Shown in pieces: positions 1 through 64,000 of a DNA stretch of 64,000 bases. The DNA is from Cystobasidiopsis lactophilus (Eukaryota > Basidiomycota > Agaricostilbomycetes > Agaricostilbales > Chionosphaeraceae). Position 1 is the stretch's first letter. The number at the start of each line of letters is the position of its first letter. The DNA is taken from contig BCIO01000002.1 of NCBI GenBank assembly GCA_001599975.1, positions 806,001 to 870,000 of the forward strand, given 5' to 3'. The position numbers and the translations under genes were made by a program. Below the pieces are notes generated by a model, which had not been told where the DNA came from, searched no databases, and saw nothing but the letters and a program-made list of their open reading frames with translations.

Positions 1-3000
1 CTGTCCTCCCGGTTCTGCTCGCCATCCATCTTCACTACAGCCCCGATACGTACCTCAGCACCGACATCAACCGAGCCTCACTTTCTGCTCTGGTGTCGGA
101 CGAGGGCAACGTGCACTTGCTTTGGGTGCACACGCTGTGCCTGTGGTGGATGAGCATTGCCTGGGGTCTGTGCGTGATGTGGATCGGAAAAGGGGTCTTG
201 CAGTTCCGGCGGCAGTCGCTCAAGGCCCTGGCCGAGCAGTCGGCGGATGCTTCTGGAGCACAAGGGGAGAAGGCGGCGGCGGCAAGCGAGCTTCGGGGGT
301 GGCAACATCGCACGCTGATCATGACCAACATCCCGGTCCACATGCGCTCCGAAGGCCAGATCTGCGACTACCTGGCCGAAGTGCTCGTCAGCGTGCCCAA
401 GTCGTCGCCCAATAGCACTGCTTCTTCGCCTGTCACGACGATGCCGCCGTCATTCCCTCCTCCTCAGCACCCAGCCGAATTTGCGAGGAAACCGAACCCG
501 CCCTCTCCGACCCAGCGTAAAGGAAAGCAGAAGATAGCCCTGGGCCCAATATCCAAAGTGTGAGTTCGTCTCGGCATTTGCCACCGTACTTTTGCGAGAA
601 GCGCTCGGTGGGAGAGAATAGTAACCGTGCTGATTATGAGCATGTGACAGTGTTCTTGTGCGGCGAACCATGCAGCTGCACGACATTTATCGGAAGCGGG
701 AGGCGGCACAGACCGAACTGGAGGAAGCTCACATCGAGCTCGCCCGTGCTGCCCTCGCTGCCGCCAAGCAATACCTTCAACAGCAGTCTAAATACCCTCA
801 TCGCGATAAAAATCAGCATCTTTCTCCACCAGATCTAGAAAAGTTGGCTAGCGCCGACATGGCCATGCTGGCCGAAAAGCTCGAACCCTACTTGCCCTCC
901 ACCTCCTCTAAAAAGTCGCCGCCGCCGGAAGTCACTGTCTGGGAAACCTTACGGCTGCTTCCACCTCATCTCCTAGATCGGTTCCAGCCTCTACACAAAC
1001 TTAGACACCTCTTCAAGGGCCAACGCGTCCCCGCCATCGACTACCACTTAACTCGCTTTAACCTCTACACCGCCTTGCTAGAAGATCTCAGAGCTAGCCC
1101 AGAAGTGTCTTTCAAGCCGTCTCCGACCGCTTTTATTACGTTTGAACGGGCCATCGATGCTCGCCGCGTGATGCGACTCTGCCCAAAGCACCCGACCCGG
1201 ACTTGGGCTTGTTTGACAGCGCCTGCGCCGGATGTTAGAGACATCGAGTGGGACAAGCTTGTAGCCACTTCATTCAAGGGAGACGTGGTACGGTCGGTTG
1301 TCGTGGAAGGCCTTGTGTGGTGAGCGTCAACTTCTGTGCCTTAAGAACATGGATTGACCTCATCTTCCCAACCTAGGCTCTTTATAAGTAAGAGTTTCAG
1401 TCCTCAAGCCGGTTCGATTCTGATCTGTAGCTGGTGCGAGCAGTCTTTTGGATCATTCCGGTCTCCCTGCTGCTGGCGTTCGTCTCTGTCACCAATCTTG
1501 GCAAGGTGTGGCCAGCACTAGCGAGATATCTGGCCGATCACAAGTCGACAAATGCGTTGTTGGAATCACTAGTGCCCACGGTTCTGCTGTCGGTCAGTCA
1601 GCGGCTTGACCTGGGCTGAGCCTCCTGCTCACACATTGCTTTTGCAGATTTTGCTATTCCTGGTGCCTACAAGTCGGTGTTCTCTGACTGAATTGCCCCT
1701 GCTTCCGAATCTGAAAGCCAGCCCACAGTGATCATCCAGTTCTCCAATCACGGCCAACACTTTTTCACCGTCAGCTCTCTCCACAACGCTGTACTTGGCC
1801 GCTATTGGAAGTTCCTGATGACTGATGTCATCATCTTGTTCTGCGTCGGCACGGTAGCGGTCGAGTCGGTGTTCACGGATCCCGGCCAATTCCTTGCGGC
1901 GTCGAGCCTGCTCAACCGCGTCGCTTCCGCCTTCCCCGCCGGCGCAGTCTTCTTTGTCGGTTGGCAAATTCTGGTTTGCGGCTTACATCCTTTTTTCGAG
2001 CTCATGCTCTTGGGCTTCCCTTGGATCAATCACATTTCCGTCTTCAGGGCGAAAACGCCGCGAAAACGGACAGAGCTCGCTCTTCCCAGGTCGATCAACA
2101 TATACTATGTGCTTCCTACGCATCTTTTGGTCATATCGATCGTCTTTGTCTTCTCCATTTTGAACCCTCTAGTCATCGGCTTCAATCTGGTGTACTTTGC
2201 CCTCACTGTACTGTGCGTTGTCCTAGCCCTCTACGTGCTCCCCTCTTTCTAACAATTTGTCAAAGTGTTTTCCGGCGCTCTTTTGCGTTCTATTACTGGA
2301 CACGCTACTACCAACTTAATGGGAAGATGATCTTCCGCCGCTTCATGCGCTATTCTCTTGATGCTCGTGCGTTGCACTTGTTGTCTTTGATCCTTACCAT
2401 GTCGTCTCATCGCATTGTCGTATAGTAATGGTGGGGCAAATCGCCATCATTGCTCTGCTTTTCGTCTCTCGGGCTTCGTCCTACGCTGGGGCCTGCATTC
2501 CCACCGTCATCCTCACTGCTCTGTACAAAGTGGCGGCTACAAGGGTGTTCGCTGTCTACTCGGCCATCTTGGACGTCCACGAAGCCGACATTGTTGCAGG
2601 CCGTCCCGCCGATTCGTCAGACCCGGAGCCGGTCACAGTGTGAGCCCCTTTTTAGCACCAAAGATAGCTCCAAAGTTCATCAAGGCACTCTATGCAGCGG
2701 TCTTATGCCCTTCGGACTTGGACGAATCAGCTTTTTCAGCAAAATCAGTCTAACTCTCAAAGTCAAACCTCCCGGTTCGGAGATCCTAGGCAAACCGGCG
2801 GACTCCAAATCGTCCAAAACGAATGGCGGCTTCCTACATTTGAATGGAGAACGCCCTTCCTTCGATAGCGAGAAAACAGCGATTGCCCAGCCAAACGCGC
2901 CACAAAAGCTTTTGAGCGTTGACATGGCTGCTCAAGGCTCGGTGCCGCGAGCGTTGCCACCGTTGATCGAACCACACCCCAAGGTGGTGCGAGACGACCG

Positions 3001-3835
3001 AACCGACTTCTCGGCGCCGTACGATAATCCTTATGCCCACCGGCCCATCCACAATCACCTTTGGCTTCCCAAAGATCCTGCAGCTGCGGATATCGACCTC
3101 AACAAATGCGTCAACTTTTTGGGGCTAGCCTTGGTCAGCTCTGCCGGAGGAAGCGGTCGATTGGGGGCGTGGGACCATGTGGATGGGGACATTGCCATCA
3201 CAGCGACTCCTGAAGAGATGACACCGCCCGGTGGAACAGATGCAGAGCCTCAATCGGATCAAGAAGCCAACATGACTGCATCTCAGCTCTCCAACTTGGG
3301 CTCAGGCACAGTTCTCAGCGGCCCGGGTTCGACGCTCAAGGATCGGCTTGTGGCCTCCCCTCAACGTCTCAATGGCACCGAGAGAATCGCCGTTGCCGAA
3401 GAGATTCGTCACCGCATGGAGGAGGAGGAGCATGGGGCACTGAGCGCCACATCTGGTTCGCCCGAGCGCCCACCCCGGACTTCGCCCTCGCCTCTTCGGC
3501 GCCTCTCCTCTCACCTTTCGCTTAATCAAGGTCGGTCCCCTTCCGAGGGATCGCGGCACCCGTCCCCGGGCAGAACGTTCAGTGGGCTCAGCCGCCGCCG
3601 GTCGTCCTCCAACGAGCTGCCGACTTTTGGCTTTCGCAACGTCTCGCAGTCGGAGGCGATCAAGGAAGAGGTGCTTTCGGAGCTCAAGTCCGAGCTGATG
3701 CCAGCCAAAGTGGACGGCAAAGATGTGTCGGAGGCAGAGGTGGAAGAATTGAAAGAGGAAGAGAAAGGCGAAGCGGCCGGGCCTCTTCGCAGGCTTTTGC
3801 AGCGCTCGGCGTTTGCGACGGTCGACTATACGTGA
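1..3835 (+). CDS. CSC1: CSC1/RSN1-type osmosensitive cation channel (5' truncated)
   Basis: The gene enters from the left edge with an open frame from base 3, so the N-terminus is missing. Family knowledge: CSC1/OSCA/TMEM63 (DUF221) proteins are multi-pass plasma-membrane channels gated by osmotic or mechanical stress. Seen: the cytosolic linker signature RTLIMTNIPVHMRSE, then APDVRDIEWDKL, a series of hydrophobic segments including FPAGAVFFVGWQILV, and the late motif NHLWLPKDP. A long Ser/Pro-rich acidic/basic tail follows and ends at TGA 3833-3835. My model has exons to 559, then 651-1319, 1377-1387, 1444-1592, 1648-1672, 1729-2212, 2266-2366, 2426-2639 and 2698-3835, all GT-AG with matching phases. 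Exons of 11 and 25 nt are needed to restore the channel core. The first acceptor of the last exon (2697) is the least certain junction. Confidence 0.9.
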
Positions 3836-4150
3836 CCTGTCGCCCATGTAATACTGTAATGTTTCTTGGGCATCGTATACCAGAACTTGCAGCTGCCACT
3901 TGCCACCGCAATCAGAACGAGCGAGCTGCCAGTGGCAAAATTGCTCTTCTGCTCTCCCTGTATCAGTGGCTAGTCGCAGAAACGATGCCAACTTCACAAT
4001 GCCTGTCATGACTCTGGCCGGCTGCCAGACTGGAGATCGACGAGAGCTGCCGAGATTGCCGATTGAGGGGCGACCAACTGCCCACGGGCTAGGGTGGGGA
4101 GGCGTTCAACTTGCTGCGTTGACCCTTTCGACGAGCTGCTAGTGTGAAAG
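3836..4150. other. Intergenic, promoter of the dehydrogenase
   Basis: No gene seen. It lies between the CSC1-type stop and the dehydrogenase ATG at 4151 and probably holds the terminator of one and the promoter of the other. No clear element was recognised. Confidence 0.5.
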
Positions 4151-5531
4151 ATGGAGTATCAAGGACTTGTTGCTGTTGTGACTGGTGAGCCCGCGCCAAA
4201 GCTGCTTCCAGCGACACGAAGCTCGAGCTCATGCATGGAACAGGCGGCGCCTCGGGTAGTGCGTTTGCCCCTCCAATTTGTACTGTTTCAAGTCTGACAG
4301 GCTTTCAGTGGGCTATAATATCAGCAAAACTCTGGTCCAGAGGGGCGCCAAAGTTGTGATTGGCGACATGCAAACCTCGTTGGGCGAAAAGGTGGCGGCC
4401 GAGCTCAATGAACTGTGCGTCTCTTTCTTGTTGCAGGACGGAACGAGCTGAATTGTAGTTGACTTAGGTCGCCAAAATCCGTTATTTTTGTGCAATGCGA
4501 CGTTACTAACTGGGAGTCGGCCACCGCCCTTTTTGCCAAAGCTGTCGAAGCCTTCGGTACCGTGGACATTGCTTATGTACGTGTGCCTCTTCTGGGTGCA
4601 CGGGTTTATCATCTCATCTTATTGTTCAGCCGAACGCTGGAATTGTTGGGCCACCATACCCACCAGCGGTTGGTGAGAAACCCGATGTGAGCGCAGTTGC
4701 TGTCGACCTCGTTGGCGTCGTCTATACAGTTACTGCTGCCTTGAACGTGAGTTATCGAGACCATCTCGCTGAACTGTGTTGATTCCCTCGTTCAGATCAT
4801 GCGGGCCAAAGTAAGTTTGCCACCACTTTCTTGGGGCCGCGCTCACGCGAGTATAGCCGGATCCATCGACCCTTTCCGAATCCGAGCCAGCATTCAGGCG
4901 TAAATGGCGTGGCAAAATCGTGGCAACGAGTAGCCAAGCCGGAATCTGTACGCATTACTCTCATCCCGCTGGGGTGTGCACTTACCGGGTTTTCAGACGC
5001 TTCGACGTACTATGCTGTATATGGAGCGGCTAAGGCTGGAGTTTACAACTTCGTTCAGGCGGCAGCTGTCAATGTCAAGGCAGAAAAGGTGCGCTCGAGG
5101 TCCTTTGTGAATGTGGAATTTGAATAACTGTGCGGTAGATTACCCTCAACTGTGTCGGTCCAGGTATCGTGGCCACCCCAATGACAATCAACCTGTCGCC
5201 CGACTTCATCAGGCAGAGCGAAGAGGAGGGCAAAGTCACCCCAATGCCGCGCCTTATGCGCGCTTTCACGTGCTTCTTGCCCGTCGACAACGACACAACT
5301 GGCAAGATTTGCGAAGTCAGTCAGCAGCACATCGCCATTCGCGACTGGTTGCCTTATTTGACAGAAGATGCAGGCAAGGTCTGGGAGGATGCAAGTCTTT
5401 CGTCTTTAAGCTGCGGCGTCAATCTCATTAGACTCTCTTTCCCACAGACCTTCTTCCCAGAAGGCGAGCGAGGATTCGTACACTGCAAGCCGGCCACGGA
5501 GTATCCGGGCGTCAAGGTGGCGATGGAATGA
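4151..5531 (+). CDS. Short-chain dehydrogenase/reductase
   Basis: Classical SDR, predicted 303 aa; substrate unknown. Seen: the Rossmann start VVTGGASGVGYNI (TGxxxGxG), an aspartate after the second strand (VVIGDM), the NAG motif as PNAGIVGPP, the catalytic serine in VATSSQAG and the active-site YGAAK (Y-x3-K), then CVGPGIVATPM. The cofactor is probably NAD(H), inferred from the acidic residue. Ten exons: 4151-4184, 4244-4255, 4309-4414, 4468-4576, 4630-4746, 4796-4810, 4857-4947, 4997-5088, 5139-5390, 5448-5531. Two exons are only 12 and 15 nt. The last intron (5391-5447) starts GCAAGT, a GC-AG donor. It is 57 nt with no stop, so its retention would add 19 residues; a GT alternative at 5379 also keeps frame. 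The dehydrogenase identity is firm; the last junction is an inference. Confidence 0.88.
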
Positions 5532-5868
5532 AAGTGGGATAGCCGAGATGAGTGCAACAGAAGCCGATTTCTTCTTCTTTGAACGAGAACGTATTCTTGC
5601 ATCATCATTTTTAAGACACTCGCCAACGCCACCTGGAATTTGTGCCACAGGTGGCCGGTGGCCTTCCAAACTCCTCGAAGCTCGAGCTTTCCACTTCGAG
5701 TCTCGCTCGGACCGTCGCGACGATCAACAGCGTGTTTATAGACAGCTCTTTCGACTTCTTTTCGCTCCTTGACTGGCTGTAAAACCTCGCCCCGCGCTCG
5801 ACGTCTTGCTACCGGCCGCTCTTTCAACCTCAGGATCCGTCTGCAATTGCACTGTCTAAAGCCCCAAA

Positions 5869-6880
5869 ATGTCTACAGAGGCCAAATCCGTCCCTATCAG
5901 GATTGATGATGTTGTGATTGAGAATGCCCAGCCGTCGGACTGGCTTAGTATTGTAAGTCATCCTCGATTTCTGGATGGCGCCCTTCTCATTCATCAGGAC
6001 GCTGTATGAACAGGCCGACGGGTTGCAGCGAGCCTTCCCGGATGCTGAGTGCGCTTTACTCTGACTTCCCAAGGATAACTTTCTAACGTCTATTTAGATG
6101 GTGGGACGTCTACGAGCTGCCTGCAAATCAGCCGCCTTTGGACGAGCGCATAAAGCGACTGCGGGACCGCATGCTATTCTGGCAGACACATCCATCAGCT
6201 TCAAACAGAGTAGCTCGATTGAAGTCAACGGGCGAGATCATTGGCTACGCTGGCTGGCAATGTCATGGCGGATCCGATCCCCCTTCGAAGGACGGGAAGC
6301 TGGTCAACTTTTGGAGGCCGGACGCGGGAGAGATTTTGGAATGGAACGGCAAGCCTCAATATGACAAGGAGACATGGGCAAGAGCTTGGTCGAGTATTGA
6401 GAGAGAAGACTTCTTGAAGCTCTGGCTTGGGTTCGACAAGGCTCGGGCGGAGTACTGTGCCGGCACGTTCTTCCTTCGAGGTCCGCGTCTTTCAATCTAA
6501 CTGGGTATTGTCATTCACAGGCGAGCGTCACTGGTACCTTGCACCTTTCTTCGTCCGGCCCGATGTTCAAGGTGTGCAATTCAGCGGATCGTTTCGATCC
6601 AAAGGGAACTGACCTTTCATCAGGTTTGGGGATTGGCAGCATGCTACTAGGAGAAGCCATTGTTGAAGCCGACTCGCACGACCCGCCGCAATTGATGTTC
6701 CTCGAGGCGCTGGAGAAAGCGAGTGAGTCGATGAACGATTCCGTGACTTATCGACTCTGATGTTTTGTTCGTGCAGTGCCTCTTTATCGCCGAATGGGCT
6801 TCGTACATCTCAAAGACCGTGGCCCAGAGTACGCGATCAGCATGGCAAGGCGCGGCCCCAAAATCGTCGCCACTTCATGA
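5869..6880 (+). CDS. GNAT-family N-acetyltransferase
   Basis: Predicted 251 aa. Seen: an N-terminal segment with paired tryptophans (WWDVYELPANQP), a central beta-strand ERHWYLAPFFVRPDVQG and directly after it the acetyl-CoA binding motif A as GLGIGSMLLGEAI (Q/RxxGxG/A-like). The C-terminal part ends PLYRRMGFVHLKD, the usual GNAT strand order. The acceptor substrate cannot be told from sequence. Exons: 5869-5952, 6014-6048, 6098-6480, 6521-6571, 6624-6722, 6777-6880; phases agree throughout. The third intron is only 40 nt. The start ATG is the first in frame and follows an in-frame-poor region. It is the middle gene of a plus-strand run of dehydrogenase, acetyltransferase and MOSC protein, each with its own short promoter. 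Confidence 0.85.
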
Positions 6881-7147
6881 TCTCGCCTTTTGTTCACCAA
6901 ACTTCTCTCAACGGTTGGCAATACCTGTAGACACCAATCCTGTAGATGCATAGAGTAGAGAAACCTTCTCAGAGAGTGCCTTTCGCCACCTCTCGTTCAC
7001 CCGCGCACGCGACCTGAAGCGCTTGACGGCTCAACTGGTAGCCTACTTGACTTATCGCGGCCACCATCTCCGTCCAAACTTCCCTCCAAACTTGGTTCTA
7101 GCGCATCTTTGGTATCACCAGGGCTCGTACAAAGCGAACGCGGCAGC

Positions 7148-8447
7148 ATGGAGCTCCAGGATCTCGCGATCTTGGCAATTTTGTGTGTTTTGAGCGTCGG
7201 TTGGTTTCTGTACAAGAACGCCGCTCGGCAACAGTCTCGGAAGGGCCTCACAGTGTCTAAGCTTTGGGGTGAGTAGCATTGACGAAGCAGCCCGCACAGA
7301 TTGAGCTGAAGCGCGACCTCGACAGTTTACCCGATCAAATCATGCCAGGGTGTCGAATTGACCTCTGCAGTCATCACTGACCGCGGCTTTGAGGATGGTA
7401 AGTCGATACAGGCGACTTCAAATGGCAACTACTGAAGGCGGGACCCCAGATCGGACTTTCATGCTCGTCTCGCCCAAGCCGCTTGCCGCAGCAGACAAGC
7501 CCAAGGAGTCCGGCTTAAATTTGGGCGAATCGACGGGCGTATTCGTTAATCACCACATCTCAACGCACCCCAGAAACGCTGTCATCATTCCCAAAATCGA
7601 AGGCGACGAGCTCGTCGTCACCTCGTTCTATTGCTCCAAGCCCTTCCGCCTGCCTCTCAGGCCCCAGCCAACTGGACCTCCCGATGTCGACATTGATATG
7701 CATAGCTCACCCGTCAAAGCTCACGACATGGGCGAAAAGGCAGCCGCTTGGTTCACACAAGCTTGTGGCACTGAAACGAGAATGGTCTACATGCCGCTAA
7801 CAAGCGCCCGCCCGGTTCTGGGCAACATTGGAGCCAAGAAGCAGAGGAAGGGTCTCACCTTTGCGGATTGCGGCAGCTATCTGGTCGGCACCACCACAAG
7901 CTTGAACGAAATGAGTCGGAAGCTTGGGAGGGAGATGGAAATCAGGCCCTTGCGACCAAACATTCTGTTCGAGGGACCTACAGTGGAGGCATGGGAGGAG
8001 GATTTCTGGTGCAGCGTCACGATTGACCAGGGCAAGACGAAAAGTATGCCTTGCCTATGTGGTTGGTGCCCTAGCGCTGACGTCGCCACAGTTCGCATGG
8101 ATTTGACGGCCAATTGCCCTCGCTGCAAATCTATCGATATCAACTACGAGACTGGCACCTTGTCCTATGCGAAAGGCAAGAACATGCCGCTCAAGTGCAT
8201 TGCCGACACCCGCCGTGCGTTTAGTCCTCACCTCTGCGCGGCGCTGGTCTAACTCTCTTGTATAGGTGTCGACCCTGGCCTCAAGTACTCCCCCGTTTTT
8301 GGAAGATATGCTTTCTGCACCGACGTCGGCAAGTCTGTGCGCGTGGGCGACCGAGCTTACGTCGACGGCTTGAACGAGTCGCGCTCAGTCTTCCTCTGGC
8401 CCGGCCTCTCCACCGATTACGAAAAGCTCTTGAAGCAAGAGAAATGA
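7148..8447 (+). CDS. MOSC domain protein, mARC-like (molybdenum cofactor)
   Basis: Predicted 363 aa, similar to mitochondrial amidoxime-reducing component. Family knowledge: these bind molybdenum cofactor through a cysteine and reduce N-hydroxylated compounds. Seen: a single N-terminal membrane anchor (LAILAILCVLSVGWFLYK), the MOSC-N strand VYPIKSCQGVEL with DRTFMLV, then RPNILFEGP, EEDFWCSVTI and NCPRCKSIDINYETG. The C of CPRC aligns with the Mo-ligand cysteine region of mARC. The protein closes with SPVFGRYAFC and GKSVRVGDRAYV. Exons: 7148-7268, 7326-7397, 7450-8043, 8092-8214, 8266-8447. The anchor suggests insertion in an outer mitochondrial or ER membrane, as in mARC. A one-mismatch GGTGGCAAA-like box (TTCGCCACC) lies about 160 bp upstream. 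Confidence 0.88.
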
Positions 8448-8497
8448 TGTGTGTTTTGTTTCAGGGAGAGTGATGATATCTTGTACAAAGGCCGTTG

Positions 8498-9683
8498 TCA
8501 ATGAAGGATTTCTAGCACCACGTTGTTGAAAGCCTCTGCCTGCTCGAAGAAGGGAAGGTGGCCAGCTTTGGGTATGGAGACAATGGGGACATCTTGGCGG
8601 TCTCCCAGACACTTAAGGTCCACTTTTGCGATCCAGTCGTTCTCGCCATAGATGAAAGCCAGCTTGCAGTGATCGTCCAAGTGGCGCAGTCGATCGCCCA
8701 TGGGAGAAACGGGTACGGCGCCGGCTTTGAGAAGAGCAAATAGAGCATTCTCACTGCCAGGTGTAGCCATACTAAGACCGTAACAGTAGGTGAACAGAGC
8801 CCCGGCTTGCTCTGGCGGGCAGTAGGCGAGGAGGCGGCTGTATGCTCCTCGTTTCAGAGCCCTCTAAGTGAAGCAGCCGTTGAACTCACTCTTGGACAAA
8901 CTTAGCCACTGCAATTGGGGCCAAGAAGGCGGTCTTCCGGACAAAGTGCAAGGGCGTGATCTCCAGTGTCCACAGAAAATGGAGGACTTCGTAGAGGAAG
9001 CCGGTGTCTTCGTGGCCTCTGGGTAGCTTGCCGTCTACTTTCCGAGCATCTTTGAAACCTGCAGCGGAGACTAGTACTAATTGGTCGATATGCTCGGGAA
9101 AGCGCAAGGCGTAGGCGGTGGCAAAATAGGATCTGCGAAAGCAGCGCGATGACTGGCAGTCGATTAGACGCTAGGATGAAACGCACCCGAGTGAATGAGC
9201 CACAACAGTCATGCTGGTCAAGCCCAACGCTTTCCGGACGGCTTCCAGGCTGGCCGCGAAAAAGTTCTCAGCCTGTTCGAGTCTCTTGCCCGAGTTTCGG
9301 AAAGACAATGGGCATCGAACTCTGTCGGATAAGCCCATGCCCAGCCAATCAATCGCAATGACGCGCTTTCCAGTCGCAGCCACCGCGGCCAGGTTGCGCG
9401 CGAACAGAGCGAGACCGCTTCCGAAGCCGTGCAAGAACAGAACGGGGTGGTCATTGCAGACGGAGGAGGCATCGGGCATAGTCTCGAAGACATTGACTTC
9501 CGCGCCATCAAACTCGGGCAAGGCGAGTCTGCGAAGTCGAGCTCGGGGCAAGTCGCTGGACTCGTCTCCGTTGAAGTTGAAGTAGGGCTTGAGCAGGCGC
9601 GCTTCGGCAACTTCGCAGTCAATTAAAGAGTATGCTTTCCAGTACTTTACGGACGAAAGGAGGGTGGTAGGAAGGGAGGGCAT
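8498..9683 (-). CDS. Alpha/beta hydrolase, CLD1/ABHD4-5 type
   Basis: Predicted 363 aa. Seen: oxyanion strand VLFLHGFGSG, nucleophile elbow VVAHSLGSY, acid strand AFIYGENDW and terminal histidine in KAGHLPFFEQ. This is the order of the cardiolipin deacylase CLD1 / ABHD4-ABHD5 group. Two oddities: the elbow is A-H-S-L-G instead of G-H-S-L-G, and the HX4D motif typical of the ABHD5 group reads HX4E. So lipase or deacylase activity is likely, while acyltransferase activity is doubtful. Exons in gene order: 9683-9187, 9132-8902, 8861-8498. The second intron is 40 nt with donor GTTTGT; a GTGAGT donor 12 nt downstream would leave only 28 nt, so I prefer the longer. The start Met (MPSLPTTLL) is chosen because the frame upstream is not family-like. 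Confidence 0.85.
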
Positions 9684-10219
9684 GGTCTTGTCGTTGCCCG
9701 AGACAAGAACTTCGCGAACGGCAAGAAGTGCGACACCGCCTCCTGCGTTCCGCGAATGAAATACGTATGAGACGACTGGGAAAGCAACCAAGGGCCATTC
9801 CTGAGAGCAAGAGGAACTTTTTGCTGTGACTGCCCTGTTTGGGCGAAGAGTGCAGCGACAAGTTCCTTGGTTTCCTCTTCCAAACAGGAGACAACGCAGC
9901 CGAGACATGGAATGGAGCCATGCTCGAAGCGAAGGGTCGCGCGGAAGTCAAATGAAGGCAGACCAGCAAGGACCGAGGAGCGAGCTTGCAAGTTGGACTG
10001 GCCCTTGCCAGGTGGCAAATCACAATCCAGCGTCGCAGTGTTCTTTTGAGCCTTGAGCACTCGGTTCTGCGCACAATACTATTGAATTGGCATCAGAAAG
10101 TATTCCACAAGCAAGCCCAGCAGCATTTGGTGGGCCGAGCGCGAGAGGCAACTCTTGCGCTCGGTCAGCGACTCCAAGCTCGGCCTTTTGGTTGACTTCA
10201 GTCCTTCCCAGCTCCAAGC
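9684..10219. promoter_or_regulatory. Divergent promoter region: hydrolase / membrane-array copy A
   Basis: Region between two divergent start codons. It carries an exact GGTGGCAAA at 10011-10019, 209 bp before the ATG of array copy A. A 137-codon frame on the minus strand covers part of it, but it ends inside the hydrolase N-terminus in another frame and has no family features. I treat it as leader sequence. Confidence 0.5.
10011..10019 (+). promoter_or_regulatory. PACE-like box GGTGGCAAA upstream of array copy A
   Basis: Exact 9-mer identical to the ascomycete proteasome-associated control element bound by Rpn4. It points toward copy A, 209 bp from its ATG. Function here is inferred only from recurrence at a similar distance before other array members. 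Confidence 0.45.
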
Positions 10220-11664
10220 ATGTCGGAGTACCTGGCAGCTGTCGTGCCTCTCACGGCCGCCCTCTCGCTCGGCGCCCACCAGGGCTTGCGGCTCTTTGTG
10301 GCCACCAAGGAGCTCCGCGGCGGTGTCTTCGAGCCCAAGAAGCGCGAGCCCCAGTCGCCGGCGTCAATCTTCAAGCTTGTGCTCTTCGTCCTCGCGGCCT
10401 ACGCCATTGCCATCGTCCTCTTGCTCGCCGCGGCTGCCTACGTCGTGAAGCTCAGGTCCCAGGTCGCCATCGACAGCTTCTTTGCCGCTCCGCTGTCCTT
10501 GCTCATGTTCGTCTGGGTGCGCTGGGTGCGTCCAGCTGTTTCCTCTATTCCGAGCGAATCTTTTGTAACTGCCAGACGCACAGGCAATCATCCCGGTCTT
10601 TATGAAGCGGCCCTTTGTTACGCTGGTTGGCGACCGTGCGAAGGTCGACTACCGCGACTCCACCCGCACCAAGCGCCTTCTCCGAGGAGCCACCGCCATG
10701 CTCATCTGTGGTGCTTGGGTGCTGGGCACAAGCCTCGGCTGGTCCGGCGGCGTTGTGGATCTGCCCATGCTCGTCGGCTCCCTCATCCTCAGCTTCATGT
10801 CCTTCCACGTCGGCGCCGCTCCAATGCGCATGCGCGCTGTCTTCCTGGCTTTGTTCTTTATGCTCGCTGTACGTCTTGCTCAAGGCATTCTTAAGCTCTC
10901 AACTGAGCAAATCTCATTCGCAGGTCTGGATCATCACGCCTTTGTTCGTCATCGGTCTGTCGCAATGGCTGCCTGATGATACCTCCGAAGACCCTTCGCA
11001 AGAGCCGCCCTCCACCCTCTTTGGCTGGATCTCGGCGGAGGATGCCCGAGACTACCCCGGCTTCTCGCCTTGGGTGGGCGAGCTCCTGAGCACCTTCCAC
11101 CTCTACTACGTTGTGGTCGCCATTATGTTTGTCAGTGACCCTCATCCTTAGCTCAAAGAAGCTAGCTTCACGCTGAAGGACACTTACAGCTCGTCCCCGT
11201 GCTTCGGTTCGATTATACTCAGCACCTGAAGAGAACCGCGTTTGGCGACTCGGACAAGAAATCGGGCGAGCCGCAGCCGTCTGACGAGGTCGACCTGCCC
11301 ACCATCCCAGGCTTCGCCGCTCCTACCTTTTTCGCCGCCCTGGCCTTCGTCATGTGCGGAGCGACCGGACTCGTTGGCCTCTGGAACTGGTTCGACCCGG
11401 CCCTGGAAGAGACGTTCGCCACGGCCTCCCAGTTCAGCCTGGCCGTCTCGTTGTGCATGCCATTTGCTGCCGCCTTCACGCTGTTCGTCGCTTGGATGCG
11501 GGGCGAGTGTCGTGCCCTTTGGGACTACGACAACTATACGTGAGTTTGCTCGTCGCCGCGTTTGAAGCAGTATCTGATCTCCAGTTCGTTGCAGTCCTAC
11601 TCAGAGCAACGTTGACGAAGAGTCAGCTCGTCCTTTGTTGGACGGGAAGGAGGAGAGCGCTTGA
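10220..11664 (+). CDS. Multi-pass membrane protein, array copy A
   Basis: Predicted 405 aa, about eight to nine membrane segments, function unknown. Start MSEYLAAVVPLTAALS at the first membrane segment. Exons: 10220-10525, 10584-10868, 10924-11130, 11190-11539, 11595-11664. Seen: GLRLFVATKEL after TM1; YRDSTRTKRLLR before TM4; an acidic loop LFGWISAEDARDYPGFSPW between membrane blocks; RFDYTQHLKR; then VDLPTIPGFAAPTFF and WMRGECRALWDYDNY. The short last exon encodes a hydrophilic tail ending DGKEESA; its acceptor (after GCAG at 11594) was preferred over one 10 nt upstream because it gives a longer tail like the paralogs. It is closest to copies B and D at the N-terminus. No catalytic motif is evident. 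Confidence 0.8.
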
Positions 11665-11985
11665 GATGGACTTTCTTTTGATGCGCTTGTACGTTTTAGA
11701 CACACGCCCTTTCTTTGCTTCATTGTAACAATTTTCACGAGGTTTACCATGCCCTTTGCTGCTGGAACAGGCTATTAAGAACAGCGAAGTCCGGTGGCGC
11801 TCGCCGGCCAGGGTGGCGATTCCGACTTGCCAACACTAATTGAGCTTCGAATCACACATGAGGTCGTCTCAATTGGTCGGAGCAGCGTCCATTTTGGTTA
11901 TGTGTCGACTTCCGAGGCGACGCGACAAACAACCTCTTGCTTTCACTCCACCGGCTTTTGCCCGCCTCCTATCGCTAGTCCCAGC
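11665..11985. other. Spacer A-B
   Basis: No gene seen. It contains a near match to the 9-mer, GGTGGCGAT at about 11813, some 170 bp before the ATG of copy B. Confidence 0.4.
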
Positions 11986-13507
11986 ATGACCGAGTACCTG
12001 GCTGCCGCCTTCCCAGTATCAGCAGCGCTCTATTGGGCTTCTCACAAGAGCTTGAGGCTGTTTGTTGCGGCCCACGATGAGCTCTGGGCGCCAAAGCAAC
12101 CAATGAACGAACCTAGCCAAAAGCAGCTCGCCCCGCCTCGTTCTCCTCCCCCTGCAGAGCCTTCTCTAACCTATTTCTTGTCTACCTATCTTTTCCTCCC
12201 CTGTGTCGCCATATTCGGCCTTAATCTCGCTTCGTGGAAGGCTCGGAATCAATATGCGGTCGATGCCCTGGCTCTTGCGCCATTCTTCGGTGCCATGTTT
12301 TGCCTTGTGCGCTGGGTACGCCTGCTTTCCTATCAAGCGTAATATTGGCCCGCCTTCTTATCATGGACCGAAAGCAGGCCATCGCTCCCGTCGTCTTGTG
12401 GCAGCCTTACATTACCAACGGCCGAGATACTGTCACCGTCCGCTACCGCGACTCGACGTTGACCCGAAGACTGCTACGCAACGCGATCGCCCTGCTCATT
12501 TGCTGCGGCTGGGTGGTCGGCTTGAGACTCGGCCTGTTCAGTCCCCCCTTCAACCTGCCGATTCTTGTGGGCACCTTGACTTTCGGTGGCATCGCCTTTC
12601 GCTGGCCGCTGCCGTCCAGTGCTTCCGAGTGCTTTGTCAGCATCTTCTTGTGTTCCGGCGTGAGCTACTTCCACAGAGGCCTTTCGCCACCGCTCATGTT
12701 CATCAACGCAGATTACGGTCTTGGGTTCTGTGGTGGCATACCCGCTCGCCTACGTCATCTATGGAGTTGTCGTGCTCTGTGATAAGCTCTGGCCGTCGTC
12801 CATTGAGCAGAGCGCGCCCCAAGGAGAACCAAGCTGGTTGTTTGGCTTGGTGACGGCGGACGACCTGCGAAACTCTCCGCGCATGTCGGGATGGGTCTTC
12901 GAGTCGACCACCACGTTCTTCATGGTCCAGCTGTTCATCGTCGTTACCCTTTACGTGGGTCGATCGGCTCTGCCTCCGCTTCTAATCAGCAGCTTTTGCT
13001 CACGTCTGAGTTCGGCAGCTCGCACCCATTCTCCGCTACGACTTTGATCGACACGTACAAAAGATTGTGCCGGCCGACTTCAAGCCCAAGGAACCAAGAG
13101 AACACAGGCCGGAGGTTGATCTGAACGCAATGCCCGCATTCCCAACGCCGGTGTTCCGCTCCGCCCTCGCGTCTCTCGTTCTGGCCGCCACTCTGCTGTT
13201 GGCTTTCTGGCGCTGGCTTGACCCCTCAACTGACAACCAGCTGGCGTTGCTGTTCAGTCTCACCCTTTCAGTGAGCATGCCGCTCTCGGCGGCTTGCACT
13301 CTCGGAGTGCTGTGGCTGCGAGGCGAATTAGAGGCGTTCTGGGAGCAAAGCGGCCTCGGGTGAGCTCATTTGGTCGACCTTTCCCCCAAATGTGTCTTAT
13401 TATTCTTCTCCCATAGGCAAGAAAGGCGGAAGGCGGAGTACTTGATGGCACCTCTTCAGGCTGCTGTTGAAACTGATCTAGAAGGCGGCAAAATGGAGAA
13501 GGCTTAG
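11986..13507 (+). CDS. Multi-pass membrane protein, array copy B
   Basis: Predicted 428 aa. Exons: 11986-12315, 12378-12659, 12712-12954, 13019-13359, 13417-13507, same phases as copy A. Seen: MTEYLAAAFPVSAALYWASH, SLRLFVAAHDEL, a Pro-rich loop after TM1, YRDSTLTRRLLR, loop LFGLVTADDLRNSPRMSGW, RYDFDRHVQKIVPADFKPK, VDLNAMPAFPTPVF and WLRGELEAFWEQ, then a tail ending GGKMEKA. It is the closest relative of copy D: both share the PADF-x-PK-x-P-x-E block after the RYDF motif and VDLNAMP, so they probably arose by a late duplication. Function unknown. Confidence 0.8.
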
Positions 13508-13858
13508 TATCTTGGTTACCTTTTTCTTCATTGTACAGTTAGTATGCACTGTGCCATTCATCTCCATGATCGCAATGGCGGCCGCGAGCATTGGCGCCTT
13601 GCTTGAAATTTGGGTGGCAAACTTCAATGGCCCACTCTGCCTTCAATAGTACGCCGCCCGAGCTCTGAGATGTCTTTCAAGCACTAGATGCATCCACTGT
13701 TTGCACCGCGAGCGCGACGAGCACCAGCTCGCCAGGCCAGGCGGTCCAAACAACTCTTGCTCCGGCCCGCGACCTGGCCGCCTTGACGCTCGCTCGCAGG
13801 AACGCACACCAGCTCTCAAGCCCACACACATCAGCTCCCACATCTGTGCAGCAACAGC
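13508..13858. other. Spacer B-C
   Basis: No gene seen apart from the GGTGGCAAA box listed separately at 13613. Confidence 0.4.
13613..13621 (+). promoter_or_regulatory. PACE-like box upstream of array copy C
   Basis: Exact GGTGGCAAA followed by CTTC, 246 bp before the copy C ATG and in gene orientation. Confidence 0.45.
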
Positions 13859-15067
13859 ATGGAGTACCTGATACACGTCTTGGCCGTGATCTTTGCCTTG
13901 TTCTGGGGCGAATACAACAGCCTGGGCCTCTTTGAAGCGTACCAGCTGGCGGGCGAGCGCCTTCCCGGCATGGATCGTGACCCTCCGGATGACAGGCCTG
14001 GGATATTCATCTTTGCGGCCGCCTGGCTCGCGCTCCTCTGGGCCCACTCGCGACTCCAAGGCCAGGTTCCCCTCGACAACAACACAAAATTCGCGCTGGG
14101 CTTGAGCTACGCTGTCATGATCTTGCTGAACCAGGTTCGTCCGCGAGCACTGCTGCTTTATCGAACGACACAATGCTAAGCCAGAGGACAGATAATGGTT
14201 CCCCTGTTCCAGAAGCCTTTCTTGTCCCAGCAAGGCCTCCAGTATCGTGATGCGACTCGTACCAAGCATGCCTTTCGCAGGGCCTCCGTCATACTCATGT
14301 GCTATGTTTGGGTCTTTCCACTGAAGTGCCGCTTCTTCGGCGTGGACGCGCCGGTCTTAGTCCTCTCCCTGGTCACCTATAGCTTTGTTTCCAGCGCCTA
14401 CTGCCGCAAAACACACAACATGCGCCAGTTGTTTCTTCAATCTCTCTTTGTACGTTGATTTTCTAGACATCTTTCTCAAGCCAGGCTGAGGCTGGCGCCA
14501 GATGTGGCCGGGCATAGCTGTCCTTTGCTGGGTGATCATTGGCGTTGTCGCTAGCTTCTGGAAAGGACCCGAGGATACTGGCAGCTGTCAAGCAGACGTG
14601 TCGCCTTGGATCGGCACCTACTTTCTGATGATCATCATCTCCATCGCCTTGCCCAATATCGTCTTTGTAAGAAAAGCAACCTTACGCACTCCTTTCTTCT
14701 TTGCTAAATCGTCTCGAAGCTTTCGGCCTTGATACAGTTTGACTACACCGAGCATGCGAAGAAAGTGGCGTCTCATGAGGACGTGAGGCCGAGCATAGAA
14801 ACCACTCCACTCCTCGGAGAAATCGACGTGCCCAGGGTCCCCTGGTTCATCGCGCCCAACTTCCTCACTGCCTTGGTGACCCTCGCCTGCTGCGCCATGG
14901 TGTTCCTCGTCAGCGTGAAAGCGGCCGACTGTCCCTTCAGCAAGAGCACGATGTTCGAACAGACTTTCTTCGCGATCTTCATATGCCTCCCATTTTCCGC
15001 CGCCACGACGCTCTTTGTCGCCTGGCTGAGAGGCGAAGCCAAAGCTTTGTGGCATGCCGATGATTGA
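13859..15067 (+). CDS. Multi-pass membrane protein, array copy C
   Basis: Predicted 348 aa. Exons: 13859-14134, 14192-14449, 14502-14666, 14720-15067. The N-terminus differs from A/B/D and pairs with copy F: GLFEAYQLAGE and DRDPPDD here, GYFEAIQLAEK and DRDQADD in F; the first exon is 276 nt in both. Seen: YRDATRTKHAFR, QFDYTEHAKK, EIDVPRVPWFIAPNF, WLRGEAKALWHADD, then TGA. The sister copies splice here (for example F, TTCAA|GTGAGC). In C the equivalent bases read GATGA|TTGACC, so the last donor seems lost and the stop follows. A possible orphaned last exon with EYV, as in copy D, lies just after 15103. The hydrophilic loop of the third exon is short. Function unknown. Confidence 0.75.
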
Positions 15068-15556
15068 CCGCACGTCTTCTGTTTTCCTCTAAACTCGAGC
15101 GCAGTTGAGTATGTCTTCCTATTCTCCAGGACCTACAGATTCCCATACCCGCTTTGTTCACAAATTACAATCGCCCGAAGCTGCTAGAGTGGCCGGGAAA
15201 GTGAAAAAGGCTCTTGAAGGCCGCCAGAAAGTTCCACCACTTCACATTTTGTCGAGCCCGGCTTTTGCGCAGGGCCTCCCTCAACGTTGTTGTACTTCTT
15301 TTCGTCGAGCCTTGCGATGCCAGATCTTCCAAGATCGACATTCCCTCGTCCGTTGCTGATGCGCCCTTGTTCTGCGCGTCTTGACGTAGGCAGTCTAATG
15401 CCCAACCTTCAACCCGTGTGAGACAAACTCTAACTCATGGGACGGCCCACAAGTAGCGTCGAACGATGCATGCAAGGAGCCTATTTCGGATAAGCCGCAA
15501 TCGACCGTTTCTCCGTTGCTGTCAAGCCACAACCTCGCTCTGCATCGGGTGCCAGC
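15068..15556. other. Spacer C-D
   Basis: No independent gene seen. The first ~120 bp may contain the unused last exon of copy C. No GGTGGCAAA box found before copy D. Confidence 0.4.
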
Positions 15557-17024
15557 ATGTCGGACTATTTGGCTGCCATCATCCCTATCTTTGCAGCACT
15601 GTACTATTCCTCACACCGAAGCCTCCGGCTGTTTGTGGCCTTTCGCGATGAACTCTCTGGCACCAACGAGGACGACTACTGGGGATCTCACAACCGAAAT
15701 CAGAGACATGCGCTGCCCTTCGTCCTTCTCTTCCTTTGCTACGAGTTGGGCGTCCCATTTGCTTCAAGGAAGGTATGGGACCCAGCAGTAATGGAGGCCA
15801 TTGCCGTTGTGCCGCCTTTCCTTGTCTTGCTGGCCCTCGTATATTGGGTACGCAGTCGGCTTACATACGCTCCTGCTCGACGTGGTCTTTATGATGGATC
15901 TTCTACAGGCTATTGCTCCCGTCTTCTTTGGGCAGCCGTACCTCACCCGCGGTCGTTATCGCGTGACGATCCGCTACCGCGATGCAACGCTTCTCAAGCA
16001 ACTCCTCAGAAGTGCTGTTGCTGTCTTGATCTGTGCGGGATATCTGGTTGGCCTCAAGTTTGACTACTCTGGCCCTCTGTTCAACTTGCCGATTCTCATG
16101 ATCGCCCTCGCCTTTGGCGGCATCGTATTTCGGCTTGCCTGCATTCCTGAATATTGTGCCGCTACCATGTTCGTACTGGTCTTTGGGAGCACAGCGGTAA
16201 CTCTTGTCCTTTGTGATACATCTAACGTCTGAGTGCCCTTAACCCTGCAGGTCATGGTGGTCCTTGTCGCTCTCACCTTGACCATTGGCAGCATGATCGA
16301 CCTCTACAACCGGCTTCGGCCATCTGTCGACCAAATCCCCGTCCAGAACTCGCTGCCCAGCGAAGGGCCTCTGTTGTTTGGCTTGATTACCGCCGAGGAT
16401 CGACTCCACGCTGCAGGCGTTGCGCCATGGGTCTTCGAGCTCTTGAGCACTTTCACTGGGATCTTCATCTTCCATACAGTGCTTTATGTGCGTCTCAATT
16501 GCCCTTCTCTGCATACGTTGGGCGCTAATCGGTTGTCTAGCTCGCGCCCATACTTCGCTACGACTTTGGACAGCACTTGAAGCGGACGGTGCCAGCCGAT
16601 TTCCAACCGAAGAATCCTAGCGAAGAGCGGCTCGAAGTCGATCTGAACGCAATGCCATCGTTCCCAGCGCCGACGTTTCTCACCGCGATCACCAGTTTGA
16701 TTGTCGCAGCGACGGCATTCGTTGCATTCACACGGCAGCAGGACACAGCCAAGCCCATCATAGGACCTGAACTCATTCTCGGACTGGTGCTTTGCATACC
16801 CGTCAGTGCCACCTGCACTTTAGGGGTGGTGTGGTTGCGCGGTGAATTGGACGACTTCTGGAAGCAACGCGACTTCAAGTGAGTCTTTCGTGCAGCGACC
16901 GCTGCTTGTACCCAGCTGACCCATTCGTTTGTGAAGGGCAAACAGGCGGAACGTGGAATATGTGATGAGCCCTCGTCGTGTCGACGTCGTTGCGGGCGAG
17001 AAGGGCGTGGGCGACAAGGCTTGA
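15557..17024 (+). CDS. Multi-pass membrane protein, array copy D
   Basis: Predicted 410 aa. Exons: 15557-15847, 15909-16196, 16251-16487, 16541-16878, 16946-17024, phases 0,0,0,2. Seen: MSDYLAAIIPIFAALYYSSH, SLRLFVAFRDEL, APVFFGQPYLTRGRYRV, YRDATLLKQLLR, loop LFGLITAEDRLHAAGVAPW, RYDFGQHLKRTVPADFQPK, VDLNAMPSFPAPTF and WLRGELDDFWKQRDF, then a short tail with NVEYVMSPRR. It is close to copy B over its whole length. The tail exon is basic and hydrophilic and probably lies outside the membrane. Function unknown. Confidence 0.8.
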
Positions 17025-17136
17025 GTCTGGCGCCCACACTACACGTTCCGATGTTCCTCAGCTGCTTGTCAGGGTTATGTTCTATCTTTACTACGAAGAG
17101 GTTCTTGCGCCCAAGAGGGAGGGCGGGTCTGGTCTG

Positions 17137-17145
17137 GGTGGCAAA
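17137..17145 (+). promoter_or_regulatory. PACE-like box upstream of the relic exon
   Basis: Exact GGTGGCAAA, 217 bp before the relic ATG at 17354, matching the spacing seen at copies A and F. It is about 520 bp from the ATG of copy E. Confidence 0.4.
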
Positions 17146-17353
17146 TTTGGGGCCTTAACTTCCCTTCAAGTTATGCAAGCTCTAGCGGCCCTCGCTCTGA
17201 GATCTTAGTCAAGCATCTGCAGTAGTCACTGACTGCACTGTGACCGCGAGCCGGGCTTCAAGCACTCGACCAAACTTCAGCTCTTGCTCCCGCCGACGAC
17301 GATCGATCCTTTGACGACGAACGCTGGGCACACACGCTCAACGGCACAGGCAC

Positions 17354-17494
17354 ATGGACTACAACATGAAAGAGTACTTGTCGACCGCCTTGTTTGTGGC
17401 TTTGAGGATGGCCGTGGCCCTGGGCTGCTCGTCGATGGCATCGGCACGGGAAATTCTTCAAGTCCGTGGCCAAATCATGTCTGGATTGTGCTAG
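17354..17494 (+). pseudogene. Probable relic first exon of an eighth array copy
   Basis: A short frame reads M-D-Y-N-MKEYLSTALFVALRMAVALG and ends at TAG 17492-17494. The segment K-E-Y-L-S-T-A-L followed by a hydrophobic run resembles the MSEYLAAVV / MTEYLAAAF starts of copies A, B and D. No matching second exon (YRD block) follows before copy E begins at 17664. It could instead be 5' leader of copy E; the resemblance is short. Confidence 0.35.
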
Positions 17495-17663
17495 CCTGTG
17501 CTTCGCACCCTATCGCGCTGTGCCTGAGGAGCGACCGGCTGGTTCCAACCGTCAAGGCACCTTCTGCTCAAACTTTGCGCCGTTGCTGGACCCGCATGGG
17601 GTCCGCAAAGCCTGGAAATTTCAGCCTCTTGTTCTTCTTTCACCATCTTCTTTACCACCATCA

Positions 17664-19192
17664 ATGTACTACGCAGCGCTGCACGAATACCTGACAAGAT
17701 TTGGGCCTGTCGCGGTCGCGTTGTGGCTGGGTGCTCACCGAGGAATTCGTTACTTTGAAGCCAGCAGACGATTCCCCACCGGCCCGTTCAAGTACGAGCG
17801 CTGGGGAAGGGCGCCAGAGCAAGATCAAGACGGCAGTCTCGCTCACCTCGCGCAGGTGGAAAAAGTGCCGGAGGAAATCGCTCGCCAGTGGGATTTCGAG
17901 GACGAACGTCAGCGTTCTTTGTGGAAACTATGGACGTGTTGGTTTCTGTTCTACACCATGGGTGCTGGATGTCTCTTCCTTTTGAACGAGCTCAGAGATC
18001 AGTTCTTGATCGATTTCTTCTTTGCCTCCTGCGCTGCGGCCTTGCTGTATTGGATGGTTCGATGGGTATGAGAGCTGACAAAGACTTGATACTTTGGCTG
18101 AAACTAGGATGATGCAGTCTTTGAAGCCTATCTTGTTCAGCCCAGTTTGCGTGTCAGTCGAGCGCCACGAGATGGTGTTGCATTATCTCAACGCCTGTTG
18201 CCTCCAACAACCGTGCCTCGAAGCGGCAACCTTCATCATCTGTGCAATCAGCGTACTGGCATATAAGCTCAGCTGGTCAGCACTCAATATCCCATCCCTC
18301 TTGGTCGGCCTTGTGGTTTGGGGCAGAGCCGCCGATGAGGGGCTTCGCCCAGGTCGCACGAAAGACGCCGTTCGCTACACTTTAGTGATGCCTGTTTTGG
18401 TAAGAGCCTACCCGAGCCTCGTGTGAACAAGCCCTCAGGCGAAAATTCGATCAGATTTGGTTCTTTTCCGTTGGCGAGGGCCTACCACCACTCGGAGTCG
18501 GCCACAACTCTTCATCAGCGGCATTGGACTCCATTTCAGTCGATAGCAGCGGCAGCTTTAATCCGTCGGCCTGGGTCAACGAGTTGTGGATCTGCGTGTT
18601 TGTCGTTTTCAACGGGTTTTTCTATTTGACTTCTGTCGGTGCAGTGAGTTAAATGCTATCTGCGCAAAGTTTCAAAGCTCTCTGACTTTTGGAGACGCCC
18701 AGCTGGCCTTCTACCTGCGCTTCGATTATTTTCGCCACGACCAGCGAACTTGCAGCAGAATCGATGAACCAACGAACAAGAACCATCCCGGGAAAGTCAA
18801 ACTGCCCAGGATACCCTACTTTCCTGCGCCAGTCTTCGCATCCGCCGTCGCCGCCCTCGTCGTCAGCTCCGCCGCCTTGGCGGCCTGCATCCGCTGGCTG
18901 CACCCCGAACCAGACGTCGTACAGCCATTCGACTCTTTCTTAGTGATTTTATGCACTCCAATTGCCACTGGGTTTACTGCACTTGTTGTGCGCATACGCG
19001 GCGAGAGCAAGGCCTTCTGGGAGTACACCGAAGGGCCGTGAGTCTGTCTGTTTGTTCAGGGTATGCCCATCTGACTCTATGACCAGCAAATACTTGCACT
19101 ATTACGAGTATCAGGAGGCACTTCGAGAGTCCAAGGCTAAAGGCAGTCAATTCGGCATCGACCCCAAAGAGGGGGTGAAGGAAGAGGTGTGA
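17664..19192 (+). CDS. Multi-pass membrane protein, array copy E
   Basis: Predicted 437 aa, the longest copy. Exons: 17664-18065, 18118-18399, 18455-18643, 18703-19037, 19087-19192, phases 0,0,0,2. Seen: N-terminus with GAHRGIRYFEAS, an extended charged loop before TM2, RFDYFRHDQRT, VKLPRIPYFPAPVF, RIRGESKAFWEY and a tail LHYYEYQEALRESK ending EEV. The YRD motif of the second exon is not kept; the region reads SVERHEMVLHYLN instead. This makes E a separate subgroup. The acceptor of the third exon (18454) was chosen by phase and by the conserved x-W start; an earlier AG at 18438 gives the wrong phase. Function unknown. Confidence 0.75.
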
Positions 19193-19552
19193 TCTGTTTC
19201 GTGCGGTTCTTAGGGGAACAGCGTCTGTCGCCCCCATTTGAAATTTCGAACTCTCTGATGCATCCGACGAGGAAGGATTGGCGCCATTTGCGACTTATGG
19301 GGACGCTTTGCCCGATTCGGGGAACGGGGTGGGTGGCAAACTTTTGTTCGTCGCCCCTCCAAATGCCATTTAGCACCAGCAAACCTGATCTACAGAAGCC
19401 TATAGCTATACAAGGCTCCCTCTCAGAGCACCGCGAGCCTGGCAAGTGGCCGGCTCCTCAGACCAAAACAACTCTCTTCTGGCGGCGACGATTCTCGACA
19501 GGCGAACGCCGGGCTCGCACGCGCACCAGCTCTGGCACCTGGGCTAGGGATC
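19193..19552. other. Spacer E-F
   Basis: No gene seen apart from the GGTGGCAAA box at 19332. Confidence 0.4.
19332..19340 (+). promoter_or_regulatory. PACE-like box upstream of array copy F
   Basis: Exact GGTGGCAAA in gene orientation, 221 bp before the copy F ATG. Confidence 0.45.
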
Positions 19553-20918
19553 ATGGAGCACTGCATCGGCGTCCTGGTCATGTCCGCGAGCTTGCTGCTG
19601 GGCTGCCAGCAAAGTTTGGGCTACTTCGAAGCCATCCAGCTCGCCGAGAAGCACGGCCTCTACGTTGACCGCGACCAGGCCGACGATCTTTTGGGCTTCT
19701 ATGCCCTCATGGCAGCCTCATTGGTCTTCTCTTGGGCCCAGTCTTGGCCCCAATCGCAAAACATCGCCATCACCGACTTGGTCTCCATCTTGCCATTGGC
19801 CGTCGTGATCTTCATCGTGATGAACAAGGTTCGTTGCGTCAAACTGCTTCTTACCATGGAGTGTGCTCAATTGGCCGCAGATTGTCAGCCGCCTGATTAA
19901 CAAGGGTCCCTTCCTGTGCCAAAAAGGCTTGAAGTATCGCGACGCCAAACCCCTTACGTCAAAGGCCGTAGCAGCTTCCATCTGCGTCGCTTGGATATTG
20001 GCCATAAAGCTGGGCTGGTTTGAGTCGTGCACGCCGATCCTGGTTCGCTCTCTGGTCCTCTACAGCTGTGTTTGTCACTTTGGTCCCACCATTCTCAGCC
20101 CTCGCTGTTTCATGGCCATCGTGCTCCCGGTACGACCCCATTCGTTCCCCGACCATATTTTACAGACTTAGTTGTGTTTCCATCGTAGTTCTGGCCGGGT
20201 GTAGCTCTTTTGCGCTGGTGGATGACTATCGAGGAGGACTTGCAGACTGGTGGCACAGGCGGCGCAGGCTTGGTGCTGTTCGATCTGTTCGGCTCGCCCT
20301 CGCCGTCCATGACCTATCTGTTTGGCCCGCTCTGCCTCTTCTACGGTTCGAATGTTGCACGCTTCGTGAGTTGCTCGATTCTTTACATGCCGCAAATTTC
20401 TTCCTATGGCTAACCCTGCCGTCCAGCTGGCTCCTTTACTGCGTTTTGACTTCATCCAACATTTGAAGGAGACCATGCCGACTGGCCCAATCGAGCATAA
20501 AACAGGTCACCGCAGCGTGAAAGAGGTTGATGTGCGCAACATACCTTGGTTCTTCGCCCCCAACTTCTTCGCCGCCTTCATCTCCATCACCTTTGGGGCT
20601 CCGGTTCTTCTTGCCGTCATGGGGCCGGCTCCCAAAAGTGTCTACATTTCGAAGCCGATTGCAAACCAGCTTTGCTTCGCCTTTCTGTGCTGCCTGTCCC
20701 ATGCTGCTTTGGTGGCTTTGTGTTCCGCTTCGGTGCGAGGTGAAACGACAGCGCTCTGGAGTTACCATGACTTCAAGTGAGCCATCTCCCCTCAGTTTCC
20801 CGAGGATCAGCCAATAACGCTTGCGGTATTCAGGAGCAACCCTGCCATACTCGCTGTTGTGTCCCAATACAGAGACCAGACCTCGCCAGTGGCCCGCGAA
20901 AAGGCTTCAAGAGTTTGA
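19553..20918 (+). CDS. Multi-pass membrane protein, array copy F
   Basis: Predicted 378 aa. Exons: 19553-19828, 19881-20129, 20189-20365, 20427-20776, 20834-20918, phases 0,0,0,2. Its N-terminus (GYFEAIQLAEK, DRDQADD) pairs it with copy C two genes upstream rather than with its direct neighbours. Seen: GLKYRDAKPLTSKA, third exon starting FWPGVALL as in copy C (MWPGIAVL), RFDFIQHLKE, EVDVRNIPWFFAPNFF and SVRGETTALWSYHDF, then a tail ending REKASRV. Unlike C it keeps the last donor (GTGAGC). Function unknown. Confidence 0.78.
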
Positions 20919-21494
20919 CGGGGCGCCAAATTCAATCACTTCGCATTTCAACTTTGGGTGACTGGGACCGCGAGCAACTTCAACCAAACTGCTGGACGTC
21001 GCGGGCCCACATCCTCTCCAGCCTCAGTGTCCCGCTTCTCACACATAGCTTTACATTTCTGTTCTGAAACTACCCTTGTACCAAAAGACTTGCACCAGAA
21101 GTGCACTTACTCCACCGAAGGCAATGGTGGCGGCTCTTTGCTCCCTGCTTCCGCTCTCGCATCAAACAACGCTCGATTTTCAGGGTCAACTTGTTTTGAA
21201 TCGAATCGCTGTGGCCTGGCCGCTTGAGATCGCGACTGGAGAGGGCCATTGGCATCGGCGAGCGCCCGTTGTCGGACATTCATCGATTTGCCGTGTGACT
21301 TGCACTTGAACTGCTGCTCACTGACAGCGCAACCAGTCTTCAATGAGCTTTGAAAAGCGCTTTCATTAGATGCCAACACCTCTTTCTTTTTAGAAGAGGG
21401 ATGCACACCCGCCGCGGGCTCGCTGCCCCAATCTGCTGCTGTCTTTTGCCTTTTCTCCAGCGACCGTCCCTTGTCAACTGTCACTCGCACCAAA
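20919..21494. other. Spacer F-G
   Basis: No gene seen. No exact GGTGGCAAA; only GGTGGCGGC near 21125. Confidence 0.4.
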
Positions 21495-22853
21495 ATGCTG
21501 CTCCAATTCTGCTGTGTGCTGACGCCCCTCGTGTTGGCCATCGTCCTCGGCACCTACGCCTCTATGCCCATCTTCATCGCCGCCAGAAAGGTTTCGCCCG
21601 ACAAGTTCAAGCGACCGCTGACCTCTGTCTCGGGTGGTTGGCCGTCCTGTGCCACAGCGATGACTTGGGTTACTCGCTACCTCTGGCGGTGGTGCTTGGT
21701 CGCAGCGGGCTTACTGGGCTGCCTGCTTAGCGCTGCCTTCGCCTTGAAGTGGGCTCTGGGCTTACGCAGTGCTTCTGAAGGCGGCATTGTGGGAGTCTGG
21801 GTCGTAATGGTTGACTACCACATTCACACGGTGAGTCGCATGTGCTGTTGAGAACCTCCATTGCAAACTGAGGAGGCTGACCTCGCGTTGGCTGCTGCAG
21901 GCTTTGGAGCCGCTCTTCTTACGAGTTAGCCTTTCCTAGCTGACATTATGGAGTAGATCTGATGGTCCCCTCAGGGCCCATACATCACCACGGCTGGCAA
22001 GACCAAGTACTTGGTGCTTCGCTACCGAACGACGTCTTGGCTCCGACGCGCTTTGCACTTTGTCACCTCGATCCTTCTCTTTAGCGGTGCTACATGGACC
22101 TTTGTGAAAGGCCAATCAGTTGGTCGCTTGGTTGCATCCACCATCATTACGTCCGTTGTTGGATACAGCATGGTCCGCCAACTTGGTTTGATGCCGCGTC
22201 GTATCACCCCTTCCAGATTTGAGACCTTTGTGATGCACTGTGTGAGCTCAGGCCCGACTTGAGCTGCTTGAGGCTAACTTTCTGCTTCTTATTTCTAGGG
22301 AGAGTTCGCGTGGACACGCTACGTGTTTTTCGTAACCGTAGCCCGCTCGCATTTGAAGCAGATATAGAGCATTGGGAACCGTGGGCCCAAAAGATGCTGG
22401 GTGTGTTGTTCGCCTGTCTCATCATTGCTCAGCAAGGGGCTTTTGTAGGCTTTGCGCTTCGTCCAACGCCTGCCTTGCTGACTATGTGCGCAGATGATTC
22501 CTTACTGCCGCTTCGACTACGCCCGAAATGTCGAGCACGCCACACAGCCTGTCGCGGATGCTGTGATAACACCTGCCCCTCGAGAGGCTGATGTCCGTTC
22601 CATCCCCGCCTTCTGCGCGCCAACTTTCCTGCTCGGCATCGCCGTTTGTTTCTGCGCCCCTCCAGCCATCTATCAAACATTCAATTTGACCCACCTACAC
22701 CCGTCTGCTGTTGGAGTTGCAGCGCTCCTCAACTGCAGCCAGCCCTTAGTCATGGTCGCCATCGAAGTGCTCTCCCGCTGGCGAGGCTACTACAAGGAAA
22801 TGATGAAATACTGCTGGTGGGCATCATCCAGATCTCCTCTGTTATTTAATTGA
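21495..22853 (+). CDS. Multi-pass membrane protein, array copy G (divergent)
   Basis: Predicted about 361 aa; the most divergent member. Exons: 21495-21830, 21901-21924 (24 nt), 21975-22241, 22299-about 22322, about 22370-22444, 22494-22853. It keeps YRTTSWLRRAL in place of YRDST, RFDYARNVEHA, EADVRSIPAFCAPTF and a worn RGE region (SRWRGYYKEMM). The third block is unresolved: the phase-0 frame starting GEFAWTRYVFF meets a stop, so either a short intron (47 nt with donor at 22323, or 38 nt) is removed, or the previous donor is one codon base earlier and another frame is used. The acidic loop of the other copies is missing here. It could be an older or decaying member. Confidence 0.55.
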
Positions 22854-23162
22854 CAAGGTCACTCAGAGAGGAACGGTGACCCCGCCCGTGCCCGTCAAAG
22901 CGTCAATCGCGCTGCAGCGGGTTAGTCTTCAACACTTTTGAGCTTCTCTGTCGGTGTCCAGCGAGTTGCCATACACTTCGTAGCTTTCCATTTCAACCAA
23001 AAGGGCTTTTGTACCACCAGTGCGCGTGGAATCTCTCACCGCTCAAAAACAGTGGCGGGCGCATCGCTCTCTCCTTTCTTCGACAAACGTCCACATAAGC
23101 TTTGCCTCAGTGACCAAAACGGACGACAGACAGCTACAAGCTCTCAAAAGGCCCAACTCGCC
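22854..23162. other. Spacer between array and zinc-finger gene 1
   Basis: No gene seen; probably the promoter of the zinc-finger gene at 23163. Confidence 0.4.
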
Positions 23163-24519
23163 ATGAACCGGGCGATTGTCATGGGCACATCTGAGCTCGA
23201 CGAGCTTGACGAGCTCAAGGACACGTCTGACGCCGAGTCCATCAACCCGTCCGAAAGTTCAGGCGCGGAAGTCGAGCGTTTACTCAACGAACCTCCTTCT
23301 GCCGAGTGGGACTCAGACGAGGAGCACTGGGTCTGCTCGAGATGCAGCACGGAGATCCTCGACAACGCTGGCCTCTGCTCTTCCTGCCAAATCATCCATG
23401 TCGAGCACAACTCCGACGTGGGACAAGACGCCGACGAGGACGAGTCGTTGATGCCCGAAGAGGAGGCTGAGGCCTCCAACGTCACCTCCGACGACGACGA
23501 GATGGACGAACTGAACGATGACGCGCCGGAGAGGCCGCCACCTTCTGGGAAGGGCTTTCGGTATAATGGCACCTGTGGCAACTGTCGTTGAGAGCTTGAC
23601 GAACAGCCCGATTACTGTTACCGATGGTGAGCGCCACGCTTCAACCACCTCTACTAATGCTCACCTTTGTGCAGCGACTTGGCACTGGAGGACGACCCAA
23701 ATCCCCCTCTTGTTCATGAAGATGAGGATGGGATCCGCACGTGTGTCAATTGCGAGTGGGAAATCGAGCCGGACGTCGATGCCTGTGAGAGATGGTGAGA
23801 GCAATTGTTTTGAAGTGACCTCCGTTTCCTACTGAGACGAGTCGTGACAGTTACCCCGACGGTCCTCCAGGTAATGCTCAAGAAGAGTCGGAAGCTGGAT
23901 CTGACGAGGAGGAGGAAGAGGAGGAAGAAGAGGCAGAGGCAGAAGAGCACCAGGAGCAGCAAGAAAACGAAGAGGAAGAGGCCCAGGCGGCACAAGAGGC
24001 CGAGTCCAGCGATACAGAGGAGGATCGTCCACCGCCTCGTGGTCCGGGCCGCACCCTCCGAGCGGTAAATGACGACGTCTTTCGCTGCCCCAAGTGCATC
24101 TGGGAAATCACGGAGGAATGGGACTGTTTTATCTGGTAAGACTGGCCTTGACCTATCTGCTCCCTCTTTTCTCTGATCTCACCTGTTGCCAAAACAGCGG
24201 AGAACAACTCTACTACGACACCTCCCCCGACCAGTCGGAAGCTGAGGGCGGCGATGAGGGCAATGGCGACGGCGATGATCCGCCACCAGGCCAGCGGACC
24301 GCCGAGCAAGTCGAAGCGCTGATCGCACGACTCCAATTAGAACTTGCTCAAGCTCAAGACGAACTCAAAACTCTTCGCGGAGACCAAAGAGCCGATGAGG
24401 TGAAGCAAGAGGACAGCGACTTGATGGACGTCAAGCCCACAAAAAGGGAGTTAGAGGAAGAGGCCAACCTACTGGACCGGACCACTTCCCGCTCATCTAA
24501 AAGGACGAAGCGCCGATGA
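23163..24519 (+). CDS. Modular zinc-finger protein 1 (RanBP2-like C4 modules), frame interrupted by TGA
   Basis: Acidic protein with four C4 modules: WVCSRC...CSSC, CGNC...CYRC, CVNC...CERC and CPKC...CFIC, spacing C-x2-C-x(9-10)-C-x2-C with W-x before the first C in some; this is the RanBP2-type spacing. Long Glu-rich linkers separate modules. The C-terminus has a coiled-coil-like stretch (EQVEALIARLQLELAQAQ), KQED and a basic SSKRTKRR end, so a nuclear protein is likely. Exons: 23163-23626, 23675-23794, 23851-24135, 24198-24519. Each intron is phase 2 and splits the last Cys codon (TG|C or TG|T). In module 2 the codon where the other modules have Trp is TGA (23589-23591), so as given the product stops after 142 aa. 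This may be a nonsense allele, sequence error or read-through. Confidence 0.65.
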
Positions 24520-24739
24520 TGGCAGTCGGGTGGCGTTGCAGGCAGAGATCTTGGTCGATGTTCCCTCAGGCGGACCACTCCCCACATGCTTTGCAATACT
24601 TTATACCAATCCCAGAAAGCACTCTGGAGCACTGGATACTTAAACCATATGCACACAAAGGTAGGGAGCCGTTGGAAACGAAAATGTGGCGGGCCTTTAT
24701 CGGTTCCTCTCAATCGATTCGAACCGTGAAAGCAGCGCA

Positions 24740-26583
24740 ATGGATCCGCAGGAGCTGGAAGAAGGCGAGGTGCCTATGGAAATCTCTGACACGGAGAGCC
24801 AGACGCGTCCGGTCTCAATGCCAGCACCTCCGGGCCCTTCAAGTTCCACTCAGAGCTCAGCTCACCCAGCAGCTGCCGTTGCCTCCTCCAGCAATGCAGC
24901 TGTTCCTCCAAATGTTCTTGCAGCGCCCGCTGCGGCAATGCCCGAGTCTTCTGGCTCCAGCGCAACAAATGGCCTTGTTCCCGCTCCGGATCCTTTTCTT
25001 GCCTTGGTCCGGCAGGAGATCGGAGATGACAACCTCAGTGCTCAATGGGACTCAGATGAAGATGATGGGATCTGGCGCTGCGGCCTTTGTGACTGGCAGC
25101 TTGACGAGCACAAGTTCTGCCATCGTTGGTGAGTGTCGCTTGATTTTGGCTTGAGCTGTCCAGTTCTTAAAGCTCGCTCCACAGCCACATCAGCTACGAA
25201 GACCAATTTCAAGATGGTGAAAAGATCGAAGGCGACTCAGATAGCTCCGATGACCTGGTCAGCGAAGCTCTGGGGGCCACTTCGACGGGCCAATCTGTGG
25301 CCATCGACTGGGATGCTGTCGACGAGGTATTCCGTTGCCGATTGTGTGGCTGGGAGCCTGATGACCAGGAATATTGCGAACGATGGTAGGATCTCCGTTG
25401 GCCTTCACCGGCCGCGAACTTCTCACGAGCAAGGTTTGGCAGTGAGCCGGGCAAGAAACCACCGACCAGCACCCAGCCTCGAAGCGTCGGACCTCCCAAG
25501 ATCTGGGACTCAGAAGATGAGCTCCACAGATGCGAACGCTGTGGGTGGGTGATCGAGGGCGCCGGTGAATGCACAAGGTGGCAAGTGTCTCCTTTGCGCT
25601 TCTGCATTAGACCACCTCTGACCGTGGCGATCGTCTAACCACTCAGCCCTGCTCAAAGTATCGAGGTCATTGCGAATGGGTCCACCGCCAACCAGACTGA
25701 ACATGCCAGCGGAACCCCTGGCCCACGCCCTGCGCAGTCGATTGATGATGGCACCCCCGAACCCACCGACCCTGTGCCAGGTTTCTACGATCCAATTGAA
25801 CTGCACTGGTACTGCGGACAATGTGAATGGCCCCTGAATAAATTTGCGGCGTGTGTCAAGTGGTAAGTCGTTTAACCAAGCGCATTGGTTTGCACTGATG
25901 ATGCCGCACCCGAATTTAGCGATATCACCTGTGTATTGGATCCAAGAGCCAAATTCGACTGCCCTCTTATGGAAGACGAAGGGCCTCCGCCGCGCCAATC
26001 GCTCGAGCGCGACGTTCGAGCAGTCCACGATGCCGACGACGGGGTGTTCCGATGCCCGACATGCTTTTGGGAGTTGGAGCAATGGGATTGCGAGCGCTGG
26101 TAGGTCAATCTTTGTCATGGTCATTTGCACCTGCTAAGATTATCTCATCTCAGCCATCAAAAGTTCTTTTGGATCGAGGAGGCCGTGACGCCTGAGTTCA
26201 GCAGCCCGCTCTTTTACGTCTCGTCGCCCACGCGCACCTCGACGGCTATGAATCTGGCTTCATCGGATGACGACAGCGAAGGTTCTGCGGCCGAGCGGCA
26301 GGTCACGGAAGGGTTCATCATCGATGAGGAAGATGGAATACGCCGGAGACGTCGGCGTGCAAAAAAGCCAGTCCAGCGCCCCGAACCTGTCGAGCAAATC
26401 AAGCAAGAGGTGCACGGAGACGAAGGGGCGAAGCCAGTCAAAAGAGAGCGCGACGAAGGCATCCCAGTCGACGACGACAGAGGCGATGACCGAATTGGAG
26501 GGTTCCGTGCCAAGAAGGCAAAACTCACCACATCTAACGAGGCTGCAACTGCCTCAGAAAATGCTGGCGTCTCGAAAGGCTGA
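24740..26583 (+). CDS. Modular zinc-finger protein 2 (five C4 modules)
   Basis: Predicted 517 aa, tandem paralog of the gene at 23163. Five modules: CGLCDWQL...CHRC, CRLCGWEP...CERC, CERCGWVI...CTRC, CGQCEWPL...CVKC and CPTCFWEL...CERC. A Trp two residues after the second Cys is constant. Exons: 24740-25128, 25185-25385, 25443-25580, 25647-25862, 25920-26099, 26154-26583. All five introns are phase 2 and interrupt the fourth Cys codon after TG, so every internal exon is one linker plus one finger. The intron at 25581 has a GC donor (GCAAGT). The N-terminus is Pro/Ala/Ser-rich; the C-terminus has acidic runs, IKQEV and VKRER (SUMO-site-like) and basic patches. Probably nuclear; nucleic-acid or protein binding is inferred from the finger type only. 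Confidence 0.8.
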
Positions 26584-26993
26584 ACTTCAATGTTACCAAG
26601 TTGATCTCTCCCTACCAATGCGGCCTGCTCGGCGCTGCCAGCCCGCTCTTATGAAATGCCCTTTCGGATGGTGAATTTTGGTCTTTCTGTGGCTTGCTGT
26701 TGCTGGAGATGCAAGGTGTTCTGCGTTGGCGTGCCTGGTGTGCGAAGATCGTCTCTGTGGGCTCTGCGCTCCTGTTGTGACGTGCTCTCTTGCTTTCTGC
26801 CCTTGCTTTGAAAACGGTCCACACCATCTATGGGCGACAACACCAGACCGGGTCGGGGCATGTTCTCAGATTTAGGGTTGCTTGCATTCGACCCGACTTC
26901 TTGAGGATTCTTGTTGGATGAAAGTCCAAATGAAAGGACCGCGGACGCGTCGCTTGTTCTGCGTCGTCCAACAGCCAGCACCAAGCACCTGCA
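26584..26993. other. Intergenic, promoter of the exonuclease
   Basis: No gene seen. T-rich and pyrimidine-rich stretches but no named element. Confidence 0.4.
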
Positions 26994-28987
26994 ATGTCTG
27001 CTACACCTCCCACGTCGCCTTCGAGGTATGGGAGCTCAATGTCTCCGAATGGGCTTCGAGGCTCGTTGCGGCTCAACCTGGACTGGGACCTCCGGGCAAG
27101 CCCTACGCCCAGCGCATCCAGCCTGACATCCACCAGACGCAAAAACCAGTCTCCGGATAGCACAGTCTGGGAGTGGAGCGACGAGAGCCTGCTTAGCAAG
27201 TCCGACTTTTTCTTGCGCTCGGACCATTTACTGAACCGAAAAGTCAAAACAGCGGAGGAGAGATCGCGATGGAAGTCCACGTCAAAGTTCTACGACCACT
27301 ACACCATGTCCGTATCGAGGCGAACCGAGGGTGCTGAGCGGACGATCCACTTTGAATTCACCTGCCGCTTTGGACGGAGCAGCCACCGCCGCATCTCGAA
27401 GGCCAGACAGGACCTTTGTGCTTCTTCGTCTCGGTCTCTCTCTAGCTCAGCCAAGACCTGCGAAGCCCAAATCCACCGCGAAAGAGGGCAGGCCAACCAA
27501 GTTGTCTCTCCATCTCTGGGTGTAAACAATGAGTGCGGTCTGCCCTCGCCCTTTTTTGATGTCGTTGATTCCTCTTATCCGCGCAGCATCCTTTCACAAG
27601 TGGACGAGATCGAAGATCGCTTGTCAACTTTGGCAGTCCAAAGCTCCCCGCCTCCGTCAGTCACTATCCAGAAATCACTGGAGCAAAACGCTATTGCATC
27701 CTGCGATGATACACAGCTGCAACTTGCCACCGTTAAAACACCGGCCACCTCTTCCTCCAGTACAGACAGCAAAGACCTCAAGGAGCAGCAGTCAGGACAA
27801 GACGGCAGCGAGCTTGCGCGCAGGATCGTCGGCCCCCTTTCCCTTCCGGAGCGCCTCCTTCAGCAAACTTTGAAAGACATCGAAGGCTCTCAAATCAGCA
27901 TCGAGTCCACTTTCATTCTAGAAGAAGACGAAGACGACTCGCAGACGACCGCAATCTCCTCCGCCTCGCTTCTTCAACAAAGCAGCCAAGGCTCTTCCCA
28001 GTTGACACTCCCATCATCGACTTCCAGCTCATTCGCAGATACTTCCTTCTCATCACTTCCACCGTTTCGGTGGAATCTATCCCTCAATGGCTCGGTAGTG
28101 CCAAAGCGCTCTGTGCTCAATGCACCTGCTCGGCTGGCAGATGCACTGGAAGGGCTCAAAACTGAGCCTCAGAGCAACGTCGTCGGCTTTGATGCCGAAT
28201 GGCGGTATCAGGACTTCGCCCGCAAGACTCGTGGGCGTGTCGCCCTTCTGCAAATCGCCACTCGTCAGACTGTCATCTTGTTCCAAACCGATCTATCGCT
28301 CAAAGGTCGGCTACCACATCTCTCACAATGATCAAACTGATGAAAGACTTCAAGTAGAACCTTCGCTTCCTCAGTGCTTGGTTGATTTCCTCAGCGACCC
28401 TGGCATCATCAAACTTGGGGTGGCCATCTCACAAGACATCTCCCGGTTGCAAGTCTTTCCCTTGATGCAATGTTCTTGAGCTCATTTTGTACGTCGCGGG
28501 CAGGCAAAAGAACTTTGCCAACATTCCGACGGTCGAAGGCCTGCTCGACTTGTCCAAAGTGGCCAAGGCGCACGACGACAAATGGGCCAACACCAACTTT
28601 TCGATTTCATTGCAGCGTCTAGCGGCCCACTACGTTGGCGTGCACCTGGACAAGGGGGTCAAGCTGGCAGACGGAAAAGGCGATGTGCGAATGTCCGACT
28701 GGGAGCGCCGTCCTCTCAAGCCTGAGCAAGCTGATTGTGCGTTGCTTCTCTTTTTACCATTCAATGTCCACTTATTGACACTAAGGTTCAGATGCCGCTG
28801 CGGATGCGGTCATAGCTCTTCACATTTTTGATGGTCTCTACAAGGTGGGCCATTGTCCCTTCAACAGCAACCAGAAAGCACACCTGAACCTTCAATACAG
28901 ACACTACCGAACTTACCGCCTCCTCGCACCCTCACCAAATCCTGCGCCCGAGGTTCGTCCCATCTCTACCCTCGCCACCCTCGCTGA
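26994..28987 (+). CDS. WRN-type 3'-5' exonuclease domain protein
   Basis: Predicted 591 aa with a long low-complexity N-terminus (about 390 aa, Ser-rich) and a C-terminal DEDDy exonuclease domain. Seen: Exo I NVVGFDAEWR (D-x-E), then RGRVALLQIATRQTVIL; LGVAISQDISR (Exo II region), LLDLSKVA, SLQRLAAHYVG and Exo III YAAADAVIAL with Tyr and Asp present. Family knowledge: these trim DNA or RNA 3' ends and include the WRN and plant WEX proteins. Exons: 26994-28305, 28355-28445, 28504-28736, 28792-28844, 28901-28987. The 58-nt intron at 28446 gives the exact family spacing. The last exon is uncertain; an alternative acceptor at 28874 gives a 30-nt intron and a tail ending at 29009. Confidence 0.82.
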
Positions 28988-29231
28988 CAGGTCCAAAACA
29001 GACGACTAAGCTCTCTACTCTAGTTCCCCTTGATCTTTCATCTACAAGTACATCGCCCTTCACAAAACTCGTTCCCCTCCTTCGTATTGTACAATAGTTC
29101 CCCTCTCATGTGAAAACCTCAAAGTTTCCCAGCCTAGCTTGCAACAGTCCAGGACCGACGATGATGCTGTGTATCTGATCTGCGAGATCCCTCCAGCTCC
29201 TGCATTTCCAAATTTGAGTCAGCCAAAGCTT

Positions 29232-31406
29232 TCAGGATGAAAGAGCACACCTTGCTAAATGAGCCGGGCCACCGCCTTCCGAGAGGCATCTAGCGATGTG
29301 CAAGCACGACAACACGGAGTCTGTGCATCCTGTCATCTGCATAGTATCTCCAAATGAGATGTAGTGGGTGTTAGACACACCTTGATTCAGCACCGCGGGC
29401 CACTCCTTCCTCAACGCGCCCACTGGCCAACCCTCTTCCTGCTTCACTTCCACACCTAACTCCTTCAACTCCTCCGCTTCTGCACTCGCAATCTCCCCCT
29501 TCCCCTCTGGCCGGATCCGCTCGAGCAACTGGCTCTTCCACCTCCACACTCGATACAGCTCCGGCCTCCACTTCCTCCCTTTGCCATAAGTCTTGGACAG
29601 TGCTGAAAGATACTTGTCCACGCTTCCCAACAGCCCTTCTCCGGGCAAGCTCGGGCCAGAGAGGAAAGGTTCCAGCTGCTCCTGAGCCAACACCAACAGC
29701 GCGCCTCTTTTCTCCCTCTCCTCCCCTTCCCCCGTGTCTTCCTCGCACAAGCAGCAGTCGCAAGCCGAAGTGTGGTGCTTCAACCTCCGCCTCCTCTCTT
29801 CCCACGCCAGCGTCGAGTCCACATAAGACACGCTGACTTCTTCCCCGGCTGGGATGGAGCAAGCCGAGCGCAAGACGTAGGCGTCCCCCCAGAAACTGTA
29901 GATGGCGTTGGACAGGCAAGCGTGGTTGATCAGTGAGGCCTTGGGGTAGAGCGCCGAGCCTTCTTTGAGGGCAGGCGAGATGGGGGAGGTTTTGAAGGCG
30001 TTGAAAGTGCAGATGGACTCGACCCGACCGGCATCCATGCTTTCTTGCGGTTCTGAGGGAGAGAGATCGAGGGTGGGGGTGAAGTCGAACAGAGGGCCGG
30101 GGTAGAGGGCTAGCAGAGCCGGGGAGAGCGAAGGTTGATCGGCGAGCTGGGCAAAGAGGCGCTCGGGCAAGTTGGACTCGGCCAGGCTCTCTACTGCTTC
30201 AGTAGTCATGTTCAAAGCGTGGACGTTCCCCTGGGCAGAGGTGGAGGCAGCCAGAGGTTGGTCGACCAGCAGCAACTCGCCAGGCTGGATATCTTCTTTC
30301 GCCACGAAACCCCTTCCTTTTCCCGGGATGAAAGAAAGTTGGAGCTTGGGAGAGACAAAGGCAGCCAGTTCGATGCTTTGACCTCTGTCCAAAGCCGCGA
30401 ATAAGGAAGGCCAGGGGTAAGAGCCAGTGCGCTGCTCTTGAATCCTCTTCTGAGCTTTATCCTTGAGCTCTGAGCACGCTTCTGATTCTCCACCAGTCGA
30501 CAAGCATGAGGAGTAAAGCCCAAGTCGGTACTGAGCCAAAGCGGTGCGGTAGGTCAACTTGGCCACTTGCTTCTCCGTCAGCCCTTGTCCAGACATGTCA
30601 AGCGCCAATCGGAGAGCCGAGCCGGGCTGGGAGAGCTGGAGGTGGTAGTGGATCATATTGAGCTTCAACACTTCCTCGTCGTCTGGAGAACAAGCCAAGG
30701 ACTGCTGGGTGAGCCGGAGCGCCCTCCCCACTTGTCCTCTGGCAAAAGCGCCCTTGGCTACTTCCCTCCACTTGTCGTCCAAAGCACGAGGCGGGAAGAC
30801 CAACTCCAAATCGCCCGGCGAGTCCACTCTGATCAACACCATCCCGTCTGGCGATATCTTCAAGAACGGCTCTCGCACTTGGACCTGCCAACCTTCTCCC
30901 GGCAAGTCGAACCAGGTGAGAGCGTGGTGTAGAGTCAAAGCGGCACACCACCCAGCCGAGTCTTGGATGACCAACTCCAAAGCTGGGCCGACCTTTGCCA
31001 TTTTGGAAGACAGAATCCGAGCGACGAGGAGCTTGCCCCTGTTCGCTCCCGTTTGCAGCTGGTATAAAGTAGTTGGGACAAGTTGGGAAGAAGGTAAGAG
31101 GGCATGATGCTTGGGTCCGAGTGAGTGGAAAGCCCTGCGAGGGGATTTGGATGGCGGGCGAGAAAGCAAGGCGGAGTGCCGAGCGAGTGCTTCTGGGGCG
31201 GTGATTTGAGGTAGGGAAGTGGAAGGCTCAGGAGGGAGGGAGAGCAGCTCGCGGGTTTGAGAGATCAGGCGGGCCAAGTCGGACATTTGGTTTGGGAGCA
31301 AGAGGCAGCGAGGGTTTGCCACCGTGCCAGTTTTGGTCCCGAGGAGGAACGCCGACATTTGGGCCAATACAAAGATGCTTTCAAGGCTTTCAGGAGAAGT
31401 ATACAA
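29232..31406 (-). CDS. SET-domain protein with TPR-like region (SMYD-related)
   Basis: Predicted 724 aa as one exon. Seen: a helical repeat region around residues 215-330 (EVLKLNMIHYHLQLSQPGSA and following, TPR-like), then the SET domain split as in SMYD/SET5 proteins: GRGFVAKEDIQPGELLLVDQ, a long insert, SLINHACLSNAIYSFWGDA (NHxCxxN), IPAGEEVSVSYVD and post-SET cysteines CDCCLC. Such proteins are protein-lysine methyltransferases; the substrate is unknown. The start may be the internal Met at 31286 (MSDLARLISQT) rather than 31406, because the first 40 residues are not conserved-looking. Near the C-terminus a 44-nt stretch beginning GTGTGT with CTAAC inside and ending GCAG could be an intron that changes the last residues. 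Confidence 0.8.
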   Translation of the reverse strand: MYTSPESLESIFVLAQMSAFLLGTKTGTVANPRCLLLPNQMSDLARLISQTRELLSLPPEPSTSLPQITAPEALARHSALLSRPPSKSPRRAFHSLGPKHHALLPSSQLVPTTLYQLQTGANRGKLLVARILSSKMAKVGPALELVIQDSAGWCAALTLHHALTWFDLPGEGWQVQVREPFLKISPDGMVLIRVDSPGDLELVFPPRALDDKWREVAKGAFARGQVGRALRLTQQSLACSPDDEEVLKLNMIHYHLQLSQPGSALRLALDMSGQGLTEKQVAKLTYRTALAQYRLGLYSSCLSTGGESEACSELKDKAQKRIQEQRTGSYPWPSLFAALDRGQSIELAAFVSPKLQLSFIPGKGRGFVAKEDIQPGELLLVDQPLAASTSAQGNVHALNMTTEAVESLAESNLPERLFAQLADQPSLSPALLALYPGPLFDFTPTLDLSPSEPQESMDAGRVESICTFNAFKTSPISPALKEGSALYPKASLINHACLSNAIYSFWGDAYVLRSACSIPAGEEVSVSYVDSTLAWEERRRRLKHHTSACDCCLCEEDTGEGEEREKRGALLVLAQEQLEPFLSGPSLPGEGLLGSVDKYLSALSKTYGKGRKWRPELYRVWRWKSQLLERIRPEGKGEIASAEAEELKELGVEVKQEEGWPVGALRKEWPAVLNQGVSNTHYISFGDTMQMTGCTDSVLSCLHIARCLSEGGGPAHLARCALSS

Positions 31407-31692
31407 GGGTTCTACAGCCCAAAATCAAGACGAAATCGAACGAGAGTTGTTACAAAGTTTCACGAGAGTCGAGTAAAGGTTTTGGTGTTACAGTTGTGTT
31501 GGACGGAGTGTGAGTGTGCTTAGCGAAAGGTGGGGCCCACTCCAGCTGCCACGGTGTACGTCCTGCTTCCTCCCCTTGAGGACGAGGAAGGTTGAGGAGG
31601 TGGGTTGTTGTTGTCCCGGCCTACTAGCACTTGCACGCCGCTGTCCAGATCCTCTGTTCGCCACAAATCACAGCCATGAGAATGGCAGACAC

Positions 31693-32261
31693 TCATGAGG
31701 GAGACGAAGGCAACGAACCGACGTCGGTGGCGATCGGCTCGGCCTCGGTGGTGAGCGCAATCTCCAAGATGAACTTGCCCTCCTTGTACTTCTGCGTCAC
31801 TTCGTAGGCTCTGTCCTGTTAAATGCCCTGTACAGCCTCAGCCCTGACAAGTGGCTGGGAGGGAGGAGGAAGGGCCCTAACGTATTTCCAACCCAAGACG
31901 ACGCTGCATTTGGCGCACGAAATGTCGCGCACCAAGTGCAAGCCGGTCGTCATGGTGCGCTCTTCTGGTTCGCCGGGCACTACATTCGCCACCTGTCCCG
32001 GCGACCAAGCGTAAATCAAAGACCCAATTGATTAATGGGGGACGCCAGACGGACCTGCTCGAATAGACACGCCCGGCCATGCTGCCCGTTGAATTGCTGT
32101 TCGTCCCGGTTGTCGATAAGTGACTGTGGACCAAGGCACTAGAGGGCAAAGGAGGGACGAACGCGGGACTCCAAGTGATCAATGACAGCCAAATGCGTGC
32201 GGCACTGGCGGCAGGCGAACACCTTGGACGAGGTCAGGAACGTGTAGTGCGTCCGGCCCAT
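31693..32261 (-). CDS. Yippee-family zinc-binding protein
   Basis: Predicted 124 aa, the normal size of Yippee/YPEL (yeast MOH1) proteins. Seen: [20 protein letters not shown], then [50 protein letters not shown] and [12 protein letters not shown]. The two CxxC pairs form the single zinc site. Exons in gene order: 32261-32163, 32096-32055, 31992-31882, 31815-31693, all phase 0. The MG start is the family start; the frame extends further upstream without family similarity. The C-terminus is extended by about 20 residues. YPEL proteins are small nuclear or centrosomal regulators and substrate-receptor-like folds; the role in fungi is not settled. Confidence 0.93.
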
Positions 32262-33135
32262 GGCCTCCTCCTCCCTGCCTTGCTGCGCTATATATCGAGG
32301 GTGCGAGAGGGCGTAAGGAGCTTGGCAGTGCAGGAGCGAGGGATTCGGAGCGAGCGAGGGTTCCTCCGCTTCGTCATCGAATGGATGAGGGTCCTGGTTC
32401 CCTAAACGCTCTGATCTCGCTCGTTTACTAAGCTGCTCTAGTACTCGGATTGGTGCACCCGATACAGCCCCTGCCAAAGACCGAAGTCGCGCGGCCATCC
32501 CAAAGCTCGCGCGCCGCACGCCACCGAGCCGCTCTTGCTCTTGAACTGGTCGTTGCCCAGCGCTTGCCTCCGTTTCACTGCTGTTTGAGTTTCAAACGAG
32601 CGGTTTGATCAACAAAGCACACAAGATCTGTCGCCTGAGATCGCAGGACTCGGGAACGCCTTCTGGGCTTTTGGAGCGAACGCTGCTTTCTGGGCTTCAT
32701 GCATGGGTGCCTTCCTTCTTGAACTTTGAGTAGTGCCTATCTCCAGTGTGATCAGTTTTAAGTAGGAATGCTCGGTCGATCCCGATTGAGCTAAACCAGA
32801 GCCAATCTGGGGCGAAAGAGCTGCCGAAACAGTGTGCGCAAGAAGACGTTCTTTTGCCTTGACGTCCTGCAAGTAGACCTCGTGGCGGCGATGAAGGCTC
32901 TCATGTCGTTTTGGGGGGCTTTGCCACTTGCTCTTCGACTACCAACTTGGCTTCCTTGTTCTTGCGACGAGAAGCCCAGAGCTTGCCTTGCTCACCAGCG
33001 AAGGCCTTGCCCAACTTATCCTTTCTCCATCTCTCTCAGCGCCCTTTCGTCAAGTTTCGGTCGTGGTGGCAAGTCCGGATTCCTCTGTTGCTCGCTGCAC
33101 GCTGGCTGAGGCCTCAGTAACAGACCTTGCTGGCC
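32262..33135. other. Long intergenic region (divergent promoter)
   Basis: 874 bp between the Yippee start and the Zn2Cys6 gene start. Several short frames exist on both strands, none with recognisable features. I see no RNA gene or repeat. Confidence 0.4.
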
Positions 33136-33715
33136 ATGAATCAGAATCATCAGCAGCGGGGCCAAGCCGCTCCCGCTGGCGTTCTCGAAAGCGGGTGAGG
33201 CCTTTCTCGTCGTCGTCTGGCGTAACAGGAAGCTACAATCTCTGGCGGTCGGGGACAGACATCCATGCCTTGGCGCCGAACTCTGCTATCACCTGGATTG
33301 CTTGGTGCCCCATCCAGAAGCGGACCCTGGTGGCCAACATCCTTGCGGCGGCAACCAGTGCTGGTACATCCCGTGCCCTCGGATCCCGCAAGTCCCGGCG
33401 GCCGTGACTGAGCCACTCGCCAATCCTCAGGCTCAAGCCCATCACGCCCATACTCCCGAGATGGAAGAAGTACCTGCAACGAATCATCCAACTGCGCAGG
33501 GGCGTGGACAGCGCAGTGGTTACAAACCCAGAACGGCGTGCTCGACGTAAGCCCTTCTCTTGGCTGAGCCTACCAAGTGACACCTCTTAAACGTCTTCCC
33601 TTTTATCCTGCCCAGGTGCCGTGACGCGAAGGCCTGGTGCAACTTCCGGGCCACGACCCCCAACCCTTGCCAGCGGTGCGTTCGTCATGGAATCGGATCG
33701 TCATGCCATACTTGA
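33136..33715 (+). CDS. Small Zn(II)2Cys6 binuclear-cluster protein (3' end uncertain)
   Basis: Splicing 33136-33194, 33229-33546 and 33616-33715 gives 158 aa with ACSTCRDAKAWC...PCQRC...C near the C-terminus: C-x2-C-x6-C-x9-C-x2-C-x8-C, the fungal Zn2Cys6 DNA-binding cluster. The second intron falls between the first two Cys and restores them in phase, which is the best support. Before it lie His/Pro/Gln-rich residues typical of transcription-factor leaders. The protein ends just after the cluster, which is unusual. An alternative donor at 33680 (GTTCGT) with an acceptor at 33777 gives C-x2-CC...C-LHY, so the last half of the cluster and the stop are unsure. Minus-strand frames across the region are less convincing. 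A short GGTGGCAAA complement lies downstream at 33949. Confidence 0.45.
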
Positions 33716-34043
33716 GGCGCCGGTGGCACCTATTGCAAACGAAATCGATTTTTCTCCTGTTTCGTACAGTGCGGCCTTTCAAGGCCCATTCCATGCCTGC
33801 ACTATTGTATCTATCATCTCATTTCCCTAGCTCTACTTCTGTTGTGCAAAACTACTGCTTGCTAACCAAATGACTCCACGAGATGGATTGAGGACGAGAA
33901 CACCAGAGGGGTCTGGGTCTGAGGTACGCCGTAAGTGCAACTGCGGAATTTGCCACCGCGAGATTGCGTGAGACGAGGCGCTCCAACGAACGCCCTGCTC
34001 GTCTTTATCTCTGTAAATCTATGCTCTATGTTCTATCAAGGAG
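33716..34043. other. Intergenic between convergent genes
   Basis: No certain gene. It may hold further exons of the Zn2Cys6 gene (a frame with CNCGICHRE ends near 33970) and an exact TTTGCCACC at 33949-33957. Confidence 0.35.
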
Positions 34044-35701
34044 TCAATGTCCCAGAACAGCCCGCTTCAAGACGGAATTCGCGGTCCGCAACCCAACTCG
34101 CCAGCCGACCACATCCTTGAACTCGCCATTCTCCCCAAGCTCGGCCTTATCCGCTCCACCTTCGTGGACTAGATGCATTAGATGGTTCTCATACTCGAAC
34201 CTTGACCCTTATTCAGCCGTCGTTGGGCAAAATGTGGAGGGAGGACGAACTGAGATAAGCCAAGGACGAGGGATTGCTTCATCTCGGTTTCGTTTGAGGC
34301 AGTGTTGGGATGAAGTGGAAAGGTGGAAGAGCCAGACCAATAAGCCGCCACGAGTCGAGCTTGAGCTTCTGCCAGTTCGAACGGCACTATCTGTGCATTT
34401 TCGCGAACTCAGATTTCCCTTGGCGAAGAAGTGAACAAGGTTAAGGGAGAACCCACTTGATACTGAAGAGTGGCAATAGCCAAAGAAGGTTGTGGGCAAT
34501 AAAAGAGGTTAAGCGAGTCGAGGTGGTGCACTGCCAGGCCTCCGTCTGGGTAACTCTCCTTGCCGACATCTTCGCCGCCCAGAGTCTCTGGTGGAGTTTG
34601 CGTCAAAGAATGGGAGTTCCAAGGTGCGTCTTGAGGTTGACAAAAAGTAAAGCTGAACAGGTAGCCAGTGGCGAAGAGTATGACATCCACATCCTCCAAC
34701 TTTTGCCCATCGATGGCGACAATGGCGCCTTGCTGGTCCACGTGGGAGATGGCGGGGACCAAATGGACGAGAGGCGAATCCACGCGGGCCATCATCCGCT
34801 CTTGATCCCTCACGCTCTGGTACACCTTCCTCCCTTCGCCAGCGTTGAAAGTGGCCAGCTCCCTCGTCAGGTCATACCCCGAAGCATTGGCGCCCACCAC
34901 CAAGACTGTTTTGCCTTTGAAAGCTGAAGGCCGACGATAGACTTTCGCATGCGTGATAGCACCTTGGAAATGCCATAGACCGGGAAGAGGAGGGATGAAA
35001 GGGACGGAGTAGTGGCCGTTGGCCAGGTAGACCTTGTCGAAGGTGTCAACGTGGGTTTCATTGGTAAGCAGGTCGAGGGAGTGGACTGTCCATTGGGAGG
35101 CAGAGGAGAGGTAGAGGCGGGTGACAAGCCGGGAGAAGGCGACTTTGGGAGAGTGCTCGGCAGCGACCGAATGCAGGTAGGAGGCCACCTTGTCGTGTGA
35201 TGGATACAGGACTGTGGATAAGTGGTCAGCGCTTGCAAGAACATGAGAAGGAGAGGCAACGCGAACAAGTATCGGCTGGGAAGGGCTTCCCTCGAAAAGC
35301 CATCAACAAATGGGGCAAGTTGGTGTGCAGCGCGTCGTACCTGAATCGCTCGTTCAGCTCTTCACTCGAACTCAAAGAGAGGCCTACAACTCACAGAGGA
35401 GAAACAGCCTTTCCCGGCTTCGTATCGACGACGCACCTCCCTTGCGCATCAAAGCCAACCGAGAGCTCGCCCGGGTCCACATCTTGGTTCCACACGCCTC
35501 CAGCTTGTCTTCGGCTTTCAAAACATGTCACGGCCAGGTTGGGATGCTGGGAGAATTGCGAGACCGCTGCGATGCCGCTGATTTCCGCAATTGCTTTTGA
35601 GCTCTGATTGTGAATAGGAAGGGCCAGCCTGTTTACCTAGCGCCATAGCCGATGACGAGGACTGAAGTGGTGGACCCATTGAGGGTGGAAGCGGAGGTCA
35701 T
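34044..35701 (-). CDS. Flavin-containing monooxygenase
   Basis: Predicted 457 aa, a full FMO. Seen: FAD motif VLVIGYGASGIAA (GxGxSG), ESRRQAGGVW, LYDALHTNLPHLLMAF, HFQGAITHAKVYR (the FxGxxxHxxxY FMO fingerprint), NADPH motif VLVVGANASGYDL, the FATGY motif VILFATGYLFSF and a C-terminal IVPFELAEAQA followed by FEYENHLMHLV. FMOs are FAD/NADPH enzymes that oxygenate nitrogen or sulfur atoms of small molecules. Exons in gene order: 35701-35637, 35577-35395, 35340-35267, 35211-34457, 34390-34251, 34200-34044; all phases agree. The second glycine of the NADPH GxGxSG motif is alanine-asparagine (GANASG), a common variant. The start Met is the one just before the FAD strand. Confidence 0.93.
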
Positions 35702-36039
35702 TGATAGGACATTTACAGAGGAGGGCGAGGACGTCGGGTGGCAAAAAATCAAGCGCGCTTCAAACAGCTTCGCAGAGGTGGGCGCTTTCGACTTCAGGGA
35801 ATGCGAGAGAACGGAGTTTTGTTTCATACAGTCAGAGAATTGCGTTCTACGATGCCCCAGGTCCGCCGCATCCTCCAAGAACCACAAACCTCCTGCCCTC
35901 TCGCCTGCCTGGCCACCCGACCGCTGCCCCTAACCCGACCACCCTTCTCACATCAGATAAGCCACAGATATGACTCCTGACCAAGACCGCCTTCAAACTG
36001 CGGCCGCCGAGACCGCCACCTCTCCCCTCTGCACACGGA
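35702..36039. other. Intergenic, promoter of the monooxygenase
   Basis: No gene seen. An exact GGTGGCAAA lies at 35737-35745, close to the monooxygenase start but pointing away from it. Confidence 0.4.
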
Positions 36040-37174
36040 TCAAAATCCTAATTCCGTTTCCGCCTTTCCGTACAGAAGTGTTTGCAGAGGCAGCTCCAGA
36101 GATTCAGGGATCGTAATAGTGGGGTGACTTTGTCGCCTGTTTTTGAGTCCGACGCTAAATCTCTTGAGATTTGGAAGAGACGTGGAAAGTGCCAATCTGC
36201 AAGGGGCAAAGTTGGCGGCATGAAGGAATCGTGTTGATGCCGTCACTTTAAGGGCCGTTAAGGTGTCGGGAAGGTTGCCAGATGTTGCGTAGTCTTCGAG
36301 GTGTTCAAAATCAAGCTCGCGGAAAGCCATCTGCAGCGTCCGGAGGTCGTGGTGTTCAGCCAGAAATGGAAGACGACCGCCCATGGCATCACTGTTGCCG
36401 TATTGAACAAAGGTGAGGGCTTGGATATGGGGAAATTGGGCCAGAATAGATTGCATGCGGTCAGGGTTGAGGTAGAACAGGCGAAGACGTCGAAGGTCCA
36501 GCCAAGAGACTTGGTTTACCGGATCGTAGGAGCCAGACACCCCTTCAAGCGAGAGGTTGGTGATATTGTGCCAGCGTATGCCTCCTGCAGAGGGCGCAGT
36601 GTTTCTGGGCCAGTCGAAAGTTGCGAATTTGATGTAAAGACAAGGGACAGGCGGCAAGGAGCAAGCAAGCGCGTGGAGGGACTTCATAGGCAGAGGGTCT
36701 TGAGGCAATCCTATGATATCCAACCTCCTCAAGGCGTGGCAGCGAAACGGCCAGTGTGCGTTCAAACGCTGGAAACCCAGTGAGCCACAAAGGACTCCTG
36801 TGCAGAGCAGAGGTGCTCACTTGAACGAGAGTAATGATCACGGGCACGTCCATTCCTCTGAGAGCCAGTTGGCAGAGATTCGGGCAGACCTTCACGACCT
36901 GGGCGATGAATTCCGGGTGGACTCCCTCCAACTTGCCCGCCTCGAACTCCTCCACAAGACGCGCTAACGATCCATCTCTATTATCACGGAGAGTGGCCGC
37001 AAGCTGATTTCCTCGTTCTTCGACATGTTCATCAAGCAGCGCGATGCACCTGTAAAGGCGTCGGCGGACAGCGGGCACGTAGCTCTTGCACAAGAACGGC
37101 AGGGCGTCCGTTGGGTTGTCGAGCTGGAGGATGATCTGCTCGACGAGCTCAACGGGAAGTCGAGGACTCGACAT
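36040..37174 (-). CDS. F-box protein with leucine-rich C-terminal region
   Basis: Predicted 360 aa. Seen: an N-terminal F-box, SSPRLPVELVEQIILQLDN followed by LPFLCKSYVPAVRRRLYRCI, then irregular leucine-rich strands (ITNLSLEGVSGSY, LRRLRLFYLNPDRMQSIL, IQALTFVQ, LRTLQMAF). F-box proteins recruit targets to SCF ubiquitin ligases; the target is unknown. Exons in gene order: 37174-36821 and 36768-36040, one phase-0 intron of 52 nt. The start ATG is at 37174; a GTG just upstream is not used. A similar protein sits at 58007 but the two are not obviously recent duplicates. The stop is 93 bp from the end of the next gene, so the two minus-strand genes are tightly packed. Confidence 0.82.
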
Positions 37175-37267
37175 CACTTCCGGACGGCTGAGCAGGAAGA
37201 AGAGGGAGGCACCAAAGTCGCAAACACCAGAATCCGGTGAAGTTTCGAACTTGAGGTAGCCGCAGGC

Positions 37268-38690
37268 TTAGTCTCTTACAATGGCCTCTATCTGTACACT
37301 TGAGAGATCTAGGTGCTTGGCCTCTAACAGCTCTTGCAGGTCCGACTTGGCGTCCTCCACTTGCTGCAGCGTCAAGGTGGAAGGGAAGCCGAGCGTCAGA
37401 ACCCCAATGCTCCGCCCGCTTGAGATCTTGGTGTGAAAAGATTCAAAGGAGCAGGGGGTGGACAGCTCAGAGGTGGCCTCCTTGACAGCTGAGAGCGTGG
37501 CTGGTGGAGTGGCCGGGGAATAGTCCAATAGCGTCTGGACGGGCCGGATGACGGCGGATGCGGAAGCCTTGATGAGGAGTAAAGACACGAACACGCCCAC
37601 CAAGGGATCGGTCCAGGTGATGTCGAAAAGAGCGGAGCCCGCGATGCCCAGCACGGCCACTCCAGTCGACAGAGAGTCGCTTCGATGGTGCCACGCCGAG
37701 GCCACCAGAACAGAGTTGGAGAGGCGGTTGGCTTCGCGCAGCGTAGCCCTGAACAAGACTTCCTTGACGACGATTGTCCCGAGGGCGATGTAGAGGGCCA
37801 CTGGGGAAGTGAGGGCCGCTGCGAGGTGGTCGTGGTGTTCAGACGCGGCGCCAATGATGGATCTTATAGAGTGTGACCCAAGGCCAACAGCTCCCGAGAA
37901 CAGGAGTCCAGAGACTGGTCGACAGGATCAGCTCGGCTAAATGGTGGCAAAAGTAAGATCCGGGTTTACCGAACAGACTCCCAAACGCGTCGACTTTGGC
38001 TCTCCCATTGGGAAAGTGTTCTGAAGGAGGTTTGCTGGACAGTGAAATGGTCAAGAGGGTGACCTGCCTACATCGTTAGCATCGACACGCTTCTGAGAGA
38101 GATGGAGCATACCAAATCGCTGACAATGTCGGCGAGCGAATGAAAAGCATCCGCCACTCTGCGGTCTCTGTTAGTCTGAGTCAATAGTACTCTATTAAAA
38201 GCACATACAGGGCGTCAGAATGGTATTGGCTGGCGGAAAGCAATTAGCGCGCGAGCTTAAATGAAAAGGCAGCCACTCACACCCCAGCGAATCCCTTGAC
38301 GCCAGCCAAGACGATGTTCGACGAGAAGCCTGCTGTTCTTGAGGAAATATACCAAGGGCAAAGTGCGCCATTGAGCCCACCTATCAGAGTAATCCGAGAG
38401 CCATCGTCGCCCTTCGCTGCAGCGGCTAGATTGGGCAAAGCGGTGTGGTCGTGAGAGTGAGAATGCGAGTGCCCCAAGCTGTCTGCCACGAGGCTCTTCC
38501 ACCCTGGCTTCTCTTCTGCTACTGACGAGTGCGAATGAGAATGGGACGAGTGAAGACGAATGGCCAAAATCGATTGCGTCTTGGGCCTTAGGGTGGATCG
38601 AGGGGCTGCAGGACCAGGCGGAAGGGCGGACAGCCTATGCTTGCGGCTTCTCAGGCATCTAGGAGAAGCAACCACGCGCGCAGAAAGCAT
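37268..38690 (-). CDS. MMT1: Mitochondrial cation-diffusion-facilitator transporter (MMT1/2-like)
   Basis: Predicted 388 aa. Seen: an Arg/Ser-rich presequence (MLSARVVASPRCLRSRKHRL), His-rich metal-binding stretches (HSSHSHSHSS and GHSHSHSHDH), TM1 ITLIGFSSNIVLAGVKGFAG, the first metal site HSDALVADAFHSLADIVSD and the second ASAWHHRSDSLSTG (H-x3-D), followed by a C-terminal cytosolic-type domain. Family knowledge: MMT1/2 are mitochondrial carriers linked to iron export. Exons in gene order: 38690-38381, 38329-38281, 38229-38209 (21 nt), 38158-38113, 38063-37970, 37914-37268. The metal site is assembled from three very small exons. The ATG is 62 bp from the divergent ATG of TSR2. Confidence 0.92.
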
Positions 38691-38752
38691 TGGTGAAAGC
38701 CGTCGTCTGGGGGCAACACCTCTTCGACGCCGTCCACCAACTTTCGTCCCTT
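38691..38752. promoter_or_regulatory. 62-bp bidirectional promoter MMT1-like / TSR2
   Basis: Only 62 bp separate the two divergent start codons if the conserved starts are right, so the core promoters must overlap each other's transcribed regions. No TATA box seen. Confidence 0.5.
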
Positions 38753-39319
38753 ATGTCCGATTCGGAAGCCACACTGGCCACTTTCGCCAAGGGCGTGCTC
38801 GCCACACTTGCCATCTGGCCTGCTTTCCAGATTGCCCTGTCCGTTCGACCGCATGCCGCGCACGAAAGCGACGAGCAAGTGACTTTGCGGCTCGCCGAAG
38901 AAATTTTGGATGCCTTCCTCTCCGCCGCCCCGCGCCCGCTGCCGGAAGCGTCTCGCATGGAAGACTTTCTAAAAGAGTTTGTCGAAGTCGAGATGGAGGT
39001 CATGCTCGAAGACGCCAGCGAGAAGGAGGTGACGAGGGATTTGTGCCGGCTCTGGACGGACTGCCAAAGTGAACGCGGCGAGGCAGTGGTGGCGGCTTTG
39101 GCGAGTTTGGCGGAGAAGAAGGGCAATTTTCAGGCCAGCCGGGTGGAAGGGGAGAACGATGGGGACACGGACGATTCAGAGTCGGGGTCAGATGATGAGG
39201 AGGATGGCGAGGGCGAAGGAGGGATGGATGTGGACGAGCAACCGCCGCCAGCTAGGCCAGAACCAATCATCGACGAAGACGGCTTTCAAATGGTCACACC
39301 CAAAGGGCGGCGGCGCTAG
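38753..39319 (+). CDS. TSR2: Pre-rRNA processing protein TSR2
   Basis: Predicted 188 aa, single exon. Seen: FAKGVLATLAIWPAFQIALS near the start (the WPALQ-type motif), a helical region with LAEEILDAF and FLKEFVEVEMEVMLED, then a long acidic stretch (DDSESGSDDEEDGEGEG) and the terminal motif IDEDGFQMVTPKGRRR. Family knowledge: Tsr2 is the escort chaperone that delivers eS26/Rps26 to the pre-40S ribosome and is needed for 20S pre-rRNA processing. The Met at 38753 is chosen because homologs begin just before this motif; an upstream non-ATG extension in frame would overlap the MMT1-like start. The length is normal for the family. Confidence 0.93.
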   Translation: MSDSEATLATFAKGVLATLAIWPAFQIALSVRPHAAHESDEQVTLRLAEEILDAFLSAAPRPLPEASRMEDFLKEFVEVEMEVMLEDASEKEVTRDLCRLWTDCQSERGEAVVAALASLAEKKGNFQASRVEGENDGDTDDSESGSDDEEDGEGEGGMDVDEQPPPARPEPIIDEDGFQMVTPKGRRR

Positions 39320-40349
39320 TGATCTCCAGACCTCGTTGGGCAGTGCTCGTTGCTGAAAATTTTCAGGTGGCAAAGGTGAAGCTCTTTTCGTGCTCACAAC
39401 CTTCTTTGCATACACAATCTAAAGGGGAAAGGCAGATGGGCTAGTTGGGATGTCGGTCTAATGCGCAGTTGTGCACTGCAAGGGCACTTTTCTTGGTTTC
39501 CCCTGCCCTCCGTTGCCTTTCGCGCCAATGAATGCCACCAACGATAGCATCCGAAGAACGAGCTATGTGCCAACAAATGAACGCGGATGATTTGTCTTTA
39601 CCGCCCGTGGGAACAGTCACTTTAGGAGGTACGGTGGCGTTGCCAGACTCATTTGCAAGAACGCTCAATGACGCTGTCCCAGTCTCTGGCGACTTTATTA
39701 GGAAGGACAAATGAGCACCACTTGTTGGCCACCTCACATCGGCCGGAAAAAAAAAAGTTGAACGACTCAGCCGTTCGATTTCTTGTTCCGCTTCTTCCAC
39801 CCAACTGAGGTGAGTACAAGGCCAAGCGAGCCGCAGAGCAACGACAGCAGAGCAATGGGCGGTCCGGTCCTCTCCTCTTGTCCCCGCTGCCCCCCGTTGC
39901 CACTTGCAAGGGGCAGCGCCAGGAGTCTGTGCGCCGTTCGCGAGAAGAACGGCCGGGCCAAGATAAATCCCCTCCTTCTGCCAGGAGAAGTGCCTTCCGC
40001 CAGGCCGTACGAGCAAGCCGGCAACTAGGGATTACTGCAACCCCTAGCTTGCGACAGTGGCCGCCCGCTCTTCTGCCGTTGCTCCTGCGGCCGTTGTCGC
40101 CTTTTCTTCTTTTCATCCTCTGATGGCTCTCACTGACAAGTTGTTCGCAGGTCCCTTTCCTTTATCAACCTCCCTTCCATTCCAAAAAGCACAAATTAAA
40201 GAGGAGAGATTAGCTGGGGAAGAAGATCTAAGGGTGGCTGTACTAAAAGTGTCCTTTCCCGTCCCTTTGCCGAGCCAGCTTCTGGCCGATAGAGAGCCGC
40301 CAGAAACAAGGGCCCAAGAGGTATCTGGCAAGAGGGACTGATGGCCTGT
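39320..40349. other. Long intergenic region between convergent TSR2 and ERG5
   Basis: 1,030 bp with no supported gene. Notable points: GGTGGCAAA at 39366-39374, an A10 run near 39747 and a short inverted repeat CTAGGG...CCCTAG near 40026-40048. A 191-codon minus-strand frame (39441-40016) has no family features. A non-coding RNA cannot be excluded. Confidence 0.4.
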
Positions 40350-42241
40350 CTAGTGCCGAGCCGTGAAACGCATGATAACGTCGTCTTTCGGGAACAGAGT
40401 GGGAATGATCCTGAGTGTAGAAGATTGAGCATTGATCCAAGTGGGAACTGAGGGCCAAAGAACGCACTTGATATCGTTACTCTCTGGGGTAATGGTGTGC
40501 TCCATGTCCAAGGTGGCCGCCGCCGATCCAAGACTGCAAGCACCTCTTTTCAAAGTTATTCCTTGGGAATGTGCGTAAAGGTCACCTACACGCTCATCAT
40601 GTGATGCATAACGTATTCCTGGCCAATGCAGCGATGCGGGCCTGAGATCAAGGAAAGCAGATCAGCAGCGGCCCGAACAAGGAAGAAGGCGGCAAACGCA
40701 CCTGAGCCGAAGATGAGCCAGTGCTTGGGGTCGCTGTTCTCAGAGACACCGCCGGGCATGAAACGCTCGGGATTGAATGTGTCCGGCTCCGGGTACGAGT
40801 CGGGGTCCATCGAGCTATTCCAGAAGGAGGGGATGACAATGGCGCCCTTAGGGACGGTGTAGTCGTCGGAGATGGGGAAGGCCTTGGTGGTGAGGTAAGG
40901 GACCATGATGACGGGCGGGCGGTAGCGGAGGGTCTCCTTGACGAACGAGCGGGTGAAGGGCATGAGCTCGAGCTGCTCGAGGGTCACATCCGACTCGTAG
41001 TTGCCGCCGCGGACGCGTTCCTGCTCTTCCCTAACCTTGGCGAGGTAGTGCGGGTAGTCAGCGAGGAACTGGAAGCCGTAGGTGAGCGAGGAGGACATGG
41101 CGTCTGGTGCGTAAACGTGCTCAGTTTCCAACTTTGCAGTTGACAATTGACCCCGAAAACAACTCACCTTGGGAAGCAAAAATGAAAGAAAGAACGACGA
41201 GCGCCTGGTCGTAGTCGCTGTACTTCTCCAGACCCTCGTTCTCCTCCAACAAAGCCGCGTTCCAGCTGTCCAACAAGCAGGTCGAGTCGCCGCCGGCAGC
41301 CATCCGCTTCTTGCTAGCCTTGACGGCGGCTTCGATGTGGACCATTGAGGCCTTGCGGGCTTGGATGGCCTTGTAGACCTTGGTGCCGGGGAGCGCGAGG
41401 GGAAAGTTGACGAGCTCGAGCGCGCGGGTGATGAGCCAGTACTTCTCGGAGATCTCTTTGGCGCCCGCGGTGGAGATGTGGTCGCCGCAGAAGACGCGCA
41501 GGGAGGTGTCCATGTTCAGGTCGCGGAACTTCATCATCATGGGCACGGGCCCGCCGGCGGTGAGGGTGAGCCACTCGGCGAAGTGCTTGCGGCGGATGGT
41601 CTCTTGGATCTTGAGGTAGATGCCCAGGGCCTTGCGGGTGAAGAGCACGTTCAAGCCCTTGCGGTATTCGGCGTGCACCTTGCCAGTCAAAAATACCCTG
41701 CAGATCACCACACACCGCGAAATAAACGCGTTGTCCCATTGCGTGGCTAAGGGATCGAATCGCTGCCAACGCACCAGTTGGTTGGGTCCAGCACTTGCTT
41801 GGCAGAGGCGACCAAGCACGGTTCGGCATAGGTGGGGGAGTTGAGGATCTTCCGTGTCATGGCATTGTCCGAGGCCATGACAATAAAGCTGTTTAACACC
41901 GGCCGCCGGGATTAGCTCCAGATCACGCCAGAAGGGAGCGCAGCTAGAACGCACATGTTGAAGACCGAGACGGCGCTGAGCGGGGTGGCCCAGGAGCGCT
42001 TGTAGGCCTCCATGCTTGGCTTGAGCGAGTCGGCGAACCGGCCAATGACGGGGATCGTCCACGTCGGGCCTGGCAGGTGCTGCTTCTTGGAGCGGTACAC
42101 ATATTGCTCGAGCACCAGGAGGGAGAGGACGACGAGCAGGGTCGAGGTCCAGAACGAGGGCGCCTCGATCTCGGGAAGCAGCGCGCTGTACTTGCCCGCG
42201 ACGGCTCTCGCGCTGGCCTGCGCGCTAAGGAAGGTGGGCAT
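40350..42241 (-). CDS. ERG5: Sterol C-22 desaturase, cytochrome P450 CYP61
   Basis: Predicted 507 aa. This ER-membrane P450 introduces the C22-C23 double bond late in ergosterol synthesis. Seen: N-terminal anchor FWTSTLLVVLSLLVLEQYVY, LPGPTWTIPVIG, WVFLTGKVHAEYRKGLN, LITRALELVNFPLALPGTKV, I-helix FIFASQDAMSSSL, ExxR in KETLRYRPPVIMVPY, FNPERF, heme loop FGSGPHRCIGQEYVMHH and the ERG5 end TLFPKDDVIMRF. These last features separate it from ERG11 (CYP51). Exons in gene order: 42241-41955, 41888-41775, 41697-41168, 41103-40702, 40641-40590, 40545-40468, 40410-40350. All introns are GT-AG with agreeing phases. It diverges from the PXA gene with 185 bp between starts. Confidence 0.95.
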
Positions 42242-42426
42242 GGCACAGAAAGAGACAGATGATACGGATTTGAAAGGGCAAGTGCCGGTCGTTAGCGGAA
42301 GAAGGCTGTTGACTTTTGTTGGGCGGCCAGAAAAAAGTGAGCCGATCATGTCAGCTGACTCTGACAAATGATGCCGAGGTCGATTTTGCTGGAGAGGATT
42401 TGGAGCTGGTCGACGAACTCGACCAA

Positions 42427-43748
42427 ATGCAGAGAATTCTCGTGCCACCTGGACGTCAGGTCCCTCCCATATTGAAGAACGAAGCGTACCGCGAGGCGTG
42501 CGACGCCGAAATCCAGCAGCTGCTCGCCCTCGTCCTCCGCGAGTTCATCCTGCCTTGGTATGGCCAAATCACGCCAGACCGCGCTTTCCTCCACCAAGTG
42601 GCCGCCATTTCGTCAGATGCCATCCGTGCCGTCGAGGCGCGGGTCGAACAAGCGGACCTGGCCGAGTTTGTCTGCAAGGACTTGCCGTTGGTGCTCGAGC
42701 GGCACTACCGCGACTTCCACACGGCGTCTGAGCGTCTAGGGACATCCTCCAGTGGCAACATGGACCTCCCACATCTGTTTCTATCCCTCCAGCCTCACAT
42801 TGCCTTCGACTTGGAGCACACCGACCCCAAGCTGCCCTTTGTGTCTCCTGTCTACATGACCGCTCTGGTCGACGGGGTCCTCAAGCGCGTGCTGCCGCCT
42901 GAAGACTATGCAGCTGAATCGGAGAGGGCAGTGGTCAGAGATGTGGTCATCTATGTCGTGCTCGGCAACCTCTTCACCAAGCTCGCTCACCCATGGTTTA
43001 TTCATCAGCTCATCTTGAAGATCCTCACGCCTAAGAACGACCTGCTTTCTTCCAAGAGTGAGCTGAAGCCTCTGAGCCAGAAGGTGCAAGAGGGTTGGGC
43101 GCGTTTTCGGGCTGTTTACCAGAGAGGCGGCCAGGCGCAACAGGGCTCTCAAGGCTCAAGCCACCTAGCTTTGCCTGCCATTTCACTCGCCTCCACTGTT
43201 TTCAACGCTGCTGGTAGCTTGGTGCTAGTTCAGCTCTTTCTCTTTTGCCAAGTCGTGGCCTCGTTGTTTTCGCCTTTGATAGACCAGTGCGTTGGCCTCT
43301 TCTGTCCCTTGGAAATGGCTTACTTCCCAAGCTCTCAGGTTGATCGTTGGCACTTTCTACGAATACGTTTACAACCCGATGCTCTTGGCCCAACTCCTGT
43401 CCATCACCCAGCAAGCGCTATTCCCAAACGGCCACCCACCGCCTTCAATCCCCGATCCTTCCGCCATAGAACAGCTCGAACTGGCAGATGCAGCGGCCAA
43501 GCTTGTCAACAGTCTCGTTCCTGGTGCGTTGTACCTTTGCATTCCTCTAAGAGCTGAAGTTCATGTATTAATGCTTCCTCCGTCCAGCCTCAGTCAGAGT
43601 GTTCCTGCGTCGCTCGCCTGCACAAGATATTTTGGATCCTCTCAAGACCTGGGAATGCAACTGCCGTTTGATTCTGGCCATCGTGGACGCTGTGGTGGCG
43701 CGGCTGTGGCCCGACATGCTCGTGCCTCCTGTCGACGACTCCAACTAG
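42427..43748 (+). CDS. PXA-domain protein (sorting-nexin-associated)
   Basis: Predicted 401 aa. Seen: the PXA domain from the first residues, LREFILPWYGQIT, AVEARVEQADLAEFVCKDL, HYRDFHTA, HIAFD, YMTALVDGVLKRVLPPEDY and VVIYVVLGNLFTKLAHPWFI, then two hydrophobic stretches, and a C-terminal part LKTWECNCRLILAIVDAVV. In SNX13/14/25 proteins PXA precedes RGS and PX domains; here neither is present, as in fungal PXA-only proteins of the ER or vacuole membrane. Exons: 42427-43286, 43339-43523, 43588-43748. The start is the first in-frame ATG; the frame is open further upstream without a Met, so a short upstream exon is possible. Role, probably organelle contact or lipid transport, is inferred from the family. 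Confidence 0.78.
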
Positions 43749-43959
43749 GCCGCCTCTCGCTCTTGTCTATCCAGGCCATTATTCTGGTCTCACCGACTCA
43801 GCGGTAGACATGGACAGCCTTTCCACTTGATTCGGCATCACCACGTGGTCCTCCGGCCTCGGATCTTCGCATCGTCATCCCAAGCCCTCGCCCTCGCTAG
43901 CTCTTTTCTATTTCGGCCATTTCGTCGCCTCCTTTGTTCGTCCACATCAGCCATCCAGT

Positions 43960-45847
43960 ATGGCAGGCGACACAACAGTTCCACAGGACGGGTCCGCACC
44001 GACCGCCGACAGGGCTGCGCAGGTCGACAATGACGAGAGACAGCCCCTGTTGACTCCTACGGACAACGCAGAAAACAAGGCGGTCTCCAAGCTACCCATG
44101 GATATGATGATTTTGCTGGCGTGGATGCGATTCACTGAGCGTTAGTGGCTTATCACTTATAGCGAGCAAAGTGCCGAGACTCAGATTCAGCCGTTCAGCT
44201 CTGGGATTCACCATCATTATGGCCTATATCAATGCACAGGTTCAGCATGCTGGCTGTCCTATCGAGCGCGTTGGCTTTTATTCCGGCGCTATTGAAAGTC
44301 TGTTTTCGGTGAGCAATGCTCGCAGCCCTCAGCTGGATTCTTGGTCCGGCTAACAAGCATGAACAATCTCACAGCTCACCACAATGCTCGTCCTTGTCCC
44401 AACGGGCCGGCTATCGGACAGAATCGGAAGGAGGAACACGTTGACGGCGTGCTTGCTCGGCAGCGGCATCTTCACCATTCTCTTTGGCTTCAGCGCCCAC
44501 GTTTGGCAAATGTTAGTTCTGAGAGCTTTAGCGGGTACATTTTGCGGTAGTGCTGTCATCATTCGAACTGTGAGGCCTTTCACAGAACTAGATGTGTGAC
44601 CTTGGGAGCTGATTCGGAAGCTTGACACTTCCAAAGCTCTTTGCCGAGTTCAGCGACCGCACCAATCAAGCCCGAGCCTTCTCGTACTTCTCCTTTGCTG
44701 GCAACATTGCTCTGTTTCTGGGGCCGATGCTAGGTCACTTTCCTTTCGCTCAAGGTCGCGCAACGAAGTGCTCACTCAATTTGCGGATCGCAGGCGGCTT
44801 CCTCGCTGAGCCCGCCAAGCTCTATCCTAAAATATTTGGGCGCTTTCAGTTCTTCCACGACTTCCCCTACGCCTTGCCGTCGATCGTTGCGGGATCGCTC
44901 ATCTCAACCTCGGCCTTGCTTTGCGCCCTGTTCCTTCGGGAACCGCCACACAAGGAAGCAAATAACAACAAACTCGCTTTGAAATCCATCTTCAAAGCCA
45001 ACATCGTCCGCATTTTCTGCATTCAGACCCTGGCTTGGCTCATCAGCTTCCCTTATATGGCCTTAAACCCCCTGTGGCTCTACACTCCTGTCCGGATCGG
45101 TGGTTTGGGACTGCCCATCTTTCAGGTCAGTGTCATCGTCGGGATGGCTAGCTTGTGCCAAGCGCTGTGGATGCTGCTCGCAATGCCTCCCTTGGACAAA
45201 AGGCTAGGGACAAGTCGGCTACTGTGAGATGCGCTCGCTTGTCGGACTCAGTGAAATATCGGGTTCTCATCCGTGAGATCTGCAGACAAATTTGCTTTTT
45301 GGTGTGGCCATGGCTTTTTGTTGCCGCGCCTGTGGCAAACTTCTTGGCCACCAAGCACGAGTGGCGAGCGACCTGGGCACTCGTTATTCTTTCAAACAGC
45401 CTTGGTGTGGGAGCCACGATGGGCTTTGCTTGCATAATGCTTTTGACCAACAATTTCGCCACGGCCGGGTCGCTCGCCACCGTCAACGGCATTTCATGTG
45501 AGTACACTCGAGGCTCTAGTGGCTCCAGTCTGAGTCTTTCCCGCTCTACAGTAACCATCACGCTGTTCATAAGGTATGCACCGACCTGACTTTAGTGGCG
45601 TGAGTCTTAAATGGAGAGCAGGACTCTCACACCGTTCGCCGCCACCGCGACATTCGCCGCCGGGATCAAAATAGGGTAAGGCTAGGGCCATGTTCTTTGC
45701 ACTCGGTCGCAACTCATCCGAATTGCTAGGGTCAACTACTTGGCGTGGTACATTTTGGTGGCGCTGTCGCTGGTTGGCGCCGCCACGGTGCCCTTTCTGA
45801 TACCCAAAGATGATGCCGGAAAGGCAAAAGATGCAGCAGTTGCCTGA
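43960..45847 (+). CDS. Major facilitator superfamily transporter
   Basis: Predicted 472 aa, about 12 membrane segments. Seen: hydrophilic N-terminus ending QPLLTP, TM1 start FTEPLGFTIIMAYINAQV, MFS motif A as GRLSDRIGRR after TM2, RTNQARAFSYFSFAGNIAL, LGGFLAEPAKLYP in the region of motif C, and the second half with QALWMLLAMPPLDKRLGT and TVNGIS. The pattern fits the fungal group related to plant ZIFL proteins (DHA1-like); substrate unknown. Exons: 43960-44140, 44199-44308, 44375-44569, 44637-44733, 44794-45223, 45286-45497, 45552-45573 (22 nt), 45622-45675, 45730-45847. The 22-nt exon and its neighbours were set by phase. It converges with ARO1, 147 bp from stop to stop. Confidence 0.85.
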
Positions 45848-45994
45848 GTGCAAATGTAGCTTGCATTCAGCACTTTGCGTCCCTCGCTGGGCATGCCCGT
45901 CACGAGTCCAATTAAACCAATCACCCGCCCCAGCTCACTACGCCTTCAAGACCGCATTTGCTATCGTGGCTTTCGGCGCGTCTGTGAGAATGGA

Positions 45995-48900
45995 TCAGCT
46001 TTCGATGTCGCTGGCAAGAGAAGGGCTCTTGAGCTGACCTCGCCCTGTCCAGAGCTTGAGCTGCGCATAGCCCTGTTCCAGCAACACCTCGATGCCCTCG
46101 CAGGTGGCCCATTCGGGTTTCCCTTCTGCCATTGCCAACAAAGGCGTGCGACGGACCTTCATGGCCATGTCGACCAGCACGCCACCTGCCTTTCTCGCGA
46201 TGATCTGCTCAGTGAGCTGCACACCGGCTGAAGGGTTGGGCATGGCGGCGGAAGACTGGCCATCCGCCGGGATAGTGGCGACGACAACTGCCGGCGGAAC
46301 TGAGAGCTCGTCGAAAGAGGTGATGACGCGGATGTTATAGTTGGCTGGCAGGGCAGAGGCCACCTTGTCGGCGTTCTCCTTCGTCCGGTTGAAGAGGAAG
46401 ATGGTGGAAAGACCCAGAGCATGCAAAGCGTAGAGAGCGGCTCGCGATGTGCCGCCTGCCCCGATGACCAAACCGGCGGCGCCCTTGCCGAGTGGTGCAG
46501 CGGCACTCTGCAGCACCACATTGCGGATACCAATCCAATCGGTGTTGTCTCCCCGCAGCGTTCGCGTGCCGTCTGAGCCAACCACAGGGATGACCGTGTT
46601 CACAGCGCCGATAGCTTGCGCGTGGGGTGAAAGGGAGTCGAGGTGGGCCATCACATCGATCTTGAATGGGATGGTGACCGAAGCGCCTCCAAAAGTGTCA
46701 GAGTGGATGAGGTCGAGGCACGATTGGTCGAAAGACGTGGTCTCGTGGAGAGAGTAGCGATGCGGCAAGGCCAGCTTGGCGAACGCTGTGTTGTGGAGGA
46801 GAGGGGATTTGGACGCGGCGATGGGAAAGCCGAAGAGGTGGAATTCTTTTGCAGGAAGCTGGCCAATGAGGTGCAGAGCGGCTTGCACTTGCGAAAAGGT
46901 CAGCTGGCCAGGCGCCGAAGCGGCCATGAGTGGGTGGGTGATGGGAGAAAAGACGGGATTTAAGACCCGAGAGAGCTGGCCCGGCGTACCCATATTGAGG
47001 GTGATGAGGGGCTTTTGCTGGACAAGAGGCTGGCTCCGGAACTGCATCATGGCGACGTTGTCGTCTAATGACCCAGCTTTCGCGACTATCTTGACGATGT
47101 CGCCAAACTTGCTGCACAGCTTAAAGGTGTCCAAAGCGGTCGAGCTGTTCCATTTGAAACGCCCCGACCAATCGTGCGATGATGCAATGATTTGCGCGTT
47201 GCCTTTGCTCTGCACAAGCTGCTGGACGAGGTGGGCAGGCTTGTCGGACTCGAGGTCGATGTACTCGCAGCCCCAGCGCAGACCGGCATCCAAAAGTTGA
47301 AAGTACTCTGGAAGAGCCGCGTCGGGAAAGAAGCCCCCCTGCGACTTAGTTCGCACGGTGAAAATGACAGGCAAGGAAGAGGTTTTGCGGAGGGCGGCTA
47401 GTTGTTGTCCAACGTAGTTGAGCGGCGGGATGCGGGCTTCTGTTGGTGTTTTGCCGTCCGGGGAGAGCAAATCCACCCGGAGCTCGATGGCATCGGCGCC
47501 GGTGGTGACCTCACTGAGGTGCGAAAGAACCGACGTGAGGTCAGGGAAGGTCAAGGCAACAAAATAGGTCCGGCCGCTCTTCAGATCGCACAGGTTGAGA
47601 TTGCGTGAAGTGATGTAGTCGAAGAAGCGACCAATAGAGAGTTTGCTCTGCCGCAGCTGCTCGGCGCTAGGTGTCTTCAGCAGTTCTGCTTGGGATGCCG
47701 CAGATGCCTCCGCCTTCCAGCCAGTGTGGCTGATAAAGTCGTAACCGGTGCAGGACGCCAATAGCGGAACCCGCCTCTTAGCCACCGCCTCGATGGACTC
47801 GCCGTAAGCCGGCCGACCCGTCTCGATGTCGAGGTAGGCCAGAACTTCGTCCAAGTCCCGGACCACGTTCACCACTGGCCCTTCTGACCGCGAATACTCT
47901 TGCAGCAAGGCGAGAGCCTCGGGCGTCTCAATGATGCCGCCGCCAAGGGCGATGATATGCTCGGTGCCGCAAGTGGCGATGAGGTCCTTGAAGTAGGCAA
48001 GCTCCTGTTTGCGGAACTCTGGCCAACCGTGCTGGGCCACAAATTCGCGCACGCCGCACTGTGCCTTCTCTTCAAAGTAAACATCCGCGTCCAAGAACGT
48101 CCAGCCGAGCAGGTTGGCGGCAATCTGGCCGGTGAACGTCTTGCCAGAGCCGCGCATCCCAACCAAGAAGACACTGGCCGAGGCATCTTTGGCAGACCGC
48201 ATGGCGCTAGCCGATGTCGATGGGGCGGAGGGGACCACACCAGTGACTTTGACGCCGAGCCGACGATGAAGATCATCCCACCAGCTAGGCCACGTCTTCT
48301 CGACACATCGACGCTCGGTGATGACGGCGCCTGGGCCGCCCGTAGCTGAGGCGAGTACACTGAACGCCATGGCAACTCGGTGGTCGTCGTAGCAATGGAC
48401 GCTGGCGCCCGCCTTGAGCGCTTCCGGTTTCCGCCCGACGATCTCCAATCCGGTCGGCAGTTCCTTGGTCTCCACTCCAAACAGAGCCAGCTGCGTCATC
48501 ATCGCCTCAATGCGATTGCACTCCTTGACCCGCTGGTTGGCGATGCCGGTAATGCGGGTGGTGTTCGACGAGGAAGAAGTGGCGACGGCAGCCAAAGCCG
48601 ATGCTGTAAGGAAGGCATCTGTCATGGGCTCCATGTCAATTTCCGGAAGTGGGCGGAGCTGGCCAGGCGCTGGACCCGTGACTGTGGTGGAGGTGGCCGT
48701 CTGCTTGACGGCGCAGCCCATAGGCTCCAAAACGTCCTTCGCAAACTTGGCATCGCCTTGCAAAGAAGCAGAACCGATGTTGGTGAGAGTGCAGGTGGTG
48801 CCGGTGATGGCCGCCAAAGCTAGGGGGTAGGTGGCGCTGGACGCGTCGGATTCGATGGCGTAAGACTTGGGGTTTCGATAGGCACCCTTTGGAATGCGAT

Positions 48901-50999
48901 ATGCGTCCAAAAGTTTGCCAGAGGCGTTGGAGAGGCGCTCGACCTTGATGCCAAAGGTCTCCATCATGGCGCAGGTCATGTCAATGTAGGGCTGCGAGAT
49001 GACTTCACCGCCAACCAGCTCGAGCAGGACTTCTTCCTTCGCATAGGGCGCCGAGATCAAGATGGAAGAGACGTATTGGGAGGAGATGGAAGCGGCCAGG
49101 CTGATCTTGCCGCCTTTGAGGCCGGTGGAGCCAATGGATAGTGGCAAGCAACCCTTGCTTTCAAGAAAGTCAATTTCGGCGCCGTTGCTGACCAAAGCTT
49201 CAACCAAAGGACCAATCGGGCGCTCCTTCATGCGCTTGTTGCCAGTGATCACCGTCTTGGCGGCGTCCGGCGAGCCAACCAGAGTGCAGACGGTGGTCAA
49301 GAAGCGCGCTGCGGTGCCCGCGTTGCCGAGGTAAATTTCTTTGCTGGATGGCTGTGGGCAAGAGAATGCAGGTCAAAATAATCAACAGAGGCCATTTTTC
49401 TGGAGCTCGCCGACCCACCGAAAGCTTGCCGCCACCGCCTTCGACCACCAGCGTCTCGCCGTTGTCTTCCCACGAGAACTTGGCGCCCTGGAGACTTTGA
49501 AGTGCAGAAATCATGACTTGGGTGTCGTCCGAGTGCAAAAGGTTGGTCATGCGGCAGGTGCCTTGAGCGAGGGCAGCGAGCAGCATGGCCCGATTGGAGA
49601 TGGACTTGGAGCCAGGGGTGGACATTTCAACCGTCGTGGAAGCTGGCAAGCTGGCGGGGTAGACTTGCATGGCGGGCGAAAGCACGAGCGAGATGATGTC
49701 GTCTTCGACCGCCGTCGCCTTCTCTTCGTAGCACTTGCCGATGCGGGACAGTAACACGACCTTCTTCTTGTTGCCCGCGTTCTTCTTGTCCACGCTCATG
49801 ACGTCCAACAGCCGGGGAACGGTGAGGTCCAGGGCGGTAGGGCAGTTTGTGATTTTCGGGTCGGAGAGGGTGATGGGCAGGCCGTGCGACTTGAGGCAGC
49901 GGGTGAGGCGGCCAACAGCAGCGTTGCCCAGAACGCCCAAATGTCTCGCCACTTCCGCCTCCAGCACCATGCCAATGCTCACGCACTCGCCGTGCAGCAC
50001 ATGAGGGGTGACCACAGCTTCGATGGCGTGCCCGATCGTGTGCCCAAAGTTGACCAGGTTGCGCAGACCGGTCTCCTTCTCGTCTTTGGTGACAATGTAG
50101 GCTTTGACGGCCACGGAGCTCTTGATGACAGAGAGCAAAAGCTTTTGAGCTTCGGTGCGGGTGGCCAGGGTTTGGCCTTCTTTGGTCGCGCTGGACTTGG
50201 AGTGCAAGACAGCTGAGCGAATCTGCTCGACACCAGACTCCAGGTCGTCAAAGCTGTCTGCGTCCCAAATGGCGGCAGTCTGTGGGGAATAATCTGAGGG
50301 CTTAGCTTCTCTCCCTTTGAGAGCAGCTTATGTAGGGTCGACACCCACCTTGATGACTTCGGCCATACCGTTGACAAACTCTCGTTCGGGAAGGGTCTCC
50401 AGCAGGGCGGCGTCGATGAAAGTGTATTGCGGCTGGCTGAAGGCACCAATCAAGTTCTTGCCCAGCGGGACATCAATGGCCGTCTGAGCCGAACAAACCA
50501 CCAGATCAGCGTCTGCAGAACACTGATGACGAAGGGGGCAGAACGGCACCTTTCCGCCGACCGCAGAGTCGACCATGGAGAGCAAAGTGGTAGGGATCTG
50601 AACGTAGCGGACGCCTCGCATAAAAGTGGCGGCCACGAAGCCAGTCAGGTCGCCCACGACGCCGCCGCCCAAGGCCAAGATGACCATGTCCCTGGTGCAG
50701 CGCTGGGCGAGCAGGTAGTCCTCCACCTCCGCCTTGCCCTCCCTCGACTTTGACCCTTCGCCCGGAGCCACGGCGTAGCTGATCACCCGGCTGTCCTTGC
50801 CCTGCTTCTTGACCTCGGCTTGCAGAGCGGCGAGCAGGTCGGAGAGGAACAGCTTGGCAATCGCCGTGTCGGTCACGACCGCATAAACGCTCGACGGCAG
50901 CGTCTCGACCACCGTTTGCGCGATGAACGGCAGCAGGTGGAAGCCCAGAGCGATCGCCTTGTCCTTGCCCAGGATAGGCACCCACTCGACGTCGGCCAT
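45995..50999 (-). CDS. ARO1: Pentafunctional AROM polypeptide
   Basis: Predicted 1,600 aa, close to the usual AROM length. It catalyses steps 2-6 of the shikimate pathway to EPSP. Domains in order: 3-dehydroquinate synthase ([48 protein letters not shown]), EPSP synthase ([35 protein letters not shown]), shikimate kinase ([12 protein letters not shown], about residue 870), type I dehydroquinase (EYIDLES, ASSHDW, the Schiff-base lysine region DIVKIVAKA) and shikimate dehydrogenase ([28 protein letters not shown]). All five look intact. Exons in gene order: 50999-50550, 50483-50349, 50279-49419, 49351-45995; phase-0 introns of 66-69 nt, all within the first third. Confidence 0.97.
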
Positions 51000-51154
51000 C
51001 CTGTTCTTGACTTGACGCAAGTTGTTGTTGACTCCAAAAAAAATTTGGGCGCCAGCAAATGCGCTGTGCTTGGGACGGCGTCCTCGACAATTGGGTTGCT
51101 AGGGAGTTGTACAAGGATCATAGTCTCATGCGTGCAGGGTTAACAATGCAAAAG

Positions 51155-53130
51155 TCACTGGGAGCGCTTGGTGTCTTCCGAGTCAAGCTGGCCATTCAGC
51201 AGATCCATCTCCTGCTCGACCTGCTCTGTCCGCTCGTCGTCCTCTCGTAGCCGCTCGTCAAAGTGTTCAATGGGCGATGCCAACTCTTGGTGCTTCTTGT
51301 GCACCCGCCCATCGTCCGAACCATCCTCGTCAGAGTCGGACAGGTCGCCATCTCCGACCAACGTGTGCTGCGTGCTGTCGAAGATGACCTCGCCCGCGCT
51401 CTCGCTCGCCGGGTTGTACATTGGCAGCCGGGACAGGTGGATCTCGGATTGGGCGGCGCTCGGTTGGTGGTAGGCGAAGCCGTTCGGCGTGTCCTTGGGC
51501 ACCTCTGGGCTGCCCTGAAGCGAGGTCGACTCGCGGAATTTGAGATAGTTGTATAGCGCGATGCCTGTGAAGCGGGTACGTCAGGGACTAGACGAGATTG
51601 TCATGTACGGGCGCCAGCTCACCTAGCAAAGCGATGACAAGGCCGCTGATGTTGATGGGCGTCAACTCGTCGTGGAAGATGGTGGTGGACACAAAGATCG
51701 TCGAGACCTCCTTGAAGATGCCGGCCACAGATCTGCGAGAGAGGCCTTAGAAGAAGAGATCATTGCTATGCAATAAGGTAGAAGGTCACTTGCAATGTCA
51801 CCACCGAAGTCCGCTGAATTAATCTGTGCATGTCCACGAAAGGTTTAGCTTGATCACTTGAAATGGAGGCCCAAACACGCACGCAAACTCGCTGGTGGTC
51901 ATGAAGAAAGCCAGGGCTCCGGGCATGGTGATGAGCGTGGCGGTCTTGAGGGTTTGGCCGATGCCGTCCCAGAACTTGTCCTGGGCGAAGATGGCGGTCG
52001 GCCCTTCTATCGCGAAGGAACAGATGCACAGCGTGGCGGCCATGACGGGCGCGAGCCAGAACAGGGTGGCGAACGGGTTGTTGAGGCCCATGGTCTCCTT
52101 GTCGAGCAGCTTTTGGGTCAAGGCCCACCGAAGACCGCCCATTGCCGAGGCCATGAGGACCTCTGTCATTCCTAGGAAGTGGAACTGGGTCTCGCCGGAC
52201 ACCATGAGGACCAGCCCGACGGTGATGATGGCGATAATGCCGACGAGGCGCCAGGTGGGCCGCTCGAGCTTGAATAAGAAGGCGAATAAGAGAACAAAGC
52301 CCAGGGACGAGGACTTGCACATGGCTGTGTACCAACGGTCAAACGTAAGACCTAGTATGTCTGAAGGCCCGCCGAAACGCACTGTAGAAGGAGAGGGTGA
52401 TGGTCTTGAGGGAGAGGTTGGAGAGGCCAATGTCGAGGCCCGTTGCCACGCCACACGGCCCGGCTTTTGTTCTGTGGGGTAGCATCGAGAGAAAGCGCAT
52501 GAGATGGGCAGGTCTCATATGATGTAGGAACACAGACACTCACACATAGTCGCGCGCATTGGCTTCCGCCTTTGGCCTGAACTTTGGCACGAGGGAGAGG
52601 ACCAAGCCGGAGAGGATGAACTGGATGATCATGTGGAAGGTGGTGACGAAGAGTGGGTAGCCAAAGTTGTAGTGCTGCGGCGAGAACATCCATTTGTCTG
52701 CAGGCACACGCTTCAGCACGTTTGAACCCGTGGCGGCAGCTGGGACCCACTGTATACGCTGAGCAGCGTCGAGAAGAAGTACCTATGATGTTGCGTGAGC
52801 TGGATGCCCGGCGAAGTGCGATGGGAGCGCAGAGCAGACAACTCACCAGGACGCAATGAAGAAGACGTTGACTGCGGCCCTGCGCCAGTATCGCCGGCTC
52901 TTCTCGCGCTTGATTTGGCTCGTGTCCGTGGGCAGGTAGTCCGTGCTCGGTCGATTCCGCGTGCTGAACTGGAACGGCGGCGGGCTCTTCAGGGCGTCTT
53001 GGGGCGAGTGCGCCGGCTGCTCTGGGTCCGGCGTCTTATCCAGCTCCCGGTCGATGAACGTCTGGTCGTCCTCCATCCCACGCGCCGCTCGCTCATCCTC
53101 GGCTATCAGCTGCTGTGCAGCCAGGCTCAT
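51155..53130 (-). CDS. TPT-family nucleotide-sugar/triose-phosphate transporter
   Basis: Predicted 516 aa, ten hydrophobic segments expected. Seen: YNKWMF at the first membrane helix, [69 protein letters not shown] and [20 protein letters not shown], which is the SLC35C2/Ymd8-like branch; Golgi or ER location is inferred. Both tails are hydrophilic and acidic. Exons in gene order: 53130-52847, 52782-52751, 52697-52544, 52471-52383, 52324-51883, 51823-51794, 51732-51623, 51564-51155. Exons of 32 and 30 nt occur. The intron starting at 51793 only works with a GC donor (GCAAGT): no GT donor there gives the right phase, and it rebuilds [11 protein letters not shown] exactly. Substrate unknown. 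Confidence 0.9.
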
Positions 53131-53396
53131 TCGAGCAGCTCCTCAATTCGTCGGTGCAGCCCAGGATCGCGTCGCCCAAAACAATCCGCGCTTCATGCAT
53201 GTCATCTCACGAGTGGTCCCCCCTTGGCCCTAGAACTTTGAACTCCACACTGTACCCTGCATATGGAAGAGTCTCCCCTTGTTGTCCTTCCCAAAAACCC
53301 TCCGTAACCTGAGCGCAGCATGAGATGGTCACATGGTGGCCCATCGATCAACCTGCAGCCAGTCTTCGTCAGGTTCAGCACCAAACCAAGTCTGAT
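53131..53396. other. Intergenic, transporter promoter
   Basis: Short region with no gene. A GTAAGT overlaps the stop of the next gene, so a small 3' extension of that gene into this stretch is possible. Confidence 0.35.
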
Positions 53397-54654
53397 CTAC
53401 TTACGGCTCCATACCAAGTTGAAGTGAACACCAAAACGAGCTCCGACACGTCGAGCGAATTCCTGACAAACGTCGCAAGGTTGAAAATTGGTGAGGATGG
53501 TGAAATTGGCCCGGCGAAGCGGAGCCGGTGTAGCTTGCGAAAGGGCGCAAAGACGTTGTTTGAATGACCAAGACGAGCTGTCTTTACTTCGATCCGGTTC
53601 GCTTTCCTCCACCTCCCACGGTAGAATACGGTGCAATTCCAGCCATTCGACGACAACATGAACTTCGGCATGGCTGGCGTAGTAGGAACCAGGTTCACCG
53701 CGGTCCCTGTCATCTTTGGGGCCGGTGGGTTCATAAGAAGGGAAAAGGCTTGTCGTCGACGTCTTGTAAAATCGAGAAAAATTGGTGGCAAAGTCTTGTG
53801 CTGCTCGGAATCCTTTGAATGGAGCGACTCTTATGACGTTCGGATTGTCATGAGTAACGCCACGATCTGTAAAGCTGAATTGGCCGCTAGTTGCCGCAAT
53901 GAACTCGCCGCGATTGTCGCCCACCCAAACCGCCAGCGCTTTCTTGCGATTCTTCATTTTGAAGCCCTCTTCGATTGAAGCAGCACGCAAATGTAGTGGT
54001 CCATCATTCTGATCACGCTCCAACAATTGAACGGAGGCTGGAAAACTAGCCGGAGGAGGATGAATAACGGTGATGCCGCGAACACGAAGGCTTAAGCCAG
54101 CCAATCCTTGATTCAGGTCGCCGACTTGATTTGCTCCAGTAGCACTTCAGGTACCTGTCAGATTGATTTCTGCAGACACAGCTAACCTCTCACCCGTGCG
54201 CGAGAAGCTGTTCAGCAGAAGCGATGTCCCGCTCGTTTCTGTTTGGATCATAGAAATACGGTGGGTCGGACTTTCGGATGCGAAATGTATCGGACCATTT
54301 GATCGCATATTTGCCTCGTTTGCAGCCAGAATCATGAGAGCGCTCCTCGTTCGTTGGGTCTTCGAAAGGCCCGAAAGAGGCGCCAAGCTCCACTCCGCAA
54401 CTGCCGCACTCCCACCGCTTGTTTGCCTCGCCGTCAAAATCGACGTCGCAGGGATATCTTGCTTGGCAAGCTTTGTCTGTACATGTCCATAGACATGCTG
54501 GTTGAGGAAGGGGGTGCCGGTGCAGTCTTTGAGAGCAGGCGAAAGGGCACACTACAACAATAGCGTCACAAGTGTATAAGACAACAGGGCCGGCTTGAAG
54601 ACCTGCGGATGCTCCATGGGCAAAAGTAGACAGAGTGTCAGCCAGAAGCCTCAC
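53397..54654 (-). CDS. Cytidine-deaminase-like protein with N-terminal zinc-ribbon region (5' end unresolved)
   Basis: Two exons are supported: 54654(or higher)-54194 and 54144-53397, joined by a 49-nt phase-2 intron. The C-terminal part has the deaminase-fold zinc site: SHAEVHVVVEWLE (H-A-E) and, about 70 residues later, NFQPCDVCQEFARR (P-C-x2-C). No class-specific motif told me CDA, dCMP deaminase, ADAR/Tad or toxin-type; substrate unknown. The N-terminal part has LWTCTDKACQARYPC and RWECGSCGVEL, whose W-x-C-x2-C and following hydrophobic residue resemble the finger modules at 23163-26583. No in-frame ATG exists in either exon, so a start exon lies upstream of 54654. The C-terminus may be extended by splicing from a GTAAGT that overlaps the stop. 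Confidence 0.55.
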
Positions 54655-55318
54655 GGGACATGCTCGAAGTGCAAGGTAGTCCAGTCGTTGACGGATGGTC
54701 GAAGAAAGCCACTGTATTAACTGCCCGCTGAACAGACTCTGCCGTCGTACTCAGGATCACAAGAGAAACAAGGAACCATGCGGCCAGACTTTGGCAGCGC
54801 CGAGAACTGAAATGCCCGACACCGCAGCGGCCTCTGGCACAATGAGTCCCAGGTGACTGCGGCAAGTATAAATTATGTGGTGTATTGAGGCTTCAAAGGG
54901 ACATTCAAAGCTAAGAGCCTGAGTAGCAAAAGCCACGTTGCTTTGAGCATTTGCCAGTGCGCCACAGCCTGCGAGCGAGCAAAACGATTCGGATGCCTTC
55001 AGAACTTGAAGGTAGCAGCAGTGCTGGTTCTCCGACTCAACCTCGTGGCGTAAAAGGAGAAGAACGATGACTACAATACAAGGAAAGAAGAATTTTGAGG
55101 CAGCACTCTCAGAAGCTGCACCACCACTCCCTCTGCGCACTCGGAGCTCCGCCCCAAAGTCCATTTCACATGGGTTGCTCAATAAGAGCCAACTCAGCTA
55201 GCGTTCGGGGACGACAGTCAGCTGTGGAGAAAGCGTGGCTAGCATTGCTGGTGCTCGAAAGCGGCCCCAACCTCTCTTCTCAAGCTCGGACCATCTCCGA
55301 ATTTTTGTCCGTGGCAAA
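54655..55318. other. Intergenic; probable 5' exon(s) of the deaminase-like gene
   Basis: A 141-codon minus-strand frame (54757-55182) has a hydrophobic stretch (FFFPCIVVIVLLLL) and several Cys, and could supply the missing start of the deaminase-like gene, but I could not find a convincing junction. The plus-strand dehydrogenase promoter is also here. Confidence 0.3.
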
Positions 55319-56523
55319 ATGAAGGGCGTCGGCACTCCTGAAGGCACCTCCTTTGCGCTCTTAGACTACGAGCCTGTAGATCCAAAGGCAGATGAAGTGA
55401 CTATCGATGGTGAGCTCAATCATTGAGGCGTGCGTAACGCTAGCTGAAAACTCTGGCGAGAAGTGGCCTACGCCGGCATCAATCGAGTCGACTTTATCCA
55501 AGGTACCAAGGGCGCCTATATCAAAGAGTACCCGTTCTTTTTGGGCAAGGAGTTCTCTGGCACCATTACCAAGGTCGGCTCCGGCGTCACATCTCTCAAG
55601 GTTGGCGATCGGGTCAGTCCAGTGGCTACTTGCCTTTTGCGTTCGTTCAGCATGCTGTCGCGAAAGGTTTTGGGCGCTGGGTACACCCAGTCGTCGGCGG
55701 CCTACAAAGAGCAGATTGTTGCGCGAGCAGCTACGGTGGCGAAAATCCCCTCGTCGATGCCTTTGGAAGCAGCGGCCGTCGTCGGCCACACCTTCGCCAC
55801 TGGCTATTGGGTCTGCTTTGGTCCCCCTCACCTCGGATTATCTACGTCTCCAACACCAGACGAAGCTTCCCAGCCCATCCTCCTCTGGGGCGCCTCGACA
55901 GCTGTCGGCTTCTACGCTATCCAAACTCTCGCTTTTTTGGGCTACAAGAGCATCTTGGCTGGTGAGTGCGACCTTATAAGGTACAAACGGGGCTTACAAA
56001 AGTCTCCCATAGTCGCTTCTGCCCAGCACTTTGATTCACTCAAGGCTTTGGGCGCCACACACGTCTTTGACCGGTCTGATCCCGACCTGGTGGCGAAGTT
56101 GAAAAGCGCAGCTGATTCCAAAGAGATCTCATCGGCTGCCGTCTTCCAAATTGACGAGCTAGGTTGGAGCAATCTGCTCCCGAGCTTGAGTCCCTCGGGG
56201 CGAGCGACCTACATTGCTCAAGTCGCGCCCCCATCTGTGCCCGAAGGAGTCACAGTCACTCGTGCCGTTGTCTTTGAGACTGTCGCTGTGAGCATTTCTA
56301 GCCTCTATATCTGTTTGCGAATCTCATGACCAGAGCGCAGGACCCGGCCAACTCGGACCCCATCTTTTCAGTCGTTGCCCAGAAGATGCTCGATCAAAGT
56401 GTACTCCAAGCCAAGCCTTACAAAGTATTCGCTGCTCAGGAGGGTGGCCTAGACAAGACTGTCGTTGCCGCTTTGCAGAAGGTTATGGGTGGCGAAAGGC
56501 TCAAGTTGGCCGCCAAGATTTGA
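55319..56523 (+). CDS. Alcohol dehydrogenase / enoyl-reductase-like (MDR superfamily)
   Basis: Predicted 331 aa. Seen: GroES-like N-terminal domain (VAYAGINRVDFIQG, FFLGKEFSGTITKVGSGVTSLKVGDRV), a Rossmann region with PILLWGASTAVGFYAIQTLAFLGY (GxxxxxG type), ASAQHFDSLKALGATHVFD and a C-terminal part. No structural-zinc cysteines or catalytic Cys/His were seen, which fits the quinone-oxidoreductase / trans-enoyl-reductase-like group with NADPH. Exons: 55319-55409, 55461-55612, 55667-55961, 56013-56287, 56341-56523; phases agree. Substrate unknown. The stop codon lies in the first unit of an 18-bp tandem duplication listed separately. Confidence 0.86.
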
Positions 56524-56556
56524 GGCAGCGCTTCGATCTGAGGCAGCGCTTCGATG
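56521..56556. repeat. 18-bp tandem duplication at the dehydrogenase stop codon
   Basis: Two units of TGAGGCAGCGCTTCGAT plus one variable base (C or G) lie back to back; the first begins with the TGA stop. It looks like a recent slippage event. Confidence 0.8.
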
Positions 56557-57000
56557 TGTTATCATTCTTGTATCAATGGTTGAGTAACCGGACTTCCACA
56601 AGGCGTGCGGCTCGCGTTCGGCCGTCTTGATGACCTCCAAAGGGTTTTGTTATCCACGGTCCACCGACATCTGACCTGCTCCCGAATCCGCCAGTCGAAG
56701 CTCTCTCTCGTGTCATGGCTCTCTTTGACGTGCATCGGATGCCCTGCCATTGCTGAAAAGCTTTCAATTGTTGTGCGGAGGTTGCGGCACAGGCTCTAGT
56801 AGTAGAGATATCGTCTGCTTTGTTGTCAGTCTCGCCCCGACTGAACGCCACCTTTAACACGATGTTGCGGGTTCTTGTGTGGGATCTAGAGGCTCGTCCC
56901 CCCATTTTCGGCAGCACGAGGCAGCAACGAGAAGAACGTCGGCCCTAAGCGGTTTCTACCCTCTATTCCGACCTCCTTATTCCGACTTCGAGGCGCCAGA
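56557..57000. other. Intergenic
   Basis: No supported gene. A 114-codon minus-strand frame has no recognisable features. Confidence 0.35.
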
Positions 57001-57698
57001 ATGAAGCTGAGAAGTTTAATATCTCTATTGCTGACAGTTCAAGTTCGGGGCTGGGTGTCCTCGTCAACGTCCATCAACACAATTCGATCTACTCAATCCA
57101 TGTCGGTCTGGTCCGGCACCACGACAACGTCAACCTACACCTTCTCCGGCGTCGCAAATGCCGATGCGTTCCAAGCTAATGTTGTAGTTTGCAATATGCT
57201 GAGCGCGGAGGAGAAGGACAGCGCAGGGGACCGCCATGGGGCTGACAAGATTGAAGGAATGACCTGTATCTCCTTGGGACTGGACCTCTACGAAGCATGG
57301 TGGATTTATACGACGATAGTTTACTGTTCGTTGTTATCGGCCATTACCTTCAACCCTTATATAGTCTGACCAAATCTCCAGATTCAACCCTCACCCATTT
57401 TTCTACAACCACGCGCTACGTAACCTACGCCGACCCACCCTCAACAAGCAGCCCTTCTCCATCACCTAGTAGTCAACTGTCGAGTGCCTCTGCGGAGTCG
57501 TCTCTTACCGCTGCACCAGACCCACGAGCTTCTAGCGCAACTACGACCTTGCTCCTTTCGACTTCCCGTTTCACAAGCACTATCACGCCCCCGCCTAACA
57601 TCGGAGGTGTACTCACCATGACATCGACCATGCTGGTGCCTAACACGGAGCTAGGCAGCGGCAGCGCACGAGGTTCGGTTGCGCATTCGTTCCGTTAA
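57001..57698 (+). CDS. Ser/Thr-rich secretory-type protein (model uncertain)
   Basis: The first frame starts with a signal-peptide-like MKLRSLISLLLTVQVRGW and then runs Ser/Thr-rich (SGTTTTSTYTFSG). It stops at 57369. A second frame from about 57380 continues with a strongly Ser/Thr/Pro-rich stretch (PPSTSSPSPSPSSQLSSASA and onward) to TAA 57696-57698. One intron in the 57300-57400 region probably joins them, but I found no junction that satisfies both splice motifs and phase. The composition suggests a cell-wall or surface mannoprotein; no GPI signal was seen at the end. Family unknown. Confidence 0.4.
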
Positions 57699-58006
57699 TA
57701 CCTGCTGAGCTCACATTTCTTTCAGTGCAATACCCAAGCTCGGGCGTGGCTTTCTTCGCTCTTTTCGTTCTGCGAATTGCCATATCGTAGGATGCGTTGG
57801 TTTGAACTTCGGCATGGGCCTGCTTGTCAGTATGGCTCGACTCTGGGATCGTTAGACGCATACTGTGCGGTTCTCGTGAGCCAAGGTCTTTTACATTGTA
57901 AACTAGAAGATGGCGGCACACAATCGTGGAATTCGCCACCGGCGGCTGAAGCGCTGCAGTCGCCTCTTGCCCCTGTACCGCGATAGTCTCAGTGAACGCC
58001 TCCAGA
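57699..58006. other. Intergenic
   Basis: No gene seen; promoter of the F-box gene. Confidence 0.4.
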
Positions 58007-59486
58007 ATGCCTCCCCATCTGCCGATTGAGATCGTGCGATACATTATCTCGCTCATAGAGGACCCGATATGCCTCGATTCTCTTCACGCCTGTCTTTGTC
58101 GCGCACTCCTCCCCGATCTTAGGGCTCGCCTCTTCCGAAGCCTGGATCTCGGTCGTGCATCTGTCCCTGACAGTAAAGAAGGCACTCCTCTTCCACGTGT
58201 GCATGAGCTTTGGCGGACAATCAAGCTGGGGAGTGTTCCAAGCCTTCCGGACATGATTAGGAGACTGGCTTTCAACTGTGGCGGCAAGGGGTTAGACCCA
58301 CTGGAATGCTGCGATTTGGTTGCGAGCTGTCGCAATTTGGAGACTTTGGAGATAAGAGAGTGTGATGGAGCGGTCCTAGCTGCGCTGGCAGCAGCTATGG
58401 TGAGTGCATTTTTTGGGCGAAAAGAAGCAGTCACTCAATACAAAGACTTAGGCTTTCACCGACAACAAGATTACTCATCTGAAGGCGCGAGGCACCGGCT
58501 TCTACGACCCTTTCGAAATCTTTGATCTCCTCCCTTTGCTGGCAGTTCTTCCCCGACTATCTGTGCTTGATCTCAATGAAGTCCGGTTAGATCCGGTACC
58601 CAATGGCTCGATTACGACACTTCTAGTACCAAACATCATTGATCTTCACTTGGCCGCTTTTGAAGAGTTTGACAGCGATGCGATCCACCAATTCAGAAAC
58701 CTATTCCCATTCAATTTGCGGACGTTGCGCGTTCTCCATCTTGAGTACAACTACGATACATCTACTTCCGACGTACAATTTGTGATGGATTGCATCGGAG
58801 CCGACCTCAGAGAGCTCACCATCGAACTGGCGAGGTTTACGGTGTATGAGGACGACAGGATCGATCGCCCGCCGGTTCTAACTGGATGCGCCAAGCTGGC
58901 CAAACTTCGCCTCACGAACTTCCAAGATGCTCGCGATTTGATGGGCCATCAGCTCGAGTTTTTGAAAAGTTTGCCACCGGGGTTGGAACAGATCTGGCTG
59001 CATGGCAACCGGGCCCATTGCCAGGGCTTGGTCTGGAGCCATCGTCTTCAGCACTTTGACCTGGTCCGCGACGAAATCATACTCCTCCTCGAGATGACAA
59101 GCCTCCTTCCTGGCCTCAAGGGCTTTCAAATGTCGATGTCGGGCCAAAAAATCCAAGGTTTTGCACCAGTCGCCATCAAGTCTCGCCCTCATCTTCAAGT
59201 CTCGTTCAATACCTCGTGCATACAAGGAGCCACTATCGAGTGCGAGGGTGGAGAAAAGGGGGAAGAGCCCATTATTGAAGCGATTGTGGGTGTCCTTCGT
59301 TTTTGGCACGCCGACTCCACTCATTCCCAGTTCTCCTCAGTGACCACAAGTAATCACTGCGAGCATCCTCCTGCCCTGGCAGTATCAAAAGATAGAGGTG
59401 GCGTAGGTCAAGGGAAGTCTTTGGAAATGGCTTTCGAAGCAGGGTTTGGTTCACATGTTGGGTTTGTGGCGAAGCGCGGTGGCTGA
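58007..59486 (+). CDS. F-box / leucine-rich protein
   Basis: Predicted 475 aa. Seen: N-terminal F-box-like PPHLPIEIVRYIISLIEDP followed by LHACLCRALLPDLRARLFRS, then leucine-rich strands (NLETLEIRECDGAVLAAL, LPRLSVLDLNEVRL, LRTLRVLHLEYNY, LRELTIEL, CAKLAKLRLTNF). The Gly/Ser-rich tail after 59320 is not conserved-looking. Exons 58007-58399 and 58452-59486, one phase-0 intron of 52 nt. The ATG at 58007 is preferred because the F-box begins at once. A substrate-receptor role in an SCF ubiquitin ligase is inferred from the domain. Confidence 0.75.
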
Positions 59487-59892
59487 TTCACATCTGCTTG
59501 ATCTCCTGTAGTCCTTGGATGCAAATACAACCTGACCACAACTGAGAGTCCGCCAGATCCGCGTTTCATGTGCGTCGCACGACAGATTCAAACTTTTTAA
59601 GCGGCAGCGGCCATCCTCACGACATCTCAGCGGTCTCATAGAGAGCTAACGAACTACAGTCGCCACTCGCGGCGTGCGCAGACGACCGCCGCCGCGCGAG
59701 GTGGACAGGGGCTTTCCCGAGGGGCTCCTTTCATTTCGACATCAAGAGACCTGCCGCCGCCACTCTGAGCCTGCACCTTCTTCTTCTTTGGCTGCAGCCA
59801 AGACGCAAGAAGCCTCTCGTCCAGGGATCAAGCGACAGGCCACCGTTTGGCCCACAATCCAAGTTTGACAGCCAAAGCTCTTCCGCCGTTTG
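59487..59892. other. Intergenic or upstream exon region
   Basis: No certain gene. A Pro/Ser-rich 64-codon plus frame at 59674-59868 could be an upstream exon of the following orphan gene, but no junction was confirmed. Confidence 0.3.
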
Positions 59893-61128
59893 ATGCTCTT
59901 TGCGATGCTCGCCGAACGATTGTCTATAAATTCAAAGGCGGACATCCCGCACGCGGAGCAAGTGAAGGTCAAGGTCAAGAGGGAGTCGAGCTTCAAGCGG
60001 CCGCGGCTGCTGTCCTTCTCGTCCAACCACTCGAAAGCCGTGCCCGACCTCGCGACCGCTTCCCACAAGGCCAAGCTAACACCTGTCACACCACCTAATC
60101 GACTCAAGAGGAAGCCTCGGCCGTCCTCTACCACCATTTCCGCCTCCATCATCCTCAAGTCAATCCTTTATGCGCAGGACACTTCCAAGATCAACAAGGC
60201 CCAATCTGACTTGTCAGGCCCCAATGCCCGAACGATCATCGCCCAGATCAAGGCCAACAAGGTCGCTCCGGAGGATCACGAGCACATCCAGCCGCGCGCC
60301 GTCTGCATGCTAGACCCAACCGAGTTCGACTCAACCCCACAGTCCAAGCCGGAAGCGTCCACCTCTTCCTCGGAGCTACCCCCTCCACCTCCTCCCGCTG
60401 CACCTAGCTTCATCAATCTTTATTCCTTTATCACTTCAGTAGGCCTTCTTTCTTGCAAGCTGCCGCAGAAGACCAAGCTGACAACGTGCGCTTGACAGCA
60501 CCCGGCCGATCTGGCAATCCAGTATGCGGACAAGAGTGGGGCATTGGACGCTTTGGCAGAGCTCACACAGAGCCTGCTCCAAGAGGACGGGACACTTTCG
60601 GCGCCGCATGATCGGGTGACCATCTTCATCTGTGAGCGCTCTTCCCCTTATCATTCACGTTGAATTATAGTTCTGAGAAAGTGTCTCGCAGGGTACTGGG
60701 GATTTGAGATCGCCATTCCAAACAAAGAGATGGCCCACATCCGCCAAGCGCACTCCATGTCGGGCTACGTCTTTGGCTTTCTTCAGGCTTTGGCGGCTGG
60801 TGGCGCCCCGGAGCTGCTCCCCTTCATCCGGTACATCTCGCTCTTCTGCGACTTCGAATTTAGCGCCATCCAAGCGCAAGACAAGGGCACGGGAGTCGTT
60901 TTGGCCGCCACTTGGGTTCTGCCATGCGCCCTCGTTCCTCGCTCTTGGGACTATCCCCCTCCTACCGCGCCTGCCCGGCTCTCGATACCACGTCAGAACA
61001 CTCAGCTCTCCCGCGTCTCTGAAGAGGCCAGCCCTGTGCCCATGGACGAGGACGAACCTTCCAGCCCGCCGCCCTCGCAAGAGGGGTCATCTACGCGGCC
61101 GTCTCACGAAGTCCCCTCCGCTATCTAG
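59893..61128 (+). CDS. Orphan protein with conserved-looking C-terminal domain
   Basis: Predicted 371 aa from exons 59893-60438, 60499-60631 and 60692-61128. The N-terminal third is basic and Ser/Pro-rich (VKVKRESSFKRPR, LKRKPRPSS) and probably disordered. The C-terminal part looks globular: SINLYSF-type start, LAIQYADKSGALDAL, WYWGFEIAIPNKEMAHIR, GYVFGFLQALAAGGAPELLPF and IRYISLFCDFEF, then an acidic/Ser tail with PMDEDEPSSPPP. The two introns (60 nt each) join these blocks in phase, supporting a real gene. I do not recognise the family. A further upstream start exon is possible. Confidence 0.6.
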
Positions 61129-61505
61129 ACCTTCCCTCTCTTTTCATGTAACGACTTCAGTTCTTTTCCTCGTCCCCTTCGCATTTCTCTTCTCTGTTCG
61201 ACAGGCATTCCTTTCCATACGACCCTTCCCGCTGTTCACGACTTTGTCTTTACGACCCGCTTTCTCTTCACGCACACCACGAGGCCTCCTTTGCACGCGC
61301 TCCTTTACTTCTTTGTATCATAGGGTTAACGAGAGGGTCACCTTTTCTCCTAATAGCACGGCATCTTTTTCACGCTTAACTTGGTCGCGGCGAGCACCAC
61401 TTTTGCCACCCGCATCTTTGGTCGCCACATCGCGACAATTGGGGAGTTTCATAGCATTCGTGGAATTCGCAACACGATTACAGATTGAGTGAGAGACGTG
61501 ATGGC
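61129..61505. other. Intergenic between convergent genes
   Basis: T-rich, no gene seen. It holds an exact TTTGCCACC at 61402-61410. Confidence 0.4.
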
Positions 61506-62588
61506 CTAGGCAAAGCCGGACGAGCCAAAGCGGCCCTTCAAGCCGTCTGAGCCTTGGGCGCGCTTGATGAACTGCTCCCGCTTCTTGCTGTCCATCACTG
61601 CCGCAGAGCCGATCATGGTGTCCCGATCCCAAATGACGGGCGCCTTGCCGTCGTCCTCCTTCTTGTCGTCCTTGACTTTGGACGAGTGCAAGGCCAGGAG
61701 CGACTCTTTTCTTGAGGAGGTCTGTAGGCAGCGACCTCAGTCAGTCAGAAAAATGACGATTGGGATGGGAGGGAATACCGCCTACATTGTGAGCCTCGAC
61801 GCTGCGAGCCAGCTCCTTGTCGCGCTTTCGCTTTCGCCGGCGCTCGGCCTCCTCCTCGGGCGAGGCCGCTGGCTCCTCGGCGTTCTCGAGCCTCTTCCGC
61901 TTGCCTGACGCTTCTTCTGAAAGTCGCTTGAGCCGCTCTCTGTGGGGCGAGAAGCTGAGCACAGCACCAGAAAATCAGCTGAAGAAGGGGAGGCGCCACC
62001 CACTCTGGAGTTTCGGTCCATAATGTCGAAGCTTCGGCCTGCTTGCGCTTGTTGGCGTCTGCTGCAGTTGAGAACCCTCTGGACTTGAGCTTGGTAGGGT
62101 CCATTTCTGTCAGAATCGACCCAGAGTCAGCATGGGCATGCTGAGATGTGAGAACGCAGAACACTGACTTGATAGCAGATCAGACTCCTTGGCTGCGCAG
62201 TTTTGACAGCGTCAGCTCCTGAAAGCAGCTAAGGCAAGCCAGTGAACGCACGAGGCACGACCATCCAATCCGCCCGCGTGGGCTTCGCGTTCCGGGCTTC
62301 CTCCTCCTCCCTCTGCTTCTGCCGCGCCCGCTCCTCGCGCTCCCTGAACGCAGCCGCCCCATCTGTGCCCGCTGACAAGCCCGGTTGAGCCGGCATGGGC
62401 CCGACGTCGCTGTCGCCGTCCTCTGAATCTTCGTCTGACGAATAGCGCCTGCTCGGACCGGCCGCTGCTGCTGCTGCTGGGGCCGCTTTGGGAGGCGGCG
62501 GCGCTGGGCCGTAGTCATCGTCAGAATCCTCAGAGTCGGAAGCTGCCCGCCGCAAGTGCTCAGGGATCGTTGGCCCAATCGTCGCCAT
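61506..62588 (-). CDS. GPALPP1-like protein (DUF3752)
   Basis: Predicted 277 aa. Seen: the N-terminal GPTIPEHLRR and YGPAPPPP / VGPMPAQPG repeats (G-P-x-x-P motifs that name the family), an acidic Ser/Asp-rich segment, a charged coiled-coil-like helix (FREREERARQKQREEEEA), then RADWMVVPPKESDLLSKMD, LKSRGFSTA and TLWTETPEERLKRL, and a C-terminal Lys-rich part with VIWDRDTMIGS. Exons in gene order: 62588-62252, 62192-62169 (24 nt), 62106-62004, 61939-61786, 61721-61506. The 24-nt exon restores the family motif VPPKESDLLS exactly. The function of DUF3752 proteins is poorly known; nuclear location is inferred. Confidence 0.88.
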
Positions 62589-63010
62589 TATTGTTGTTGC
62601 TCGCCAAGAGGCGAGTTGCTCGAGTTGGTCGCTCGCTCGCTTGGAAGATTCGCACTTCGCTAGATTTAGAATGGTATTGTATTTGAGCTCCAAGTGGTAG
62701 ACAGCGCCGCAAAGCTGCTGTCAAGCTAATTCTACATACTGGGGGACCAGCAAACGCCACCACTGCCAGCCCGCCTCCACCGCCATATTTTTCCTCTAAT
62801 GGGCTTGTCGGATTCGAGAGGCATCCTTTTGCTTTTGTTCTTTGTCGCGCTGCAGGGCGCCATGCACATATCTGCTCAGCACTTCCTTCCGCAAAGTCGC
62901 AGACGTCGAAACCTACCAACGCTAAAACGCAAGTGTAGAGCGAGCACATCTTGCGAACTTGCCGAAGAAACTGGTAGGCAAGTGCATCAGCTGCAAGGAA
63001 GACTGAGCAT
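62589..63010. other. Intergenic
   Basis: No gene seen. A 71-codon plus frame (62799-63014) starting with a hydrophobic stretch was not accepted. Confidence 0.4.
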
Positions 63011-64000
63011 CTAGTGGTGTACGCTTGCCGATTTGACCACAGGCTTGAGGTTCGCGACATCGCTGTTCCTTAGCTCTTCAGGCATCGTTTCACAGTGAAG
63101 CAGAACCTGCCCAAAAGAGAAGCACTGTAAGCACTCTGGGCAATCAAAGTGGTGGACGCCCTTACGTCCGAAACCGGTGATATGGCAGCGTTGATACGAC
63201 CCAGACGGTTCGTCAAGTCGCTGCAGGTCTCCGACGCCAGCAGACGATAAAGATTTTCGAAAGTATGCAGGCCATCGGTCTTCGCATCCAGGCCATCGGT
63301 CTTCTGCAGTGAGTTGAAGAGGGATCTTTTGATAGCGCCGTAATCATCGTTCCACTGGGGCGCTGGGTGAGAGGCTACAGGTAGTCCCGTCGCCGAAGGA
63401 TATTCCACCCGGTAGACAGGACTGCAATGTAGTATCAAAAAGGTCGTTGCTTCACTCTTAAAGTTGTCACGAGCGGCCGTGAACTCCATTCTGAAGCGAG
63501 CTGGATCCCAGCAAGCAGCAACAGCCTGGGTCTGCACCGGTGCTCTGTAAGAAGTTTGGGATGTCTCAGGTGCGACTTACAGCTATAGCAACACTGGATA
63601 AGCGCTCTCTTATGCCTATGAGAATTCCGTTGAGATGATGTGCTTTGTCCACCACTAGGTTCATCCGAGTCAGGTCCCAGCCTTGGGTTTCCAAGGTCGG
63701 CGAGGAAGCAGATCGAATGATCTAGAGCCTGAAATCAGATGTTGCCCCAGGCTAGAAAAGAGAGCAAGTCACTCGTTGAAGAATTCGGCCAGCTGTTTCT
63801 GCATCGCTTTCGTAGACCTCAAGCAAGTTCTCCATTTGAGCCGAGGGATGAATACCACCCGCAGGTCCGCCCCGGGCCTGCTGAGAGTTGTGGATCAGAG
63901 GCGTGCAGGCGAGCAACTTGCATTGACTTACGATATGCGAGCTATATCTCACATTAGCAGATTGGGCCCGCAATCGGATGTACTGTCTCCATGTCTCTTT
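63011..64000 (-). CDS. Unknown protein, 5' end beyond the right edge
   Basis: The reading frame is open at 64000. Supported exons in gene order: 64000-63932, 63877-63773, 63721-63581, 63525-63166 and 63106-63011 (TAG 63011-63013), introns 51-59 nt, all phase 0. Visible sequence includes MENLLEVYESDAETAGRILQ, GWDLTRMNLVVDKAHHLNG, CWDPARFRMEFTAARDNF and LHTFENLYRLLASETCSDL. It looks mostly helical. I do not recognise the family. A 21-bp-period duplication gives the peptide KTDGLDAKTDGLH near 63269-63304. Confidence 0.6.
63269..63304. repeat. 21-bp-period direct repeat inside the right-edge gene
   Basis: Two identical 15-bp copies (AGGCCATCGGTCTTC) start 21 bp apart at 63269 and 63290, in frame with the gene on the minus strand, adding seven residues. 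Confidence 0.75.

Follow-up and report, generated by a model that had tools for sequence, protein, structure and literature searches.

Seven tandem membrane-protein genes in Cystobasidiopsis lactophilus that probably descend from SPP and have lost catalysis

Seven tandem genes in a 64,000-nucleotide stretch of the Cystobasidiopsis lactophilus genome (contig BCIO01000002.1; hereafter, the window) probably descend from signal peptide peptidase (SPP, an intramembrane aspartyl protease of the GxGD type; PF04258, MEROPS A22B) and have lost catalysis, judging from profile comparisons and motif inspection. The sequence evidence for homology to SPP in the C-terminal region and for the loss of catalysis is such that both are well supported, and homology over the full length is likely. 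We suggest that the array comprises seven diverged SPP-derived paralogs that expanded in tandem and would have kept the nine-helix plan and the TM7–TM9 signature of their parent. With both catalytic aspartates and PAL lost, the copies would thus be intramembrane pseudoproteases.

Gene models and layout of the array

The seven-gene tandem array is real. Seven adjacent paralogs had been proposed in a preliminary description of the window, and this was borne out by seven genes on the same strand (10220–22853, forward), each a single open spliced frame of 348–437 aa with GT-AG introns (Table 1). Introns 1–3 have the same place and phase 0 in copies A–F. The shared set of four introns with phases 0,0,0,2 described for the whole array was found at matching places in A, B, D, E, and F, and not in C, in which a stop just upstream of the fourth-intron place leaves three introns, or in G, which has an additional intron and a phase 1 splice.

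Table 1 Coordinates in the window of the seven copies and of their blocks equivalent to exon 4 of copy A
Feature	Coordinates	Strand	Description
Copy A	10220..11664	+	405 aa, 5 exons: 10220-10525, 10584-10868, 10924-11130, 11190-11539, 11595-11664
Copy B	11986..13507	+	428 aa, 5 exons
Copy C	13859..15067	+	348 aa, 4 exons, without fourth intron
Copy D	15557..17024	+	410 aa, 5 exons; sister of B
Copy E	17664..19192	+	437 aa, 5 exons
Copy F	19553..20918	+	378 aa, 5 exons; sister of C
Copy G	21495..22853	+	376 aa (open splice model); extra intron, no recognisable TM6, possibly decaying
Exon 4 of A	11190..11539	+	C-terminal block homologous to SPP, covering the end of TM7 together with TM8 and TM9
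Equivalent block, B	13019-13359	+	
Equivalent block, C	14720-15067	+	
Equivalent block, D	16541-16878	+	
Equivalent block, E	18703-19037	+	
Equivalent block, F	20427-20776	+	
Equivalent block, G	22494-22853	+	

In G, joining at the paralogs' second intron in the family phase 0 leads to a stop codon, and a donor two bases further upstream gives a phase 1 splice that keeps the frame open but leaves TM6 unrecognisable. Given that phase 0 joining meets a stop and that the open splice lacks a recognisable TM6, G was treated as uncertain. The G exon with the stop in the family-phase reading (window 22223–22444) could reflect decay or unusual splicing.

The copies share 17–46% pairwise identity over aligned columns (to A: B 35%, C 34%, D 33%, E 27%, F 30%, G 21%). 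In a tree of the copies, B grouped with D (support 99/99) and C with F (95/97), G formed a long branch, and the placement of A and E had no firm support. The order B C D E F would follow if a B-C pair had been duplicated and E separated the daughter genes, so that the mixing or unequal exchange previously proposed for the array need not be invoked. No further copies were found elsewhere in the genome (22.1 Mb, eight contigs) when A, C, E, and G (four of the seven copies) were used as queries in a search that scores only its best candidates.

Three motifs had been assigned to all copies. Of these, YRD occurs in five copies, A–D and F (E reads YLN and G reads YRT), and both [RQ][FY]D[FY]xxH and RGE with a later W are present in A–F (the counterparts in G are RFDYARN and RGY).

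The spacers contain two recurrent elements. GGTGGCAAA was found 15 times in the window versus 0.62 expected (at 10011, 13613, 17137, 19332, and 11 other places) and precedes A, C, E, and F; we take it to equal PACE, the proteasome element of ascomycetes (Rpn4 site). Genome-wide it occurs 2468 times, whereas the reversed pattern occurs 200 times. An element this frequent is not specific to the array; it was rejected as a shared promoter code and seems to be widespread here. ACCGCGAGC occurs four times in the window (13705, 17243, 19430, and 20967; 0.78 expected), each time in a spacer of the array, ahead of C, E, F, or G, and is possibly left over from a duplicated spacer or acts as a control site common to these copies. 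Elsewhere in the window, long frames on the reverse strand (45995–50327) look like the pentafunctional AROM shikimate enzyme, and of nine other frames that were scanned, six carry Pfam domains of ordinary kinds (alpha/beta hydrolase, SET, FMO-like, P450, PXA, and ADH_N).

Sequence and topology compared with SPP

The copies had been described as an unrecognised family, which holds for curated profiles and not for their origin, as a recognisable parent is found in SPP. The best Pfam match of the seven copies was at chance level (E 0.28), with none reaching PF04258 (0/7), and rhomboid or derlin families were absent among their matches up to E 10. The full-length consensus gave no Pfam match, and in NCBIfam the consensus gave only a chance-level row (E 0.2). 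The single exon 4 pieces did not match PF04258 either (0/7; the C piece gave DUF5493, E 0.075). With the exon 4 consensus PF04258 ranked first (E 0.11, 12.5 bits, cut-off 23.3), followed by DUF2975 (E 0.19), and with a loop-trimmed consensus PF07695 (E 0.011) was slightly ahead of PF04258 (E 0.015, 15.4 bits, cut-off 23.3). The consensus scans are, by these scores, equivocal.

Searches of protein and structure databases were negative. A profile (A1) compared with 5.8 billion proteins had no relative at E ≤ 0.01 among 7997 candidates scored, and the C-terminal region of the family consensus had none in the protein database at E ≤ 10 among 432 candidates; the protein search needs common 5-residue words, which argues against close relatives there and not against distant ones. 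PDB profile searches returned nothing for the full alignment and two chance-level rows for the exon 4 alignment (E 1.4 and 1.5). Fold models reached a pLDDT of 75.6 for exon 4 and of 71.4 for exon 1, the latter weak (pTM 0.34). Foldseek and VIA-align, run with the exon 4 model alone, gave nothing significant, and SPP was not among the matches listed, a result of little weight for a helical hairpin.

We took the conserved C-terminus (LRFDY, F.AP.F, RGE..A.W) to be SPP-like and put this to the test by comparison with SPP itself. A single SPP gene, apparently intact, lies on contig 5 of the genome (SPP profile matches at 526213–527260); its model carries YD, GLGD, and PAL, and by E-value it is closest to the SPP of Mixia osmundae, followed by those of other Pucciniomycotina (among 120 listed homologues of 2433 found), which suggests that the fungus belongs to this subphylum. 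Its third intron, inside the PAL codons, has an apparent GC-AG splice pair. Presenilin was rejected as the parent: a presenilin profile had a single reported match in the genome, which scored below the cut-off and sits inside this SPP gene.

The resident SPP and 25 of the 120 listed homologues were aligned (26 fungal SPPs) and compared with the seven-copy profile using hhalign. The two profiles matched with a probability of 96.3 and an E-value of 1.8e-9 (one comparison) over 99 aligned columns, placing array columns 269–386 on SPP 263–361. The score of 77.4 compares with a mean of 18.6 and a maximum of 29.7 for 100 shuffles, in which columns were permuted inside hydrophobic or hydrophilic stretches as a stand-in for unrelated polytopic families, and with 22.0 for the reversed profile. 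The C-terminal part of the array profile by itself scored 73.8 and exon 4 by itself 72.8 (shuffle maximum 28.8, n = 60).

Reciprocal HMM tests pointed in the same direction. The SPP HMM scored 8.6 bits on A, 11.1 on B, 9.5 on D, 13.1 on E, and 10.9 on F, values reached by none of 400 shuffles each, and for C (0.7) and G (−1.4) the score was equalled or exceeded in 14/400 and 50/400 shuffles, respectively. The homologous TM7–TM9 block was thus detected with the pooled profile and in A, B, D, E, and F singly, and not in C or G singly. Conversely, the array HMM had a median of 11.9 bits on the 120 listed SPPs and a top score of 34.0 (E 9.1e-11 for 120 sequences); 73 of these SPPs, which are mutually related so that the 120 comparisons are not independent, scored above the best of 1155 shuffled SPPs (1200 were made and the remainder gave no score). 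The positive-scoring domains were placed N-to-N (n = 34), C-to-C (n = 107), and elsewhere (n = 6). Without a score limit, a colinear C-terminal domain was found in 119/120 and an N-terminal one in 46/120.

The copies are indeed multi-pass membrane proteins, as the preliminary description held, with nine hydropathy peaks in the seven-copy consensus (windows starting at 5, 55, 83, 139, 159, 198, 257, 316, and 350). The SPP consensus windows start at 6, 68, 97, 147, 173, 201, 251, 300, and 327, with a weak extra peak at 217; helix spacing is parallel in the two, with long loops at corresponding places. Scans of single copies counted nine helices in each of A–D and F, and eight in E and G, with faults in B (TM1 missed and the TM6 stretch counted twice), E (TM1 missed), and G (TM6 missed). 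The array thus has the nine-helix plan of SPP, and also RFD where TM7 ends, F-x-x-P-x-F/Y at the start of TM8, a proline in TM9, and RGE-x4-W after TM9. RFD and RGE-W, which had been offered as marks of the family itself, are non-catalytic conserved positions of SPP. Unlike in SPP, the TM7–TM8 and TM8–TM9 loops are longer. The introns of the resident SPP lie at places other than those of the array, with none in common.

None of the seven copies has the catalytic motifs of SPP in their proper positions. YD/FD, GxGD, and PAL were all present in the 120 listed SPPs (anywhere in the sequence), whereas no copy has GxGD in TM7 (the C-terminal tail of D contains a G.GD by chance), [YF]D in TM6 (F has one in the TM6–TM7 loop), or PAL at the TM9 place (A has PAL in the TM8–TM9 loop, and near the place B reads QLAL and E reads QPF). 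In the resident SPP the GxGD aspartate lies 13 residues before the arginine of RFD, and the corresponding residues in A–G are Y, L, I, F, F, Y, and I. As mutating either aspartate abolishes activity in SPP/SPPL family members (excerpt of PMC7366577), the sequences make it very unlikely that the copies are active proteases of the SPP mechanism.

Alternative origins of the copies

The N-terminal two thirds of the array profile did not match SPP significantly in hhalign (21.3, E 0.065), and the top local match was TM1 on TM1. Exon 1 by itself scored 20.3 (shuffle maximum 19.7, n = 60), with a colinear TM1-to-TM1 alignment as the best match, and the TM1 block by itself scored 21.0, with 1/60 shuffles at least as high. 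An exon 1 HMM had a median of 4.75 on SPP N-termini versus 0.4 in shuffles, with overlapping top values (13.7 versus 12.6). TM1 agrees weakly with SPP at the colinear place. Neither exon 2, whose score of 13.6 was reached by 37/60 shuffles, nor exon 3, whose score of 14.8 was reached by 1/60 but whose match was off the diagonal, supports the SPP link. The middle helices gave no convincing sequence match, and homology there is likely from colinearity and topology.

One could therefore imagine that only the TM7–TM9 block came from SPP and that the N-terminal two thirds are an unrelated membrane module, the copies being SPP-tail chimeras with another function. Such an origin would fit the non-significant N-terminal score, the results for exons 2 and 3, and the lack of introns in common with the resident SPP. 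It is at odds with the colinear TM1 match, the N-to-N domain matches, and a nine-helix spacing that is parallel to SPP throughout, and we regard it as unlikely.

It is quite improbable that the copies are SPP-derived duplicates in decay and without function. G, possibly decaying, is frame-disturbed relative to its paralogs, and the copies are strongly diverged, but seven open models with canonical introns persist despite near-saturated synonymous divergence. Moreover, dN was lower than dS in each of the seven copy pairs computed, out of 21 (for B-D, dN 0.49 and dS 1.54), which suggests constraint, but with dS near saturation.

An SPP-unrelated family (a transporter, receptor, or lipid enzyme) that resembles SPP by membrane composition is very improbable: no curated profile reaches its cut-off and PF07695 was slightly above PF04258 on one trimmed consensus, but shuffles preserving composition and hydropathy fall short of the profile scores in both directions, and the motifs are correctly ordered and sit at the ends expected from SPP.

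Possible function of the inactive copies

If the copies descend from SPP, they may sit in ER/Golgi membranes, where the old substrate groove could bind transmembrane helices. The bound clients would be presented to quality control, or the single active SPP would be modulated or competed with, and the copies may have diversified for different clients. For one substrate, SPP cooperates with TRC8 and Derlin-1 (PMC7366577, in excerpt), and in the basidiomycete Phaffia a single SPP may act in protein-stress responses (PMC13026331, in excerpt). The seven tandem copies differ from the single SPP genes of Phaffia rhodozyma and A. niger, as given in passages of PMC13026331 and PMC7804941.

Pseudoproteases of the rhomboid family offer an analogy. 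According to excerpts of the respective papers, iRhoms have no catalysis and send rhomboid substrates to ER-associated degradation (PMC3149277), and the rhomboid pseudoprotease Dsc2 senses how long a transmembrane domain is on behalf of a ubiquitin ligase in the Golgi (PMC11513148). Like the array copies, iRhoms, derlins, and Dsc2 are relatives of intramembrane proteases without the catalytic residues (PMC3149277 and PMC11513148, in part), and both groups are proposed to use a substrate-binding fold on transmembrane clients. They differ from the array in having a rhomboid (serine) fold rather than GxGD, and no homology is claimed. By this analogy, we tentatively propose that the copies are helix-binding quality-control adaptors or regulators of active SPP, a role that we hold to be possible and somewhat short of an even chance.

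No natural inactive SPP or presenilin homologue was described in the titles, abstract beginnings, and passages of the open-access literature searched. The array might then be a pseudoprotease branch of the GxGD superfamily (SPP/presenilin), the first natural one, in which the substrate groove has come to serve seven diverged adaptors for transmembrane clients that regulate ER quality control or the active SPP, convergent with iRhoms and derlins, although we would not yet wager on it. The rhomboid-family pseudoproteases (iRhoms, derlins, and Dsc2) opened a field. An inactive SPP family in several copies, next to a single active SPP, would offer a natural test of the role of the presenilin/SPP fold in the absence of catalysis, and of the ways in which pseudoenzymes diversify.
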